From positions 310,001 through 374,000 of the forward strand of contig NZ_WUMV01000006.1 of NCBI RefSeq assembly GCF_009826895.1: 64,000 bases of DNA. The letters are read 5' to 3'. Made by a program: the position numbers and the translations under genes. Numbering within the stretch: the stretch's first letter is position 1; the number at the start of each line of letters is the position of its first letter. Below are positions 1 through 64,000 of this stretch, piece by piece. The stretch comes from Stappia sediminis (GTDB lineage: Bacteria; Pseudomonadota; Alphaproteobacteria; Rhizobiales; Stappiaceae). The notes beneath the pieces are model-generated. The model saw nothing but the letters and a program-made list of their open reading frames with translations, was not told the origin of the DNA and searched no databases.

Positions 1-84
1 CGGCGTACATCCCGCCAAGCCGATGTGTTGCGCCGAAACGCCGAATAAGCGAAGAGCATTGAGCCAGAGAATGAAAGGCTCCGG

Positions 85-693
85 ATGTTCGACGCCAGGC
101 TTCGCCACATCATTGATCCACCATTGAACGCGGTGGGGCTACGCCTTGCCCGATCGGGTATCGGCGCAAACTCAGTGACGATTGCGGGCTTCGTTTTCGG
201 GATTGCGGCGGCACTTGCGATCGCTTGGGGGTATTGGCTTTCCGCGCTCGCACTGATAGCGCTCAACAGGCTTGCCGACGGCCTGGATGGCGCGGTTGCG
301 CGGGCAACCGGAAAGACCGACCTCGGCGGTTACCTGGATATCGTGCTCGATTTCTTTTTCTACGGCGCAGTACCCTTCGCCTTCGCCGCCCAGGACCCGG
401 CCGCCAACGCCTATTCGGCGGCGGCCCTTTTGCTAGCCTTCTACATGAACGGCGCAACATTCCTGGGATTTGCGGTAATGGCCGAAAAGCGCGGCATGAG
501 CACGGACATCCATGGCGCGAAATCGCTCTACTATCTGGGCGGTCTGGCCGAAGGTGCGGAGACAATCGCGATTTTTACCGCCATGTGCCTGTTTCCGGCA
601 TGGTTTTCGATAATCGCATGGGGCTTTGCCGGGATATGCGCGATCTCCGCCTTATCCCGGCTTGTACTCGTCTCGCAGATGCTGCGCGGCTGA
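85..693 (+). CDS. CDP-alcohol phosphatidyltransferase family membrane protein
   Basis: This 202-residue integral membrane enzyme should transfer a phosphatidyl or similar phospho-group from a CDP-alcohol to a second alcohol in phospholipid synthesis. The family signature is visible at residues 65-89: D65, D68, G69, A72, R73, G81, D85 and D89, the metal- and CDP-binding aspartates. Hydrophobic segments follow on both sides (about 30-60, 88-130, 150-200). The ATG at 85 has an AAAGG ribosome site six bases upstream. It ends 14 bases before the convergent metZ stop. The acceptor alcohol cannot be told from sequence; it is a short single-domain member, not a clear PgsA or PssA. Confidence 0.85.
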   Translation: MFDARLRHIIDPPLNAVGLRLARSGIGANSVTIAGFVFGIAAALAIAWGYWLSALALIALNRLADGLDGAVARATGKTDLGGYLDIVLDFFFYGAVPFAFAAQDPAANAYSAAALLLAFYMNGATFLGFAVMAEKRGMSTDIHGAKSLYYLGGLAEGAETIAIFTAMCLFPAWFSIIAWGFAGICAISALSRLVLVSQMLRG

Positions 694-707
694 GGGGCAA
701 CTGCCCT

Positions 708-1913
708 TCAGCCGACGCGATCGAGTGCCCGCGTCAGATCCTGCAGGAGGTCTCCGGCATCCTCCAGGCCGACGGACAAACGCAGCAGTCCATCGGATAT
801 ATCGAGTTCCGCGCGCGCCTCCTCGCCGATTGACTGGTGCGTGGTCGTCGCGGGATGGGTGATCAGGCTCTTGGCGTCGCCGAGGTTGTTGGAAAGCTTC
901 ACGAGCCTCAGGGCATTCAGCATGGAAAACGCCCCTTCCTTGCCCCCCTTCACTTCAAGAGCGATCATGGTTGAACCGGCCTTCATCTGACGCCTCACCA
1001 CATCGGCCTGCGGGTGGTCCTCGCGACCGGGGTAGATCATGCGCGTGACGGCGGAATGGCCGGCGAGTTCGTCCGCCAGATATTTCGCCGTGGCCGTCTG
1101 GCGCTCCACGCGCAGCGGCAACGTCTCAAGCCCCTTCAGCATGACCCACGCATTGAACGGGCTCATGTGCGGGCCCGTATGCTTCACGAAAGGCATGACC
1201 TCATCGACGATCCATTCCTCATCGGACAGGATAACACCGCCGAGACACCTGCCCTGCCCGTCGATATGCTTGGTGGCGGAATAGACGACGACATCGGCGC
1301 CGAACTTCATGGGCGATTGCAAAAGCGGCGTTGCGAAAACATTGTCGACGATAAGCCTCGCGCCGACCGAATGGGCGATATCGGCAACCGCCTGAATGTC
1401 GATCACCTCAAGGGTCGGGTTGGTCGGGCTTTCAAGGAAAAGCGCCGCGGTATTGGGCCGAACCGCCCGCTTCCACTGTTCGATGTCGGTCCCGTCGACC
1501 AGGGTCGATTCCACACCGAAGCGCGGCAAGAGCGTTTCCACGATAAACCGGCAGGACCCGAAAAGTGCCTTCGCCGCGACGACGTGGTCGCCCGCCTTGC
1601 AACACGCCATGAGTGCCAGATTGACGGCTGCCATGCCGCTTGCCGTTCCACGCGCGGCCTCCGCCCCCTCAAGCGCCGCGATGCGCTGTTCGAACATGGC
1701 GACAGTCGGGTTCGCATAGCGCGAATAGACGAAGCCGGGTTGCTCGCCGTTGAAACGGGCTTCCGCGAGTTCGGCCGTTTCATAGACGAAGCCTTGCGTC
1801 AGGAACATCGCCTCCGAAGTTTCTCCAAACATCGAGCGCGCCGTCCCGCCGTGAACCAGCGTCGTGGCCGGTTTCCAGTTTCCGCCTTCGGTCGGGTCGA
1901 TATCCTGCGTCAT
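708..1913 (-). CDS. metZ: O-succinylhomoserine sulfhydrylase (MetZ)
   Basis: This PLP enzyme of the Cys/Met metabolism family (401 residues) makes homocysteine from an activated homoserine and sulfide, a cytosolic step of methionine synthesis. The PLP lysine lies in the motif YSATKHIDGQGR, about K205, and the glycine-rich ETLxxR-type core is intact. The frame opens upstream at 1967, but those codons run through a terminator hairpin. The start chosen is ATG 1913, which has GGAG nine bases upstream; an in-frame ATG at 1922 is the alternative. The SAM-II riboswitch and attenuator just upstream fit methionine control. Family members using O-acetylhomoserine exist, so the acyl donor is inferred. 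Confidence 0.9.
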   Translation of the reverse strand: MTQDIDPTEGGNWKPATTLVHGGTARSMFGETSEAMFLTQGFVYETAELAEARFNGEQPGFVYSRYANPTVAMFEQRIAALEGAEAARGTASGMAAVNLALMACCKAGDHVVAAKALFGSCRFIVETLLPRFGVESTLVDGTDIEQWKRAVRPNTAALFLESPTNPTLEVIDIQAVADIAHSVGARLIVDNVFATPLLQSPMKFGADVVVYSATKHIDGQGRCLGGVILSDEEWIVDEVMPFVKHTGPHMSPFNAWVMLKGLETLPLRVERQTATAKYLADELAGHSAVTRMIYPGREDHPQADVVRRQMKAGSTMIALEVKGGKEGAFSMLNALRLVKLSNNLGDAKSLITHPATTTHQSIGEEARAELDISDGLLRLSVGLEDAGDLLQDLTRALDRVG

Positions 1914-1933
1914 CAGCTTCATCTCCAGAATGC

Positions 1934-1961
1934 AAAAACCCCGGCCGAGAGCCGGGGTTTT
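1934..1961 (-). terminator. Intrinsic terminator in the metZ leader (attenuator)
   Basis: A seven-pair GC stem (CCCCGGC at 1939-1945 with GCCGGGG at 1951-1957, loop 1946-1950) is extended by A-T pairs. On the minus strand it is followed by five T residues. It sits between the SAM-II aptamer and the metZ ribosome site. The minus-strand segment GGCCGGGT (1966-1973) can pair instead with ACCCCGGC (1951-1958), giving a competing antiterminator that overlaps the 3' end of the aptamer. Confidence 0.8.
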
Positions 1962-1970
1962 GAGCACCCG

Positions 1971-2025
1971 GCCTTTTTAGCGACTTGTTTAACGTGGCTG
2001 CAAGCCGGCCGGCTCAAATCACCAC
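1971..2025 (-). promoter_or_regulatory. SAM-II (SAM-alpha) riboswitch upstream of metZ
   Basis: On the minus strand the element has the classic H-type pseudoknot. Helix P1 pairs GTGGT (2021-2025) with GCCAC (1994-1998). GATTTG (2015-2020) pairs with CAAGTC (1982-1987) to form the pseudoknot. The 3' end is the conserved GCTAAAAAGGC (1971-1981). SAM-II aptamers are known in alphaproteobacteria upstream of metA, metX and metZ genes and turn expression off when S-adenosylmethionine binds. Here the aptamer is followed at once by the terminator at 1934-1961, so control by premature termination is inferred. Confidence 0.9.
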
Positions 2026-2133
2026 GGGTCAAAAGGCGTCATACGCCAAGCCCGCCTGCCCGTCAACGCTCCGAGCGAGGCATTCGCGCCTCAGCGCCGC
2101 CCCGCAAGTATCCTTCACTCGATTTTGAACCCG

Positions 2134-4359
2134 TCAGCCGGAAACACGATTGGCGCTTTCAACAATTGTCGCAGGCTCGACCGGTTGTGCGAAATCCTGC
2201 AGCCTGTCCGGAATACGATCATAGAAGGGACCAAGATCGACCGGCATTTTTCGGGCGGCTTGCCTGCAGCAACGCAGTTCCTCTGTCCAATTGCCGCGAG
2301 CTGAGCGCAACGCATCGAAAAATGCCGAATGCGCTTCTGACAATTGGAGGAATTCCGAAGACCGCGCCAGTTCCTCGTCGCCCACCAGAATGTGGATCTC
2401 AACAAGATCGTGCCGGCCCTTGACGGCGATCCGGCCGGCCTGAAGCAGCGCCATGCCCTTAGCGCCTGCAGCGGTGGATGCGGAAAGGACGATATCGAAG
2501 CCGACTAATTTGGAAGCGGTCTCGACACGCGATGCGATGTTCACCGTATCGCCCACCACCGAATAGTCGAACCGCGACTGAGAGCCCATGTTGCCGACAC
2601 ATGCCAGGCCTGTCGCCATTCCAATGCCGATGCGAACAGTGGGGAGCCCCTTGCGCCAGCGCTGCGGCTGGCCTTGCCCGTCATCCTTGTTGAAGCGGTC
2701 CAGCGCCCGACGCATTTTCAGCGCTGCGCGGCAGGCATGAAGCTCATGCTCGGGATCTGTGACCGGGGCATTCCAGAACGCCATGACGGAATCGCCCAGA
2801 TATTTGTCGATCGTGCCGCGCTCGGAGGTGATTTCCACGCTCAAGGCACCAAGAAGGGTGTTCAGGAACTGAATGATATCGTCCGGCGCGAGCGCTTCTC
2901 CAAGAGTGGTGAAATCTCGAATGTCCGCGAACAAAACCGTTGCTTCGCGGGTTTCTCCGCCAAGCGCCAACGTCTCCGGCTGCCTTTCGATCTGGTCCAG
3001 GATGGCCGGTGCCACATATTGCGAAAATGCGCGCCTGATCTGCCGTTTCTGGCGATCGGCCACAAGGAAGCGGAAGGATGTCGCCGCAAGAAAAATCACA
3101 AAACCGCCCGCCATCGGAAATGTGGGATCGAAAAGAACGCCGTAATCGGCGAAAGCAACCCACGAGCCCGTGGCAATGGCGCCCGCCGCAAGCCCCCCCG
3201 AAACAAATGCGACAACGGGCCCCGTTGCCATTGTCATGACAAGGACGAAGAGTGCGACGAGAACAAACCCGAGAAGCTCGATCCCATCTACCCAGTCTGC
3301 GCGTATAAGATAATCGCTCGCGATAACCTGTTCCAGCAGCTGCGCATGCACGGAAACGCCTGGCACATTTTCGCCGATAGGCGTGGCGCGGATGTCGTAA
3401 AGCCCGATCGCCGATGTCCCCACCAGGACGATGTTGCCCGCGATCTTGTCGATGACCGCCTGATCCACCTCATCGGCAAGGATATTCGCGGCTGAAACAT
3501 ATCTTTGCGGGCTATCGCTGCCGAAACGCACGCGGACCGTGCCGTCGGGAGCAGTGGGAATCTCGAATTCCCCGACCCGCAAGGACTGAATGATAGTACC
3601 TTTATTCTCCACTGCATTGACCAGAAGCGTGGAAACGCCGCTCGCCACGCGCAACGCCTCCACCGCAAGGCTCGGAAAAAGGTTGGTGCCATCAGTCCAG
3701 AGAAGCGGCACCATGCGCACGACAGAAACGGACTCCGTCGGCGACAGGCTGATGCTGCCGACGCCTGACGCCGCCTGATCCAAAATCGCAAGATTGGTGG
3801 CTACGGATGGCAGCTTGGGAACGGCAGGGGCCGGATCGACGCCGGTATATGCGAAGCCGGTCTTGACTGCCGGCTTGCCGCCTTCTGCCGCGTCCAGTCG
3901 TGCGAAGCCAAGAACCGAGGGAGTTATCGCCAGCATTTCCGAAAAGGCGCGATCGTTGTCATCGATCTCTTGCATAAGGCGCTGGATTTCGCGCGGCGGC
4001 ATCAGCCTCGTGAAGGCGGGATCGCGCAGCATCGTCACGGGCGACAGGCGATCGGGTTCCGCAAACAGCATATCGAAGGCGATCGCAGCAGCCCCCATCT
4101 GTCCAAGTCGCTCAGTCAATTCGGCAAGCCGAGAGCGTGGCCATGGCCATTGGCCGTAAATGCGAAGCGAGGCTTCGTCTATATCCACTACGCGCACTGG
4201 CGCGTTACCAAGTGGGCGCGGTGAGAGGCGCTGAAACTGGTCGAACGCCGTTTCGCGGATCGTCCGCACGAAGAAGGGGTCGGCCGCACGCACGACCGAA
4301 AGCACCGCGATGCAACCGATCCCAAAAATAAGTGCCAGAAGTGTGGATCTGCGCAGCAT
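2134..4359 (-). CDS. CHASE2 domain adenylate/guanylate cyclase
   Basis: This 741-residue membrane signalling enzyme should make a cyclic nucleotide in response to an extracytoplasmic cue. It has an N-terminal membrane anchor (residues 5-25), a CHASE2 sensor domain in the periplasm (about 30-345), three membrane helices (about 365-435) and a class III cyclase domain from about 470. The two metal-binding aspartates appear to be D479 (in VLFADIRDF) and D523 (in KYLGDSVMAFW). Domain order matches known CHASE2 cyclases. Adenylate rather than guanylate product is likely but not proven. A very short possible gene lies about 20 bases upstream on the same strand. Confidence 0.88.
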   Translation of the reverse strand: MLRRSTLLALIFGIGCIAVLSVVRAADPFFVRTIRETAFDQFQRLSPRPLGNAPVRVVDIDEASLRIYGQWPWPRSRLAELTERLGQMGAAAIAFDMLFAEPDRLSPVTMLRDPAFTRLMPPREIQRLMQEIDDNDRAFSEMLAITPSVLGFARLDAAEGGKPAVKTGFAYTGVDPAPAVPKLPSVATNLAILDQAASGVGSISLSPTESVSVVRMVPLLWTDGTNLFPSLAVEALRVASGVSTLLVNAVENKGTIIQSLRVGEFEIPTAPDGTVRVRFGSDSPQRYVSAANILADEVDQAVIDKIAGNIVLVGTSAIGLYDIRATPIGENVPGVSVHAQLLEQVIASDYLIRADWVDGIELLGFVLVALFVLVMTMATGPVVAFVSGGLAAGAIATGSWVAFADYGVLFDPTFPMAGGFVIFLAATSFRFLVADRQKRQIRRAFSQYVAPAILDQIERQPETLALGGETREATVLFADIRDFTTLGEALAPDDIIQFLNTLLGALSVEITSERGTIDKYLGDSVMAFWNAPVTDPEHELHACRAALKMRRALDRFNKDDGQGQPQRWRKGLPTVRIGIGMATGLACVGNMGSQSRFDYSVVGDTVNIASRVETASKLVGFDIVLSASTAAGAKGMALLQAGRIAVKGRHDLVEIHILVGDEELARSSEFLQLSEAHSAFFDALRSARGNWTEELRCCRQAARKMPVDLGPFYDRIPDRLQDFAQPVEPATIVESANRVSG

Positions 4360-4721
4360 CCGCCCGGCTCAACGCCGTTCAGTTGCCGGACGCGGTTTCG
4401 CCGCCGCCCGACCATGCAAAAAGCAGCGCAATGCCTAATATGGCGCCAATTTTCCCGAAGATACTACCGGGCAGATACACGCCCTTACCCTTCCCTGCGA
4501 AGATGGGGCCATATTTTTTCTTATTTTCATCATTATTTTTTTAATTTTTACATGATGCAAGGCAAATTCAAAGCGATATTTCCTTAACGACAGGATCTTT
4601 TATGTCAGCGATTTTGATATGGCCCGATTTGGCCGGATAGCAGAGAGCTTTCCCTTCCGCCCGGCATGCGTTAATAACGGAGCCAGAACCTGAAGACGCA
4701 CGATGAGCGGGCAAATAGAGA
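4360..4721. other. Divergent intergenic region with an AT-rich tract
   Basis: These 362 bases separate the leftward cyclase from the rightward dCTP deaminase and should hold both promoters. Bases 4505-4560 are strikingly rich in T on the plus strand, unlike the surrounding DNA. Apart from the small candidate frame at 4379-4480 no convincing gene is visible; the 74-residue minus-strand frame at 4568-4792 overlaps the deaminase start and has no recognisable features. Confidence 0.5.
4379..4480 (-). CDS. Possible 33-residue single-span membrane peptide
   Basis: A GTG-started frame encodes about 33 residues with one hydrophobic stretch (around IFGKIGAILGIALLFAW) and a short polar, glycine-rich tail. 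A purine-rich GGGAAGGGTAAGG sequence lies just before the GTG. The frame ends 19 bases before the cyclase ATG, so it could be a leader cistron. The same frame stays open further upstream without another start codon. I do not recognise the peptide. It could be chance; only its hydrophobicity and position argue for it. Confidence 0.25.
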   Translation of the reverse strand: MYLPGSIFGKIGAILGIALLFAWSGGGETASGN

Positions 4722-5819
4722 ATGATTGCCGCCAAGAACGGAATATTACCGGTACAGAACCTGAGAGAGCTTTTCGCGGAAGGCGCGATCACGGCCGCTC
4801 GGGAGCCGGATTCAGACCAGATTCAGCCTGCCAGCCTCGATCTCAGGCTTGGCCAGGTCGCCTATAGGGTGCGCGCCTCCTTCCTGCCGGGGCGCACCTC
4901 GGTGGAGGAAAAGCTCAACGATCTGAAGCTGCACGAATTCGATCTGTCGCACGGTGCCGTCCTTGAAACCGGTTGTGTCTACATCGTGCCGCTGCAGGAA
5001 AGCCTGGCGTTGCCGAACGATATCTCCGCGACGACCAATCCGAAAAGCTCGACCGGAAGGCTCGATGTCTTTACACGCGTCATAACGGATGAAGGCCGCG
5101 CGTTCGATACCGTTCCTGCCGGCTACAACGGAAGGCTTTACGCCGAAATCAGCCCGAGAACCTTTCCGGTGCTGGTGCGCGAAGGCTCGCGTCTGTCGCA
5201 GATCCGCTTCCGCCGTGGCGACCCGCTGGTGAGCGATGCGGAGCTTGCGACGGTCCATGACGAGCACACGCTCGTCAACGGTGGCGATGAGCTGATCGGC
5301 GGCGGCGTTCAATTGACCATCGACCTGAAAGGAGAGGCCACGGGGAGCCTGATCGGCTACAGGGCGAAACGACACACGAGCGTCATCAACGTCGACGCGA
5401 AGGCCGCCCAACACCCGCTCGACTTCTGGGAGCCGATCGTAAACCGCGACAAACCCTGGCTCGTGCTCGACCCGAATGAGTTCTACATCCTGGTTTCGCG
5501 AGAAGCGGTCCATGTACCGCCGATGTTTGCCGCCGAGATGGTGCCTTTCGATCCGCTCGTCGGCGAATTCCGCGTGCATTACGCAGGTTTTTTCGACCCC
5601 GGTTTCGGTCATACGGGTGTCGGAGGCAGGGGATCTCGTGCGGTTCTGGAAGTGCGCTCCCACGAGGTGCCGTTCATCGTCGAGCATGGCCAGACCGTCG
5701 GCCGCCTGGTCTACGAACGCATGACCGAGCGCCCCGAGACACTTTACGGCGAAGGGATCGGCTCGAACTACCAGGGCCAGGCGCTGAAGCTTTCCAAGCA
5801 CTTCAAGACCAACGTCTGA
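4722..5819 (+). CDS. dcd: 2'-deoxycytidine 5'-triphosphate deaminase (long form)
   Basis: This 365-residue cytosolic enzyme should deaminate dCTP to dUTP, feeding dTMP synthesis. The N-terminal half carries the dUTPase/Dcd fold: the segment IQPASLDLRLG (about 35-45), the NPKSSTGRLD motif (about 106-115) and VPAGYNGRLYAEI (about 129-141). It is roughly twice the length of the Escherichia coli protein; alphaproteobacteria commonly carry this long version, whose C-terminal half looks like a second, diverged Dcd-like unit. The ATG at 4722 has only a weak AGAG upstream, but it begins exactly where the conserved N-terminus starts. Confidence 0.85.
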   Translation: MIAAKNGILPVQNLRELFAEGAITAAREPDSDQIQPASLDLRLGQVAYRVRASFLPGRTSVEEKLNDLKLHEFDLSHGAVLETGCVYIVPLQESLALPNDISATTNPKSSTGRLDVFTRVITDEGRAFDTVPAGYNGRLYAEISPRTFPVLVREGSRLSQIRFRRGDPLVSDAELATVHDEHTLVNGGDELIGGGVQLTIDLKGEATGSLIGYRAKRHTSVINVDAKAAQHPLDFWEPIVNRDKPWLVLDPNEFYILVSREAVHVPPMFAAEMVPFDPLVGEFRVHYAGFFDPGFGHTGVGGRGSRAVLEVRSHEVPFIVEHGQTVGRLVYERMTERPETLYGEGIGSNYQGQALKLSKHFKTNV

Positions 5820-5928
5820 CCTCCATTGAGCGCATGTTTGGGTTAAGCCACATGGCGCGCTTGCCGGTATTTCGTTTTCCGAACGTCATTATCTCACTAC
5901 CGGTCTCCAGCTTCGGGAGATATGCAAT

Positions 5929-6483
5929 ATGACGCTGCTGACGCCCGTGAGCGAAAGCATCGGCGAGTTGGAAGACCGGCGCTCGCGCTTCATCGCTCAT
6001 CTCGTTTCGATGGATAAATTCGAGGCGCGCCTTGCCGAATTGCGCGAGGAACACCGCAAGGCGAACCACTTCGTCACCGCCTTTCGCCGGTTCGACGAGT
6101 TCGGGCGCATCGCCGAAGGTGCGAAGGACGACGGAGAACCGGCAGGCACATCCGGCATGCCTTGCCTCAAGGTTCTGACGGGCGCGAGCCTTATCGATGC
6201 CGGCGTCATCGTCGTGAGATATTTCGGAGGCACCAAACTTGGCGGTGGCGGCTTGGCGAGAGCCTATTCGGGCGCCGCCTCCCGAGCGATCGAAGCCGCC
6301 GACCTGAGGCCTTTCGTCAGGCAGGCGACCAAGACCGTGAACGCGGCCTTCGACGAGATGGGCGAGCTTGAAAAGCGCCTTGCCGCGGCAGGGGTTGTCA
6401 TCGAAGGCCGCGAATTCAGCGAATCCGGAGTCCTGTTAACAATCTCCGGTGCAAAAGACGTGGTGGAAAAGCTGGGCCTTTAG
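5929..6483 (+). CDS. YigZ/IMPACT family protein
   Basis: A 184-residue soluble protein of the YigZ (UPF0029, IMPACT N-terminal) family. Residues about 18-125 hold the IMPACT fold, with the marker segments SRFIAHL and a conserved GEPAGTSGMP followed by VRYFGGTKLGGGGLARAY. The last 60 residues are a DUF1949-like, elongation-factor-type domain. In yeast and mammals relatives modulate a translation-linked kinase; the bacterial role is unknown, though a link to translation is often proposed. It follows the dCTP deaminase by 109 bases on the same strand. Confidence 0.85.
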   Translation: MTLLTPVSESIGELEDRRSRFIAHLVSMDKFEARLAELREEHRKANHFVTAFRRFDEFGRIAEGAKDDGEPAGTSGMPCLKVLTGASLIDAGVIVVRYFGGTKLGGGGLARAYSGAASRAIEAADLRPFVRQATKTVNAAFDEMGELEKRLAAAGVVIEGREFSESGVLLTISGAKDVVEKLGL

Positions 6484-6598
6484 AGCGCTTTCCACGAAAG
6501 CGGGAGCGCTTTCGTGATAAGAATTCGCTCCAGGATCAATACCTTGAGCATACCCTTGTCGTAAAATCCGATATGGATTTCGCGGGATATGCTCTAGG
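6484..6598. repeat. Composite palindromic repeat of rhizobial REP type
   Basis: Two hairpins fill the gap between converging genes. The first pairs CACGAAAGC (6493-6501) with GCTTTCGTG (6508-6516). The second is a long arm pair, GAGCATACCC (6546-6555) with GGGATATGCTC (6584-6594), enclosing AAATCC/GGATTT. Similar palindromes ending in GAGCATAT are scattered between genes in Rhizobium and Agrobacterium relatives. It may also end transcription of the flanking genes, although there is no clean T run. Confidence 0.6.
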
Positions 6599-7390
6599 TC
6601 ACGCCTGCCGTTCCTTGCGCAGTTCCTGTATTTCACGGCGAAGCGCCCTCACCTCTTCCAGCACCGCACCCGTTTCGTCATGGATCGCCTGACGGTCGGC
6701 CTCCGCCAGTTCATCATGCTCCTTTTGCATGGCGGACACGATGACACCGATGAAAAGGTTCAAGACGGTAAAGGCGGTGGAAAGAATGAAGGGCACGAAG
6801 AAGGCCCACGCCATGGGGTGTTTTTCCATGACCGGGCGCACGATACCCATTGACCAGCTTTCAAGCGTCATGACCTGGAAAAGCGTATAGATGGAGCGCC
6901 CGAGCGTCCCGAACCATTCGGGAAAACTCGCGCCATAAAGCTTCGTTGCCATGACACCGAAGACGTAGAAGACAAGCGTCAAAAGCAGGATGATGGATCC
7001 CATTCCCGGCAGGGCGGCGACAAGCCCGCCGATCACCCGCCGCAGGGAAGGCACCACCGAAATAAGGCGCAGAACACGCAAAATTCTCAGCGCCCGCAAC
7101 ACGGTAAGCGGGCCGGACGCCGGCAGAAGGGCAAGCCCGACGATGACGAAGTCGAATATGTTCCATGCGCCGCGAAAGAATGACAGCCGAAAGGCATAGA
7201 TCCGCAACGAGATCTCGACGACGAAAATGGCAAGCGCCACCCTGTCGACGGCTACGAGAAAACCGCCAGCGTAATGCATGGCCGTCTCGCTGGTCTCAAG
7301 CCCAAGCGTTATGGCGTTGATGACGATCACCGTGACGATCGTCATCTCCCATTTTCTCGATTGAATGAGTTCCTGAAGCCTGCCGCGCAT
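6599..7390 (-). CDS. Bacterial voltage-gated sodium channel (ion transporter)
   Basis: This 263-residue protein is a single-domain, six-helix cation channel that assembles as a tetramer in the inner membrane. Helices S1-S4 occupy about residues 15-115; S4 carries regularly spaced arginines R99, R102, R105 and R108. The pore helix and selectivity filter read TLESWSM at 175-181, the sodium-selective signature of the NavAb/NavMs/NaChBac group. S6 spans about 195-220, and the C-terminal tail (222-263) is charged and heptad-like, fitting the known tetramerising coiled coil. Such channels are linked to motility, chemotaxis and pH balance in other bacteria. Confidence 0.92.
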   Translation of the reverse strand: MRGRLQELIQSRKWEMTIVTVIVINAITLGLETSETAMHYAGGFLVAVDRVALAIFVVEISLRIYAFRLSFFRGAWNIFDFVIVGLALLPASGPLTVLRALRILRVLRLISVVPSLRRVIGGLVAALPGMGSIILLLTLVFYVFGVMATKLYGASFPEWFGTLGRSIYTLFQVMTLESWSMGIVRPVMEKHPMAWAFFVPFILSTAFTVLNLFIGVIVSAMQKEHDELAEADRQAIHDETGAVLEEVRALRREIQELRKERQA

Positions 7391-7544
7391 GATCCGCCTC
7401 TCCTTTCGCCTAAGCGAGACGCGTGAAAGGTGGCATCGGCGGACGCAATTTCAAGCAAAGACCGCGTTCATCCACCTCGGCATAGCGCAGCCGGCCGATC
7501 TCGCTTGACAGATGCCGCGAACCCTCGCGATATAGGAGTGCCTT

Positions 7545-7618
7545 GCGGGTGTAGCTCAATGGTAGAGCAGAAGCTTCCCAAGCTTACGACGAGGGTTCGA
7601 TTCCCTTCACCCGCTCCA
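7545..7618 (+). tRNA. tRNA-Gly (anticodon CCC)
   Basis: A full 74-base cloverleaf. The acceptor stem pairs GCGGGTG with CACCCGC, the D stem pairs GCTC with GAGC, and the T arm carries TTCGATT. The anticodon loop TTCCCAA gives CCC, reading GGG glycine codons. The 3' CCA is encoded. The first anticodon-stem pair is a G-A mismatch, which is tolerated. The last twelve bases overlap, antisense, the 3' end of the downstream glycosyltransferase gene. Confidence 0.95.
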
Positions 7619-9631
7619 AAGTCTTCCAACAAGTCTTTCCAGTATCGAGAGCCTCGACTTTCGCCCGGGGCGAGCGGGCGTGTCGCAATTTTGCGGCGCC
7701 TTACGCATCTCGGCGTTCCGAATCAAAGGACGGTTCGCAAGGCCATGCGGCGTTTTGGTCCAGTGGTGAGGACGGCGTATAAATTCGTAAACAGCGTGAT
7801 AGAAGGCAAGACTCTGCAAGAGCCAATAGACGGGGATGCCCAAAACGTCGCGAGGCCCAAGCCGGATAGCCCGCCGTTTCGCGCCCGAGGCCATTGCGAA
7901 CAGCGATCCGGCGTAACTCATGAAAAGGCTTCCCGCGGCAAGAGCCACGACGCAATCTCCCGCCAGGCTTCCCTGAAGCGGATAGGAAGCAAGGCCGGAC
8001 AGGTGCAGAGCCACGATCAGTACGAATACAGGATGAAACGCCAGTGTCATGACGATCGAGGCAAAGTAGACCAGGATTACGGTCAGGCCCGGCCGGTCCA
8101 GTTCGCCTGCAAGCCGAGGCGGGTCGCGAAAGGAAACCAAAAGGGTCTGCAGCCAACCCTTGAGCCAGCGCGTCCTTTGCCCGTGCCAGATGCGCCACGT
8201 CAACGGGGCTTCTTCGAACGTGGTGCTATCCAGAACCTCCAGGCTATAACCGTAGCGGCAAAGGCGGATGCCGAGGTCGGCATCCTCCGTCATGTTGAAC
8301 GGATCCCACCCGCCGGCCCGTTCCAGCGCTTCGCGGCGAAAATGGTTCGACGTGCCTCCAAGCGGAATTGGCCAGTTGCGCGCGGCCAGCCACGGCAAGA
8401 AACGGTCGAAGAGTGCGGCGTATTCAAGCGCGAACTGACGGACCAGAAAGCGGTTGTCCACGTGATCGACCGCGAGTTGAGCTTGAAGGGCTGCGACATT
8501 TTCGGGAAGTTCGGCGAAGGCACTGGCAGCCATTCGCAACTGCTCGGGTTCTGGACGGTCTTCGCCATCGAATATGGTCACCAGTTCCCCCCTCGCTTGC
8601 GCGAGGCCGTGCATTAGTGCGCGGGGCTTGGAACGCGGGCTTCCCTCAGGCACGATGATGACGCGCATTCCAATGCCGAGTTCTTTCTGAATTGCGAGGT
8701 GTGTCCTTTGGTCGTCCTCTTCAAGAAGAAATAGAATTTCCCTGCGCGTGAGCGGGTAGTCGAGCCGTGAAAGAGCGTGGACGAGAGAACTCGCCACGGC
8801 CTCCTCGCGGTGCAGCGGCACCAGAACCGAGTAAAAAGGCAGCTTTTCATCCGGCAGGGGCGAGGCCGGCCTTATCGGCTGTTTGACCGAAAACGCGGAT
8901 GCGGTCCTCGCCACCGCAAGTGCGATACTGCTTCCGGTCGTCACGACCGAGGTGAAGAGCGCCATAATCTCAGGGGGCATTGTCATCCCAGCGGTGGTAA
9001 ATGCCGCCGCGACGCCGTAGAACCACCCTTGTTCGGGAGAAAGCCTTGTGCTGGCTGAAGATTCCGGATACCGGACCATGAGCCGAAATGTCGGATCGCA
9101 TTCCTTGGCTGCGTATTCGATTCCCTCCGGGCTTGCAAAACAGATTTGACGGCGAAGCGGTTCGTGCCTTTTGAAGAATTCCAGAAGAGCCGGCAGGTTC
9201 TCCGGCGAAGGAACGACCACAAGTTTTTCCGTATCGTCAACTCTGGTGCCGAGCCCTAGAAGACCGGACGATCTCTCGCCCGCTCCATGGTCCGCACCGC
9301 TTATTTCATGCACCCCGAATGTGCGGGCCGGAAGGAATGTCACGCCGCAAAGCTCTGCCGCCACACTGCACCAGGTTTCCTGCGAAATATAGCCGCCGTC
9401 GAGCAGTATACGGCCCGGCGCGAGCTTCGAGCGTGCGGAAGCTGCATGCGCGAGCGATGCAAGCACGTCATTGAACCCGCGCCTGACAAGGCAGGCAAGA
9501 TCGGGATGAATGCGCCGCTCTTGCCATCTATAGCCTGCGCCAACATCTCCCCTTGCGCCATCTTCGATTCCGCCGCCCGAATTTCGTGATAGTGTGCGCT
9601 CGCAACTGAGAAGGTCCGGATCAAATCGCAA
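7607..9631 (-). CDS. Membrane glycosyltransferase family 2 with N-terminal regulatory domain
   Basis: This protein of up to 674 residues should polymerise or attach sugars at the inner membrane. The GT-A domain (about 265-500) shows DGED (355-358), TEDADL (448-453) and QRTRW (485-489), the D, TED and QxxRW signatures of processive, cellulose-synthase-like enzymes. Two membrane helices precede it (about 201-245) and several follow (about 510-600). Residues about 70-180 resemble the N-terminal domain of type II secretion ATPases (MshEN), a fold known elsewhere to bind cyclic di-GMP; that assignment is tentative. The stop lies inside tRNA-Gly. The TTG start at 9631 is uncertain and overlaps the divergent gene's first codon. 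The polymer is unknown. Confidence 0.75.
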   Translation of the reverse strand: MRFDPDLLSCERTLSRNSGGGIEDGARGDVGAGYRWQERRIHPDLACLVRRGFNDVLASLAHAASARSKLAPGRILLDGGYISQETWCSVAAELCGVTFLPARTFGVHEISGADHGAGERSSGLLGLGTRVDDTEKLVVVPSPENLPALLEFFKRHEPLRRQICFASPEGIEYAAKECDPTFRLMVRYPESSASTRLSPEQGWFYGVAAAFTTAGMTMPPEIMALFTSVVTTGSSIALAVARTASAFSVKQPIRPASPLPDEKLPFYSVLVPLHREEAVASSLVHALSRLDYPLTRREILFLLEEDDQRTHLAIQKELGIGMRVIIVPEGSPRSKPRALMHGLAQARGELVTIFDGEDRPEPEQLRMAASAFAELPENVAALQAQLAVDHVDNRFLVRQFALEYAALFDRFLPWLAARNWPIPLGGTSNHFRREALERAGGWDPFNMTEDADLGIRLCRYGYSLEVLDSTTFEEAPLTWRIWHGQRTRWLKGWLQTLLVSFRDPPRLAGELDRPGLTVILVYFASIVMTLAFHPVFVLIVALHLSGLASYPLQGSLAGDCVVALAAGSLFMSYAGSLFAMASGAKRRAIRLGPRDVLGIPVYWLLQSLAFYHAVYEFIRRPHHWTKTPHGLANRPLIRNAEMRKAPQNCDTPARPGRKSRLSILERLVGRLWSG

Positions 9632-10587
9632 TGCTTTTCGAACTCCCGGCGAGACGGCCGAACGACCGAGGCGCTCGCACGAAATTCTCGTGTCATCCTT
9701 GGCGTTCAGGAATTAAACGCATTTCTTCTGCAGTATCAGTAGTTCTTGCATTGTCACTCTATGCGTGTATATGCACGCTTTCAATACTAATGATAGCAGG
9801 TCAAGGCGTGGCCCAAACGGCGCGGGACTATCCCGTTCCGCCGAACTTCTGGGATCCAAGGGCAACAACCGAAGAAACGGGCGTACCACCCGAGACCATC
9901 CAGTTTCTGGCGACCGACGATTATCCGCCGTTTTCCTTCCGCGATTCGACCGGTCGCCTGACCGGATTCAATATCGACCTCGCACGCGCGATCTGCGAGG
10001 AGTTGAACGCAGCCTGTTCCATGCGCATCAAATCGTTCGATGCGCTGATCCCCGCGCTGATGCGTGAAGAGGGAGACGCGATTATCGCGGGCCTGGCGCC
10101 AACCGAGGCCAACCTGAAGACCATGCGCTTTTCGGACACTTACGTCGGGCTTCCGGCGCGTTTCGTCGCATTGCGCGATGAGGAGGTGCAAGCCATCCCC
10201 GAAGAACTCGACGGAGAGAAGATTGCCGTGGTCGCGGGCACGATGCACGAAAGATTTCTGCATCGCTTCTTCACTCTCTCCGACATTGCCGCTTACGAGA
10301 CGCGCGATGAGGCGCGGGCCGCTCTCATGGAAGGCAAGGCGAAGGTCTATTTCGGCGACGGCCTGTCGCTCTCGTTCTGGCTGAACGGGGCGGCATCCCA
10401 GAATTGCTGCAAATTCGCCGGTGGTCCCTGGCTGGAACCGGGCTATTTCGACCGTGGGCTTTCGATAGCGTTTCGCGCCGACGATGCATTGCGCCAACGC
10501 GCCATTGACGATGCGCTGCGAAGGTTACAGGCCAAGGGAACCTATTCGGAGCTTTACCTGCGCTATTTCCCGATAAGCTTTTACTGA
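9631..10587 (+). CDS. Family 3 extracellular solute-binding protein
   Basis: A periplasmic binding protein of the polar amino acid type (SBP_bac_3). The body begins near IQFLATDDYPPFSF, continues with GFNIDLARAICEEL, and ends in the usual YSELYLRYF segment. A hydrophobic stretch around residues 35-62, ending in GVAQ, looks like a signal peptide, so the true start is probably internal, perhaps a TTG near 9752, rather than the ATG at 9631 that overlaps the divergent glycosyltransferase start. No ABC permease or ATPase genes adjoin it, so it may be an orphan receptor or serve a transporter elsewhere. The early DNA is more AT-rich than its surroundings. Confidence 0.75.
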   Translation: MLFELPARRPNDRGARTKFSCHPWRSGIKRISSAVSVVLALSLYACICTLSILMIAGQGVAQTARDYPVPPNFWDPRATTEETGVPPETIQFLATDDYPPFSFRDSTGRLTGFNIDLARAICEELNAACSMRIKSFDALIPALMREEGDAIIAGLAPTEANLKTMRFSDTYVGLPARFVALRDEEVQAIPEELDGEKIAVVAGTMHERFLHRFFTLSDIAAYETRDEARAALMEGKAKVYFGDGLSLSFWLNGAASQNCCKFAGGPWLEPGYFDRGLSIAFRADDALRQRAIDDALRRLQAKGTYSELYLRYFPISFY

Positions 10588-10609
10588 ACACACGAACGGA
10601 AAAATCTTG

Positions 10610-11263
10610 ATGACCGACTTTCTCTGGACGCGGCCGACAAGCGCGGCACCCGTCTCGACCCTGCTGCTTGCCCATGGCGCGGGCGCGGCAATGGACAGCA
10701 ACTTCATGGACCGCTTTTGCAATGCGGCAGCCGCACAGGGCCTGGAAGTTGCCCGGTTCGAGTTCGCTTATATGGCGGCACGGCGTAACGGAGGAAAAAA
10801 AGCCCCTCCCCCGCGCGCGGACAAGCTTGTAGCGGAGTATCAACGCGCGGTTCAGGACCTGATGGCCATCACCGAGGGCCCGGTTCTGATCGGCGGGAAA
10901 TCCATGGGCGGGAGGGTTGCCGCTATGCTTTGCGGAAGCGCATCATGCCCGAAACGAGTAAGCGGCCTCGTGTGCCTGGGTTATCCTTTCCACCCAACGG
11001 GAAAGCCCGATCAATGGCGCCTGACCCCTTTACTGGAAAGCCGCAGGCCCGCACTCATCCTGCAAGGCGAACGCGATCCGTTCGGCAGCAGGGAGGAAAT
11101 CGAGGCGATTACCCTGCCCGACAAGATCGGCGTCGAGTGGCTTGAAGACGGCAACCACGATTTCGGGCCGCGCGGCAGGTCCCCCGCCACATGGGAAGGC
11201 AACATCGAACTTGCAGCCCGAAAGACCGTCGAATTCGCCCGTCAGGTTATCGACTGCAAATAG
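10610..11263 (+). CDS. Alpha/beta-hydrolase of the KANL3/Tex30 type
   Basis: A 217-residue predicted cytosolic hydrolase. It shows LLLAHGAGA near residue 20 (oxyanion region), the nucleophile elbow GGKSMGGR around 97-104, and a late histidine in DGNHDFGPRG. The spacing fits the dienelactone-hydrolase-like KANL3/Tex30 group, whose substrate is unknown. The start is ATG 10610, immediately after a TTG that also begins the frame; an ACGGAAAA sequence lies upstream. It follows the solute-binding protein by 22 bases. Its TAG stop directly abuts the TAG of the converging RND gene with no base between. Confidence 0.8.
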   Translation: MTDFLWTRPTSAAPVSTLLLAHGAGAAMDSNFMDRFCNAAAAQGLEVARFEFAYMAARRNGGKKAPPPRADKLVAEYQRAVQDLMAITEGPVLIGGKSMGGRVAAMLCGSASCPKRVSGLVCLGYPFHPTGKPDQWRLTPLLESRRPALILQGERDPFGSREEIEAITLPDKIGVEWLEDGNHDFGPRGRSPATWEGNIELAARKTVEFARQVIDCK

Positions 11264-14200
11264 CTATTCGGCGGGCGTGATATCCCGCGCGCCCGTCCCG
11301 TCGTGCATGCGAGATGGTTTCAGTGTGAACAGGTTGGCAATGTCGGCGCCGATCCCCATCAGCACAGGCACGAGGATGAGGACGAGCACCGTCGCCGATG
11401 CGAGGCCGAAGACGATCGTGATCGCCATCGGCATCAGGAACTGCGCCTGCAGGCTCTTTTCGAACAAAAGCGGCATCAGCCCGCCGATGGTTGTCAACGA
11501 AGTCAGAAGGACTGCCCTAAGCCGGTCCTGCGAAGCGCCGATGGCCGCCCCGGCAATGTCTTCGCCCTCGGCCAGCCTTTCGTCCGTGCGCGCGACAAGA
11601 ATGATGGAATCATTGACCAGGATGCCGGCAAGGCCGAGAAGCCCGATCATGCTCAGGATCGTAAGATCGAAGCCCATGAGGTAGTGCCCTACGACTGCGC
11701 CTACCACGCCGAAAGGAATGATCGCCATGACTGCGAGCGGACGCGAATAGCTGGCGAAGATCGCCGCCAGTATCAGGTAGATGGCTACAAGGGCCGCGAT
11801 CGTGCCGAGCTGCAGGTCCGCGAAGGCATCCTCGCGTTCCTCCTCTCGGCCCGAAAACCTGTAGCCGATGCCGTATTTGTCCGCGATCGCCTGGATCTTG
11901 CCCGATGAAAGATCGCGCACGATCTCGATATTGGACGTTACCTCGCGGTCCACATCCGCGGTGACGCTCACCGTCGTTTTGCCGTCGCGGCGCTGGATCA
12001 CGGAAAAGCCCTGCCGGTCCGAAAGCCTGACCACCTCGCTCAAAGGTACGAATTCGCCACTCGGCGCCTTGAGCGAAAGATCGCGCAGCATGCTGGCGCC
12101 ACTTCCCTCCTGCTTCTGCTGAACGCGGATCGTGATCTCTTCCTCCCCTTGAGCGAAACGGCGGGGGATAGCGCCTTCGAAGGCATTGCGGATCTGGCGC
12201 GCCGCACTTTCGACCGTGAAGCCCAGTGCCCGCCCGCGTTCCGTAAGCTCCATGACGAGTTCGGGTTTGCCATGGGCGAGATCGTCCGACACGCCGGAAA
12301 CGCCGGGATACTCGGTCAAAAGTTCCTGAACCTCCAATGCCGCCGCCTTCAAAACCTCCGGGGCTGCATCCAGCAGGCGGATATCAAGGTCGCGGCCGGG
12401 CGGGCCGCCGCGCCGCTCGTAGACAGAAACGCGGCTGACGCCGGCAATGGGCGGGATCTTGTTTCGCCAGGTCTTGACGATTTCCGGCGTGCGCACCGTC
12501 CTGTTTTCGGAGGCCGTCAACTGGACGTCAATGCCGGCGACGTTGTCGCCGCGGTTGAAGCCCGCCTGCCCGAGCGTTGCAAAGGATGCGACCACAAGCG
12601 GCTCATCCCGCCCGTCCGTCAAAGTGCGCTCGGCATCGCGCAGTGCACCTTCGATAGCCTTGAGGGAGGAGATGGAGGCCTGTTCGTCGATCCCGGGGTT
12701 GAAATAGATGGTAGCTCGTATGTTTTCCGCCTCCGGCGAGGGGAAGAACACGAAGCCGACGCGCCCGCCGCGAACAAGTCCGGCGCAGATGATCAGCGAG
12801 CCGACGACCAGTGCGACCGTCACATAGCGCCAGTTGAAGGCAAGCGTGACGATGCCTTTGAACGGACGATCCCGGAACCAGCCGAACGCAGCATCGAAAT
12901 TGCGCCGAAAGAAGCCCGGATGATCGACGATGTCACGCCCGGCGGCCGAACGGCGGCGCAAGGACAAGGTGGCCTCGAGCACCAGCGCAACGAGGAAGAA
13001 CAGGCCGATGACACCTGCATCGAAGACGATTTCGCCCATTGCGTCACGCCAGGCCCGGGCGGGCACGGCCAACCAGTCGAGATAAGGAGGGACCGCAATA
13101 TCCGGCCGGCCGGCAAGCGCAACGATGAAAAGGCCCGGGACTCCGGCGATAAGGATCACCCGCCACCAGTTCCAGGACGCCCGTCCGGCAAGCGAATTCG
13201 CCAGATGGCCTGGCAGGACGAAGAAACATTCGACAAGGCTCGCGATCACCACGGCGACCACGACAAGCGGCAGCACGCCCATGATCTGGCCGATGGCATC
13301 GCCGATGAGCAGGATCGGCAGGAAGGCCGCTACCGTCGTGAGGCTTGCCGCCGTCACGGGCATGATCATCCGGCCGGCACCATTTTCGGCTGCGATCACC
13401 GGGGTATCGCCCATCGCGCTTCGCGTCGCCGTATGTTCGCCGACGACGATGGCATCATCCACGATGATGCCGAGCGTCATGATCAGCGCGAAGAGGGAGA
13501 TCATGTTGATGGTCTCGCCCATGACCCAGAGAATACCGATGGTTGCCAAGACGGCGACCGGAATGCCGGCCGCGACCCAGAACGCGATACGCGCGTTCAG
13601 GAAGGCGAAAAGGATCAGCACGACGAGGATGAGCCCGCCCAGGCCGTTCTCGACGAGTAACATGATCCTGTCGTTGAGAAGGTCCGCGCGGACCTCGTAT
13701 TTCACCAGCTCCAGGCTTTGCGGCAGTTGCGGCGCGATTTCACGCAGATAATCGTCGAGTATCTGGTTGGTCTTCAGCGTATCCGCGCTTGCCGAGCGCT
13801 GAACGGTCAGTTCGACCGCGCGCAGGCCGTCGGAAAACCCTTGTGCCTCGGCCTCGTCGAACTGTTTTTCGACGGTGCCAATGTCGCCGATGCGGATCTT
13901 TTCGCCTGTCGGGAAGGTCTTGATGTCGATCTTGGCGATCGCCTGAGGCGAGGTGGTATCGGCAACCGCCCTGATCTGCCGCTCGACACCGCCCTTGATG
14001 TCGCCGGACGGCAGATCGCGCGTGTTCTGGGCAATCTTGTCGGAAACATCTCCTATCGTCAGGTTGAGACGCCGCAACTCGCGTTCCGGCAAGAGCGCAA
14101 CGTACTCCGTGTCGCGAAAGCCCGCGAACTCCACCTTGTCGATACCCCGGTCTATCAGCCCGTCGCGTATCTGGCGGGCGAAGGCCTTCAGCGCATCTTC

Positions 14201-14662
14201 GGAAAACGGCCCCCGCAGGGCAACACGCGCCACGCTGTCGAACCAGTTTGAGACGGATACGACCGGAACTTCGGAATCTTCCGGCAATGTCGTGACGCCC
14301 GCGATTGCCTGATCCACATCCGAGAGCGCCTTTTGCATGTCCGCGCCGTCGACGAATTCAAGGCGGACAGAAGCCGCTCCCTCACGCGCGTAGGAGATGA
14401 TCTCCTTGATATTGTCGATGAAGCGCAATTCCGGCTCGATCGCCTGGAGGATATTGTTTTCGACGTCTTCGGCACTCGCGCCCGGCCAGCTCACCGACAC
14501 GTTGATGCGGTCGGTTTCGATCTGCGGGAAGAACTCGGTGTTGAGCTTGGCGATCGCGAACGCGCCGAACAGGATCATCATCGCCATTACGAGATTGGCG
14601 GCATTGGGGTGGCGGATGAAACGGCCGATAAGGCCAACGTTACGCAGGCCGCGAGTCGCCAT
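11264..14662 (-). CDS. RND family efflux permease (AcrB/MexB-like, HAE-1 type)
   Basis: At 1,132 residues this is a full-length inner membrane proton-drug antiporter. It has the twelve-helix, two-large-loop layout: a first helix at about 20-40, a periplasmic loop to about 335, and the TM4 motif GIIVDDAIVVGEH with the proton-relay aspartates D402 and D403. The second half repeats the pattern. It is about 100 residues longer than AcrB, mostly between the halves. It follows the adaptor gene with a TGATG overlap, so the two are translationally coupled. No outer membrane factor gene is adjacent; a TolC-like partner must be elsewhere. The substrate is unknown. Confidence 0.9.
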   Translation of the reverse strand: MATRGLRNVGLIGRFIRHPNAANLVMAMMILFGAFAIAKLNTEFFPQIETDRINVSVSWPGASAEDVENNILQAIEPELRFIDNIKEIISYAREGAASVRLEFVDGADMQKALSDVDQAIAGVTTLPEDSEVPVVSVSNWFDSVARVALRGPFSEDALKAFARQIRDGLIDRGIDKVEFAGFRDTEYVALLPERELRRLNLTIGDVSDKIAQNTRDLPSGDIKGGVERQIRAVADTTSPQAIAKIDIKTFPTGEKIRIGDIGTVEKQFDEAEAQGFSDGLRAVELTVQRSASADTLKTNQILDDYLREIAPQLPQSLELVKYEVRADLLNDRIMLLVENGLGGLILVVLILFAFLNARIAFWVAAGIPVAVLATIGILWVMGETINMISLFALIMTLGIIVDDAIVVGEHTATRSAMGDTPVIAAENGAGRMIMPVTAASLTTVAAFLPILLIGDAIGQIMGVLPLVVVAVVIASLVECFFVLPGHLANSLAGRASWNWWRVILIAGVPGLFIVALAGRPDIAVPPYLDWLAVPARAWRDAMGEIVFDAGVIGLFFLVALVLEATLSLRRRSAAGRDIVDHPGFFRRNFDAAFGWFRDRPFKGIVTLAFNWRYVTVALVVGSLIICAGLVRGGRVGFVFFPSPEAENIRATIYFNPGIDEQASISSLKAIEGALRDAERTLTDGRDEPLVVASFATLGQAGFNRGDNVAGIDVQLTASENRTVRTPEIVKTWRNKIPPIAGVSRVSVYERRGGPPGRDLDIRLLDAAPEVLKAAALEVQELLTEYPGVSGVSDDLAHGKPELVMELTERGRALGFTVESAARQIRNAFEGAIPRRFAQGEEEITIRVQQKQEGSGASMLRDLSLKAPSGEFVPLSEVVRLSDRQGFSVIQRRDGKTTVSVTADVDREVTSNIEIVRDLSSGKIQAIADKYGIGYRFSGREEEREDAFADLQLGTIAALVAIYLILAAIFASYSRPLAVMAIIPFGVVGAVVGHYLMGFDLTILSMIGLLGLAGILVNDSIILVARTDERLAEGEDIAGAAIGASQDRLRAVLLTSLTTIGGLMPLLFEKSLQAQFLMPMAITIVFGLASATVLVLILVPVLMGIGADIANLFTLKPSRMHDGTGARDITPAE

Positions 14663-16095
14663 CAGTTGGCCCCTTCCGCCTGCTTGGGCGCACCCGCCGC
14701 GGCTGTTTCTCCACCGCCTTCGCGCTCCTGACGCCTGCGTGTGGCATCATTCTGGTCTACGACCTTCAACCCGTCGCCAGCCTCGGCAATACGTGTGGCG
14801 ACGACAACGTCGCCATCTTGCAGGTCTCCCTTCACGATGAGATGTGTTTCATCGAAGGCAAGCACCTCCACATCGCGGCGCACCGTCCTGCCGTCAACGA
14901 CCGCGAAGACATGGTCGGCGCCATATAACGCTGCTTCGGGTATACGCGCGGTGTCGTGATATGTCTGATCCGCGAGCCGCGCCTCCACGAAGGCGCCGGG
15001 TCTCAGTGGCGTCTTGCCCTTCTCCGTCATGACTTTCGCGTAAACATCCACGCCGCCGCGCGCGAGTGCGACATCGGCGCCCACACGGTCGATGACCGCC
15101 CGATAGACAACAGGCTCACGGCCGATATACCAGACCACCTCGACCTGGCGTCCGATCACCGTACCGGCATCGGCGACGATACGGCCGAACTGATTGTCCG
15201 ACAGGGTAAGCCTGACCTCCAGATCATCCCGGTCATAGAGTGTGGCGACGACGTCATTTACGCCAACGAGCCGGCCGATGCCCGCGGATTCCGAGCGCAC
15301 GATCCCGTCGAAAGGCGCCTTCAGCACCGTATCGGCAAGGTTGCGTTCTGCCTCCTGCACGCGCCATTCAAGCCGTTCGATGGCGGCTGCCTGCTGCTCC
15401 ACCTTCGCCTCGGCGACCGCTACCGCATTGCGCCGCTGTTCCACGGCTTGCCTGCGCTGCGAGAGCAGTAGCTCGCGCTCTTCGACGGTACGCTGCGTCA
15501 AGGAGCCGCTTTCAAGGAGTTGCTGTGCCCGGCCGAAATCCTTGCGTGCGAACTCGAACTGCTCCTGCGCCCGATCCAGATTGTCCCGTTCTGTCGCTAC
15601 GAGGCCGCGGTTTTCAACCTGACGCGCACGCGCTTCAGCAAGATTTGCCTTCGCTTCGATGAGTGCGCCCTCATAGTCGAAGCGGTCGATGCGAATGAGT
15701 TCCTCGCCTCTGGCGACAGAACCGCCAGCCTTGAGGTTTTGCGAAATGGATACGATCTCGCCAGCGACGAGCGCCCGCAGGTCGACCGTTCGCGCAGCCA
15801 CGATTTCTCCGTAGAGGTTCAATATCGGGGCGTGGTTGGCTATCCGGACGCGAGCCATCTCGACGACATATTCCGTCTCGCGGCGCTCGCGTTGGGGCAC
15901 GTCCGGTTTCGTCAGAATGAAATAACGCATGCCCTGATAGGCGCCATAGAGGATCACGGCGACCAGCAGCGTCTGGAGAAGCGCCTTGAAGACGAGAAGA
16001 GGCCGGCCGGCGCGCCGGGGCGCTTCAGCTTCATGCCGCTCTATGGAAACCGCCCGGCCCTCCTCAGGCCGTTCGTCCTGCAACTGCTTCAACAT
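14662..16095 (-). CDS. RND efflux periplasmic adaptor (membrane fusion protein)
   Basis: A 477-residue adaptor that would bridge the RND pump and an outer membrane channel. It has one N-terminal membrane helix (about 35-60), a lipoyl-like half (VAGEIVSISQNLKAGGSV near 140), a long alpha-helical hairpin rich in Q, E and R (about 175-260), the second lipoyl half (LKAPFDGIVRSE), then beta-barrel and membrane-proximal domains. No lipobox is seen, so it is anchored by the helix. It is the first gene of the operon; a short palindrome, CCTATA-GT-TATAGG at 16125-16138, lies 30 bases upstream and may belong to the promoter. Confidence 0.88.
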   Translation of the reverse strand: MLKQLQDERPEEGRAVSIERHEAEAPRRAGRPLLVFKALLQTLLVAVILYGAYQGMRYFILTKPDVPQRERRETEYVVEMARVRIANHAPILNLYGEIVAARTVDLRALVAGEIVSISQNLKAGGSVARGEELIRIDRFDYEGALIEAKANLAEARARQVENRGLVATERDNLDRAQEQFEFARKDFGRAQQLLESGSLTQRTVEERELLLSQRRQAVEQRRNAVAVAEAKVEQQAAAIERLEWRVQEAERNLADTVLKAPFDGIVRSESAGIGRLVGVNDVVATLYDRDDLEVRLTLSDNQFGRIVADAGTVIGRQVEVVWYIGREPVVYRAVIDRVGADVALARGGVDVYAKVMTEKGKTPLRPGAFVEARLADQTYHDTARIPEAALYGADHVFAVVDGRTVRRDVEVLAFDETHLIVKGDLQDGDVVVATRIAEAGDGLKVVDQNDATRRRQEREGGGETAAAGAPKQAEGAN

Positions 16096-16333
16096 TCGCG
16101 TCTCTGTCCGTTCGGGCTCGCTGACCTATAGTTATAGGGCAAGTATCGAAACGCGGATCTACAATGCACGTCACGACAGCGCGGGCTGACAAAATCTCCG
16201 GTTTGAGATTAGAAGACGTAAGCTGCGCTGCGGTGCAACAACAATCCTGTAACAAAATGTCTTCAAAGAAAAACCGCCGCCGCCCGATAGGCGACGACGG
16301 CGCGTTCGATCAATTTCCGAAAGGCGGAGTTCT
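16096..16333. other. Upstream region of the RND operon
   Basis: Together with the repeat at 16334-16410 this makes a 317-base gap. It should hold the leftward promoter of the efflux operon. The palindrome CCTATA-GT-TATAGG (16125-16138) is the only operator-like sequence seen, and its minus-strand TATAAC could serve as a -10 box. No regulator gene adjoins. No gene is supported here. Confidence 0.4.
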
Positions 16334-16410
16334 GCTAGTGATCCGATTCCGACATTTGAGCATAAGCCTGGACGCCTCCGGGACTCAAATGTCCAATTCG
16401 CTCCACTAGC
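16334..16410. repeat. Large imperfect inverted repeat downstream of hslO
   Basis: Arms 16334-16360 and 16384-16410 match at 21 of 27 positions, begin with GCTAGTG and share GACATTTGAG at the inner end. A small inner stem (CCTGGA/TCCGGG) fills the centre. The element ends two bases before the hslO stop codon. The size and shape fit a dispersed intergenic palindrome. It may also act as a transcript-end structure, but it lacks a T run. Confidence 0.6.
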
Positions 16411-16412
16411 GG

Positions 16413-17420
16413 TCAGTTGACGTCCGCGAGAATTTTCTCGGCTTCGAAATCGTATTGCGAGCTGCAGAACTCGCAAGTGACTTCAATCCGGTTTTCTTCC
16501 TTGGTCATGTCGCGGATTTCTTCCTCGGTGAAGCTGCGCAGCATACCTTCGACGCGCTGACGCGAGCAGCGGCACCTGTCCTCGACCGCCTGTGGCGTGA
16601 AAATCCGCACTCCCCGCTCGTGAAAGAGGCGGAACAGGATCTGTTCGACGGTAAGATCCGGATCGGTCAGTTCCTCGTCCTTCAGCGTTTCGACCAGGGT
16701 GCGTGCTTCCACCCAGGCGTCGTCTTCCTCGATCTCGTGAACCTCAGCTCCATCCGGAGCATCGCCCGGGTGAAGGTCCGGCACGCGCATGCGCTCCGGC
16801 GCCTCGGGAAGGAACTGCGCGAGAACGCCGCCGGCACGCCAGCGGTGCCTGGGCATGGTCCCTTCCTGTCGGTCGAGGATTTCGGCCACCGCAAGGCGCA
16901 CGACCGTCGGGATCTGCTCCGACTGGAGGAAATACCGGTGCGCGACTTCCTCAAGGCCGATCCCGTCCAGTTCGACGATACCCTGATAGAGCTGCATGTT
17001 CGCGCCCTGATCGACCGTCATCGCCAGATGGCCTCTGCCGAGCAGCGAAGGGGCGTCGCCACGCCCTTCCCTTTCGGCCGCGGCGACCGCGTCGGCGTCG
17101 AACTTCGCGCAGGCGCGAATACCGTCCGGCGTCTCGAAGTCGACCACCAGCATGGACACCGGACCGTCGGTCTGGGTCTGCAGCGTGAACCTGCCGTCGA
17201 ACTTGAGGGAAGTCCCAAGCAGGGTGACGAGCGTCACCGCTTCAGCCAAAAGACGGGACACAGGCACGGGATAGTCGTGCCGGTCGAGGATCCTGTCGAG
17301 CGAGGGGCCAAGAAACACCGCGCGGCCGCGCACGTCGAGCGGCTCCACGGCATAGGGCAGAACGGCATCGTTGCCGGCCGGGGCAATGCCCCGGTCTTTC
17401 AATTCCTGTACGATCTTCAT
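16413..17420 (-). CDS. hslO: Redox-regulated chaperone Hsp33
   Basis: A 335-residue cytosolic holdase activated by oxidative unfolding. The C-terminal zinc switch is intact: C283 and C285 (CRC) and C316 and C319 (CEFC). The N-terminal domain carries the typical [20 protein letters not shown] segment. It is longer than the Escherichia coli protein (about 292), with an acidic insert around 220-240, as in other alphaproteobacteria. Its ATG overlaps the end of argF by four bases, so it is the last gene of argD-argF-hslO. This operon order is common in Hyphomicrobiales. Confidence 0.93.
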
Positions 17421-18358
17421 GATGTGGGCAGAGCGTCAAAACACCAGGCTAGGATGCCCTTTTGGGCATGCAATCTGTTTTCGGCTTCGTCAAAGACGAC
17501 CGACTGTGGGCCGTCCATGACTTCGGATGTCACTTCCTCGCCGCGATGGGCTGGAAGACAATGCATGAATATAGCGTCCTTGTCGGCTTCCGCCATCAAT
17601 CGCTCGTTGACCTGAAAGGCCTTCAGCAAATTGTGACGGCGTCCCTCGTCGCCATCGCCCATGGATACCCAGCAGTCGGTGACGACGCAATCCACACCCT
17701 TTACCGCCGCATATGGGTCGTCGGTGAAAGTGACTTCCGCGCCCATGGAGCGCGCGGAATCGATAAGCTGCATGTCCGGCTTCAGTTCTGGCGGTGTTGC
17801 GACATTGATCGCAAAGCCCAGTTTGGCCGAAGCATGGATCCAGGATGCGAGCACGTTGTTGCTGTCACCCGTCCAGGCGACCGTGCGCCCCTTGATCGAG
17901 CCCTTCTTCTCCTCGAACGTCATGACGTCGGCCATTATCTGGCAGGGGTGCGAACGCTTGGTCAGCCCGTTGATGACAGGCACGGTCGCCGCTTCGGCAA
18001 GTTCGTTCAGATCGTCGCTGCCAAGGATGCGGATCATGATCGCATCCACATAACGCGAAAGCACGCGCGCCGTATCCCCCAGCGTTTCGCCGCGTCCAAG
18101 CTGCATTTCCGCGCCCGTCAGCATCACCGTTTCCCCGCCAAGCTCGCGCATGCCGATGTCGAAGGAAATTCGCGTGCGGGTGGAAGGCTGCTCAAACACC
18201 ATGGCAAGTACCTTGCCGGCAAGCAGGCCTTGTCCGCGGATGATGCGAATGTCGCCCCGGGCCTCCTTGATGCGGCGGCTGCCGTCCAGGATCGCGCGGA
18301 GTTCGTCCGCTTCCATTTCTGTCAGGTCGAGAAAGTGCCGAGGTTTGGCAGAACTCAT
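17417..18358 (-). CDS. argF: Ornithine carbamoyltransferase
   Basis: A 313-residue cytosolic enzyme that makes citrulline from ornithine and carbamoyl phosphate in arginine synthesis. The carbamoyl-phosphate site FEQPSTRTR (about 55-63), the HPCQIMAD motif (about 135-142) and the catalytic HCLPAHRG segment (about 263-270) are all present. Length is normal. Start and stop overlap argD and hslO by four bases each, which indicates translational coupling. The catabolic isoform is possible in principle, but the argD neighbour favours the biosynthetic role. Confidence 0.95.
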
Positions 18359-19554
18359 TCGGCAGCTCCCTTCGCGGCCTTCTCCTCAACGGCAATTGCC
18401 GCCTTCTCGATACGCAACACCGCTTCTTCGATCTCCTCGTCGCTGATGGTGAGCGGCGGCATGATGCGCAGCACGTTTTCGCCGGCAGCAACGGAAAGAA
18501 GCCCATTGGCCCTCATTTCCGCCAGAACTTCGGCATTCGGTACATTGCATTTGAGACCTATATGAAGCCCCTTGCCGCGAACTTCCTCGAACACCGCCGG
18601 ATGCGTGTCGACAAGTGCTGCAAGTTTCTGCTTCATCAAAAGCCCCTTGCGCTGCACCTCCTCCAGAAAGCCTTCGGCAAGGAGAACGTCGAGCACGGCG
18701 TTGCCTACGGCCATCGCCAGCGGATTGCCGCCATATGTTGTGCCATGCGTGCCGGCGACCATCCCGGAAGCAGCCTCTTCCGTCGCAAGACAGGCACCGA
18801 ACGGAAAGCCGCCGCCGATCCCCTTTGCGACCGACATGATGTCGGGCGTAATACCCGCCCATTCATAAGCGAAGAACTTGCCCGTACGCCCGACGCCCGA
18901 CTGAATTTCATCAAGCACCAGAAGCAGGCCGTTTTCATCGCAAATCTCGCGTAGTGCCCGCAAGGTCTCTGTCGGCAGGACGTTGATCCCGCCTTCGCCC
19001 TGCACGGGTTCGACGAATATACCCGCCGTTTCCGGCCCGATCGCGGCCTTTACCGCATCCAGATCGCCGAATGGAACCTGCACGAAGCCCGGCGTTTTCG
19101 GCCCGAAGCCTTCAAGATATTTCTCCTGGCCGCCGGCCGCGATCGTTGCGAGCGTACGGCCATGGAAGGCGCCTTCGAAGGTTATCAGCTGATAGCGCTC
19201 GCCCTCTCCCTTGGCATGGAAATACTTGCGCGCGGTCTTTATCGCCGCCTCGTTCGCCTCTGCACCGGAATTCGTGAAGAACACACGGTCGGCAAAGGTG
19301 GCGTCGATCAGCCGCTGGCCAAGCTTCTCCTGGCCCGGAATCGTATAGACGTTCGACACGTGCCAGAGCTTTTCCGCCTGCGTCTTCAGCGCTTCCACCA
19401 AGTGGGGATGCGAATGGCCAAGGGAATTCACGGCGATGCCGGCTGCGCAATCGAGGAATCGTCGCCCGTCTACGGTGGTGAGCCAGACACCATCTCCCCG
19501 CTCAAACGCAAGTTCGGAGCGTGCATAGGTCTGATAGAGCGGCGACGCGGACAT
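18355..19554 (-). CDS. argD: Acetylornithine aminotransferase
   Basis: A 399-residue class III PLP aminotransferase that converts N-acetylglutamate semialdehyde to N-acetylornithine; it may also serve succinyldiaminopimelate in lysine synthesis. It shows the [15 protein letters not shown] segment, the [14 protein letters not shown] motif with the PLP-interacting aspartate, and the Schiff-base lysine in [11 protein letters not shown]. It is the first gene of a leftward operon with argF and hslO. The region upstream, 19555-20084, is shared with divergent gcrA. Confidence 0.93.
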
Positions 19555-20084
19555 TCCTCTTCCTCACAGGTTCAATCGCCATATCGCACCCGGATTGCGA
19601 CGGATGCAGATCATGGTTATATTTCAAGAAGTTGGCAGAATTTGGCACCATCGCCCCCATTTCGAGGCGGTGAAGGGCCAGTTCGTTCGCAAGCTTTGAA
19701 TACGGATTGCAAACGCCTGCCCCAAACGACACGTGCCGCCTCGGTAAGGCGGCACGGCGTCTGGAGAGACTATATACACCGCCAAGGGGCAGTCCTGTCA
19801 AATCAAACGGCCAGAATCCGCCAGTAACACGAGATTCGTCAATTTCGCCATTTCTGGGGAAAACCGCGGTCATCCCCAAGGTATTGCCTTGCTCGCCTTG
19901 CAGGCAAAACGCACCATATTGTAGATTACTAATTGTTAAATACGATATCTCGTATGGCTTGCTGACCAGCCTGCCAAATAAGCAGCCTCTCCATGTTCAA
20001 AGGAGGCTCAGGGATGTGCTTTGCGCACCCGGGCTGGAAGTGTGCCTGAACGTTGCGGTCAAAGCGAGACGGAGAGCCTCAAAA
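19555..20084. other. Divergent argD-gcrA intergenic region
   Basis: These 530 bases carry both promoters. A perfect nine-pair hairpin, GTGCCGCCT/AGGCGGCAC, lies at 19733-19755; it lacks a T run. A palindrome ATACGA-TATC-TCGTAT lies at 19940-19955. Two GANTC sites, the target of the CcrM methylase, lie 19 bases apart at 19814-19818 and 19833-19837. The plus-strand frame that continues gcrA upstream to 19707 has no conserved content, so I treat it as non-coding. Confidence 0.5.
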
Positions 20085-20618
20085 ATGACCTGGACAACCG
20101 AACGTGTCGATCTCCTCAAGAAGCTTTGGAGCGACGGCCTCAGCGCAAGCCAGATCGCCGGCGAACTGGGCGGCGTAACGCGCAATGCCGTGATCGGGAA
20201 AGTGCACCGCCTGGGACTGTCCGGCCGCGCGAAGGCCCCCGCACCGCAGCAAAAGCCGCGAAGGCCCGTCTCGAAACCGGCTTCGGGCTTGTCTGGCGGA
20301 TCATCGGCGCATTCCTACAGCCGCGGCGGAGGCAGCGCCCCGCAAACCCACGGCGCAACGGCGCTCAAGATGGAAACCTCGCCTGCCCCGGCTCCGGCGC
20401 CTAAGGAACAGCCGGTCGCCGAGCTGGTGCCGATGGCGAAGAAGGCGACCATCCTTCAGTTGACGGAGCGCACCTGCAAATGGCCGATCGGCGATCCGAG
20501 TACCGAGGACTTCTATTTCTGCGGCAATCCTTCGGACCCCAGCGTACCCTATTGCGCATACCATTGCCGGATCGCCTATCAGCCGGCGACGGACCGCAAG
20601 CGCAGGGCTGCGGGATAA
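20085..20618 (+). CDS. gcrA: Cell-cycle regulator GcrA
   Basis: This 177-residue protein is a sigma70-associated transcription activator of the alphaproteobacterial cell cycle. It works at promoters carrying CcrM-methylated GANTC sites. Residues 1-48 form the helix-turn-helix (TWTTERVDLLKKLW, then ASQIAGELGGVTRNAVIGK). A proline- and alanine-rich linker spans about 50-120. The C-terminal Cys/His-rich RNA-polymerase-binding part has CKWPIGDP, FCGNP and CAYHC. The ATG at 20085 starts exactly at the conserved N-terminus; the longer frame is rejected. A strong terminator follows. Confidence 0.93.
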   Translation: MTWTTERVDLLKKLWSDGLSASQIAGELGGVTRNAVIGKVHRLGLSGRAKAPAPQQKPRRPVSKPASGLSGGSSAHSYSRGGGSAPQTHGATALKMETSPAPAPAPKEQPVAELVPMAKKATILQLTERTCKWPIGDPSTEDFYFCGNPSDPSVPYCAYHCRIAYQPATDRKRRAAG

Positions 20619-20642
20619 GATAGATAATCGGCTCGTTTTTGC

Positions 20643-20673
20643 AGGCGGCACATTTCGGATGTGCCGCCTTTTT
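20643..20673 (+). terminator. Rho-independent terminator of gcrA
   Basis: A perfect eleven-pair stem, AGGCGGCACAT (20643-20653) with ATGTGCCGCCT (20659-20669), has the loop TTCGG and is followed by a T run. It lies 24 bases past the gcrA stop. Confidence 0.93.
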
Positions 20674-20705
20674 CATTTTTCGGAAGGACCGGCCGGTTCG
20701 ATTTG

Positions 20706-21404
20706 CTATTCTGCTACCGCAAACTGATCGTTGAAGGCGTAGCCCGCGCCACGCACGGTGCGGATCGGGTCTTTCGCGCGGCCCCGGTTGATCGCCTTCC
20801 TGAGGCGGCCGACATGAACGTCCACCGTGCGCTCATCCACATAGACGTCGTGCCCCCAGACACCATCGAGCAGTTGTTCGCGTGAATACACGCGGCCAGG
20901 CGACGTCATCAGAAATTCAAGAAGCCGGAATTCCGTGGGGCCCAGGTGAATTTCCCGCCCGTTGCGGCGGACGCGATGGGTTTCGCGGTCAAGCTCTATA
21001 TCGCCGGACCGCAACACGCTGGCGACGACCTCAGGCTTCGCCCGGCGAAGGATCGCGCGCACCCGCGCCATGAGTTCGGGCACGGAAAAAGGCTTCACCA
21101 CATAATCGTCCGCACCCGTGGCAAGCCCGCGGATGCGCTCCGATTCCTCGCCGCGCGCCGTCAGCATGATGACCGGCAGACGTTCCGTCTCGGTGCGGCC
21201 GCGCAAACGCCGGCAAAGCTCGATGCCGGAGATGCCCGGTAGCATCCAGTCCAGCAGCAGAAGGTCGGGCTGATCTTCTCGCAGCCGCAATTCAGCATCG
21301 TCGCCGCGCGCGCAAACCTCGACCGAATATCCCTCGGCTTCGAGATTGTATCGCAGAAGAAGACTTAGCGGCTCCTCGTCCTCGACAATCAGAACCTTCG
21401 GCAT
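20706..21404 (-). CDS. phoB: Phosphate regulon response regulator PhoB
   Basis: A 232-residue OmpR-type regulator activated by PhoR phosphorylation when phosphate is scarce. It binds Pho boxes. The receiver domain (1-120) has the acidic pair near the N-terminus (VEDEEPL), the phospho-acceptor aspartate in LLLLDWMLPG, and the conserved lysine in DYVVKPFS. The winged-helix domain (about 130-228) ends in the usual VRGAGYAF segment. It is the last gene of phoR-pstSCAB-phoU-phoB, an order typical of alphaproteobacteria. Confidence 0.95.
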   Translation of the reverse strand: MPKVLIVEDEEPLSLLLRYNLEAEGYSVEVCARGDDAELRLREDQPDLLLLDWMLPGISGIELCRRLRGRTETERLPVIMLTARGEESERIRGLATGADDYVVKPFSVPELMARVRAILRRAKPEVVASVLRSGDIELDRETHRVRRNGREIHLGPTEFRLLEFLMTSPGRVYSREQLLDGVWGHDVYVDERTVDVHVGRLRKAINRGRAKDPIRTVRGAGYAFNDQFAVAE

Positions 21405-21472
21405 TCCACCCCTCTCATTTCAACAAGACGAGGGCCGATTTCCGGCTCATTCCCACAAGGTTATTCGCTATT

Positions 21473-22183
21473 TCAGGCGTTCCCGCTTTCGACGAAACCC
21501 GTCTCGTCGACTTTCGGCCGTTCGTCCTGCGGTTGCGAGCCGGTGACCATATAAGTCACGTTTTCGGCGATATTGGTCGCGTGATCGCCGATACGCTCGA
21601 TATTCTTGGCGCAGAAAAGAAGATGCGCGCAAATCGAAATCTGGCGCGGATCTTCCATCATATACGTCAACAACTCGCGGAAGATCGACGTGTAGATCGC
21701 GTCGATCTCGTCGTCTTGCTCGCGCACGGTTTCGGCCGCCTCGGCATCACGTTCGGCATAGGCGTCGAGCACGGACTTGAGCTGCTGCTGGGCGAGTTCA
21801 GCCATGTGCTCCACACCGAGCGCGAAGCGCTTGGAATTGAAGCTGTTGTCAATCGCAATCACACGCTTGGCGATGTTCTTGGCGAGATCGCCCACGCGTT
21901 CCAGGTCGCTGGAGATGCGCATGGCGGCGACGATGTCGCGAAGATCCTGCGCCACCGGCTGGCGGCGTGCGATGATCAGGACGGCCGTTTCCTCAAGCTC
22001 ATGCTGGAGCTGGTCGAGCCGCTTGTCGGTCTGCACGATTTTCTGTGCCTGCTCGCTGTCCTTGCGGACCAGCGCGGATACGGAATCGTTGACCATGGTT
22101 TCGGCCAACCCGCCCATTTCGGCGACACGGCTGGCGAGACCTTTCAGCTCGTCGTCGTAGGATGTAACTGTATGCTGCGGCAT
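21473..22183 (-). CDS. phoU: Phosphate signalling protein PhoU
   Basis: A 236-residue helical protein that couples Pst transport to PhoR and keeps the Pho regulon silent when phosphate is plentiful. It has two similar three-helix halves, each with a metal-binding motif (DLERVGDLAKNIAKR near residue 80 and NIERIGDHATNIAE near 183). The start is ATG 22183, which has the strong GGAGGGAG site just upstream; the longer frame to 22540 reads back into pstB. It lies between pstB and phoB. Confidence 0.95.
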   Translation of the reverse strand: MPQHTVTSYDDELKGLASRVAEMGGLAETMVNDSVSALVRKDSEQAQKIVQTDKRLDQLQHELEETAVLIIARRQPVAQDLRDIVAAMRISSDLERVGDLAKNIAKRVIAIDNSFNSKRFALGVEHMAELAQQQLKSVLDAYAERDAEAAETVREQDDEIDAIYTSIFRELLTYMMEDPRQISICAHLLFCAKNIERIGDHATNIAENVTYMVTGSQPQDERPKVDETGFVESGNA

Positions 22184-22251
22184 ATTTTTCTCCCTCCAAG
22201 GGGCGAGATTTCCCTGGCCGGCCCTATCCATCGCCGCCGGTCGAACGGCGA

Positions 22252-23097
22252 TTACCCGAAGCGGCCGGTGATATAGTCCTGCGTGCGCCTGTCCCGCGGA
22301 TTTGTGAACATATCTTGCGTCGGGCCTTCCTCCACCAGGATACCCAGGTGGAAGAACGCCGTACGCTGGGATACGCGCGCGGCCTGCTGCATGGAGTGCG
22401 TGACGATGACGATCGTGTAGTTCTCGCGCAACTCGTCGATCAGTTCCTCGACCTTTGCCGTGGCAATTGGATCCAGCGCCGAGCAAGGCTCGTCCATGAG
22501 GATCACTTCGGGGCTGACCGCAATCGCGCGTGCGATGCAAAGACGCTGCTGCTGCCCGCCGGAAAGGCCGGTGCCGGGCGCATCGAGGCGATCCTTCACC
22601 TCTTCGTAGAGGCCGGCCTTCTGCAGGCTGGAGGCGACGATGTCGTCAAGCTCCGCCTTGGAACGGGAAAGCCCGTGAATGCGCGGTCCGTAGGCAACGT
22701 TCTCGTAGATCGACTTCGGAAACGGGTTCGGCTTCTGGAATACCATCCCGACGCGGGCCCGAAGCTCCACCACGTCAATCGACGGATCGTAGATATCCAT
22801 CCCGTCCAGCGTGATATCCCCGGCGACACGGCAAATGTCGATAGTATCGTTCATGCGGTTGAGGCAGCGCAGGAACGTGGACTTGCCACAGCCTGAAGGG
22901 CCGATCAGCGCAGTGACCTGGCGCTCGCGAATGTCGAGATCGATATCGAACAGCGCCTGCTTGTCGCCGTAGAAAACACAGACCTTGTCACCGCGCATCT
23001 TGATGGGATCGCCGTCTGCGGTGAGCGCACGTGCCCCGGCCTCGGTAGCGTTCGCTGCTTCGGCGGCCGTCGGGCTCATCGTGGCATCCATGGACAT
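22252..23097 (-). CDS. pstB: Phosphate ABC transporter ATPase PstB
   Basis: A 281-residue cytosolic ATPase that powers phosphate import. Walker A is GPSGCGKST (about residues 92-100), the signature is [14 protein letters not shown], and Walker B is [14 protein letters not shown]. The first 30 residues form an alanine-rich extension before the conserved [16 protein letters not shown]. The ATG at 23097 has GAGG seven bases upstream. It sits 18 bases after pstA in the operon. Confidence 0.95.
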
Positions 23098-23115
23098 TTC
23101 GTCACCTCTTCAAAC

Positions 23116-24936
23116 TCACCAGCGCCGCTCGAAGCGTTTGCGCAGGATAATCGCGATCGCATTCATCAGGATGAGGAACGCCAGCAGCACCATGATTGCC
23201 GCGGACGTCTTCTGCTGGAACGCGGGCTCGGGGAAATCCGCCCACATGTAGATCTGGACGGGCAGCACGGTCGACGGATCGAGCGGGCCACCCGGAATAT
23301 CGACGATGAAGGCCACCATGCCGATCATCAGCAACGGTGCGGTTTCACCCAGCGCCTGCGCCATGCCGATGATCGTGCCGGTGAAGATACCGGGCATTGC
23401 AAGCGGCAGCACGTGGTGGAACACCGTCTGGATCTTCGATGCGCCGATGCCGAGCGCCGCCTCGCGGATCGACGGCGGCACGGCCTTGAGTGCCGCGCGC
23501 GCAGCGATGATTATCGTCGGCAGCGTCATCAGCGCAAGCACCATGCCGCCGACCAGTGGCGCCGAACGCGGCAGGCCGAAGACGTTCAGGAACACGGCAA
23601 GACCCAACAGGCCGAAGACGATGGACGGCACGGCGGCGAGATTGTTGATGTTCACCTCGATCAGATGCGTGATCCGGTTCTTCGGCGCAAATTCCTCAAG
23701 GTAGATGGCGGCTGCCACGCCGATGGGGAACGACAAGGCAAGCGTCACCAGCATCGTATAGAACGAGCCGACGACCGCACCCCAGATACCCGCCATCTCC
23801 GGTTCTCGGCTGGCACCGGAGGTGAAGAAGATCGTGTTGAGCTTGCTTTCGATGAGGCCTTTGCCGGCCAGGTAGTCGGTATATGCGATCTCCTGGTCGG
23901 AGAACTTGCGCGAGGATTCCGGCGTATCGATGCGCTTGATCCGCCAGTCGCCCGCCGCCGCCGCCGCTTCGGACTGAAGCGGGATATAGGCAGTGCCTTC
24001 GATCATGGTCGCATCGACCGTTTCGACCTTTACCACGCCGCCGTTGATCTCGACGAGATAGGAGGCAACGTTCGTGGTCAGCTGCTCCGACTGGTTCACG
24101 GCGGTTGCCCGCTGTTCCAGGTTTTCAGCCTGTGTGCTCAGGCTTTCGATTTGCGCCCGGACGGAGGCGAGTGAGCTCTTGTTACGTTCAAGCCGCTCTT
24201 CAAGCCGGCGCTTCGTTGGCCCGTCCGCTTCAGCCACGCGCCGTTCGAGTTCCGGGATAGACGCTTCCAGGCTGCGAACGCTGCGCTGCTTGGCTTCGAT
24301 TTCGGCACGAATTCCACGCGCGTCGTTGCCGAGGCCGGCCTTCACTTCCGCCAGAATTTCGTGAAAATCGTTAGAGGTGGAGAGAATCCTCACCGTACCT
24401 TCGGTGCCGACCGGGCTCGCGATCCCCTGCCCGGTTTCAACTGAGGACGTGGTGATCATACCTTTCACGTAAAGGTCCGCGAAGTCGGATAGCGGGATCG
24501 GCCGTGCTTGTTCGGTGCCGAGCATCGAGACGTCGTCGAGGACCTCGTTCCTCAGCACGATGTTCGCGCCACTGGAGACGAGCGAATAGAGCACCCTGCG
24601 GTTTCGCCGGTCGGATGCGAAGGGAAGTTCCGCTTTCAGCGCGTCGCGGACAATCGTGTTGTAGTCGGCGGCTTGCGGATCGGAAGGGTCGACGTTTTCG
24701 ACGGAAAGATCAATCGGCAGGCTCACGTAGTTGAACGTGAATGCCGGCAATCCTTGCGAGATGATCGTCGAAAGCAGCAGCACCAGAAACAGGCCCGCGA
24801 TGCCAATGGCACCGATACCGTACGCCTTGAAGCGGGCTTCGGCGCTATAACGCCTGGCGAGACGCTTCTTCGCTTCCACGCTGGTGTGAAGGTCTCCCGC
24901 CGGAGAGACGGTCGCCTTGTGTGCGATCTCAGTCAT
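23116..24936 (-). CDS. pstA: Phosphate ABC transporter permease PstA with large periplasmic insert
   Basis: A 606-residue inner membrane permease subunit. The permease domain fills about 385-606 with the EAA-type loop (AALKAVPPSIREAALGIGAS). Before it comes one helix (about 40-60) and a DUF3333-type periplasmic domain of about 320 residues. Within that domain, residues about 205-285 (24082-24324) form a charged, heptad-like coiled coil. Most PstA proteins are about 280-450 residues, so the insert makes this one clearly long. It overlaps the end of pstC by eight bases. Confidence 0.93.
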   Translation of the reverse strand: MTEIAHKATVSPAGDLHTSVEAKKRLARRYSAEARFKAYGIGAIGIAGLFLVLLLSTIISQGLPAFTFNYVSLPIDLSVENVDPSDPQAADYNTIVRDALKAELPFASDRRNRRVLYSLVSSGANIVLRNEVLDDVSMLGTEQARPIPLSDFADLYVKGMITTSSVETGQGIASPVGTEGTVRILSTSNDFHEILAEVKAGLGNDARGIRAEIEAKQRSVRSLEASIPELERRVAEADGPTKRRLEERLERNKSSLASVRAQIESLSTQAENLEQRATAVNQSEQLTTNVASYLVEINGGVVKVETVDATMIEGTAYIPLQSEAAAAAGDWRIKRIDTPESSRKFSDQEIAYTDYLAGKGLIESKLNTIFFTSGASREPEMAGIWGAVVGSFYTMLVTLALSFPIGVAAAIYLEEFAPKNRITHLIEVNINNLAAVPSIVFGLLGLAVFLNVFGLPRSAPLVGGMVLALMTLPTIIIAARAALKAVPPSIREAALGIGASKIQTVFHHVLPLAMPGIFTGTIIGMAQALGETAPLLMIGMVAFIVDIPGGPLDPSTVLPVQIYMWADFPEPAFQQKTSAAIMVLLAFLILMNAIAIILRKRFERRW

Positions 24937-26317
24937 ACTGTTCCCTGTATTTCTGAACCACGCGCAGCGCGATGATGTTAAGCAGAAGAGTTATGCAGAA
25001 GAGCAGCAGGCCAAGCGCGAAAGCTGCCAGCGTCTTGGCGCTGTCGAATTCCTGGTCGCCGATGAGCAGTGTGACGATCTGAACGGTGACGGTCGTCACC
25101 GCTTCCAGCGGATTGACCGTGAGGTTCGCGGCAAGGCCGGCTGCCATGACGACGATCATCGTTTCGCCGATCGCGCGTGAGATCGCCAGGATCAACGCCG
25201 AGACGATGCCGGGAAGCGCAGCCGGCAATACGACCTTTCGGATCGTTTCGGACTTCGTGGCCCCGAGCCCTGCCGATCCGTCGCGAAGCGACTGCGGCAC
25301 GGAGTTGATCACGTCGTCCGACAGCGAGGAGACGAAGGGGATGATCATGATCCCCATCACCACGCCCGCGGCAAGAGCGGATTCGGAGGAAACCGACATT
25401 CCGAGGCCTTCGCCGAAACCTCTGAACGCGGGCGCCACGGTGAGGGCGGCGAAGAAGCCGTAGACCACGGTCGGGATGCCCGCGAGGATTTCGAGAACCG
25501 GCTTCGCGACGGCACGCACGGGCTGCGAGGCGTAGTCGGAAAGATAGATCGCCGAAAGCAGTCCGACCGGCGCGGCGACAAGGATCGCGATCGCGGTTAT
25601 CAGCATGGTGCCGACGAGAAGCGGGATCGCGCCGAAGATTTCGGAATTCACATCGCTTGCTTCAACGCCTGCCCCTTCGAAGGCGCTTTGCGGACTCCAG
25701 TGGGTGCCGAAAATGAAATCGAAGACAGGGACCTGGCGGAAGAACATGAGCGATTCAAAGATCAGCGACAGCACGATGCCGATCGTCGTGACGATTGCAA
25801 CCGCCGAGCACGCGGCGAGAAAGACCATCGTCGTACGCTCGACCACGTGGCGCGCGCGCATGCGCGGTGCGATCTTTCTGAAACCGTAGACAAAGCCGAG
25901 GGCGACCAGCAACGCCAGGACGATGTTCATCCCTGTCGTGCTGTAGCTGCTGTAGGTTCTGAATAGTTCCGCAGCCTGCTCCTTGGCATCATCCGTAAAG
26001 CCGACAATGCCGCCGAAGGCGATCGCACGGGCATCGCGCAAAAACGCCTCAAGTTCCGGCTTGCCGAGATCGGCGACCGCGGAAACGCTTTGCGAGACTA
26101 CGGCACTGTCAATAAACCGGGGCGCGGCGATCGACCAGACGACCAGCACGGCAAGTGCGGGCAATACGGTGACGATCGCGAGAAAACCGCCGTGGAACGA
26201 CGGTCTTGAGTGCAGTTTCGAATAATCCCCATCGACGACCTTGCCCGATCGCGAACGGCCGATGAAATAAGCCGTGACTGCGAGCGCGGCGAGTATCAAC
26301 AGATAGGTCCAGAACAT
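24929..26317 (-). CDS. pstC: Phosphate ABC transporter permease PstC
   Basis: A 462-residue inner membrane permease, longer than the Escherichia coli protein (about 320). Extra N-terminal helices at about 1-20, 45-65 and 125-145 precede the core. The core has six helices with the coupling-loop motif SVPQSLRDGSAGLGATKSET. Extended PstC proteins with a first hydrophobic block are usual in alphaproteobacteria. It follows pstS after a 125-base gap containing a strong hairpin, and runs into pstA. Confidence 0.93.
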   Translation of the reverse strand: MFWTYLLILAALAVTAYFIGRSRSGKVVDGDYSKLHSRPSFHGGFLAIVTVLPALAVLVVWSIAAPRFIDSAVVSQSVSAVADLGKPELEAFLRDARAIAFGGIVGFTDDAKEQAAELFRTYSSYSTTGMNIVLALLVALGFVYGFRKIAPRMRARHVVERTTMVFLAACSAVAIVTTIGIVLSLIFESLMFFRQVPVFDFIFGTHWSPQSAFEGAGVEASDVNSEIFGAIPLLVGTMLITAIAILVAAPVGLLSAIYLSDYASQPVRAVAKPVLEILAGIPTVVYGFFAALTVAPAFRGFGEGLGMSVSSESALAAGVVMGIMIIPFVSSLSDDVINSVPQSLRDGSAGLGATKSETIRKVVLPAALPGIVSALILAISRAIGETMIVVMAAGLAANLTVNPLEAVTTVTVQIVTLLIGDQEFDSAKTLAAFALGLLLFCITLLLNIIALRVVQKYREQYD

Positions 26318-26399
26318 GACAAGTCCTGATGGCTTGGGCCGATGGGTTGGGCGGTGACACCTTTAAGCCGATGACCGGCAGGTGAGCCCGCAAAGTGTC

Positions 26400-26430
26400 G
26401 CGACCGGCCGCGCATGGAGCGGCCGGTCGC
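26400..26430 (-). other. Intercistronic hairpin between pstS and pstC
   Basis: A perfect eleven-pair stem, GCGACCGGCCG (26400-26410) with CGGCCGGTCGC (26420-26430), loop nine bases, lies 13 bases past the pstS stop. No T run follows on the minus strand. Such stems commonly protect the upstream message or cause partial termination, which would give more binding protein than permease. Confidence 0.6.
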
Positions 26431-26442
26431 GCAAGTCTTGTA

Positions 26443-27462
26443 TTAGAGGCTGAGCGGCGTCAGGTTCTTCGTCGTCTCGCTCACCTCTTCGCGCTTCTCG
26501 TCCGGAAGCGGGATCAGCCCCTTGTCGGCGAGATAGCCTTCGTCGCCCCAGGTGCCTTCGCTGGTGAACTCGGCCACGTATTCCTCAATGCCCGGAATCA
26601 CGCCGACATGCTCTTTCTTGACATAGAAGAAGAGCGAGCGGGAGACCGGATATTCGCCGTCGGCGATGGCTTCGAACGTCGGCGAAATGCCGTTGATCTT
26701 GGCGCCCTTGATCTTGTCGGCATTCTGGTCGAGGAACGAGAAGCCGAAGATGCCGAATGCCTTCGGGTTGGCTTCCAGCTTCTGAACGATCAGGTTGTCG
26801 TTTTCGCCGGCTTCGACATACGCGCCGTCTTCGCGGATGGCGGTGCATTTGTCGCCCTCAAGGCCGGCATCGGCAGCACCGGGAACCTGCTCGCAGCCAT
26901 GCTCCATGACCAGTTCCTCGAACGCGTCACGCGTACCGGAGGTCGGCGGGGGGCCGAGAACCTCGATCTTCTCCGCCGGCAGCGAAGGGTCGATATCCGA
27001 CCAGTTCTTGTAGGGGTTGGCGACGAGCTTGCCGTCGACCGGCACTTCCTTGGCAAGAGCCAGGAAGATCTGCTCGCGGGAAACATTGAGATCGGCGCCC
27101 GACTTTGCGTCGGCAAGCACGATGCCGTCGAAGCCGACCGTAACCTCGACCGGCGTCACGCCGTTTGCCTGGCAGGTCTCCAGCTCGGACTTCTTCATAC
27201 GGCGCGAAGCGTTGGTAATGTCGGGCGTACCCTCGCCTACACCTTCGCAGAACAGCTTTATGCCGCCACCGGAGCCGGTCGATTCGACGACCGGGGTCTT
27301 GTGGGACGTCTTCTGGCCGAACTGCTCCGCAACCGCGGTCGCGAACGGAAAGACGGTCGACGAACCGACGATCTGGATCTGGTCGCGCGCTTCGGCGGTT
27401 CCCGCAACGACGGTGCTGGCAGCAACAAGCGCCACCGCGCTCACGAATGACTTGATCTTCAC
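26443..27462 (-). CDS. pstS: Periplasmic phosphate-binding protein PstS
   Basis: A 339-residue binding protein with a signal peptide ending at about AEA (residues 23-25). The phosphate-binding loops are visible: VGSSTVFPF (about 32-40), ESTGSGGGIK and SGTRDAFEE. It captures phosphate for PstCAB. It follows phoR by 135 bases and is preceded by a repeated Pho box. GGAGAGG lies just upstream of its ATG. Confidence 0.95.
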   Translation of the reverse strand: MKIKSFVSAVALVAASTVVAGTAEARDQIQIVGSSTVFPFATAVAEQFGQKTSHKTPVVESTGSGGGIKLFCEGVGEGTPDITNASRRMKKSELETCQANGVTPVEVTVGFDGIVLADAKSGADLNVSREQIFLALAKEVPVDGKLVANPYKNWSDIDPSLPAEKIEVLGPPPTSGTRDAFEELVMEHGCEQVPGAADAGLEGDKCTAIREDGAYVEAGENDNLIVQKLEANPKAFGIFGFSFLDQNADKIKGAKINGISPTFEAIADGEYPVSRSLFFYVKKEHVGVIPGIEEYVAEFTSEGTWGDEGYLADKGLIPLPDEKREEVSETTKNLTPLSL

Positions 27463-27555
27463 CTGGCCTCTCCCTTCGAGTGTTCAGGATTTTTTAACGT
27501 GTCCGCTTCGCAGGCGATTTCCCTTGCGAAACCGAGCGGAACGTAGCGGCCTCGG

Positions 27556-27595
27556 ATGTGACTTCTATGACGCTTCGATCTCAGTTTTATGACAA
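27556..27595 (-). promoter_or_regulatory. Tandem Pho box (PhoB-binding direct repeats) before pstS
   Basis: Read on the minus strand, four heptamers recur every 11 bases: TTGTCAT (27589-27595), CTGAGAT (27578-27584), GCGTCAT (27567-27573) and GTCACAT (27556-27562). Each of the first three is followed by an A-rich spacer. The PhoB consensus is CTGTCAT repeated at 11 bases, and the first unit matches six of seven positions. The block starts just past the phoR stop, so it can drive pstSCAB-phoU-phoB separately from phoR. Confidence 0.75.
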
Positions 27596-27597
27596 TG

Positions 27598-28980
27598 CTA
27601 GTTATTGATTTTATGAAGTTTTTCGTCCTTCACATCAGTCATTTGACGATCGGCCCTGGGGATTTTGACGGTGAAACAGGCACCTTCCCCGAAAGTGCTT
27701 TCAATTTCCAGCCGCGCCCTGTGGCGCGTCAGGATGTGTTTCACGATTGCAAGTCCCAGCCCCGTTCCCTTCATTTCGCGGCTTGTCGCCACGTCGACGC
27801 GGTAGAAACGCTCCGTGAGGCGGGGCAGGTGCTCCGCCTCGATGCCGGGGCCGTAATCACGAATCGATATCTCCCACCACTCGGCGCCGCGCGGCCCGGT
27901 TCCGGCCGCCGCCGCAATGTCCAGGCGCTTTCCGGACGCCCCGTATTTCAGAGCGTTTTCACACAAATTTTCAAAGACTTCCGTCAATTCGTCCTTGTCG
28001 CCACGCACCAGGATTTCACCGGCAGGAAGGTCCACCTCAAGCGCAACTTCCAACTCGTCGGCAAGCGGCTTCAGCGCCTCGAGGTTGTGCTCGATGACGT
28101 CCTTGAGATCGACGAGCGTATCCGGCTGGACATGCGCCTTGAGTTCGATACGCGACAGCGAGAGCAGGTCGTCGATCAGGCGTTTCATCCTGCCTGCCTG
28201 CTCCAGCATGATGGAAAGGAACCTGTCGCGCGCATCCGGGTCCTCGCGCGCGGGGCCCTGCAAGGTCTCGATGAAGCCGGTGAGCGAAGCAAGCGGCGTT
28301 CTCAGTTCGTGACTGGCATTCGCCACGAAATCCGCGCGCATGCGTTCAAGTCGCCGCTGTTCCGTCAGATCGCGTACGGTGACCAGAATGAACCTCGAGC
28401 CCTTTCGGAATTTTTCCGATGCCGACGCCTGCACCGGCGCGATATAGGCTTCCATCCAAAGTTCGGTGCGGGCTTTCTCGCTCCATTCGATGCGTTCGGT
28501 TCCGCCGCCGGAACTCACGCGGTCGAACGCTTCAAGCATTGCAGGCGAACGAAGGCTGAAAGAGAGCGGATCTCCCGGCCGCACGGTCCCGAACCGATCC
28601 CTCGCCGCCGGATTGGCGTATCGGGTAATGCCGCGCCTGTCGACGAGGAAGCACGGATCGGGCAATGCATCGACGACCATTTTCATGCCCGTGTCGGGCC
28701 AATTGTTCGCCTCGCCGTCGCCAGGAACCGCGTTTTTGGCAAGCCTCAGGTCTTTGCGCCCTCCAAGTACCGCGGCGAACAGAACAGCGGCAAAGGCCGC
28801 CACGGCCGCCCACGGTGGAACCTCGAAAGCTGCAACAGCTGCAATGCACAGTACCCCTGTGGCGATGAGCGTCCAACGCACGTGCATGAACCTTTGCCAG
28901 AGCCTTATGCCGAATTTGCGACCGTAGCGGCCTTTTGCGCCGGTGGTATGAGCTTCCTCAGTCATCGTGTTTTCGTTCAT
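27598..28980 (-). CDS. phoR: Phosphate regulon sensor kinase PhoR
   Basis: A 460-residue membrane histidine kinase that phosphorylates PhoB. Two closely spaced membrane helices lie at about 30-75. A PAS domain follows, then the HisKA box FVANASHELRTPLAS with the phospho-accepting histidine. The ATPase domain has the N box (FENLCENALKYG), DYGPGI and GTGLGLAIVKH. There is no large periplasmic loop, as usual for PhoR, which reads phosphate through PstSCAB and PhoU. The start is ATG 28980; ATG 28965 and a TTG at 29007 remain possible as no ribosome site is strong. Confidence 0.93.
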   Translation of the reverse strand: MNENTMTEEAHTTGAKGRYGRKFGIRLWQRFMHVRWTLIATGVLCIAAVAAFEVPPWAAVAAFAAVLFAAVLGGRKDLRLAKNAVPGDGEANNWPDTGMKMVVDALPDPCFLVDRRGITRYANPAARDRFGTVRPGDPLSFSLRSPAMLEAFDRVSSGGGTERIEWSEKARTELWMEAYIAPVQASASEKFRKGSRFILVTVRDLTEQRRLERMRADFVANASHELRTPLASLTGFIETLQGPAREDPDARDRFLSIMLEQAGRMKRLIDDLLSLSRIELKAHVQPDTLVDLKDVIEHNLEALKPLADELEVALEVDLPAGEILVRGDKDELTEVFENLCENALKYGASGKRLDIAAAAGTGPRGAEWWEISIRDYGPGIEAEHLPRLTERFYRVDVATSREMKGTGLGLAIVKHILTRHRARLEIESTFGEGACFTVKIPRADRQMTDVKDEKLHKINN

Positions 28981-29206
28981 CGGTTGGCTGCCGGCCGTTT
29001 TCCGCAAAGCGCCTTTGCCGGGAGCGGACCTTCGAACGGCCCGGAAGCCCTTGGCGCATCACGGCAATTCCTCATACCACGAGGCCTGTGACGTTCCAAA
29101 GACGCAAGGTCGCGGTTGGCCGCGCGCCTGGGAAGCCGCACCCGGCGCCGGAACCCGCCCGCAAACACCGCTGTTCCATTCGCGCAAGCGCGAGACGGCC
29201 CGCGCT

Positions 29207-29683
29207 TTATGGCTTTCGGGCTGCGCAATCCCTCAGCGCCTTCAGGCAATGGGGCCATCCTTCGGGAGAGGACATCGCCGCCTTGTAGGCTTCGCCATCG
29301 ACGCCGTGGCGCAGAAACTCCGAGTGGGATAGTTCCACAAGAGTTGCGTCGTTCGCAGGACGAAAGGCAACCATAACGCGGCTCGCGGCAGCCGGATCGG
29401 CAACGAGTTGACGATCCGGACCGATCTGCCAGGCGATGCGGATATAGAGCGGGCGCTCGATGGAAAGCACCGTACCCCAGACGATGCGGTGGCCGGAATT
29501 GGAGAGTTCGTAGCAGGCGCCGCCGAGGAAAGGCTCGATCCCGATCTCCTGCAGGTCGTCACCGGAAAATGTGTACTCGCGCGGCCACCAACGGCCGAAA
29601 CCGTCGACAAACAGGTCGAATGCCGCTTCGCGCGAGCACGGAATGCGCTCTTCGAAGACCAGGGCACTGTCAGGTGCGGACAT
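29207..29683 (-). CDS. SRPBCC (AHSA1-like) domain protein
   Basis: A 158-residue soluble protein with the helix-grip fold. It begins with a charged strand (LVFEERIPCSREAAFDLFVDG), followed by a WWPREYTF segment and the usual paired strands (ELSNSGHRIVWGTVLSIERP). The C-terminal helix starts at about YKAAMSSPEGW. Such proteins bind hydrophobic ligands or stress-linked partners; the ligand is unknown. It lies upstream of phoR on the same strand, after a 199-base gap, but is probably a separate unit. Confidence 0.75.
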   Translation of the reverse strand: MSAPDSALVFEERIPCSREAAFDLFVDGFGRWWPREYTFSGDDLQEIGIEPFLGGACYELSNSGHRIVWGTVLSIERPLYIRIAWQIGPDRQLVADPAAASRVMVAFRPANDATLVELSHSEFLRHGVDGEAYKAAMSSPEGWPHCLKALRDCAARKP

Positions 29684-29708
29684 TGAAAATTCCCATGCTT
29701 CCTGGCCG

Positions 29709-29858
29709 TTATCCGACGGGTGCGCTGCGGTGTTTCCCTTGTTGGGCTACCATCCAAAGCGGCGCCGTCACAACAGCTATATCCACAGAAGATACAACGA
29801 TCACGTTGATGACGGGAGGAAGTATCATGGCGTCCTGCCCCGTCGCATTGGCGCTCAT
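29709..29858 (-). CDS. Possible 49-residue membrane peptide coupled to the dehydrogenase
   Basis: The ATG at 29858 overlaps the TGA stop of the 3-hydroxyacyl-CoA dehydrogenase (TGATG), the arrangement seen for translational coupling. The frame gives 49 residues with one strongly hydrophobic stretch (MILPPVINVIVVSS through APLWMVA) and a basic tail. I do not recognise it and there is no good ribosome site of its own. The overlap and hydrophobicity are the only support; it could be chance. Confidence 0.35.
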   Translation of the reverse strand: MSANATGQDAMILPPVINVIVVSSVDIAVVTAPLWMVAQQGKHRSAPVG

Positions 29859-31354
29859 CAGTCGCGTAGCGAAAGCCGCAGGTCCGCCCTGCGCCGCAGC
29901 CAGGGGCTCGGCCGGTAGCGAGGATCGCCGGAAAGCACCTCGATACCTTCCAGGATTTCCAGGATCACGTCTGCGCCAATCTCGTCGCCCCATGACAGCG
30001 GCCCGGACGGATAGCCGAGGCCGAGCGTCACCGCCGTATCGATATCCTCAGGCGTCGCGATGCCCGCCTGAGCGATGTCGCAGGCGATGTTTACAATCGT
30101 CGCGATCACGCGTTGCGCCACGAAACCCGTGGAATCCTCGATCGCCGTAACGGAATTGCCGCCTTTCGAGAAAGCCGCAACAGCCCGCGCCATCGTTTGC
30201 GTCGCCGTCGCCGGCGTGCTCATGAGCGTTCGCCGCCGGTCGAGCGAAAAGAGCGTATCGATAGCGATCACGCGCCTTGCGTCCAGGTCTTCGGCGACGG
30301 CGGCCGCCGAAGCGTCCGCGCCTATCGGCGTGACGATAATCAACGCGTTGTCCGAGGGGCGTTCCCCCGTTTCTACGTAAATGCCGGCGGAAGACAGCGC
30401 TTCATGCACCTTTGCGGCACGTTCGGGCCTTGCATTGCTGATCCAGACCGCTCCCGGCTCGACGGCTTCGTGGATGGTTTCGCCGGGTTCAGCCTTTTTT
30501 CCGTCCGGATATTCATAGAAGCCCTCGCCTGTCTTGCGGCCAAGCAGGCCAGCGGAAAGCCGCTGGTCGATCAACGGCGATGGGCGAAAACGCGGTTCCT
30601 GGTAGAACTGTTTGTAGACCTGGGCCATCACCGGCCCGGAAACATCCAGTCCGGTCAGGTCCAGGAGCTCGAACGGCCCCATGCGAAAGCCTGCGGCATC
30701 TCGCAGTATGCGGTCTATATCGGCGGGTTCCGCCACTCGCTCCCGCAACAGCTGAAGCGCCTCCGTCACATAACCGCGACCTGCATGATTGACCAGAAAT
30801 CCCGGCGTATCGGACGCGCGCACCGCCTTGTGTCCCGCCTCTGTCGCCAGCCCTGTGAGCTTGTCCACCACATCCGGCTTCGTCCTGGCGCCGGGGATTA
30901 CTTCCACGACCTTCATCAGCGGCACGGGATTGAAGAAGTGATAGCCGGCGACGCGTTCCGGCTTTTCACAGCCTGCCGCAATGGCGGTTACGGAAAGCGA
31001 GCTCGTATTGGTCGCCAGGATCGCGTGCGAACTCAGGATCTTCTCCAGTTTCGAAAACAGCTCCTGCTTCACCTCAAGCTTTTCGACAATCGCCTCGATC
31101 ACGAGATCGCAAGATGCAAGCGCCTCGAGCTTACCCGCAACCTCGATGCGGTTCATGGCATCTTTCGCATCCCCTGCGTCCATGCGCCCCTTTTCCGCAA
31201 GCCTCGCAAGCATCCCGCCAACGAAATCCCGCGCTTCGGCTGCCGCGCCCTCGCGCGCGTCATGCAAAAGGATCCTGTTGCCGCTCGCGGCAAAAATCTG
31301 CGCGATGCCGCGCCCCATCGTCCCGGTTCCGACGATGCCGATGGTCAGGCCCAT
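29858..31354 (-). CDS. 3-hydroxyacyl-CoA dehydrogenase (PaaH/PaaC-like)
   Basis: A 498-residue cytosolic enzyme that oxidises 3-hydroxyacyl-CoA with NAD. The NAD-binding Rossmann start is IGIVGTGTMGRGIAQ (about 4-18). The catalytic histidine lies in VAGYHFFNPVPLMKVVEV (near 140). The C-terminal domain is duplicated (about 185-285 and 390-495), the architecture of the PaaH group. The ATG at 31354 has GAGGG upstream. The enoyl-CoA hydratase gene just upstream fits the preceding step. Without other paa genes, general fatty acid or aromatic-CoA breakdown is equally likely. Confidence 0.88.
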   Translation of the reverse strand: MGLTIGIVGTGTMGRGIAQIFAASGNRILLHDAREGAAAEARDFVGGMLARLAEKGRMDAGDAKDAMNRIEVAGKLEALASCDLVIEAIVEKLEVKQELFSKLEKILSSHAILATNTSSLSVTAIAAGCEKPERVAGYHFFNPVPLMKVVEVIPGARTKPDVVDKLTGLATEAGHKAVRASDTPGFLVNHAGRGYVTEALQLLRERVAEPADIDRILRDAAGFRMGPFELLDLTGLDVSGPVMAQVYKQFYQEPRFRPSPLIDQRLSAGLLGRKTGEGFYEYPDGKKAEPGETIHEAVEPGAVWISNARPERAAKVHEALSSAGIYVETGERPSDNALIIVTPIGADASAAAVAEDLDARRVIAIDTLFSLDRRRTLMSTPATATQTMARAVAAFSKGGNSVTAIEDSTGFVAQRVIATIVNIACDIAQAGIATPEDIDTAVTLGLGYPSGPLSWGDEIGADVILEILEGIEVLSGDPRYRPSPWLRRRADLRLSLRD

Positions 31355-31393
31355 GGTATATCCCTCAAGAACTAGCGCTTCGCGTAGCGGATG

Positions 31394-32167
31394 TCATTCG
31401 CCGCGGAAATGCGGCTTGCGCTTGTCGAGAAAGGCGGACATGCCTTCCTTCTGGTCCGCCGTGTCGAACAGCATGTGGTAGGACTTGCGCTCAAGCGCGA
31501 TAGCGGATTGCAGCGGCAGGTCTGCGCCAAGCAGCACGGTTTCCTTGATGTGCTCGAGCGCGATCGGCGGCAGGCGCGCGATCTTCACCGCCATTTTTAC
31601 GGCCGTTTCAAGCACTTCGTCATCGGCGGCAAGTTCCGATACCAGCCCCCATTCGGCGGCGGTTTCCGCGTCGATGATGTCGCCCGTCATGAGAAGGCGG
31701 AACGCGCGGTATTTGCCGACTGCGCGCACGAGCCGCTGCGTGCCGCCCGCTCCCGGCATGATGCCGAGTTTTACCTCGGGCAAGCCGAATTGCGCACCCT
31801 CGCCGGCGATGATGATATCGGCATGCAGCGCCAGTTCGCAGCCACCGCCGAGCGCATAACCATTGACGGCGGCAATCATCGGCTTCGGAAAATCGGCGAC
31901 CACCTGCCACAGCTTGTGAAACGCGAGGCGGTACATGCCCATCGGCGTTTCTTCCGCGACCACGGTGATGTCGGCCCCGGCGGCGAAGGTTGTGGTATCG
32001 CCCGTGATAACCACGGCGCGGACATCATGGTCGGTCTCTGCGCGGCTCAAGGCTTCGGCAAGCGCGACCCGCACTTGCGTGTTCAGCGCATTGCGCGCTT
32101 CCGGGCGGTTGATCTTCAGGAGAAGAACCCCTGGCTCCGGCCGCTCTTCGATAAGACAGTCCGTCAT
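31394..32167 (-). CDS. Enoyl-CoA hydratase/isomerase family protein (PaaF-like)
   Basis: A 257-residue crotonase-fold enzyme that adds water to trans-2-enoyl-CoA. The oxyanion-hole segments are seen in FAAGADI (about 62-68) and NGYALGGGCELAL (about 104-116); the catalytic glutamates lie in GCELAL and in LPEVKLGIMPGAGG (about 132-145). The ATG is preceded by GGAGGAG. It is followed after 39 bases by the 3-hydroxyacyl-CoA dehydrogenase, so the pair covers two successive beta-oxidation steps. Confidence 0.9.
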   Translation of the reverse strand: MTDCLIEERPEPGVLLLKINRPEARNALNTQVRVALAEALSRAETDHDVRAVVITGDTTTFAAGADITVVAEETPMGMYRLAFHKLWQVVADFPKPMIAAVNGYALGGGCELALHADIIIAGEGAQFGLPEVKLGIMPGAGGTQRLVRAVGKYRAFRLLMTGDIIDAETAAEWGLVSELAADDEVLETAVKMAVKIARLPPIALEHIKETVLLGADLPLQSAIALERKSYHMLFDTADQKEGMSAFLDKRKPHFRGE

Positions 32168-32314
32168 CGCCCGCTCCTCCAGATAGTCGATTGCCGGCCA
32201 ATGGAGTGCAGGAGGCTTGCGCCCCCTGTCAAGGAATTCGTTTCATATGCGATAGTTTAAACCTAAAATATTCACTCGCAAACAATCGGACGGTCGATTG
32301 CGAAAGATCTGCGG

Positions 32315-32683
32315 TCAGACGGGAACGACGTTCAAAACATCCACTTCACGCGGATCGAGGCCCGTCCTGTCGGCGCAATGCAGAACCGCAAGACCTTCCG
32401 CGCAATCCGCATCGCGAGCCTTCAGGCGAAACGTCTCCGGCTCGCCGCCTTCGGGACGGACCGACACATCGAAGGTGTGGATGTGTCCGTGTTCCAGCTT
32501 GCCGTCCGGGTCGGGCTCGAAAGAGACGATCTTGACGTCGGCGGGGTTCCAGCCAAGCTCGAAGCCGGCCATGATCCGCGCGTGATCGGCAACCTCGTGC
32601 TCGCTCATCGCCTGCACGGGGATGGTTTCGACCTTGCCGTCGCAGCTCACCGTCGCGCGATAGTTCACCCAGATGTCCGACAC
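32315..32683 (-). CDS. Conserved-looking hypothetical protein, 122 residues
   Basis: A small, soluble, acidic protein that I do not recognise. It has no signal peptide or membrane helix. It starts MSDIWVNYRATVSCDG, is rich in valine strands and contains several histidines and acids around EHGHIHTFDVSV. Two cysteines lie close to the end (DADCAEGLAVLHCADR). Codon use matches the neighbours. It lies between the enoyl-CoA hydratase and the metal transporter, about 90 bases past the second permease's end, and may be independent of both. Confidence 0.6.
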   Translation of the reverse strand: MSDIWVNYRATVSCDGKVETIPVQAMSEHEVADHARIMAGFELGWNPADVKIVSFEPDPDGKLEHGHIHTFDVSVRPEGGEPETFRLKARDADCAEGLAVLHCADRTGLDPREVDVLNVVPV

Positions 32684-32773
32684 GCCTTGCGCCTCCAGAA
32701 ACTGATCCGGCCTTAATGCCGCAACGGTACTATCGAACAGTTCCGGGATGCCGTCCAGTCGCCTCGGGCCGTA

Positions 32774-33709
32774 TCAGGCGCGTTGCAGGCGACGCCTCGC
32801 GATCACGCCGTAGCGCGGTGCGAAGATCATTGCCACGACCTGGATAATTCCGGCCACCACCGCGATCATTCCGGCAGCGGACACGCTCATGTCATAGCCG
32901 ATCCAGGCGGGGCCGAATGCGGCGAATACATACCCGACGATGCCGCTTGAAAACGCGACGATGCCGGAAAGTATAAGTTGGGTGGATAGCCTGTCCGTGA
33001 GAAGGCGCGCCGTCGCCGCCGGGCAGATGAACATGGCGATCACCAGGATCGATCCGACCGCGTCGAATGCCGCAACCGCCGCCACCGCCACCATCACGAT
33101 CAGCAGCGTGCCGACGAAGCGAGAGGATATGCCCAGCGTGTCGGCAAAGAGAGGGTCGAAGCTGACAAGCTTCAGTTCCTTGTAGAAAGCCAGAATGAAA
33201 GCGATCACCGCCATGTTCACGACGACGAGCCGCAGCACGGATACCGGCAGCGCGGCAAGGATTTCGGGCCGCAGCAGGTCGCCCCATCCGCTCGCCTCCA
33301 GCCAGATCGCGCTTTCCAGGTTTCCGTAGAGCGCGTGTTCGACGTCAAGGTGCACGCCGGCCGCGCCCGTTTGCTCCAGAAGCAGGACGCCGGCTGCGAA
33401 CATCGAGGTGAAGACGACGCCCATGGCCGCCCCCGGCTCCACCTTGCCAAGCCGGCGCACGAGTTCGATCAGCCCGACGGAGACGAGCGCTGCAAATCCC
33501 GCCCCCAGCATCATAGGCAATGAATCCACCGTGCCCGTGATCAGAAAGCCGAGCACGATACCGGGAAGCACGACATGGCTGATGGCATCGCCCATCAGGC
33601 TTTGCCGCCGCAGCACCAGGAAATTGCCGAGAAGGCCGCAGCAAAGTGCTGCGAGACTGCCAAGCAGGATCGAGGGAAAGTCGAACTGCAGGAAAATATC
33701 GGCGCTCAC
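32774..33709 (-). CDS. Metal ABC transporter permease (TroD/MntD type)
   Basis: A 311-residue inner membrane permease of the ABC-3 family with about eight or nine hydrophobic helices. The coupling motif is RRQSLMGDAISHVVLPGI (about 33-50). It partners the longer permease just upstream; its start overlaps that gene's stop by four bases. Two-permease, one-ATPase, one-binding-protein sets are typical of TroABCD systems importing manganese, zinc or iron. It is the last gene of the operon. Confidence 0.88.
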   Translation of the reverse strand: MSADIFLQFDFPSILLGSLAALCCGLLGNFLVLRRQSLMGDAISHVVLPGIVLGFLITGTVDSLPMMLGAGFAALVSVGLIELVRRLGKVEPGAAMGVVFTSMFAAGVLLLEQTGAAGVHLDVEHALYGNLESAIWLEASGWGDLLRPEILAALPVSVLRLVVVNMAVIAFILAFYKELKLVSFDPLFADTLGISSRFVGTLLIVMVAVAAVAAFDAVGSILVIAMFICPAATARLLTDRLSTQLILSGIVAFSSGIVGYVFAAFGPAWIGYDMSVSAAGMIAVVAGIIQVVAMIFAPRYGVIARRRLQRA

Positions 33710-34941
33710 GCGGCACCTCCCGCGGCCCTTGCCGCGTCATGCGGTGCAAGCCGCGTTTCAAGATCGGCCACCATGTCGGGCGAAAGCACCTCGTCGATAG
33801 GCTTCAGGGACCAGTCGGCAAGCGCATGCGCCTCGTCCGGGTATTCCTCGCGCCACAGGTTCCAGAGCGCCTGGTCGCGGTCGATCCGCCGTGCCGCCGA
33901 CCATCCGGCTTCGGTCGGGCGCATATCACCGCTCACATACCCTCGCCGGATCAGGAGTTTGCGCGTGATCGGCTCCAGGATCGGCTCGTCATGCGCCACC
34001 GCCAGCAGGCCCTGGCGCAAGTGCACGATCTTCTGGAAGCGGCGGTGGCGAAGAAGCGCCGAAAGAAGCCCCCGCACGGGCGAGACCAGCATGGATATGA
34101 CGAAGAGCGCGAAGAGAATGAGAACGATCAGCGCCCCCGTCGGCAGATCCGGCGCACTTGCGGAAAGGCAGGCGCCGGCGTAACTGCCTGCCGCGCCGAT
34201 CGCCGCCGAAATCGGCACGAATCGCGACACGCGTTCGGTCCAGAAGCGGGCTGCGACCGGCGGGATTATGGTAAGCGCGATCACCAGCACGAGCCCGACC
34301 GTCTTCAACCCGATCACCACGACAGCTAGAAGCAGCGTGAGCAGCGCGATATCCAGCCTGCGCACGCCAAGGCCCGTGCTGCCGGCGAAATCCTCATCGA
34401 AACAAAGAAGCGCGAATTCCTTGAAGAGTGCCAGCACGATCAACGCCACCACGCCCGCGGCGATGGCAATCGTCATCGCTTCGGAGGAAAGCATGCCTGA
34501 CGTCGAGCCGAGCAGGAAGCCGCTGAGGCCCGCCTGGCCTGCGGTCGCAAGCGACTGCAGCACCGTCAAAAGCACCATGCCAAGCGCGAAGAAGGTGGAA
34601 AGCACCGTGCCGATCGCCGTGTCTTCGGTAAGGCGCGTATTGGCCTTGATCCAGTCGACCGAGATCATGCCGATGCCGGCGGTCAGGGCCGCGCCTGCGA
34701 GCAGCAGCGGCAGTGAACGGCCATCGCCGAGCAGCCACACGCCAGCGAGGAAACCGATCACCACGCCCGGCAGCGTCGCATGGCTCATGGCGTCGGAAAC
34801 GAGCGAGCGCTTGCGCAGCAGCACGAAGGCACCGACAGCCCCGCTTGCCGCGCCGAGAAGGGCGGCACCGATGGAGACGACCGCCGTGTTGTAGCCGGCA
34901 TTGAGCGTCAGCGCGCCGAGGAAACTTTCAAGGAAGGTCAT
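33706..34941 (-). CDS. Metal ABC transporter permease with C-terminal regulator-like domain (TroC type)
   Basis: A 411-residue ABC-3 permease. Residues 1-290 hold the membrane part, with the coupling motif LVSDAMSHATLPGVVIG. Residues about 300-410 form a soluble extension: HLRQGLLAVAHDEPILEPIT, then ITRKLLIRRGYVSG and TEAGWSAARRIDRDQALWNLW. Its pattern looks like the winged-helix part of DtxR/MntR metal regulators, a fusion seen in some TroC proteins. That it binds metal or DNA is only inferred. It lies seven bases after the ATPase gene. Confidence 0.85.
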   Translation of the reverse strand: MTFLESFLGALTLNAGYNTAVVSIGAALLGAASGAVGAFVLLRKRSLVSDAMSHATLPGVVIGFLAGVWLLGDGRSLPLLLAGAALTAGIGMISVDWIKANTRLTEDTAIGTVLSTFFALGMVLLTVLQSLATAGQAGLSGFLLGSTSGMLSSEAMTIAIAAGVVALIVLALFKEFALLCFDEDFAGSTGLGVRRLDIALLTLLLAVVVIGLKTVGLVLVIALTIIPPVAARFWTERVSRFVPISAAIGAAGSYAGACLSASAPDLPTGALIVLILFALFVISMLVSPVRGLLSALLRHRRFQKIVHLRQGLLAVAHDEPILEPITRKLLIRRGYVSGDMRPTEAGWSAARRIDRDQALWNLWREEYPDEAHALADWSLKPIDEVLSPDMVADLETRLAPHDAARAAGGAA

Positions 34942-34948
34942 GGCCGCA

Positions 34949-35779
34949 TCAAGTCTTCATGCCCGCCGCTTCGTGGAGCGCGGCAAGCTGCGTTGCCGCA
35001 AGCCGCCCGCCGTAGGTCTTCTGCAGGTTTTCCGCTGTGAAGGTTTCCGTCACCGGGCCGGAAGCGACGGTGCCGCCGTTCAGGAAAAGGACATGCGAGA
35101 AATAGACCGGCACGGTCTCGAGGTCGTGATGGACGACGAGCACGGTCTTGCCCTCGGCAAGAAGTTTCTTCAAAACGTCGACGATCGCCCGCTCCGTTGC
35201 GGCATCGACGCCCGCGAAGGGTTCGTCCATAAGATAGACCTTCGCGTCCTGCGCAAGCGCGCGGGCGAGGAACACGCGCTGCTGCTGGCCGCCGGAAAGC
35301 TGGCCGATCTGCCGGTCGGCGAAAGCTTCCATGCCGACAAGCGCCAGCATTTCGCGCGCGCGTTCCTTGTCGCGTCGTCCGGGCCATCGCAGCCAGCCGA
35401 TCCGCCGGTAAAGCCCCATCGTGACGACGTCGAGCGCGGTCGCAGGAAAATCCCAGTCAACCGAGGAGCGTTGCGGTACATAGGCGATGTCGCCGCGCGC
35501 TTCGTCGATCGGCCGCCCGAATACGGCCACCTCGCCGGAAAGCTTCGGGATCAGGCCGAGAGAGGCCTTGAGAAAGGTGGATTTGCCCGCTCCGTTCGGC
35601 CCGACGATCGCCGTCAGTTCACCTTCAGGTGCCGCAAATCCGGCATTCCAGAGCACGGGCTTGCGGTCGTAGGCAACCGTCAGGCCCGATACCGCGAAGG
35701 GGCTCTTCGCATCCAGCGCCGGGCCGCGCCCTGCTTCCTTCAGGAAGCTCCCGCCGGTCTTTTTCGCCATACCCGTCAC
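34949..35779 (-). CDS. Metal ABC transporter ATP-binding protein
   Basis: A 276-residue ATPase of the TroB/ZnuC class. Walker A is GPNGAGKST (about 59-67), the signature [18 protein letters not shown], and Walker [13 protein letters not shown]. An alanine- and lysine-rich N-terminal extension of about 25 residues precedes the domain. The start overlaps the stop of the binding-protein gene by four bases. It energises both downstream permeases. Confidence 0.92.
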
Positions 35780-36747
35780 AGACCTGCCCCCAATTTGGCG
35801 TCCATGCCGCGTTCGGGCGCATCACCTCCGAGCGCTAGCGCTATGCGCGTCACGTTGTGATCGATCATGCCGACGTATGTTCCTTCATAAGTGCCGGGCG
35901 CACCCATGGCGTCGGAAAAGAGCTGTCCGCCGATTTTCACCTCATGGCCTTGCGCCGCGGCACCTTCGACGAGCGCTTTCACATTGCGTTCGGATACCGA
36001 GGATTCCACGAAGACGGCGCCGACATCCCGGCTGACGATGAGGTTCACAAGTTCCTCGACGCGCTGCAGACCGGCCTCGCTCTGGGTGGAGATACCCTGC
36101 ACGCCAAGCACTTCGATGCCGTAGTCGCGGCCGAGATAACCGAAGGCGTCATGCGCGGTAACGAGAATACGCTGCTCTTCGGGTATGCTTGCTATGACTT
36201 CGCTGGCGTAGGCATGAAGACGGTCCATCTCCGCCAGATAGACCCTGGCGTTTTCCCCGAAGGTCGCCTTCCCCTCGGGGTCGAGTTCGCCAAGCGATGC
36301 CTGAATTCCGACAACCACCTGGCGCCAGAGTTTCGGGCTCATCCACACGTGAGGATCGAAGCGGTCCTTGTAGGTTTCGCTTGCGCGTCTTTCCTCGACC
36401 GGGATCACTTCGGCGGCTAAAATGACGGGCTTGCGTTCCTTCAGCTTCAGAAGAAGCTCCTCGAGCTGCGCTTCCAGATAAAGGCCGTTGGCGAAAATGG
36501 CGTCGGCCCGACCCATCTTCACCACGTCCGAGCGCGTCTGCCAGTATGAGTGCGGGTCGACCCCCTCGCCGATCAGGTTTGTAACCTCGACGCGGTCTCC
36601 GCCAATGCGCTGGACGGCATCTCCGATCATGCCCACCGTGGTGACAATATTCAGCTTTTCCGCGGCCTTCACCGGCGATACCGCAAGGATCGCCGCGCTG
36701 GCGATCGCCAGCAACGTCCCCAAAAAAGCTCGTCGTCCCAACACCAT
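35776..36747 (-). CDS. Periplasmic Mn/Zn/Fe-binding protein of a TroA-type transporter
   Basis: A 323-residue cluster A-I binding protein. The signal peptide spans about residues 1-28 and ends in VKA. Likely metal ligands are the histidines in VDPHSYWQ and DPHVWMSP, a histidine in TAHDAFGY, and an acid near LFSDAMG. It lacks the long histidine-rich loop of many ZnuA proteins, which slightly favours manganese. The start is ATG 36747 with GGAG eight bases upstream. It is the first gene of the four-gene operon; a Fur-family-like box lies about 55 bases upstream. Confidence 0.88.
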
Positions 36748-36802
36748 GCACATATCTCCGCGTTCGGTCGGTGGGTTTTCGCCCTGCTGCACGCATCGTA
36801 AT

Positions 36803-36817
36803 TGCAAATGGTTCGCA
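36803..36817. promoter_or_regulatory. Candidate Fur-family (Mur-like) operator for the metal transporter
   Basis: The sequence TGCAAATGGTTCGCA is a near-palindrome, TGCAAA and TTCGCA around three bases, with one mismatch. It resembles the Mur box described for manganese control of rhizobial sit operons. It lies between the divergent transporter and MBL-hydrolase genes, at a distance suiting the leftward promoter. The recall of the consensus is from memory. Confidence 0.4.
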
Positions 36818-36976
36818 AAAGCAATAGCAACTTTTCAAGCGGCCGAAAAATTTTCATCGCTACGAAAACAAGCGATTACGGTTGCTTTCGCCGCCTCGAT
36901 GGCCCAAGTCACGATGAAGTTATTTTCGCGGATCGGCGGGTAAAGGAATTCCGATCCGTCCGAACGAAAGACTGTC

Positions 36977-37885
36977 ATGAGCGATCTGGTCCACGAACGG
37001 GATTTCGACCCCCGGCATGGCGAGGCGGTCGGTTTGAGCGATGCGGTCCGCCGCATCACCGCGCGCAATCCGAGCCCGTTCACATTTCACGGCACGAATA
37101 CCTATCTCGTCGGCCGCTCACGGATTGCCGTCATAGATCCGGGTCCGGAAGATGAAGCCCACGTTTCGGATATTCTCGCGGCCGCCGGGCAAGCGTCCAT
37201 CGAGGCCATCCTCGTTTCTCACACCCACCGCGATCATTCGCCGGCAGCGCGCCTGCTGAAGGCATTGACCGGCGCGCCGATCCTCGGCTGCACCCCTCAT
37301 CGCGCCGCACGGGCGCTCCTAGAAGGCGAGATTAATCCGCTCGATGCAAGTTCGGACAGCGAACACTCGCCGGACCGTGCGATGAAGGACGGCGATACGA
37401 TCGCAGTGGATGGGTTCACCCTCACCGCGATAGAAACGCCCGGTCATACTGCGAACCATCTCTGCTTCGCCCTCGACGAGGGGAACGTCCTTTTTTCTGC
37501 CGATCACGTCATGGCCTGGTCGACGTCCATCGTCGCCCCGCCCGATGGTTCGATGCGCGATTACATGGCCTCTCTGGGCAAGCTCATGGAGCGTGACGAG
37601 CGTATCTATTATCCGGGCCACGGCGGTCCGGTAAACCAGCCGCAGCGATACCTGCGCGGGTTGAAGGCCCATCGCCACCAGCGCGAGGCGGCAATCCTGC
37701 GCCGGCTTGCCGCCGGAGATCGCTACATTCCGGAGATGGTGGAGAAAATCTACGCCTCGGTGGACAAGCGCCTGCACAAGGCCGCCGCCCTTTCGGTCCT
37801 GGCGCAGATGGAAGCACTGGTTGAGGAAGGCAAGGTCGCAACTGATGGCCCGGTCGCCATCGGTGCGCAATATCGCCTCGTTTGA
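36977..37885 (+). CDS. MBL-fold metallo-hydrolase (LACTB2-like)
   Basis: A 302-residue soluble metallo-beta-lactamase-fold enzyme. The metal motif is SHTHRDHSPAA (about 80-90). Further ligands lie in ETPGHTANHLCF (about 154-165) and SADHVMAW, and the closing histidine in YPGHGGPV. A C-terminal helical domain (about 230-300), as in LACTB2-type endoribonucleases and related thioesterases, follows. The natural substrate is unknown. It is divergent from the metal transporter and 97 bases before the HAD gene. Confidence 0.85.
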   Translation: MSDLVHERDFDPRHGEAVGLSDAVRRITARNPSPFTFHGTNTYLVGRSRIAVIDPGPEDEAHVSDILAAAGQASIEAILVSHTHRDHSPAARLLKALTGAPILGCTPHRAARALLEGEINPLDASSDSEHSPDRAMKDGDTIAVDGFTLTAIETPGHTANHLCFALDEGNVLFSADHVMAWSTSIVAPPDGSMRDYMASLGKLMERDERIYYPGHGGPVNQPQRYLRGLKAHRHQREAAILRRLAAGDRYIPEMVEKIYASVDKRLHKAAALSVLAQMEALVEEGKVATDGPVAIGAQYRLV

Positions 37886-37982
37886 TACCAATGATACCAA
37901 ATGAAACAGAATTTTATCCGGGGCGATTGCCGTATCTGATATCGATCCGGGACTTATCTTATTTGAGAGGCTTTTCATCGGC

Positions 37983-38690
37983 ATGACCATCAGCGCGGTC
38001 CTCTTCGACAAGGACGGTACGCTCATCGATTTCGACAAGACATGGGCACCGACGTTCCGCGCCCTGATCGAAGAGGTGAGCGGAAATGACGAGGCGCAAA
38101 TGCTGCGCCTGAGCGAGGCTTGCGAATACGACCTTGAAAACCGCGCTTTCCTGCCGGGTTCATGCGCGGTCGCCGGGACGAACGACGATTTTGTCGATGC
38201 CTGGGTCGAGATTCTCGGGCTGTCCGACAGCGAAGCCTTCTTGAGGGAGATGGACGAGAGCCTCGGCCGCCTGAGTCTCGATCATGTCTCGCCGTTCGAG
38301 GACCTCATCCACGTGCTTGACCGCCTCGCCGGGCACCAGATCGTTCTGGGCATCGCCACCAACGATGCGGAGGTGTCCGCCAGGGCGCAGTTGCAGGCAA
38401 TGGGCATCACCGACAGGTTCCCCCATGTCTTCGGTTACGACAGCGGACATGGCGCGAAACCGGGACCGGGCATGGTCCGCGCATTCTGCGATGCGGCCCG
38501 CGTTGCGCCCGGCGAAGTCGTCATGGTCGGCGACAGCCTGCACGACATGCATGCCGGCCGGGCGGCGGGCACACGCACGCTTGCCCTCACCACCGGCACC
38601 ATCGGCCGCGATATTCTTGAGCCTCACGCCGATCACGTGGCCGACAGCCTCACGGATGGCTGCTTCTGGATCGAGAGCTTGAGGATATAG
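37983..38690 (+). CDS. HAD-family phosphatase (phosphoglycolate phosphatase-like)
   Basis: A 235-residue soluble HAD hydrolase. Motif I is LFDKDGTLIDF with the nucleophile aspartate. A helical cap lies at about 18-90. Motif II threonine falls in LGIATND, motif III lysine in SGHGAKPGPGM, and motif IV in VMVGDSLHDMHAG. The set is complete, so it should be active. The substrate cannot be read from sequence; phosphoglycolate or a sugar or nucleotide phosphate is possible. Confidence 0.85.
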   Translation: MTISAVLFDKDGTLIDFDKTWAPTFRALIEEVSGNDEAQMLRLSEACEYDLENRAFLPGSCAVAGTNDDFVDAWVEILGLSDSEAFLREMDESLGRLSLDHVSPFEDLIHVLDRLAGHQIVLGIATNDAEVSARAQLQAMGITDRFPHVFGYDSGHGAKPGPGMVRAFCDAARVAPGEVVMVGDSLHDMHAGRAAGTRTLALTTGTIGRDILEPHADHVADSLTDGCFWIESLRI

Positions 38691-38787
38691 GAAACCGACG
38701 CACTGGACATATTTCTCCTTCGGCACATAGATTCTGAAAAAACAGGGTCTCACCAAATCGAGGCCGGCCTTCCGGAGGAGACTGCCC

Positions 38788-40425
38788 ATGCCTTCACCCG
38801 CCATGCCGGGCCTGATGCAGGACTGGCCGCTCACCTGCAATCGCATTCTGGATCACGCCGCTCTGCAGCATCCGAACCGGGACATCGTTTCCCGCAGCGT
38901 CGAGGGCGAAATCCACCGCATAACCTATCGCGACATGCGCGCACGCGCCCTGCAGCTTGCCAAGCGGCTGGAAAAGTGGGGCCTGAAAGAAGGCGATCGC
39001 GCGGCGACACTTGCCTGGAACACATGGCGCCACATGGAGTCCTGGTACGGAATAATGGGCGTCGGCGGCGTCTACCACACCGTCAATCCGCGTCTCTTCC
39101 CCGATCAGATCGCATGGATCGTCAATCATGCCGAAGACCGGCTGATCCTGGTCGATTCAACCTTCGTACCGCTCCTGGAGAGTATCTGGCCCCGGTTGAA
39201 GACGATAGAACTCGTCGTCGTGCTGAGCGACGCGGCACACATGCCGGAGACCTCACTTCCCGCTGTCCCTTACGAAGAATGGCTGGCCGAAGTCGATGGC
39301 GATTTCTCCTGGAAGGAGCTTGACGAACGTGCCGCCGCCGGAATGTGCTACACCTCCGGCACGACGGGGAATCCCAAGGGCGTCGTTTATTCGCATCGCT
39401 CAAACGTTCTCCATGCCATGATGGCGAGCCTGCCCGACATGCTGGGCCTTTCCGCGCGCGACCGCGTCATGCCTGTCGTGCCCCTCTTCCACGCCAACGG
39501 CTGGTCGCTCGCCTTTTCCTCCCCGCTCAACGGCTCGGCGATGGTCATGCCCGGTGCGCGGATGGACGGGGAGGCGATCTGGGAACTGCTGGATAGCGAG
39601 CGCGTCACACTCACCGCCGCCGTTCCCACGGTCTGGCTGATGCTGCTGCAATATCTTGAGACGACCGGAAAGACGCTCCCCTGGCTGGAGCGCGTGGTAA
39701 TCGGCGGCTCTGCCTGCCCGCGCGCCATGACCGAGAAATTCGAGACCGTCTACGATGTCCACGTCATGCACGCCTGGGGCATGACGGAGATGAGCCCTCT
39801 CGGCACGGTCTGCACGCTGAAGCCGGAAGTGGCGAGGCTTACGGGAGACGCGCTTCTCGATTTTCAGGAAAAGCAGGGATATGCCCCCTTCGGCGTGGAA
39901 ATGAAGATAACCGACGACGAGGGCAATTACCGGCCTTGGGACGGCAAGACCTTCGGCCGGCTGAAGGTTCGCGGACCGGGAGTCGCAAGCTCCTACTTCA
40001 AGGGCGACGGCGGGAACATTCTCGACGAGGAAGGATATTTCGACACCGGCGACGTCGCCCACATCGACGAGTTCGGCTACATGCAGATCACCGACCGCGC
40101 GAAGGATGTGATCAAGTCGGGTGGCGAGTGGATATCGACGATCGATCTTGAAAATATCGCCGTCGGGCATCCGGACGTCGCGGAAGCCGCCGTAATCGGC
40201 GTGAAGCATCCCAAGTGGGACGAGCGACCCCTGCTCGTCATCGTCCCGCGTGAGGGAAAATCGCCCGACAAGGCGGATGTGCTTGCCTTCATGGAAGGCA
40301 GGATCGCCAAATGGTGGATGCCGAACGACGTTGTCGTCGTGGCCGAAATCCCGCATACGGCAACAGGCAAGATCAAGAAGACGACCTTGCGCGAGCAATT
40401 CTCGGATTATTCATTCCCGGAGTAG
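38788..40425 (+). CDS. Fatty acid-CoA ligase (AMP-binding family)
   Basis: A 545-residue acyl-CoA synthetase. The AMP-binding P-loop is TSGTTGNPKGVVYSH (about 189-203). Motif HAWGMTEMSPLG (about 328-339) and the hinge DTGDVAHIDEFGYMQITDR (about 420-438) follow, and the catalytic lysine lies in TATGKIKKTTLRE near the end. It resembles medium- and long-chain ligases of alphaproteobacteria. The ATG has a strong GGAGGAG site. It would feed the beta-oxidation genes in this window. Confidence 0.9.
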   Translation: MPSPAMPGLMQDWPLTCNRILDHAALQHPNRDIVSRSVEGEIHRITYRDMRARALQLAKRLEKWGLKEGDRAATLAWNTWRHMESWYGIMGVGGVYHTVNPRLFPDQIAWIVNHAEDRLILVDSTFVPLLESIWPRLKTIELVVVLSDAAHMPETSLPAVPYEEWLAEVDGDFSWKELDERAAAGMCYTSGTTGNPKGVVYSHRSNVLHAMMASLPDMLGLSARDRVMPVVPLFHANGWSLAFSSPLNGSAMVMPGARMDGEAIWELLDSERVTLTAAVPTVWLMLLQYLETTGKTLPWLERVVIGGSACPRAMTEKFETVYDVHVMHAWGMTEMSPLGTVCTLKPEVARLTGDALLDFQEKQGYAPFGVEMKITDDEGNYRPWDGKTFGRLKVRGPGVASSYFKGDGGNILDEEGYFDTGDVAHIDEFGYMQITDRAKDVIKSGGEWISTIDLENIAVGHPDVAEAAVIGVKHPKWDERPLLVIVPREGKSPDKADVLAFMEGRIAKWWMPNDVVVVAEIPHTATGKIKKTTLREQFSDYSFPE

Positions 40426-40540
40426 ATTCGAAGGCTTCCTGCCTGAGGCTCGAACGTGCTAAACGGTCGCGATGCCACGGCGTTCCCTGTCGAGCGGCCT
40501 GCTTGCAGGAGCGTCGGGCAGTCGTTCGCACGGGCGGAGC

Positions 40541-41512
40541 ATGCACAAGCACATTCCCATTCGCCGGCCGAGGACGGCGCGGATCAGTTACCGCGCCGGT
40601 CTTTTCGCCGTGCCTGTGCTGGTGATTGCCGCCCTTGCCCATCGCGCGGGCCTGATTTCGGATATCGAGCTTCTGCCGGTCATGGCCTTCGGCTTCGCGC
40701 TCGGCATTGCCGCCTTCGTCGCCGGCCTGATCGCGCTCGTTTCGTTGTGGGAAAAAGGCGGCGTCGGCTGGAGCGCTGCGGTACGCGGCGTTGTTTACGG
40801 CGGTATCGCGCTCGTGCCGCTCGCCTTCGGGCTCTATGGCCTCGTCACCTATCCCAAGCTTGCCGACATCAGCACCGACATTGAAAATCCGCCGGTGCTC
40901 GTGGACTACGACAGGCCCGAACCGGACAAGGCGGACAGGCAGTTGCAGCGCGAGGCCTATTCCGATCTCGTTCCGCGTCGTTTCCGTGTCATGCCCGAGG
41001 AGCTTCACACCGCCGCACGTCAGGTGTTGGAAAGGAACGGCTGGCCGATCACGTCCGAAATCCCTCCCGACCTGCGCGATGTGCCGAGCCGCATCCAGGC
41101 GGAAGTGCGAACGCTGCTTTTCGGCTTCACGGATTATCTGGCCGTCCGCATCGAGCCCGATCCCTTCGGAGCGCGGCTTGACGTGCGTTCCGCGTCGCTT
41201 GTCGGCGAACATGATCTGGGTGCCAATGCCGAGCGGATCCGCATGTTCCAGGAAGAGCTCGATGCCGTGCTGCTTGAAGCGTTCGGCGCGCTCGAGCCCG
41301 TTTCCGAAGATGAGGAAGCGCCGCCCCCGCCGCCCGAGTTGCCGCTCCTTTCCGAAGTTCCCTACGAGGAACGCATCGGGCCGCCGCCTCCGCCAAGCGC
41401 CAAACCCGTGCCGGGTGCGGAGGAACTGGACGGCGAGGAGCAGATCGATCCGCTGGAGGAACTGCCGGAGGACCTTCGCGAGATTTACGTGGACGAACCT
41501 GCCGAAGGCTGA
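40541..41512 (+). CDS. DUF1499 membrane protein with proline-rich tail
   Basis: A 323-residue protein of unknown function. Three hydrophobic helices lie near the N-terminus (about 20-40, 50-75 and 85-105). The DUF1499 domain follows at about 160-250, with [20 protein letters not shown] and a marked arginine/aspartate pattern. The tail from about 265 is acidic and proline-rich, with two runs of five or more prolines. The frame opens at 40472, but the residues before 40541 are not conserved in type; neither start has a clean ribosome site. Confidence 0.75.
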
Positions 41513-41546
41513 ACCTCCTCATCATTCATCAAAAGGACGATGGAAA

Positions 41547-42929
41547 ATGCCGCTGACCAACGTGCAGACGCGCGACGTGGAAGCCCTTCTTCACCCCTAT
41601 ACGCCGCTGCACAAGCTGCGCGAAACGGGACCGCTTGTACTCGATCACGGCGAGGGTGTTTTTGTCTACGATACGCAGGGAAAGCGATATATCGAGGGCA
41701 TGTCCGGGCTCTGGTGCGCCGGCCTCGGCTTCGGCGACAAGGAGCTGATAGAAGCCGCCAGGGAACAGCTCGACCGGCTTCCCTACTATCACCTTTTCGG
41801 GGGAAAGAGCATCGAGCCGGCGATCGAGCTTGCCGAAAAGCTGAAAGAGATCGCCCCGTTCGAGGCTTCCAAGGTGTTCTTCACCTCATCGGGTTCGGAA
41901 GCCAACGACACCCAGGTAAAGCTTGCCTGGTATTACAACAACGCCCGTGGCCGGCCTGAGAAGAAGAAGATCATCTCCCGCCAGAAGGCCTATCACGGCG
42001 TCACCATCGTCTCCGCTTCCCTCACCGGCCTTCCCAACAACCACCGAGACTTCGACCTTCCGGTCGACCGGATCCTGCATACCGATTGCCCGCACTACTA
42101 CCGCTTCGGCGAGCCTGGGGAAACGGAGGAGGAATTTACCGCCCGCACGGTGCGCAGCCTGAAGGAGCTGATCGCACGCGAGGGGCCGGAGACGATCGCG
42201 GCATTCATCGCAGAACCGATCATGGGCGCGGGCGGCGTCATCGTTCCGCCAGCCGGGTATTTCGAGGCCGTTCAGGCGGTGCTTGCGGAGCACGATATCC
42301 TTTTCATCGCCGATGAGGTGATTACCGGTTTCGGGCGTACCGGCAACTGGTGGGGCTCAGAGACCTTCGGCATTGCCCCGGACACCGTTTCCGTCGCGAA
42401 GCAGCTTACCTCGGCCTACGCCCCGCTTGGCGCCGTGATGATTTCCGAAGAGCTCTACCAGGCCTTCGTCGAGGAATCGGCGAAGATAGGCGTCTTCGGC
42501 CACGGCTTCACATATGGCGGGCATCCGCTCGGCTGTGCGCTTGGCGTCAAGGCGATAGAGATCTACCAGAGCCGCGATATCCTCTCCCGCGTTCGTGCGC
42601 TAGCGCCGCAGTTCCAGGAACGTCTGGAGCGCCTGCGCGATCACCCTCTCGTCGGCGAAGTGCGCTTCAAGGGGCTGGTCGGCGGCGTGGAGCTCGTGGC
42701 GGACAAGACGACGAAACGCCCCTTCGCCGCGAATCACGGTGTCGGCGGCATTTGCGCCAAGCATCTGGAAAACCACGGCGCGATCCTGCGCGCGATCGGC
42801 GACACGATTGCTCTTTGTCCGCCCATGATCATCACAAGTGACGAACTGTCGCAGCTGTTCGACAGCCTGGAAAAGGCGCTGGACGACACCGAGGCGACGG
42901 TTACGCGGAACGGACTTCGCAAAGTATAA
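41547..42929 (+). CDS. Class III omega-amino acid aminotransferase
   Basis: A 460-residue PLP aminotransferase of the omega-amino acid:pyruvate or GABA type. It shows the substrate loop [11 protein letters not shown] (near 50), [15 protein letters not shown] (near 110), a PLP-aspartate in [14 protein letters not shown], and the Schiff-base lysine in [16 protein letters not shown]. Length and start ([12 protein letters not shown]) match the family. The exact amine donor (beta-alanine, GABA, putrescine) is unknown. The longer upstream frame overlaps the DUF1499 gene and is rejected. Confidence 0.9.
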
Positions 42930-42973
42930 GAATCTGTTTTTCCTGAATTCTCCTTTTGGGCAACCGATTGCCG

Positions 42974-43000
42974 CCCGCCCGTAACAGGGCGGGTCTTTTG
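42974..43000 (+). terminator. Rho-independent terminator after the aminotransferase
   Basis: Stem CCCGCCC (42974-42980) with GGGCGGG (42987-42993), loop GTAACA, followed by TCTTTTGCT. It lies 45 bases past the aminotransferase stop. The remaining 250 bases up to the small gene at 43250 hold no clear gene. Confidence 0.85.
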
Positions 43001-43249
43001 CTCTGTTAACCGTCAGGAAATACCGAATTGTAACAATGCGATAAACATTGTGACTGGCGCCGGCGCAAAGGTCGGCGTCATCCTTACATTTGCCAAGATT
43101 GCACACGATGTGTGCAGGCACACCGTCATATGACGGCTCCGTCGGTGAAGTAACGGCAGCGGCAGACCGGAATGGAGGCTTCGGCCCGCACCGCGAAATC
43201 TCGGCGGCAACATCAACGCCATATAAATGGCAAGCAACGGAATGTAGTG

Positions 43250-43399
43250 ATGAGTGCGCAAGTTAAGAAATCAGAAGCACAGAGCCCGCGACCGGAGCTG
43301 CAAAAGCTCTACAAGCCGGTCGGCATCCAGGCCATTACCGCAGCGACGCTCTGCCGCAAGACTGTAGCGCCGGCGAAGGCGAAACCGTCGAAGCACTGA
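43250..43399 (+). CDS. Small basic hypothetical protein, 49 residues
   Basis: A short frame starting MSAQVKKSEAQSPRPELQKL and ending in a lysine- and proline-rich tail. It contains the segment LYKPVGIQAITAAT. It has no membrane helix. The ATG has GGAA eight bases upstream and the frame lies alone between a terminator and the CorA leader. The shape resembles small conserved proteins of rhizobia, but I cannot name a family. Confidence 0.45.
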   Translation: MSAQVKKSEAQSPRPELQKLYKPVGIQAITAATLCRKTVAPAKAKPSKH

Positions 43400-43720
43400 A
43401 ACGCTATCTCGTTCGGGCGTGAGCGCCCGTGCGACAGGACCTGGCTAGTTGAGCATGCCTCCGGGCGTCTTGCGTCCGCTCTAAAATGCCGTGTGCCGGT
43501 TTCCTGCGACAAGCCTCCTCCACGCCGGGCCTTGCAATGAAGCGTTGCGGTCGCAGTGACGGGTAGTGGCTTTTTCGCGTGTCGGACAATCGTGTTTATG
43601 TCGGCGAACCTCATCGCGGCGGCCTGCATCGCGGGCCGCCCGGCCAACCCCCCCTTCCCCAGCGGCTGTTTTATGCGGAAACTGTGAAGGCATTCCGAAT
43701 CGCAGCCGGGGACATTCGTG
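43400..43720. other. Leader region of corA with several hairpins
   Basis: This 321-base stretch precedes corA. Two strong stems are seen: CGGGCG-TGAG-CGCCCG at 43414-43429, and GGCGGCC (43618-43624) with GGCCGCC (43634-43640). The segment GCCTCCTCC near 43510 could pair with a Shine-Dalgarno sequence. Frames here (for example 43579-43842) overlap corA and show no domain. The fold does not match the known magnesium M-box by eye, so I call it only a structured leader. Confidence 0.35.
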
Positions 43721-44695
43721 ATGATAACGGCCTACCTTCCGTCTACATCAGGAATGGAGCGCGTGCAGGTCGCGCAAGGAAGTCCCATCCCGACCACCGC
43801 CCTTTGGATCGACCTTTACAAGCCCACGAACGAGGAGCGTGAAAAGGCGGAAAAGCTGATCGGCGCGCGGATTCCCACCGCACAGGAAATGTCGCAGATC
43901 GAAACCTCGGAGCGGCTCTACGAGGAGGCCGGGGCGCTTGTCATGACGATGGTCATGCCCATGGCCGTGCGGGAACCGGATTTGAGGATTTCCTCGCTCA
44001 CCTTCGTTCTCAATGCGCGTCGCCTCGCTACCGTGCGTTACGGGGAATCGGCTTCCGTCGCCATGAGCACCAAGCGCGCGCAGGTCGACACCACCGTTCC
44101 CCACACCGGGCCGGGTGCCATGTTCCTTCTGCTCGACGCGATCATCGATCGTGCCGCCGACGAGGTGGAAAAGGCATCGGCCGAATTCGACGCCATGTCG
44201 CTGACGGTGTTCGAAGGCCGGATCAGCGTCCGCAAGAGCCAGGATTACAAGGACGCGATCAGGGCGATCGGCCACGTCGGGCTCAAGGTCGCCAGGATGC
44301 ATGACGTGTGCGCAACGATGTCCCGCCTGCTTTTGTTCCTGTCGCTACATCGCAAGACGATCGCGATGACTCAGGAGCAGCAGGCGGCCTGCAAGTCTCT
44401 CGGACGCGACATCAACTCGATCCGCGAACATGCGGATTCGCTCGACAACAAGCTGAATTTCCTGCTCGACGCGACTGTGGGCCTCGTCACGCTGGAGCAG
44501 AACCAGATCATCAAGATCTTCTCGGTTCTTGCCGTGATCTTCCTGCCGCCGACGCTGATCGCCTCCATCTACGGCATGAATTTCGCAGGCATGCCGGAGC
44601 TGCACTGGGCCTACGGCTATCCCTTCTCGATCGCCGTCATGGTGCTGTCGGTGCTCCTCACCTTCCTGTTCTTCCGCTGGCGCAAGCTGCTTTAG
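43721..44695 (+). CDS. corA: CorA-family magnesium/divalent cation transporter
   Basis: A 324-residue inner membrane channel that forms a pentamer. The large cytoplasmic N-terminal part (about 1-260) ends in the long stalk helix. Two C-terminal helices follow (about 265-290 and 300-320). The ion-gate motif YGMNF closes the first helix. Magnesium is the usual ion; cobalt or nickel are possible. ATG 43721 is taken; a GTG sits just before it. Its stop is one base from the converging pdxH stop. Confidence 0.9.
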   Translation: MITAYLPSTSGMERVQVAQGSPIPTTALWIDLYKPTNEEREKAEKLIGARIPTAQEMSQIETSERLYEEAGALVMTMVMPMAVREPDLRISSLTFVLNARRLATVRYGESASVAMSTKRAQVDTTVPHTGPGAMFLLLDAIIDRAADEVEKASAEFDAMSLTVFEGRISVRKSQDYKDAIRAIGHVGLKVARMHDVCATMSRLLLFLSLHRKTIAMTQEQQAACKSLGRDINSIREHADSLDNKLNFLLDATVGLVTLEQNQIIKIFSVLAVIFLPPTLIASIYGMNFAGMPELHWAYGYPFSIAVMVLSVLLTFLFFRWRKLL

Positions 44696-44696
44696 A

Positions 44697-45335
44697 TCAC
44701 GGATAAAGCCGCTCTTTCTCCCAGTTTCCTTCAGGCGTTGCCCGCTTGAAGACGATCCGGTCATGCAGGCGGAATGGGCGGTCGTGCCAGAACTCCATCC
44801 TCAAGGGGCGGATGCGAAAGCCCGACCAGTGTTCGGGGCGGGGGATGTCGCCAAAGCCGAATTTCGCGGTATAGCGCGCCACTTCCTTTTCCAGCGCGAA
44901 GCGGCTTTCGAGCGGGCGCGACTGCTTGGATGCCCAGGCGCCGATGCGGCTGCCGCGCGGGCGCGAGCGGTAATACTCATCGGCTTCCTCGTCGGAGACG
45001 CTTTCCACAACCCCACGCACGCGAATCTGCCGGCGCAACGATTTCCAGTGGAAACATAGCGCGGCTTTGCCCTGGCCCAGGATTTCCCGTCCCTTCGCGC
45101 TCTCAAGGTTCGTATAAAAGACGAACCCCGCCTCGTCGAAGCCCTTCAGGAGAACCATGCGCACATTCGGCAGTCCGTCCTCGTCCACGGTGGCAAGCGC
45201 CATGGCGTTGGGGTCGTTCGGCTCGGACTTGCCGGCGTCCTCAAGCCATTCGGCGAACAGCCGAAACGGATCCTCCGCTTCCGCAAAGTTACCGTTTGTT
45301 AAGAGTTCTGCCGGAATCTCGGTATTGTCCGTCAT
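44697..45335 (-). CDS. pdxH: Pyridoxamine 5'-phosphate oxidase
   Basis: A 212-residue FMN-dependent enzyme that oxidises pyridoxamine or pyridoxine phosphate to PLP. Characteristic segments are [20 protein letters not shown] (about 53-72), the [11 protein letters not shown] site (about 95-105), [19 protein letters not shown], and the C-terminal RLHDRIVF and ERLYP. The start is ATG 45335 with GGGAG five bases upstream; the longer frame starts at 45347. It supplies the cofactor for MetZ, ArgD and the other aminotransferases nearby. Confidence 0.95.
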
Positions 45336-45411
45336 TGTGGCTCCCATGAATGCACGGCGCCAGAAAAAGGCTGGAAAAGCGGCCTTGCGGACCCGGAGGT
45401 CCCGTTAGCCG

Positions 45412-45945
45412 ATGCTCGTATCGACTTATACCGCGAAGCGCATGATGCGCCAGTTCCGTTTCGCTCGAATTCGTCCGGGCCGGTTTCGGCTCGCCTTGCG
45501 GTTCGGCGCCTTGGTGGCGGTCACCGGCACGCTCGCGGCCTGCGGATCGATGCCGTCGCCCGTGGGCAGCGACGACGTAACCTCCCCGCTCGATCTTACC
45601 GGCTCGATCGACGGCGCGCAGAATGCCGCGGATGCGGACATCGGCGTTGACGATCGCAAGGCGATCGCCTTTGCGCTTGCCGCGGGGCCGACCTCCGTTT
45701 CCAGGCCCGCTGCCTTCACCTGGTCCAATCCGGTGAGCGGCAATTCTGGAACGATCATCTCGCTCAAGGAAGAAAGCGTTCCCTTCGGCACGGAATGCTC
45801 GCGTTTCGAAACGACCGCGAACACCATCGGCGGCGTGCGCGCCTATACCGGTCTTGCCTGCCGGGACGCCAACACCAACTGGACGATCGTCGACCTTCGC
45901 CCGAAGGATGATGTGCAGGACGATGCCTCAACCGCAAGGTCCTGA
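45412..45945 (+). CDS. RT0821/Lpp0805-type surface lipoprotein
   Basis: A 177-residue predicted outer membrane lipoprotein. A basic N-terminus and hydrophobic stretch lead to the lipobox GTLAACGS (cysteine near 44). The mature part has the pattern of the rickettsial 17-kDa-antigen-like group: RKAIAFALAAGPTSVSRPA, then SGTIISLKEE and CSRFETTANTIGGVRAYTG. Function is unknown. GGAGGT lies 11 bases before the ATG. It is divergent from pdxH. Confidence 0.75.
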   Translation: MLVSTYTAKRMMRQFRFARIRPGRFRLALRFGALVAVTGTLAACGSMPSPVGSDDVTSPLDLTGSIDGAQNAADADIGVDDRKAIAFALAAGPTSVSRPAAFTWSNPVSGNSGTIISLKEESVPFGTECSRFETTANTIGGVRAYTGLACRDANTNWTIVDLRPKDDVQDDASTARS

Positions 45946-46095
45946 TGCGGCTTGAATTTCCGGCCGGCCCGCCGCCTTTTGCCCCGTGCCGGGCCGCAAT
46001 CGTGTTGAACAATTTCCTGTCTGGAATTAATTCCTACTAACCCCCATATGGATCATCGGTGGCAGACCGGTGTATATGCAGGGGTGAGGAAAAGT

Positions 46096-47085
46096 ATGGC
46101 AGTAACCGAGATGAAAGATCCCTACACCGTCCTTGGCGTGCCGAAATCGGCAAGCGAGGCGGATATCAAGAAAGCCTACAGGAAGCTCGCGAAGAAGTAT
46201 CACCCGGACCAGAACAAGGGCGATCCCAAGGCGCAGGAGCGGTTTTCCGAGGCGACGCAGGCCTATGACATCCTCGCCGACAAGGAAAAGCGCGCTCAGT
46301 TCGACCGTGGCGAAATCGATGCCGAAGGCAAGCCCCGCTTCCAGCAGGCGCACGGCTTTGAAGGGTTTTCCGACTTCGATGCCTTCCGCAAGGCAGGCGC
46401 GCAGCGCGGCTATCGCTTCGATCAGTCGGGCGGTGGCGCTTTCGACGATATCCTGGGCGACATTCTCGGTGGCTTCGGCAGCAGGCGGCGGTCGGGCGCG
46501 GGCGCCGGCGCCGGCGCGCGCTCGGGCTTTGCCCAGCAGCCGCGTGCGAAGCGCGGACAGGATGCGAACGCCACCGTCAAGGTCCCGCTTGAAAAGCTCG
46601 CCCACGGCGGCTCCATGCGCGTCGCCTTGCCGACGGGCAAGACGCTTGACGTGAAGCTTCCGGCCGGCACGACGGACGGCGAGAAGATACGCCTGAAGGG
46701 ACAGGGCTTCGCCGGCGAGCACGGCGGCAGCACGGGCGATGCCATCGTCGAGGTTCGCCTGGTTCCCCATCCGCTGTTCAAGGCGGATGGCGACGATTTG
46801 CGTCTCGAACTTCCGGTCACGCTTTATGAAGCCGTGCTTGGCGAGAAGGTTCGCGTGCCGACGCTCGATGGCGCGGTAAACCTGAAGGTGCCGGAAAATT
46901 CCAGCGGCGGACGCACCATGCGCCTCAAGGGCAAGGGCCTGCCCAACAAGGCGGGTGGACGCGGCGACCTTCTGGTGACGCTGCGCGTTACATTGCCCGA
47001 GAACACGGATGAAGAACTGCGAAAGCTCATGCTGTCGTGGAAGGAAGTGAAGCCCTACCGCGCCCGCGGTCCGGAGTTCGACTGA
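46096..47085 (+). CDS. DnaJ/CbpA-type J-domain co-chaperone
   Basis: A 329-residue cytosolic Hsp40 of class B. The J domain spans about 6-75 with the essential HPD in KKYHPDQNKG. A phenylalanine- and glycine-rich linker follows, including a GAGAGAGA run near 140. The C-terminal substrate-binding domains fill about 160-320. It lacks the cysteine zinc finger of DnaJ, so it is CbpA-like. Start ATG 46096 has AGGAAAAG directly upstream; the longer frame from 46048 is rejected. Its stop faces the LysR stop 21 bases away. Confidence 0.9.
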   Translation: MAVTEMKDPYTVLGVPKSASEADIKKAYRKLAKKYHPDQNKGDPKAQERFSEATQAYDILADKEKRAQFDRGEIDAEGKPRFQQAHGFEGFSDFDAFRKAGAQRGYRFDQSGGGAFDDILGDILGGFGSRRRSGAGAGAGARSGFAQQPRAKRGQDANATVKVPLEKLAHGGSMRVALPTGKTLDVKLPAGTTDGEKIRLKGQGFAGEHGGSTGDAIVEVRLVPHPLFKADGDDLRLELPVTLYEAVLGEKVRVPTLDGAVNLKVPENSSGGRTMRLKGKGLPNKAGGRGDLLVTLRVTLPENTDEELRKLMLSWKEVKPYRARGPEFD

Positions 47086-47106
47086 GGGATATCAAAGGAT
47101 ACCGCC

Positions 47107-48000
47107 TTATCCTTCGGCTGCCTGTGCATGCAGCCAACCGATTGTTGTTCTCACCGCCAGCCGATCCGCCCGCTCCTCTGCCACTATGATGCGTATTCCA
47201 GCTGGCAGTTTCAGCGCCAGGCCCTTGAATGGACTGACCAGCGCGCCTGCAGCCACCGCTTCGCGGACCAGACGGTCGCGCGCCAAAGCGATTCCAAGCC
47301 CCTGCTCGGCTGCACGAAGCACGAGATCCGAAGACGAAAAGCGCGGGCCCGCACGCACGTCGAGATCGTTCGGTCCGAATTGCGCTTTCCACATTGCCCA
47401 TGATGCGTTGGGGTCGCGGTCATGCAGGAGCTTGCCCTTCGCAAGCTTGGAAATGTCTGACGGCATGCCGAGGGCGCGCCAATATGGCGGACTCATGACC
47501 GGGTAAAGCGCATCGTCCATCAACGGAACGCCCAGTGATTTCGCCGCTTTTCCTCCCCCCATCCGGATTGCGATGTCGGCCCCTCGATCGCGGGGATCGC
47601 CAATACGTTGATCGACGATGACCGAGAGTTCTATCCAGGGGTATTCCGCTTCGAAATCGCCGAGACGCGGGAGCAACCACCGCGCGGCCAGAGAGGGCGT
47701 CGTTTCGACCGTAACGGAATTTGGCGGATGGGCTTCCCGTACGGACTGGACTGCACCCTCGATACCGGAAAACGACTTCACGAGGTCGCGTCCCAATGCC
47801 TCGCCGGCGGCGGTGAAGCGTATCAGCCGCTGCCCCTGCTTTCGTTCGATGATCGGCGTGTCGATCCAGACCTCGAGATCTCTCAAGAGCCGGCTTATTG
47901 CCGAATGCGTGACACCCAGCATACGCGCCGCCGGGCGGACGCCACCCGTTTCGTAAACGGCCGCGAAGGCACGGAGCATATTGAGCGGCAGGCTTTGCAT
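47107..48000 (-). CDS. LysR-family regulator (GcvA-like)
   Basis: A 297-residue transcription regulator. The winged helix lies at about 1-60 (LPLNMLRAFAAVYETGG, then HSAISRLLRDLEVWI), followed by a coinducer-binding domain (about 90-295). The N-terminus matches the GcvA subgroup and supports the start at ATG 48000 rather than 48027. A T-N11-A palindrome lies directly upstream. It is divergent from the GST-LysE pair and probably controls it. A weak hairpin (47095-47114) spans its stop. Confidence 0.88.
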   Translation of the reverse strand: MQSLPLNMLRAFAAVYETGGVRPAARMLGVTHSAISRLLRDLEVWIDTPIIERKQGQRLIRFTAAGEALGRDLVKSFSGIEGAVQSVREAHPPNSVTVETTPSLAARWLLPRLGDFEAEYPWIELSVIVDQRIGDPRDRGADIAIRMGGGKAAKSLGVPLMDDALYPVMSPPYWRALGMPSDISKLAKGKLLHDRDPNASWAMWKAQFGPNDLDVRAGPRFSSSDLVLRAAEQGLGIALARDRLVREAVAAGALVSPFKGLALKLPAGIRIIVAEERADRLAVRTTIGWLHAQAAEG

Positions 48001-48003
48001 AGT

Positions 48004-48020
48004 GGTCTCAAAAATAGACC
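48004..48020. promoter_or_regulatory. LysR-type operator (T-N11-A) over the regulator's own start
   Basis: GGTCT (48004-48008) and AGACC (48016-48020) form an inverted repeat; T48006 and A48018 are 11 bases apart, as in LysR boxes. It abuts the LysR ATG and lies 75 bases before the divergent GST gene. Confidence 0.5.
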
Positions 48021-48095
48021 AAGACATTCCATCTTTGAACCACCATTACTTCTGATTGCCGCTAATCTCCATTCAGTTGAACGGAGGGCGGCGCC

Positions 48096-49118
48096 ATGGG
48101 ACTGGTTGTCAATGGGCAATGGCATGATGATGACGGCTGGTCATCCGGCTCCGGTGAATTCGAGCGGGCCGGAAGCACGGCGGATAATGTGCTTTCGGAA
48201 TTCGTCAAATCGGAAATCGCCGGCGGAACGGGCCGCTTTGTGCTCATCGCATCGCTCAGTTGCCCGTGGTCGCATGGCGTGCTTATCGCGCGCGCCCTCA
48301 AGGGGCTGGAGACAAGGCTTCCACTCCAGATTGCCTGCGGCCCGCGCATCCAGGGCTACGCATTGGACCGATCCGGTCCATTGGCTTTCTCCGGGGCATA
48401 CGAAAGGCGGCATGTCCACGAGCTCTATGCACAAAGCGATCCTTGTTATACGGGCCGCGCAACGGTCCCCATTTTATGGGACCGGCAGGACAACCGGATC
48501 GTAAGTAACGATTCCGCCAAAATCATGCGTGGGCTCGACGATGTGCCAAAAGCCGGGGCCGTCATTCTTGCTCCCAAATTTCTGCAGCACGATATCGATG
48601 ACTTGAACGCCTTCCTTTACGCCCGGCTTTCGAACGCTGTATACCGCGCGGGCCTCGCGCGAAGTCAGGTCGCTTACGACGAAGCGGTCGCCTCCGTGTT
48701 CGAGACTCTGGAGCACCTCGAAGAGCGACTTGGTAAGCGCCGCTTTCTCCTCGGATCGGCCGTAACGGAATCCGACTGGCGCCTGTTCACTACACTCGTT
48801 CGGTTCGACGCCGTCTACGCCACGCATTTCAGGTGCACTCGCAAGCGTTTGGTCGATTTTCCCAACCTTTGGGCTTATGCGCGGGATCTGTACCAATGGG
48901 AGGGAATTGCGGAAACCGTTGATTTTCCGGAAATTCTGGCGGGCTATTACCTCAACGACGGCGATAACAATCCCCATCGCATTATAGCTGAAAGGCCCGA
49001 TGCCGCTTGGCACGCGCCCCATGATCGCGACCGCCTCGGTTCACGTCAGGTCTATGCCCGGCAGGATAACGATAATTTTGCTGCGGTGACGCGGCCTTTT
49101 CCGCCGAAAGCCAGCTGA
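48096..49118 (+). CDS. Glutathionyl-hydroquinone reductase-like GST
   Basis: A 340-residue Xi-class glutathione transferase. The catalytic segment is LSCPWSHG (about 54-61), with the nucleophilic cysteine. The thioredoxin-like domain carries ATVPILWDRQDNRIVSNDSA (about 122-141), and the helical domain follows from about 165. Such enzymes reduce glutathionyl-hydroquinones. GGAGG precedes the ATG. The lysE-type gene begins three bases past its stop, so the two form an operon divergent from the LysR gene. Confidence 0.85.
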   Translation: MGLVVNGQWHDDDGWSSGSGEFERAGSTADNVLSEFVKSEIAGGTGRFVLIASLSCPWSHGVLIARALKGLETRLPLQIACGPRIQGYALDRSGPLAFSGAYERRHVHELYAQSDPCYTGRATVPILWDRQDNRIVSNDSAKIMRGLDDVPKAGAVILAPKFLQHDIDDLNAFLYARLSNAVYRAGLARSQVAYDEAVASVFETLEHLEERLGKRRFLLGSAVTESDWRLFTTLVRFDAVYATHFRCTRKRLVDFPNLWAYARDLYQWEGIAETVDFPEILAGYYLNDGDNNPHRIIAERPDAAWHAPHDRDRLGSRQVYARQDNDNFAAVTRPFPPKAS

Positions 49119-49120
49119 AA

Positions 49121-49723
49121 ATGGAAATGACGTTCTACGCCATCGTCGGCCTGATGACCGTCTCGTTCATCACCCCTGGCCCCAACAACTTTATCATTCT
49201 AAATGTCGCCGCGCGTTCCGGCCCGATGGCGACCGTCCCTCTCGTCTTTGTTGTAGTTCTCGGCTGGTTGTCGTTGTTTGGCTTCGCCTGGTTCGGCGTT
49301 TCCCGAGTTCTGCTGGAAACGCCTTTTCTAAACCGTGCCGTCCTGCTGGCCGGATCGTCATATCTCGGTTTTCACAGCATCAATCTGCTGTTTCGGGACA
49401 ATGGCCGATATGACAAGCGCTCCGAAAAAAGCTCATTTACCGAAACAGCGGCCGGTTTGGCCCTCTTTCAGTTCCTAAATCCGAAAGGCTGGGTTCTCGC
49501 GGTAACTGTTGCCGCATCAGCACCCAACGACGGGGCACTTGCGCTTCTGCTTGCTTTGACGGCGGCGTGGATTTCGGCCGCAAGCCTGCTTGCATGGTCT
49601 GTCGCCGGCGCCTCACTGAATGTCTGGCTAAAAGGGCGCCGCAGCCGCCGAGCCTTCGATATCGTCATGGGGCTAAGTCTTGCCGGTTGCTGCGTCTCAA
49701 TCGTTGCTCATCAATGGCCTTGA
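49121..49723 (+). CDS. LysE/RhtB-family exporter
   Basis: A 200-residue inner membrane protein with about six helices. The family start ITPGPNNFIILNVAARSG is seen at about 18-35, and FLNPKGWVLAVTVAA at about 118-132. The family exports amino acids and related solutes, but substrates vary. It is cotranscribed with the GST gene and probably under the divergent LysR regulator. Confidence 0.85.
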   Translation: MEMTFYAIVGLMTVSFITPGPNNFIILNVAARSGPMATVPLVFVVVLGWLSLFGFAWFGVSRVLLETPFLNRAVLLAGSSYLGFHSINLLFRDNGRYDKRSEKSSFTETAAGLALFQFLNPKGWVLAVTVAASAPNDGALALLLALTAAWISAASLLAWSVAGASLNVWLKGRRSRRAFDIVMGLSLAGCCVSIVAHQWP

Positions 49724-49754
49724 TCCCTCTTCGCCGGATCGCCCAAGGCAAGGG

Positions 49755-50714
49755 TCATTCGGGCCGCTTTCTGACGAACTTCTGCTCGATGACTTCCATG
49801 CCCCACTGGTCGCCGCTGTATTCTTCCGCCAGTTCGAAGCCGAACGCCTCGTAAAGCGCGCGCGCGGTATCCAGCCCCTTCAGCGTCCAAAGATGCGTCT
49901 CGGCAAAACCTTGCGCGTCGCAATGTTCCATCGCGCGGCGCATGAGTTCCTTGCCAAGGCCCCTTCCGCGCAAACGCGGATCCAGGAAGAACCAGCGCAA
50001 ATGTCCCCGGTTGTCGCCGAGGTCTTCTCCATCGATGGCGATCGTGCCGCGCAGTTCGCCACCCTCTTCCACGTACCAGATTTCGTTGGCGGGGTTTTCG
50101 ATGCGCGGTCCGAATTCTGCCACGCCTCGCGCCACGATCGACTCGAACATGACGCCGAAGCCTCTTTCGCGCGCGTAATAGCTGCCGTGCATTTGCGCGA
50201 TCCAGCCGACGATGCCGGGCCTGTATCCGGCCTTGACCTCGGTTACAGCTCCGTCAATTGATTGACCAGAGTTCGAACGCCCCGCCAAAAGGGCGCTGGA
50301 ATACAACTCCAGTCCGTCGACCACGCAATCTTTCTGGCTGCCATCAAGTGTGGCGAGTGCTGCCGCCACGCGTGTCTCCGCCCAGCGCGATATGCCGCCA
50401 AGGACGCGATTGCCCTCCGCCGTCAGCCTCAGGTCCTTGCTCCGCGCGTCGGTGTCGGATCGCAACTCCTCCACGATCCCGCGCTCGACGAGCATCCTCA
50501 AAAGCCGGCTGACGGTGGATTTCTCCAGCAGAAGCGTGTTGCAAAGGTCCCGGGCGCTCATCTTTCCGCGCTCGCCGATCTCGATGATCGCGTGAATGGC
50601 GGAGGCGGAATACTCCGTACCTGCAAGCGTCTTCTGCATGAAACCCAATTCACGCACGAGCTTGCGGGATGCCGCTCTTATTCTCGAAACGCGAGGGTCT
50701 GCGTGAATGTTCAT
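49755..50714 (-). CDS. MarR-family regulator fused to GNAT acetyltransferase
   Basis: A 319-residue fusion. Residues about 10-140 are a MarR winged helix (ARDLCNTLLLEKSTVSRLLR, then DARSKDLRLTAEG). Residues about 160-319 are a GNAT domain with the acetyl-CoA loop DPRLRGRGLGKELM. The start is ATG 50714 (MNIHADPRV) with GGTGGG three bases upstream; the ATG at 50726 lies inside the palindromic operator. It probably represses its own gene. The substrate of the acetyltransferase is unknown. Confidence 0.88.
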   Translation of the reverse strand: MNIHADPRVSRIRAASRKLVRELGFMQKTLAGTEYSASAIHAIIEIGERGKMSARDLCNTLLLEKSTVSRLLRMLVERGIVEELRSDTDARSKDLRLTAEGNRVLGGISRWAETRVAAALATLDGSQKDCVVDGLELYSSALLAGRSNSGQSIDGAVTEVKAGYRPGIVGWIAQMHGSYYARERGFGVMFESIVARGVAEFGPRIENPANEIWYVEEGGELRGTIAIDGEDLGDNRGHLRWFFLDPRLRGRGLGKELMRRAMEHCDAQGFAETHLWTLKGLDTARALYEAFGFELAEEYSGDQWGMEVIEQKFVRKRPE

Positions 50715-50720
50715 CGTCCC

Positions 50721-50753
50721 ACCCATATAGTTGTATTATACAACTATATGGGT
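50721..50753. promoter_or_regulatory. 33-base near-perfect palindrome, operator of the MarR-GNAT gene
   Basis: ACCCATATAGTTGTAT (50721-50736) and its exact reverse complement (50738-50753) flank one T. It ends six bases before the MarR-GNAT ATG, covering the expected -10 or ribosome site. MarR proteins commonly bind AT-rich palindromes of this kind over their own promoters. Confidence 0.8.
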
Positions 50754-50820
50754 TCAGTCCGCACTGATCAAGCGCCCCTCGCCACCGCCCGGCCGCAGCG
50801 GCGAGGTCGCCGATCCGGTC

Positions 50821-51681
50821 CTACTTCACCGGATCGAAGCTTGCCGGCGCGGGGATATCCTCGGGCACGAAGAAATCCGGCGTCAGCTTCTTCGTCGGGT
50901 CGACGCGGTACTTGTCGAAGTCGCTCACGCCGCGCGAAGCGAGGAAGGTGTCGTCGATGAGGAAATTGCCGGTAAACTCCTTCGCCGGCGATGTGAAGAT
51001 CTCATGAGCCGCATCGGCGAGGATCGCCGGGGTCCGGCTTGCAAGGATCATCTCGTCGCCGCCGATGAGATTCTTGACCGCCGCCGTCGCGATCGTCGTT
51101 CGCGGCCAAAGCGCGTTGACGGCAATCCCCTTGGATCGCAACTCGCCGGCCATTCCAAGCACGACGAGGCTCATGCCGAATTTGGCGATGGCATAGGGGG
51201 TGAAGGGCGCGAACCACTTTTCCTGCATGTCGAGCGGGGGCGACAGCATCAGGATATGCGGGTTCTCAGCCTTGGCCAGATGAGGCGCGGCATATTTGGA
51301 GCACATCAGCGTGCCGCGCGTGTTGATCTGGTGCATGAGATCGAAGCGCTTCATGTCGGTCTGCGCGACTGGCGTAAGCTGGATGGCGGAAGCGTTGTTG
51401 ACCAGGATATCGAGCCCGCCGAAATGCTCCGCCGCACGGTCGATAGACGTCTTCACGCTTTCCTCGTCGCGCACGTCGACGACGAGCGGCAGCGCCCTGC
51501 CCCCGGCAGCTTCGATTTCCTCTGCAGCGGTATAGATCGTGCCTTCAAGTTTCGGATGCGGCTCCGCCGTTTTCGCGGCAATAGCGATATTCGCGCCGTC
51601 CCGTGCGGCCCTGAGCGCGATTTCCTTGCCGATCCCGCGCGAGGCGCCGGTAATGAAGAGCGTTTTGCCCTCAAGCGACAT
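50821..51681 (-). CDS. Short-chain dehydrogenase/reductase (HSDL2-like)
   Basis: A 286-residue NAD(P)-dependent oxidoreductase. The Rossmann motif is ITGASRGIG (about 10-18), NNAS lies near 98, and the catalytic serine, tyrosine and lysine lie in LSPPLDMQ (serine position) and YAIAKFG. The C-terminal extension with SRGVSDFDKYRVDP resembles the HSDL2 subgroup, thought to act on fatty-acyl substrates. ATG 51681 has GGGAG upstream; ATG 51705, which overlaps the upstream stop, is the alternative. It is the third gene of the operon. Confidence 0.85.
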   Translation of the reverse strand: MSLEGKTLFITGASRGIGKEIALRAARDGANIAIAAKTAEPHPKLEGTIYTAAEEIEAAGGRALPLVVDVRDEESVKTSIDRAAEHFGGLDILVNNASAIQLTPVAQTDMKRFDLMHQINTRGTLMCSKYAAPHLAKAENPHILMLSPPLDMQEKWFAPFTPYAIAKFGMSLVVLGMAGELRSKGIAVNALWPRTTIATAAVKNLIGGDEMILASRTPAILADAAHEIFTSPAKEFTGNFLIDDTFLASRGVSDFDKYRVDPTKKLTPDFFVPEDIPAPASFDPVK

Positions 51682-51704
51682 GGTGGTTTCTCCCTTTTGC
51701 GGCA

Positions 51705-52451
51705 TCAGCGCTTGGATTTGGCCATGAAGGCGTTAAAGGCCGCGAAGGCTTCCTTCGACGTCAGGCGTTCGGCGAAGGTCCGGATTTCCTTTTCGATCCG
51801 CTCCTTCAGCTCCGCCCGGTCTCCGATCAGAAGGTCGCGCGAAAGCCTCATGGCTTCGACGGGTTTTTCCGCGATCGCCGCTGCCGTGGCGAGCGTACGC
51901 GCCTTCAGTTCGTCCTCGCCGACGATGTGGTTGACGATACCGGCTTCCCTTGCGCGTTCCGCATCGAAGCCCTGCCCGAGGCAAAGCAGCTCGAACGCGC
52001 GGGCGTGACCCATCAGGCGAGGTCCGAGCAGGCTGGAGCCAGCTTCCGGCACGAGACCAAGATCGATGAACGGTGTCTTGAACAGCGAACGCGCGCTCGC
52101 AAGCACCATGTCGCAATGGAAAAGCAGCGTCGTGCCGACGCCGATCGCCAACCCGTCCACACCGGCCACCAGCGGCTTCTCGTTGTTGCCGAGCGCACGC
52201 AGAAAACGCACCACGGGCGCGCCTTCCATGTTGCCGCCGGCTGCGGACTTCAGGAAGTCGCCGATGTCGTTGCCTGCTGTGAACACCTCGGGTTGGCCGA
52301 GGATAGCGTTGACGCGGATATTGTCGTCCTTGTTCGACGCTTCAATCGCTTCGGCCATCGCCGAATACATCTCGCCCGTCAGCGCGTTCTTCTTCTCCGG
52401 CCGGTCCATGGTCAGGATCTGGACCGCGCCGTCTCGTTCAATACGGATCAT
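51705..52451 (-). CDS. Enoyl-CoA hydratase/isomerase family protein
   Basis: A 248-residue crotonase-fold protein. The oxyanion-hole segments are FTAGNDIGDF (about 56-65) and GLAIGVGTTLLFHCDM (about 99-114). The position of the second glutamate is kept in LVPEAGSSLLG, but the first falls as threonine, so isomerase-type chemistry is more likely than classical hydration. It lies between the acyl-CoA dehydrogenase and the SDR gene and overlaps the longer SDR start by one base. Confidence 0.85.
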   Translation of the reverse strand: MIRIERDGAVQILTMDRPEKKNALTGEMYSAMAEAIEASNKDDNIRVNAILGQPEVFTAGNDIGDFLKSAAGGNMEGAPVVRFLRALGNNEKPLVAGVDGLAIGVGTTLLFHCDMVLASARSLFKTPFIDLGLVPEAGSSLLGPRLMGHARAFELLCLGQGFDAERAREAGIVNHIVGEDELKARTLATAAAIAEKPVEAMRLSRDLLIGDRAELKERIEKEIRTFAERLTSKEAFAAFNAFMAKSKR

Positions 52452-52478
52452 TCAAAAAGACCTTCCGAATTCCGGTTT

Positions 52479-54257
52479 TCAAGAAGCCAGGGCTTCCGCG
52501 TCATATCCAAGCACTGCATCGGCGGCCGCCAGGATGTCCGCCTTGAGCCCGCCCGTCTGCCCGAGCTGGCTTTGCGCGAAATAGCGCGCAAGCTGCACGC
52601 GCTTTTTGTCGGCCGGCGTATCGGCTGCCGAAGCGACGGCGCCCTTGATCAGCAGCGCGCCGCCGAGCGTCACACCGGCAAGCCTCAGGTAGGGTGTTGC
52701 GCCGGAGAGCGCTTCTCCCATCCGCCCATCCGCCATTGCCGCGAGCAGCCACTCGCTTGCCTCCTCCAGATCGCCGACTGCCGTATCGAGCCTGTCGGCC
52801 ATCGCCGTGAACCCTTCGCGGTTGGAGGCACGGGCACTGCCGGAGATTTCGCGAAGTTCTGAAATAAAGCCGCGAATATGCTCACCGCCCGAAAGCGGCA
52901 GCTTGCGGGTCACGAGGTCGATCGCCTGAATGCCGTTGGTGCCTTCGTAGATCGGCGCGATGCGGGCATCGCGCAAAAGGCGGGCTGCTCCCGTTTCCTC
53001 AATGTAGCCCATGCCGCCGTGCACCTGCACGCCAAGCGAGGTGACCTCCACGCCGATATCGGTCGAAAGCGCCTTGGCGATCGGCGTCAGCAGGCCCGCG
53101 CGCTCGCTCCAATGCCTCTTCGCGGCATCGTCTTCGGCAAGCTGCGACATGTCGATCGCATGGGCGTTCGAATAGCAGATCGCGCGCGCGACCTGCGTAT
53201 AGGCCTGCATGGAAAGCAGCGAGCGCTTGATATCGGGGTGCATGGCGATCGGGCTCATGCCTTCGGATGTATCGCCGGCGGCGCGCCCCTGTTTGCGTTC
53301 CAGCGCATAGGCCAGCGCCTCCTGGCTCGCGCGTTCGCCGACGCCAACGCCCTGGATGCCGACGGCAAGGCGAGCGTTGTTCATCATCGTGAACATACAG
53401 GCAAGACCACGGTTTTCCTCGCCGATCAGCCAGCCGATAGCGCCGTCCTTGTCGCCGAAGGCCATGGTGCAGGTGGGCGAGCCGTGAATGCCGAGCTTGT
53501 GTTCCACACCGGCGCAGCGCACGTCGTTGCGCTTGCCAAGGCTCCCGTCGTCATTGACGAGGAACTTCGGTACGAGGAAGAGCGAAATACCCCTGGTGCC
53601 GGCGGGCGCATCCGGCAGGCGCGCGAGCACCAGATGCACGATATTGTCGGTGAAATCATGCTCGCCGTAAGTAATGAAGATCTTCTGGCCGAATATGCGG
53701 TAGGTCCCGTCGTCCGCCCGTTCGGCGCGCGCGCGAAGGGCATTGAGGTCGGAGCCTGCCTGCGGCTCCGTCAGGTTCATCGTGCCCATCCATTCGCCGG
53801 AAACGAGCTTCGGCAGGTATTTTTCCTGCAGCTCGGGGCTTGCGTGCTTTTGCAGCGCTTCTATCGCGCCGATCGTCAGCGTCGGGCCGATGGCGAACGC
53901 CATGGATCCCGAATTCCATAATTCCAATGCGGCGGCATGCAGCATCGTCGGCAGGCCCTGCCCGCCGAATTCAGGATCGCCGGTCAGAGAGTTCCAACCG
54001 CCCTCGCACCATTTCGCGTAAGCTTCCTTCCAGCCCGGCGGCGTCGTCACCTCGCCGTCCTTCAGCGGCGTGCCGTGCCGGTCGCCGATCTCGTTCAGCG
54101 GCGCGATTTCTTCCGTGGCGAAGCGCCCTGCTTCCTCGATGATCGCGTCGACCAAATCTTCCGAAAGCTCGGCATGACGGGGTGCTGCCAGAACGTCGGC
54201 AAGCCCGGATACGGATTTCAGCGTAAACAGGATGTCGCCAACCGGTGCACGATACAT
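52479..54257 (-). CDS. Acyl-CoA dehydrogenase with C-terminal domain (DmdC-like)
   Basis: A 592-residue FAD enzyme. The N-terminal MYRAPVGDILFTLKSV and overall length match the long DmdC-type acyl-CoA dehydrogenases. The FAD segment MNLTEPQAGSDL (about 160) and KIFITYGEHD are seen, with YIEETGAARLLRDARI and IYEGTNGIQAIDL near the catalytic region. DmdC acts on methylmercaptopropionyl-CoA, but many members use other acyl-CoAs. Start ATG 54257 has GGGGAG upstream. The frame further upstream is not part of the protein. It heads a three-gene operon. Confidence 0.9.
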   Translation of the reverse strand: MYRAPVGDILFTLKSVSGLADVLAAPRHAELSEDLVDAIIEEAGRFATEEIAPLNEIGDRHGTPLKDGEVTTPPGWKEAYAKWCEGGWNSLTGDPEFGGQGLPTMLHAAALELWNSGSMAFAIGPTLTIGAIEALQKHASPELQEKYLPKLVSGEWMGTMNLTEPQAGSDLNALRARAERADDGTYRIFGQKIFITYGEHDFTDNIVHLVLARLPDAPAGTRGISLFLVPKFLVNDDGSLGKRNDVRCAGVEHKLGIHGSPTCTMAFGDKDGAIGWLIGEENRGLACMFTMMNNARLAVGIQGVGVGERASQEALAYALERKQGRAAGDTSEGMSPIAMHPDIKRSLLSMQAYTQVARAICYSNAHAIDMSQLAEDDAAKRHWSERAGLLTPIAKALSTDIGVEVTSLGVQVHGGMGYIEETGAARLLRDARIAPIYEGTNGIQAIDLVTRKLPLSGGEHIRGFISELREISGSARASNREGFTAMADRLDTAVGDLEEASEWLLAAMADGRMGEALSGATPYLRLAGVTLGGALLIKGAVASAADTPADKKRVQLARYFAQSQLGQTGGLKADILAAADAVLGYDAEALAS

Positions 54258-54444
54258 GTTGCGTTTCTCCCCTGACACGTTCAATGCGCCGTTTTTCTTG
54301 ACGAAGCGCCTCGCTGCCCGCATTACCCGACATCGGGTCCGCTCGCGGGCCGGACGGACATTATCGCAGTTGACGTTAACGTCAACCATATTCACGACGC
54401 TGTCCCTCCCCCATTGGGCGAGGGGCGATACCATCGGACAGGCG

Positions 54445-55440
54445 ATGATACGCTGGATCGCAAACCCTGACGTTAGGGAATTAAGCGAAGCGCCGGAGTT
54501 TGCCGCCGCCGTCTCGGCGATCCGTTCCGGCCAGCTTGTCGCCATCCCGACGGAAACCGTCTACGGCCTCGGCGCCGATGCCACGAACCCGCAAGCCTGT
54601 GCGGGCATTTACGCCGCAAAGGGCCGGCCGAGCTTCAATCCCCTGATCGCTCACGTCCCGTCTCTGGCGGAGGCTGAAAGCCATGGCGTATTCGATGCGC
54701 GGGCACGAAGGCTGGCCGAAGTTTTCTGGCCCGGCCCGCTCACGCTCGTCGTTCCGAAACGTCCCGAAAGTCCGGTATCGGACCTCGCGACCGCCGGACT
54801 GGACACGATTGCGTTACGCGTCCCGGCGGCCAGGATCATGCGCGACCTCGCCCGGGCGGCGGGCCGGCCCATCGCCGCCCCCAGCGCCAACCGTTCGGGG
54901 CGCATCAGCGCCACGACGGCGGACGATGTCATTGAAGATCTCGGCGAGCATCTCGCCGTCGTCATCGACACAGGCCCCACGCCCGTCGGCGTGGAATCGA
55001 CAATCGTTGCGCTCGCCGGTGACAGGCCCTTGCTCCTTCGTCCCGGCGGGCTGTCGCGTGAGAAAATCGAAGCCGTCCTCGGCGAGCCGCTCTTGCGCGC
55101 CGGCTCGAACGACGAAACACCGGCTGCCCCCGGCATGCTGACTTCGCACTACGCGCCGGATGCGCGGCTCAGGCTTCACGCGAAGAACGTCGGACCGGGA
55201 GAAGCGTTGCTGGCGTTCGGCCTGCCCCTTCCTCCGGGGTACGAAAAGGCGGCGGCGATCGAGAACCTGAGCGAGACGGGAGACCTGAAGGAAGCCGCCG
55301 CGCGCCTTTTCACCGCGTTGAGAAAACTGGATGCAAGCGGCGCATCGACGATCTGCGCGATGCCGGTACCGAATGAAGGACTTGGCGAAGCCATCAACGA
55401 CCGTCTTGCCCGCGCCGCCGCTCCGCGAGCGTCCGAATAA
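54445..55440 (+). CDS. L-threonylcarbamoyladenylate synthase (Sua5/TsaC)
   Basis: A 331-residue enzyme that makes threonylcarbamoyl-AMP for the t6A modification of tRNA. The YrdC domain (about 15-210) has PTETVYGLGADA, KGRPSFNPLIAHV, and SANRSGRISAT. The Sua5 C-terminal domain follows a linker with APGMLTSHYAPD. The two-domain form fits Sua5. Start ATG 54445 matches the family; the longer frame from 54232 overlaps the divergent acyl-CoA dehydrogenase. Confidence 0.92.
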   Translation: MIRWIANPDVRELSEAPEFAAAVSAIRSGQLVAIPTETVYGLGADATNPQACAGIYAAKGRPSFNPLIAHVPSLAEAESHGVFDARARRLAEVFWPGPLTLVVPKRPESPVSDLATAGLDTIALRVPAARIMRDLARAAGRPIAAPSANRSGRISATTADDVIEDLGEHLAVVIDTGPTPVGVESTIVALAGDRPLLLRPGGLSREKIEAVLGEPLLRAGSNDETPAAPGMLTSHYAPDARLRLHAKNVGPGEALLAFGLPLPPGYEKAAAIENLSETGDLKEAAARLFTALRKLDASGASTICAMPVPNEGLGEAINDRLARAAAPRASE

Positions 55441-55756
55441 CGGGAAAACCTCAACCTACCTCTGCGGCATCGATAAAAGTGCTTAGGTGCACAACCAAAA
55501 CTGTGACCATTTTGCCGCAGCATTTTCCTATCCACAGCACTCGCTTTCGACGTTTGAAGGGGTTGACGCCGTAGGGCTCAAAAAAGGCTGTTCCAGTAAC
55601 TTTCAGATTCTCAACAACTTTTGCCATGCTGCACTGCGGAGTGACCTCAGTTGAGGCGGAATTTTTCTGACGAATATTACAGTTCGAAACGATCGTTGTC
55701 TTAAGTCTACATGATATTCGCTTCGCATATGCGAACGAATCATCTAGTATTTAACT
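55441..55756. other. Non-coding stretch upstream of the candidate small RNA
   Basis: This 316-base stretch is more AT-rich than its surroundings and holds no convincing frame. A 14-base perfect palindrome, TTCGCATATGCGAA, lies at 55722-55735. Its first six bases could serve as a -35 box for TAGTAT at 55745-55750, spacing 17. Confidence 0.4.
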
Positions 55757-55852
55757 CGTAAACCTTGGTGATGCAGCGGACCTCCCCACGAGCCTGGTGG
55801 CTCGCAACTCTTCCCGGAGCAGGCTCCTCCAGCCTGCTCCGTTTCTTCTTTC
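55757..55852 (+). ncRNA. Candidate small RNA with anti-Shine-Dalgarno loop (suhB/alpha-r14-like)
   Basis: The 3' end is a strong intrinsic terminator: GGAGCAGGCT (55816-55825) pairs with AGCCTGCTCC (55831-55840), followed by GTTTCTTCTTTC. The five-base loop is exactly CCTCC. A second hairpin, CGAGCC-TGGT-GGCTCG, lies at 55789-55804, with a single-stranded CCTCCCC just before it. CU-rich loops that pair with ribosome sites mark several alphaproteobacterial small RNA families. The likeness to the suhB/alpha-r14 class is from memory; the 5' end is a guess from weak promoter boxes. Confidence 0.6.
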
Positions 55853-55975
55853 AGCACCTCCCCCGACATCGGAATTCGACCAACGTCCAAGCGGCGATTG
55901 AGGTGGCGCATTGACTTGGCCGCTTGCGCCCGCTCACATGGGTGCAACACTCATGCGGGCAAATGGACAACACCC

Positions 55976-56905
55976 TTGGCGACGCTGCTGCTTCATCACA
56001 CGGCCTACCTCGATCACCTCACGCCTGTCGGCCATCCCGAGCGCCCGGATCGCATCCGCGCCATCGACCGGATCCTCGAGCATGAGCGTTTCCAGGCGCT
56101 GGAGCGAGAGCCCGCGCCGCTCGGTGCGGTGGAAGATGTGCTTCTCGCCCATCCTGCGGAATATGTCGACATGATCCGCAATGCGGTTCCCTCCGAGGGG
56201 CTTTTCCGCCTGGATATGGACACGACCGTTTCTCCGGGCAGCTGGGAAGCGGCGATGCGCGCCGTCGGCGGCGCCTGCCTTGCCGTCGACGAGGTTGTAT
56301 CGCGAAAGGTCTCCAACGCGTTTTCAGCCTCGCGCCCGCCCGGCCATCATGCGGAGCGCATTCGCGCAATGGGCTTTTGCCTCTTCAACAACGCCGCGGT
56401 CGCCGCCCGCCATGCCCAGGCAAAACACGGGGCGGAGCGTGTGGCCGTGGTTGATTTCGACGTCCACCATGGCAATGGCACGCAAGACATCTTCTGGTCC
56501 GATCCCACGCTCATGTATTGCTCCACCCATCAGGCGCCTTTCTATCCCGGCACAGGCGCGGCGAGCGAGACGGGCGAGCACGGCAATATCGTCAACGCTC
56601 CCTTGAGCGCGGGCGACGGCGGCGCGGAATTCCGCGAGGCGATGGATATCGTGATCCTGCCTCGGCTTGAGGAGTTCGCCCCCGACCTCATAATCATTTC
56701 CGCCGGCTTCGATGCCCACGCGCGTGACCCGCTCGGCGGCCTCAACCTTGTGGAGACGGATTTCGCCTGGGCGACGGAACGCCTCATGGACGTTGCGGCG
56801 CGCCACGCCCAGGGCCGCGTCGTCTCGCTTCTGGAAGGCGGCTATGACCTGGAAGGGCTTGCCCGTTCCACCGCCGCCCATGTCATGACGCTCATGACCG
56901 CGTGA
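55976..56905 (+). CDS. Histone-deacetylase-family (acetylpolyamine/acetoin-type) amidohydrolase
   Basis: A 309-residue zinc amidohydrolase of the HDAC fold. The motif RPPGHHAE gives the paired catalytic histidines (about 124-125). Zinc ligands are in [11 protein letters not shown] (D162, H164) and [12 protein letters not shown]. The sequence YPGTGAASE also fits. Bacterial members act on acetylated polyamines, proteins or small amides. The likely start is TTG 55976 ([13 protein letters not shown]), as upstream residues are not conserved; no ATG fits. xseB follows after 115 bases. Confidence 0.88.
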
Positions 56906-57020
56906 TACGATCCTCACGAAGCGATCCACAGCCGCCGGAGCAGCCGGTCTTGACCTCTTCCGGCTCACGTCCGATCTTCGGCGCTCGCAATCAGCCTTCT
57001 ACCTTCGGGAGTTCTCACCA

Positions 57021-57275
57021 ATGACCAGCGAAACGAAAGGCAACGACGTTTCGGCCATGTCCTTCGAGGACGCCCTGAAGGAACTGGAGGTTATCGTCTC
57101 CCGCCTTGAGCAGGGGCAGGTGCCGCTTGAAGAGAGCATCACGCTTTATGAAAAGGGCGATGCATTGCGCCGCCATTGCGACAAGCTGCTGAAGGCGGCC
57201 GAAGCGAAGGTGGAGAAGATTCAGCTCTCAAGGGACGGCACGGCCTCGGGCACCGAACCGCTCGACGTCGAATGA
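57021..57275 (+). CDS. xseB: Exodeoxyribonuclease VII small subunit
   Basis: An 84-residue acidic helical protein that binds the large subunit XseA in the nuclease that degrades single-stranded DNA. Family marks are [20 protein letters not shown] (about 13-32) and [25 protein letters not shown] lies upstream of the ATG. The place between an HDAC-like gene and dxs is the usual one in Hyphomicrobiales. Confidence 0.95.
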
Positions 57276-57636
57276 CTTTTCTCAAGGTGCTTCCCGCGGC
57301 TTCCCCTACGCTGAACACGGTCTGACGCAGATATTGCCGTGCACTGCAAAATACTACCTATGCGTGTGAAGCCGCTGTCGATTTGATCGCCGTGAACCAG
57401 CCCGGTTTCGCCTTGCGGGCCAAGATGCCGGAGCCCGCTTCGACAGACCATCCGGCGCTGACTTCCGGACAATCACCCAAAAGGCCGATCGGATGCCGCA
57501 TGATTCATTGTTGTTGCTGTAACTTACGTTACGGAAAGTTATCAGCTTTTGCATGAGCCGGCCATTTCGCCAACCGTTTACCGCACGCGAGATGGGTCAC
57601 GTTCCGCACAAAGCCACGGTATTTTCTCGGCGGAAT
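57276..57636. other. Non-coding stretch after xseB
   Basis: Bases 57276-57636 hold no supported gene. A short inverted repeat GTAAC-TTAC-GTTAC lies near 57520. The minus-strand frames at 57221-57472 and 57354-57554 are arginine- and serine-rich with no domain and look like shadows. With the next feature and the dxs leader, the whole gap is 645 bases, unusually long for this window. Confidence 0.4.
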
Positions 57637-57664
57637 AAAAAAAGGGCCGCGCGAAGGCGGCCCT
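57637..57664 (-). terminator. Leftward intrinsic terminator between xseB and dxs
   Basis: AGGGCCGC (57643-57650) pairs perfectly with GCGGCCCT (57657-57664). Seven A residues at 57637-57643 give a run of T on the minus strand, so the terminator acts leftward. The nearest protein genes on both sides run rightward, so it has no protein-coding customer. Confidence 0.85.
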
Positions 57665-57800
57665 AAGTCGATCACTGTGCACGTGGCCCCATCGACCACA
57701 ACCTATGTTTAGTAGAATTCTTGTCGGATTGCACCCCCCAAATGGGTGAATCGCGCATTACGGGAGAAAGATTCTCTTCACAATCATGTTTGTAGCGAAG
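57637..57800 (-). ncRNA. Candidate leftward small RNA upstream of dxs
   Basis: The strong leftward terminator at 57637-57664 implies a leftward transcript starting upstream. Just before it, on the minus strand, GTCGAT and ATCGAC (around 57667-57700) can form a further stem. The possible start near 57790 is arbitrary; a TTGTCA at 57804-57809 is the only box seen. No protein frame fits. Confidence 0.35.
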
Positions 57801-57920
57801 TGTTGACAATATGTGCGATTCACTCTCGTCGATCATGATTTGCGCCTCATATGCGCTTGGTGTAAGCCAAGGCGCTTATGCAACCCGGCTAGTGCCCTAA
57901 CGACAGATGCGAAGCGAATT

Positions 57921-59837
57921 GTGACAGACCGCCCAATCACACCGCTCCTCGACACCATAAACATTCCTGCCGATCTCAGGACGCTGCCCGAGTCCGACCT
58001 CAAGCAGGTCGCTGAAGAATTGCGCAACGAACTGATCGATGCGGTTTCGCGCACCGGCGGGCATCTGGGTGCGGGCCTTGGCGTCGTGGAACTTACGGTC
58101 GCCCTTCATTACGTCTTCGAAACGCCGGACGACCGCCTGATCTGGGACGTCGGCCATCAGTGCTACCCGCACAAGATCCTGACCGGACGTCGCGACCGCA
58201 TTCGCACGTTGCGCCAGGGCGGCGGCCTTTCCGGCTTTACCAAGCGCGCGGAAAGCGAATACGACCCCTTCGGCGCCGCCCATTCCTCCACATCCATTTC
58301 CGCCGGGCTCGGCATGGCGGTCGCCCGCGATCTGGATGATCGCAAGAACAACATCATCGCGGTGATCGGCGACGGTGCGATGTCGGCCGGCATGGCCTAT
58401 GAGGCGATGAACAACGCCGGCGCGCAGCACTCGCGCCTCATCGTCATCCTGAACGACAATGACATGTCGATCGCCCCGCCGGTCGGTGCGATGTCGGCTT
58501 ACCTCGCCCGCCTCGTATCGGGCCGCGCCTACACCTCCATTCGCGATGCCGCCAAGCACCTCGTGCAGTCCCTGCCGAAGCCGCTGAAGGAAAAGGCTGC
58601 GAGGGCGGAGGAATATGCCCGCGGCTTCTGGACCGGCGGCACGATGTTCGAGGAGCTCGGCTTCTATTACGTCGGGCCGATAGACGGTCACAACCTCGAC
58701 CATCTCCTGCCGGTTCTCAAGAACGTTCGCGATACCCATCACGGCCCGGTACTGATTCATGCGGTCACGCAAAAGGGCAAGGGGTATCCGCCCGCCGAAA
58801 CCTCTTCCGACAAATATCACGGTGTCGCCAGGTTCGATGTCGTAACGGGCAAGCAGGCGAAGCCGGTTGCGAATGCGCCCAGTTATACGCGCGTCTTCGC
58901 CGACAGCCTGATTTCCGAAGCGCAGGCCGACGAGCGGATCGTCGCCGTGACGGCGGCCATGCCGGACGGCACGGGCCTCGACCTGTTCGGCAAGTCGTTT
59001 CCCGAGCGCACGTTCGACGTCGGCATTGCCGAGCAGCATGCCGTCACCTTTTCCGCAGGCCTCGCAACGGAAGGTTACAAGCCCTTTTGCGCGATTTATT
59101 CGACCTTCCTGCAGCGCGGCTACGACCAGGTCGTCCATGACGTGGCGATCCAGGGCCTGCCGGTGCGTTTTGCGATCGACCGCGCGGGCCTCGTCGGCGC
59201 GGACGGGCCGACGCACGCGGGCGCATTCGACACCGCATATCTTTCATGCCTTCCCGGTTTCGTGGTCATGGCGCCGGGCGATGAGGCGGAACTGCGCCAT
59301 ATGGTTGCAACGGCGGCGCACTATGACGAAGGCCCGATCGCCTTCCGCTATCCGCGTGGCGAAGGGCGCGGCGTCGAGCTTCCCGACCGCGGCGAAGTCC
59401 TGGAGATCGGCAAGGGCCGCGTCTTGCGCGAGGGCACGGCGGTCGCGCTCGTCTCCTTCGGCGGCCGGCTCGCGGAGTGTCTGATTGCCGCTGACGAGCT
59501 GGAGGCCGCGGGCCTTTCCGCCACGGTGGCCGATGCCCGTTTCGCCAAGCCCCTGGATGAGGAACTGATCTCCCGTCTTGCACGTGAGCATGAGGTTCTC
59601 ATCACCATCGAGGAAGGCTCGGTCGGCGGTTTCGGCAGCCATGTGCTTCAGATGCTTGCGACGAACGGCATGCTGGACAACGGCCTGAAAGTGCGCCCGA
59701 TGGTGCTGCCCGACCGTTTCATCGACCAGGACAAGCCGGAGGCGATGTACGCCGAGGCCGGCCTCGATGCCGCGGCCATCGTCGCCCGCGTCTTCGAAGC
59801 CCTTGGCCGCGACGCGGTTCCCGTGCGCCGGGCCTGA
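57921..59837 (+). CDS. dxs: 1-deoxy-D-xylulose-5-phosphate synthase
   Basis: A 638-residue thiamine diphosphate enzyme that condenses pyruvate and glyceraldehyde 3-phosphate in the non-mevalonate isoprenoid route. The start region has [14 protein letters not shown] with the active-site histidine. The ThDP motif is [18 protein letters not shown] with ILNDNDMS. The pyrimidine domain has [15 protein letters not shown], and the last third is a transketolase C-terminal domain. GTG 57921 fits the usual N-terminus ([10 protein letters not shown]); the upstream frame is not conserved. A terminator follows. Confidence 0.95.
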
Positions 59838-59868
59838 ATGCCGGCGCCCGCCGGCCAGCCCTGCAATA

Positions 59869-59888
59869 ATTGCATGCCGCCATGCAAT
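59869..59888. repeat. Short perfect palindrome after dxs
   Basis: ATTGCATG and CATGCAAT flank CCGC. A second inverted repeat, CTTCTTC (59913-59919) with GAAGAAG (59928-59934), lies between this and the terminator. Their role is unknown; they may be operators or message-end structures. Confidence 0.5.
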
Positions 59889-59937
59889 AGCGTGCATTGA
59901 CAATCATCCTGTCTTCTTCCAAGTCTTGAAGAAGTAG

Positions 59938-59974
59938 AACGTCGGCTTTTCAGCCGGCGTTCTTTCGTTTTTCC
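59938..59974 (+). terminator. Rho-independent terminator of dxs
   Basis: AACGTCGGCT (59938-59947) pairs with AGCCGGCGTT (59952-59961) with one G-T pair and loop TTTC. CTTTCGTTTTTCC follows. It lies 100 bases past the dxs stop. Confidence 0.88.
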
Positions 59975-60076
59975 TGAATTATTCCAATAAACGCCTTGTT
60001 CGTCTGCGCGTGAACGGGGCTGAACGAAGCCACAGGCAGGGCTGAATGGCCTTGCTTGAAAAAAGCCGGACCTCCC

Positions 60077-61429
60077 ATGGCGCAGACACTCGCTCCTATT
60101 GCCGCCCTCCTTCTGTCCGTTGGTCTCGTGCTTTTCGGGCATGGATTGCAGACGACACTGCTCCCGCTCGCCGCTAACCTCGCGGATTTTTCGGACATCG
60201 CCATCGGCGTGCTTTCTTCGGGCTATTACGTCGGCTTCGTGGTCGGTTGCCTTGTCTCGCCGTTTGCCATCATGCGCGCCGGTCACATCCGTGCCTTTGC
60301 CGCCATCGTCTCGTTGATGTCGGCGGCCGCGATCATCCACCCGATCGTCATCGAGCCTTTCTCCTGGACGATGATCCGCTTTGTCTCCGGCCTGTGCCTT
60401 GCGGGGTTTTATCTCGTCGTTGAAAGCTGGCTCAACGAGCATGCCTCGAACGCCAATCGCGGCGCGATCATGTCGGTCTATATCGTCATCCTTTATTCCG
60501 CGATGACGCTGGGCCAGCTGTCGCTCACAAAATTCGATATCGCGACATTCGTGCCCTTCGCCATCGCCTCCGTGGCGGTTTCCGTCGCCGTCATTCCCAT
60601 TTCCCTGACGCGGTCGAACCAGCCGGCCCCGATCACGCTCGTGCGCTTTCGCCCGATCGCGCTCTACAGGAATTCGCCGGCGGCCATGGTCGGCGGATTC
60701 GTGATAGGCATGGGCAACGCAGCGATCTGGACGCTCTCGCCGCTGTACGCGGCGAACATCGGCCTCGACACGAAGAGCGCGGCCTATTTCGCCTCCGCCG
60801 TCGTGTTCGGCGGCGCAATCGCGCAATGGCCGATCGGGCGTTTGTCCGACCGGATGGACCGTCGCTACGTGCTGGTGGCAATGGGCACCCTGTCGGCGGT
60901 CGCTGCCCTCTTTGTGGTTCTGATCTCGCCGACGGATCCACTCACGGCAATCGCGCTCGCGGCGCTGATGGGCGTGCTCACCCAGCCGACCTATGCGGTG
61001 GCCGTCGCGCATGGTTTCGACCACGCCGAGCCCGATGCCTTCGTGGAAACCTCGTCCGGCCTTCTCCTTGCCAATGGCATAGGTTCGGTGATCGGCCCGT
61101 TCGCCGCCGCTTTGCTCATGGATCGCACGGGCGCCAACGGGTTGTTCTACTGGATGATCGCCGTCGAATCGCTGCTGGCGGTCTATGTCCTCTGGCGTCT
61201 GGCCCAGCGCCGGGCCGTCACCGCCCACGACAGGACGGATTACGAATATGCGACGACCGCGCAGCTTGGCGCGATCATCACGCCCGATCCGCTTGACGTC
61301 GACGATCCGAACGTCATCCCGCCCGAGGAGTTTCCGGCCTACGAGGCACCGGAAGAGGGCAAGGAAGGCGAGGCTGAAGAAAGGGCACCGACCGAAGAGC
61401 GGATCATCGAGCGTGCCGGTGCATCGTGA
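60077..61429 (+). CDS. Major facilitator superfamily transporter
   Basis: A 450-residue membrane transporter with twelve predicted helices. Conserved spots are GHGLQTTLLPLAA in helix 1, and GRLSDRMDRRYVLV between helices 8 and 9, which matches the family's loop signature. The C-terminal 60 residues are acidic and proline-rich. The substrate is unknown. The start is ATG 60077; a TTG at 60056 is also in frame, and neither has a clear ribosome site. Confidence 0.82.
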   Translation: MAQTLAPIAALLLSVGLVLFGHGLQTTLLPLAANLADFSDIAIGVLSSGYYVGFVVGCLVSPFAIMRAGHIRAFAAIVSLMSAAAIIHPIVIEPFSWTMIRFVSGLCLAGFYLVVESWLNEHASNANRGAIMSVYIVILYSAMTLGQLSLTKFDIATFVPFAIASVAVSVAVIPISLTRSNQPAPITLVRFRPIALYRNSPAAMVGGFVIGMGNAAIWTLSPLYAANIGLDTKSAAYFASAVVFGGAIAQWPIGRLSDRMDRRYVLVAMGTLSAVAALFVVLISPTDPLTAIALAALMGVLTQPTYAVAVAHGFDHAEPDAFVETSSGLLLANGIGSVIGPFAAALLMDRTGANGLFYWMIAVESLLAVYVLWRLAQRRAVTAHDRTDYEYATTAQLGAIITPDPLDVDDPNVIPPEEFPAYEAPEEGKEGEAEERAPTEERIIERAGAS

Positions 61430-61489
61430 TTGCAACCTGCGGCAAATGACCTCTCGACGCCGGACGTGAACGGGATCATATTGCCGCCG

Positions 61490-61888
61490 ATGAGAACGAG
61501 GACGGGCATACTTCCGGGTTTGAGGGCCGAGCGCACGCCGGTGGCGCTGCTGGTGGCTCTTGTGCTCGTCTTCAATCTCCTCGCTTCATTCGCGGCCACC
61601 GCCGCGAATGGGCCTGACGCCCCGGCCGGCTTCGTCATCTGTTCCGTCTCGGGCATCGCGGCACTTCCTGTTTCGGACGATGCCACGCCGCATGGCGGCG
61701 ATTTCTGTGCCTGCGGGGAAGCTTGCGTGCATCTGGCGTGCTGTGCGGCCTTGCCTGGCGCCTCAGCCGAAGAGACGACAGTTTACTTCCCTTCCCCGCG
61801 CGAGAACTTTCTGCCATTGCGCGCCAGCCATGCTGTCGCGGGCGTTTTCCTTTTCTCGCAAGGCATCAGGGCGCCGCCGCTGAGCTGA
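61490..61888 (+). CDS. Cys/His-rich exported protein, DUF2946-like
   Basis: A 132-residue protein with a basic start and one hydrophobic stretch (about 18-40), either signal peptide or anchor. The external part has a cluster DFCACGEACVHLACCAAL with five cysteines and a histidine, suited to metal binding. Small proteins of this kind (DUF2946) often lie beside copper chaperones, as here. Start ATG 61490 is favoured over the longer frame from 61430. Function is inferred from the neighbours. Confidence 0.6.
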   Translation: MRTRTGILPGLRAERTPVALLVALVLVFNLLASFAATAANGPDAPAGFVICSVSGIAALPVSDDATPHGGDFCACGEACVHLACCAALPGASAEETTVYFPSPRENFLPLRASHAVAGVFLFSQGIRAPPLS

Positions 61889-61963
61889 ATTTCCAAGCGA
61901 TGAATGCGCTGTCGCGCGCCTGAAGCGCCCGACGCTTCGAACAAGTCACTGGAAAGTCAGCCT

Positions 61964-62446
61964 ATGAAAATCTTCAAGATACTCGCGGTCGCAGCCGCGC
62001 TCGCCCTTGCATCCCTTTCCGTCCACGCCGAGGATATCAAGCTCGGCGATCTTACCATCTCCAATGCCTGGACGCGGGCGACCCCGCCGCGCGCGATTGC
62101 CGGCGGCGGTTTCATCACGATCACCAACCACGGTTCGCAGGACGATCTTCTTGTCGCCGCCTCCACCTCTGTTTCCGACCGGGCGGAAATTCACGAAATG
62201 TCGGTCGTCGACAACGTCATGAAGATGCGCCACGTCCCCGGCGGTGTCCCGGTTCCGGCTGGAGAAACCGTCGAGCTTAGGCCCGGTGGCTTTCATGTGA
62301 TGTTTCTTGATTTGAAGGAGCCTTTGAAGCAGGGCGATACCCTCACTGTATCGCTCACATTCGAAAAGGCCGGCACGGTCGAAGTGCCATTCACGATCGA
62401 GAAGATCGGCGCGAAAGCTCCCGCACACAGCGGGCACGGTGGCTGA
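61964..62446 (+). CDS. Periplasmic copper chaperone PCu(A)C
   Basis: A 160-residue exported protein that delivers Cu(I), typically to the CuA site of cytochrome c oxidase. A signal peptide ends at about VHA (residues 20-22). The copper motif is complete: H77, M79, M88, H111 and M113. Start ATG 61964 has GGAA upstream. The second copy, SCO and a Cys/His-rich protein are on either side, giving a copper-delivery cluster. Confidence 0.92.
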   Translation: MKIFKILAVAAALALASLSVHAEDIKLGDLTISNAWTRATPPRAIAGGGFITITNHGSQDDLLVAASTSVSDRAEIHEMSVVDNVMKMRHVPGGVPVPAGETVELRPGGFHVMFLDLKEPLKQGDTLTVSLTFEKAGTVEVPFTIEKIGAKAPAHSGHGG

Positions 62447-62496
62447 TCGGGGCGGGCGACGCCCGCTTCGCTCGCGACGGAAAGAGGCTGTCAATC

Positions 62497-63030
62497 TTGA
62501 GAAGCATGATCGAAAAGCAGCAACGCAAGCTCCGCGCCGTCCCGGCGTTCGCGGCACTGTGCCTTTCCCTGCTATGCGCCTTCGCCTCGCCGGCCCTTGC
62601 CGGCGAGGCGAAACTTGGCGCGATTTCCATCAAGGATGCCTGGGCACGCGCGACACCGCCTTGGCCGGTTGCAACGCTTGCCTTCGTCAGGCTCGAAAAT
62701 GCCGGGGCAGACGACAGGCTCTTGTCCGCCTCTTCCGATGTCGCGGGCCAGACACTGATCCACCGCTTTGTTGCCACCGGCGATCGCCCGGCGATGGAGG
62801 TGCAACGCGAGGGTGTTCCGTTAGCTGAAGGCGTTACGCTGGACATGCGCGCGGAAGGCTACCATCTCATGCTCTTGAACCTGGAAAGCAGGCTGGACGC
62901 GGGAAACACGGTGCCCGTTACCCTCACTTTCGAAAAGGCGGGGGCGGTGGAAGTCGCTTTCGATATCAAGAGCCTCCTGCCGCCGGGCCTTCAGGGCGGA
63001 AAACCCGCGCCTGAAAAGCCAACCAACTGA
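62497..63030 (+). CDS. Second PCu(A)C-type copper chaperone
   Basis: A 177-residue exported protein of the same family. The signal peptide ends near ALA (about 33-35). Motif residues H89, M100, H123 and M125 are kept, but the second methionine beside the first histidine is missing (HRF in place of HEM). TTG 62497 has GAGG nine bases upstream; ATG 62506 is the alternative. Its stop is eight bases before the SCO gene. The two copies may bind copper differently. Confidence 0.88.
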   Translation: MRSMIEKQQRKLRAVPAFAALCLSLLCAFASPALAGEAKLGAISIKDAWARATPPWPVATLAFVRLENAGADDRLLSASSDVAGQTLIHRFVATGDRPAMEVQREGVPLAEGVTLDMRAEGYHLMLLNLESRLDAGNTVPVTLTFEKAGAVEVAFDIKSLLPPGLQGGKPAPEKPTN

Positions 63031-63038
63031 GGTTTGAA

Positions 63039-63659
63039 ATGTCCGGACTGAAAATCGTTCGCTACGGCGCCTGGGCCGCGGTTGTCCTTGTCGCCTTTGC
63101 CGGGGCGACGCTCATGATCAACCAGTTCCGCACCATCGACAAGGACGAGCTGGTTGCCCCGATTTCCGAAATCGGCGGCCCGTTCGAACTTGTCGATGGC
63201 GCGACCGGCAAGACGGTCACCGAGGCCGATTTCAAGGGCAAGCCGTCCGCCTACTTCTTCGGTTATACCTTCTGCCCGGATGTCTGCCCGACAACCCTTG
63301 CCGAAACGCAAGGCTGGATCGAGGAACTGGGCGAGGACGCTGACAAGATGAACTTCGCATTCGTTTCCGTCGATCCGGAACGCGACACGCCGGAGATCGT
63401 CGGCGACTATGTTTCCGCTTTCGACAAGCGTATTCACGCGCTTTCGGGCAGCCAGGAACAGATCGACAAGATCGTCAAGAATTACCGCGTCTACGTAAAG
63501 AAGGTGACGCGCACCAACGGCGAATATCTCGTCGATCATTCCGCCGGCGTATATCTCATGGATGCCAACAACGAATTCCGCGGCACCATCTCCTACGGCG
63601 AAAGCCACGAAAACGCGGTGGCCAAATTGCGCCGTTTGATCGAAAATTCGGGAGCCTGA
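63039..63659 (+). CDS. SCO1/SenC copper chaperone
   Basis: A 206-residue membrane-anchored thioredoxin-fold protein that helps insert copper into cytochrome c oxidase. One helix lies at about 10-28. The CxxxC copper site is FCPDVCP (C79, C83) and the third ligand H167 lies in YLVDHSAG. It follows the second PCu(A)C gene and completes the cluster. Confidence 0.95.
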   Translation: MSGLKIVRYGAWAAVVLVAFAGATLMINQFRTIDKDELVAPISEIGGPFELVDGATGKTVTEADFKGKPSAYFFGYTFCPDVCPTTLAETQGWIEELGEDADKMNFAFVSVDPERDTPEIVGDYVSAFDKRIHALSGSQEQIDKIVKNYRVYVKKVTRTNGEYLVDHSAGVYLMDANNEFRGTISYGESHENAVAKLRRLIENSGA

Positions 63660-63695
63660 TCGCGACAGCTTGATAACGTTCAACGGAGGTCTGCC

Positions 63696-64000
63696 ATGAA
63701 ACCGCTTCTCATGTCATGGCAGTTCTGGGCCGTCCTTGCCGCCCTCTTCGCGGCGATGACGGCGATTTTCGCCAAGGTCGGCGTGGAGGGCGTGGGCGCG
63801 GATTTCGCGACCTTCATCCGCACCTGGGTCGTTATCTTCGCGCTCGCGGCAATCCTGACATTGACGGGCGAGTGGCAGGGCCTGTCCGAAATCTCGGCCC
63901 GCTCCGCTGTCTTTCTGGTTTTGTCGGGTCTTGCGACCGGCGCATCCTGGGTTTGCTATTTCCGTGCGCTCAAGCTTGGAGATGCGGCACGCGTCGCCCC
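63696..64000 (+). CDS. EamA-family (DMT) transporter, cut by the window end
   Basis: The first 101 residues are visible. They give a hydrophobic start (SWQFWAVLAALFAAMTAIFAK), then IRTWVVIFALAAILTLTGEW and YFRALKLGDAARVAP, the pattern of the first EamA repeat. GGAGGT lies before the ATG at 63696. The substrate is unknown. Confidence 0.8.
   Translation, partial: MKPLLMSWQFWAVLAALFAAMTAIFAKVGVEGVGADFATFIRTWVVIFALAAILTLTGEWQGLSEISARSAVFLVLSGLATGASWVCYFRALKLGDAARVA

Follow-up and report, generated by a model that had tools for sequence, protein, structure and literature searches.

The 64,000-nucleotide stretch of DNA analysed here (the window) holds what sequence comparison identifies as a real, single-copy small RNA (sRNA) gene, occupying the same position in almost every sampled member of the Stappiaceae, a largely marine and host-associated bacterial family to which the closest relatives of the window's genome, Hongsoonwoonella zoysiae and Stappia albiluteola, also belong. 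Across the genomes compared, we observe that the gene is conserved with a common anatomy, occurs as a single copy at a fixed location, is autonomous from the genes beside it and has a conserved GANTC site. On balance, we favour the reading that it encodes an independently transcribed, trans-acting anti-Shine-Dalgarno (anti-SD) sRNA of the Stappiaceae with a GcrA/CcrM-type promoter. The element is about 90 nt long and lies between a Sua5/YciO/YrdC-type gene (54232–55440, + strand) and a histone-deacetylase-like gene with an uncertain start codon (55976–56905, + strand), both named from their own sequences. The predicted sRNA extends from 55757 to 55850 on the + strand, its 5′ end placed from the −10 box and its 3′ end from the terminator, give or take a few bases.

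A 171-base query had matches in 19 of 41 genomes, every one of them from a single family (Stappiaceae), and a contig scan with GATGCAGCGGACCTCCC returned 76 stretches, of which those from Stappiaceae nearly all had the neighbouring genes and the unrelated ones had none. Identical cores were merged, leaving 49 distinct homologues. Since these were chosen by motif, some of the invariance within the 17-mer used for the search comes from the selection itself, which made no demand on synteny, the hairpin, the promoter element or the CACCT strand. Every homologue shares a common anatomy of an invariant 5′ arm, ATGCRGCGRACCTCCC, a hairpin of the form CGRGC…GCYCG, the strand CACCT and a terminator that varies, and all 49 had at least one of the two neighbour genes matched, nearly always both. 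Of the alignment columns, 24 are invariant and 8 nearly so, and the arm, hairpin 1 and the CACCT strand hold almost all of them; the arm varies slightly (ATGCGGCGG, GCGAACC and GATGCTGCGG) in variants that BLAST or the covariance model described below brought in. On the + strand of the window, the invariant 5′ arm ATGCAGCGGACCTCCCC, delimited by near-invariant alignment columns and including the anti-SD part ACCTCCCC, occupies 55771–55787 and is followed by hairpin 1 (CGAGCC-TGGT-GGCTCG, 55789–55804), a single strand that reads CAACTC here and CACCT in most homologues (55805–55810), and an intrinsic terminator whose stem and loop vary freely among species (55815–55850).

The earlier note on this DNA had proposed a gene for a compact sRNA that exposes an anti-SD sequence, and had named pairing that is not conserved in relatives as evidence that would count against it. 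Hairpin 1 was paired in 94.7% of cells, compared with at most 41% in slid controls, and carries 22 double-sided (compensatory) changes against 6.2 in shuffles, so the pairing is conserved and the proposal is supported. To this can be added a fold stability that beats shuffles (z −2.8, with 2 of 200 shuffles equally good). The second hairpin that had been described (55789–55804) and the free CCTCCCC strand, unpaired at 55781–55787 within the 5′ arm, are both present, with ACCTCCCC of the arm and the hairpin conserved across species. The terminator hairpin with an SD-complementary CCTCC loop is also there in the window, at 55815–55841 with a TCCTCC loop and followed by TTTCTTCTTT, but such a loop occurs in only 4 of the 49 homologues (three species of the window's genus, and one further sequence with CCCTCC), and with this lack of conservation the idea of the loop as the working part is not supported. 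The terminator sequence is free, and its U-run stays on the + strand throughout the homologues, which led us to reject a transcript from the antisense strand. A leader peptide starting ATGCAGCGGACC was also rejected, as its wobble positions are invariant and its frame differs from species to species beyond about six codons.

The position of the element on the same strand as both neighbours raises the question of whether it belongs to one of their transcripts. It could be a cis-acting leader (attenuator or riboswitch) of the deacetylase gene that ends in a conditional terminator, given that it does end in a terminator and that the deacetylase gene follows about 250 nt downstream in most species. 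In four species (loci L047, L054, L006 and L083), however, the gap is 1.1–1.4 kb and contains an opposite-strand, periplasmic-binding-protein-like ORF running towards the sRNA terminator, so that the sRNA there is an independent unit and not a deacetylase leader. We noticed no alternative antiterminator pairing in the element, and a conditional terminator sits poorly with a terminator sequence that is not conserved; we regard a leader as quite improbable. A processed or 3′-UTR-derived RNA of the Sua5-type transcript, without a promoter of its own, seems to us improbable as well, if slightly less so. The Sua5/YrdC-type gene stays adjacent to the sRNA in the Stappiaceae (tblastn on homologous loci), and the one terminator detected between the two coding genes is that at the sRNA 3′ end, as such an RNA would have it, but about 330 nt separate the Sua5-type stop codon from the arm and a conserved, promoter-like GAATC-N3-TA element lies directly upstream of the sRNA.

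That element consists of GAATC, a GANTC (CcrM) methylation site at 55737–55741 (+ strand) between the −35 and −10 positions, and a candidate −10 box, TAGTAT, at 55745–55750 (+ strand), proposed from the GANTC-N3-TA spacing. In 37 of the 49 homologues GAATC precedes the ATG of the arm by 25–34 bases, where about 0.9 would be expected at the local GANTC rate, although the homologues are related and the 37 not independent, and the expectation gives no probability. The TA of the −10-like box follows three bases after GAATC in all but one or two of the 37, and the sequences upstream of the sRNA otherwise diverge widely. Pseudovibrio, Breoghania and a small number of others have no GANTC in the promoter but retain the sRNA. 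Cell-cycle promoters of Caulobacter that have GANTC between −10 and −35 become active 40–60 min into the cycle, and ctrA P1 is the model case of a GANTC cell-cycle start (PMC4287350). The site upstream of the sRNA has this same placement within a predicted promoter, and we infer GcrA/CcrM methylation control of the sRNA promoter. The window also has a gcrA gene (PF07750, 187.8 bits) at 20085–20603 (+ strand), about 35 kb away from that of the sRNA, and a RAMA-domain (CcrM-type) methylase gene is present in the genome. GANTC occurs 79 times in the window against 348 expected from dinucleotide content, and this more than fourfold depletion fits a CcrM-methylated genome.

It had previously been suggested that a 14-base palindrome, TTCGCATATGCGAA (55722–55735, no strand assigned), which overlaps the expected −35 position, marks tight regulation. 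This was not borne out, as palindromes of this kind are at chance level in the window (10 compared with about 9 expected) and this one is broken in the closest relatives, H. zoysiae having TTCGCATCCGCGAA and S. albiluteola lacking it; it is probably incidental. The conserved GAATC beside the −10 box is the better promoter evidence. In L035, L038, L043, L059 and further loci of Roseibium/Pannonibacter, a second upstream box, TTACNGTAA then CTCGC, is conserved about 55–60 bases upstream of the arm. It is possibly an operator, and only ATTACAGT of it is present in the window.

A covariance model built from the homologues, R1, was run on 397 genomes of the order. Nearly all sampled Stappiaceae scored above 50 bits with one copy per genome, and outside the family the R1 matches in these genomes were weak and none was convincing. 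The best of the weak matches, inspected as possible homologues in other families, were unrelated sequence without the neighbours and without the arm-hairpin layout. Several other families have the two neighbour genes side by side but nothing like the element between them. Because R1 is restricted to the Stappiaceae and other families have the neighbours without the element, the sRNA gene appears either to have originated in the Stappiaceae or to have been retained by them alone.

The element is a stand-alone gene that has a terminator and exposes a conserved CCUCC-type sequence, which are features of the anti-SD sRNA class. The ACCUC of the arm is mostly unpaired in predicted ensembles (mean unpaired probability about 0.6–0.85). 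From this, and by analogy with known alphaproteobacterial sRNAs (PMC7143759), we infer that the sRNA probably blocks ribosome binding sites via its exposed ACCUCCCC strand. A pure SD-blocker would not need arm conservation extending as far past the anti-SD core as is seen here (GATGCAGCGG), and the invariant arm might bind a protein or one dedicated mRNA instead of many Shine-Dalgarno sites. Pairing of the arm at translation starts in the window gave no gain over shuffled arms, and in 12 genomes the gene itself was the only place to match the arm's whole complement at 0 or 1 mismatch, both of which agree with a dedicated partner. Against this, the sole relative lacking GATGCAGCGG, the Roseibium-group genome with locus L116, has retained ACCTCCCC, the hairpin and CACCT, and we consider such a partner unlikely, although it is the alternative to which we give the most weight. 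Predicted pairing at the ctrA and gcrA starts, looked at as targets, was within background. In four genomes, the genes whose start region carries GGGAGGTC included three recurring groups, named by eye as a YejE-like permease (3 genomes), a Sox-type cytochrome (2 genomes) and another protein (also 2 genomes); these are too few to be taken as targets, and the permease is possibly confounded by overlapping coding sequence.

Returning to the anti-SD reading, RNA polymerase would start just upstream of 55760, from the promoter with GAATC beside its −10 box, and transcription would stop at the intrinsic terminator near 55850. The transcript would present an exposed 5′ arm (…GGACCUCCCC), then a protecting hairpin and then a second short ACCU strand; through the exposed arm it would base-pair at the Shine-Dalgarno regions of target mRNAs and lower their translation. 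GAATC would be methylated by CcrM and read by GcrA, giving a pulse of sRNA expression after replication of the locus. The fullest form of this mechanism, a family-specific and broad anti-SD regulator that is switched by CcrM/GcrA at its promoter and made in a burst at each replication of its gene, is one we put forward tentatively, as rather less likely than not. If the GANTC link does hold, it would be a directly testable example, outside Caulobacter, of a post-transcriptional regulator whose timing is set by DNA methylation.

When the covariance search against Rfam 15 was run, no family matched the sRNA region, even at E ≤ 5, and the element thus adds a sharply defined sRNA family that is absent from Rfam 15 as searched. 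A literature search found no sRNA study of the Stappiaceae, though absence there is no proof of novelty. The earlier note had suggested membership of the suhB or alpha-r14 class, and the sRNA is likewise short, terminator-ended and alphaproteobacterial with an anti-SD sequence. However, matches to suhB (RF00519, 68.6 bits) and alpha-r14 (RF02344, 66.4 bits) are found elsewhere in the same genome, and since these genuine copies indicate that the models work here, the sRNA locus is something else; we now find membership of either class scarcely credible. Alpha-r14/NfeR1 of Sinorhizobium resembles the sRNA in its exposed anti-SD sequence and terminator, but alpha-r14 has three hairpins, multiple copies and CCUCCUCCC in hairpin loops (PMC3927594; PMC7143759), whereas the Stappiaceae sRNA has two hairpins, one copy and its conserved motif in the single-stranded 5′ arm. 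SuhB and AbcR (alpha-r15) carry the anti-SD sequence in unpaired regions, as the Stappiaceae sRNA does (PMC7143759), but differ from it in arm and hairpin sequence, and neither has a model match at the locus.

EcpR1 of S. meliloti and CcnA of Caulobacter are cell-cycle-linked small RNAs, as we propose for the Stappiaceae sRNA. The CCCC loop of CcnA pairs with GGGG in the leaders of ctrA and gcrA (PMC8959179). The two differ from the sRNA in their conserved loop and in their location, EcpR1 at divK-pleD and CcnA at the replication origin, and identity with EcpR1 or PmaR on the basis of location or motif is excluded by published descriptions. Sm84/SmelC671 of S. meliloti is a conserved Rhizobiales sRNA of about 80–110 nt with a terminator (PMC2573895, PMC3927594), and resembles the Stappiaceae sRNA in both size and terminator. 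It lies between SMc03988 and SMc03989, and R1 gave no convincing member in the other families sampled. Along with SmelC151, it was considered as a possible counterpart on the basis of location or motif.

Two further observations concern other RNAs of this genome. Two alpha-r14-like RNAs (56.1 and 66.4 bits) lie on the same strand about 600 bases apart (G000 C11:688005–688133 and 688609–688735), and are possibly a tandem pair. The window itself also contains a SAM-alpha riboswitch aptamer (RF00521, 86.1 bits) at 1956–2035 on the − strand.
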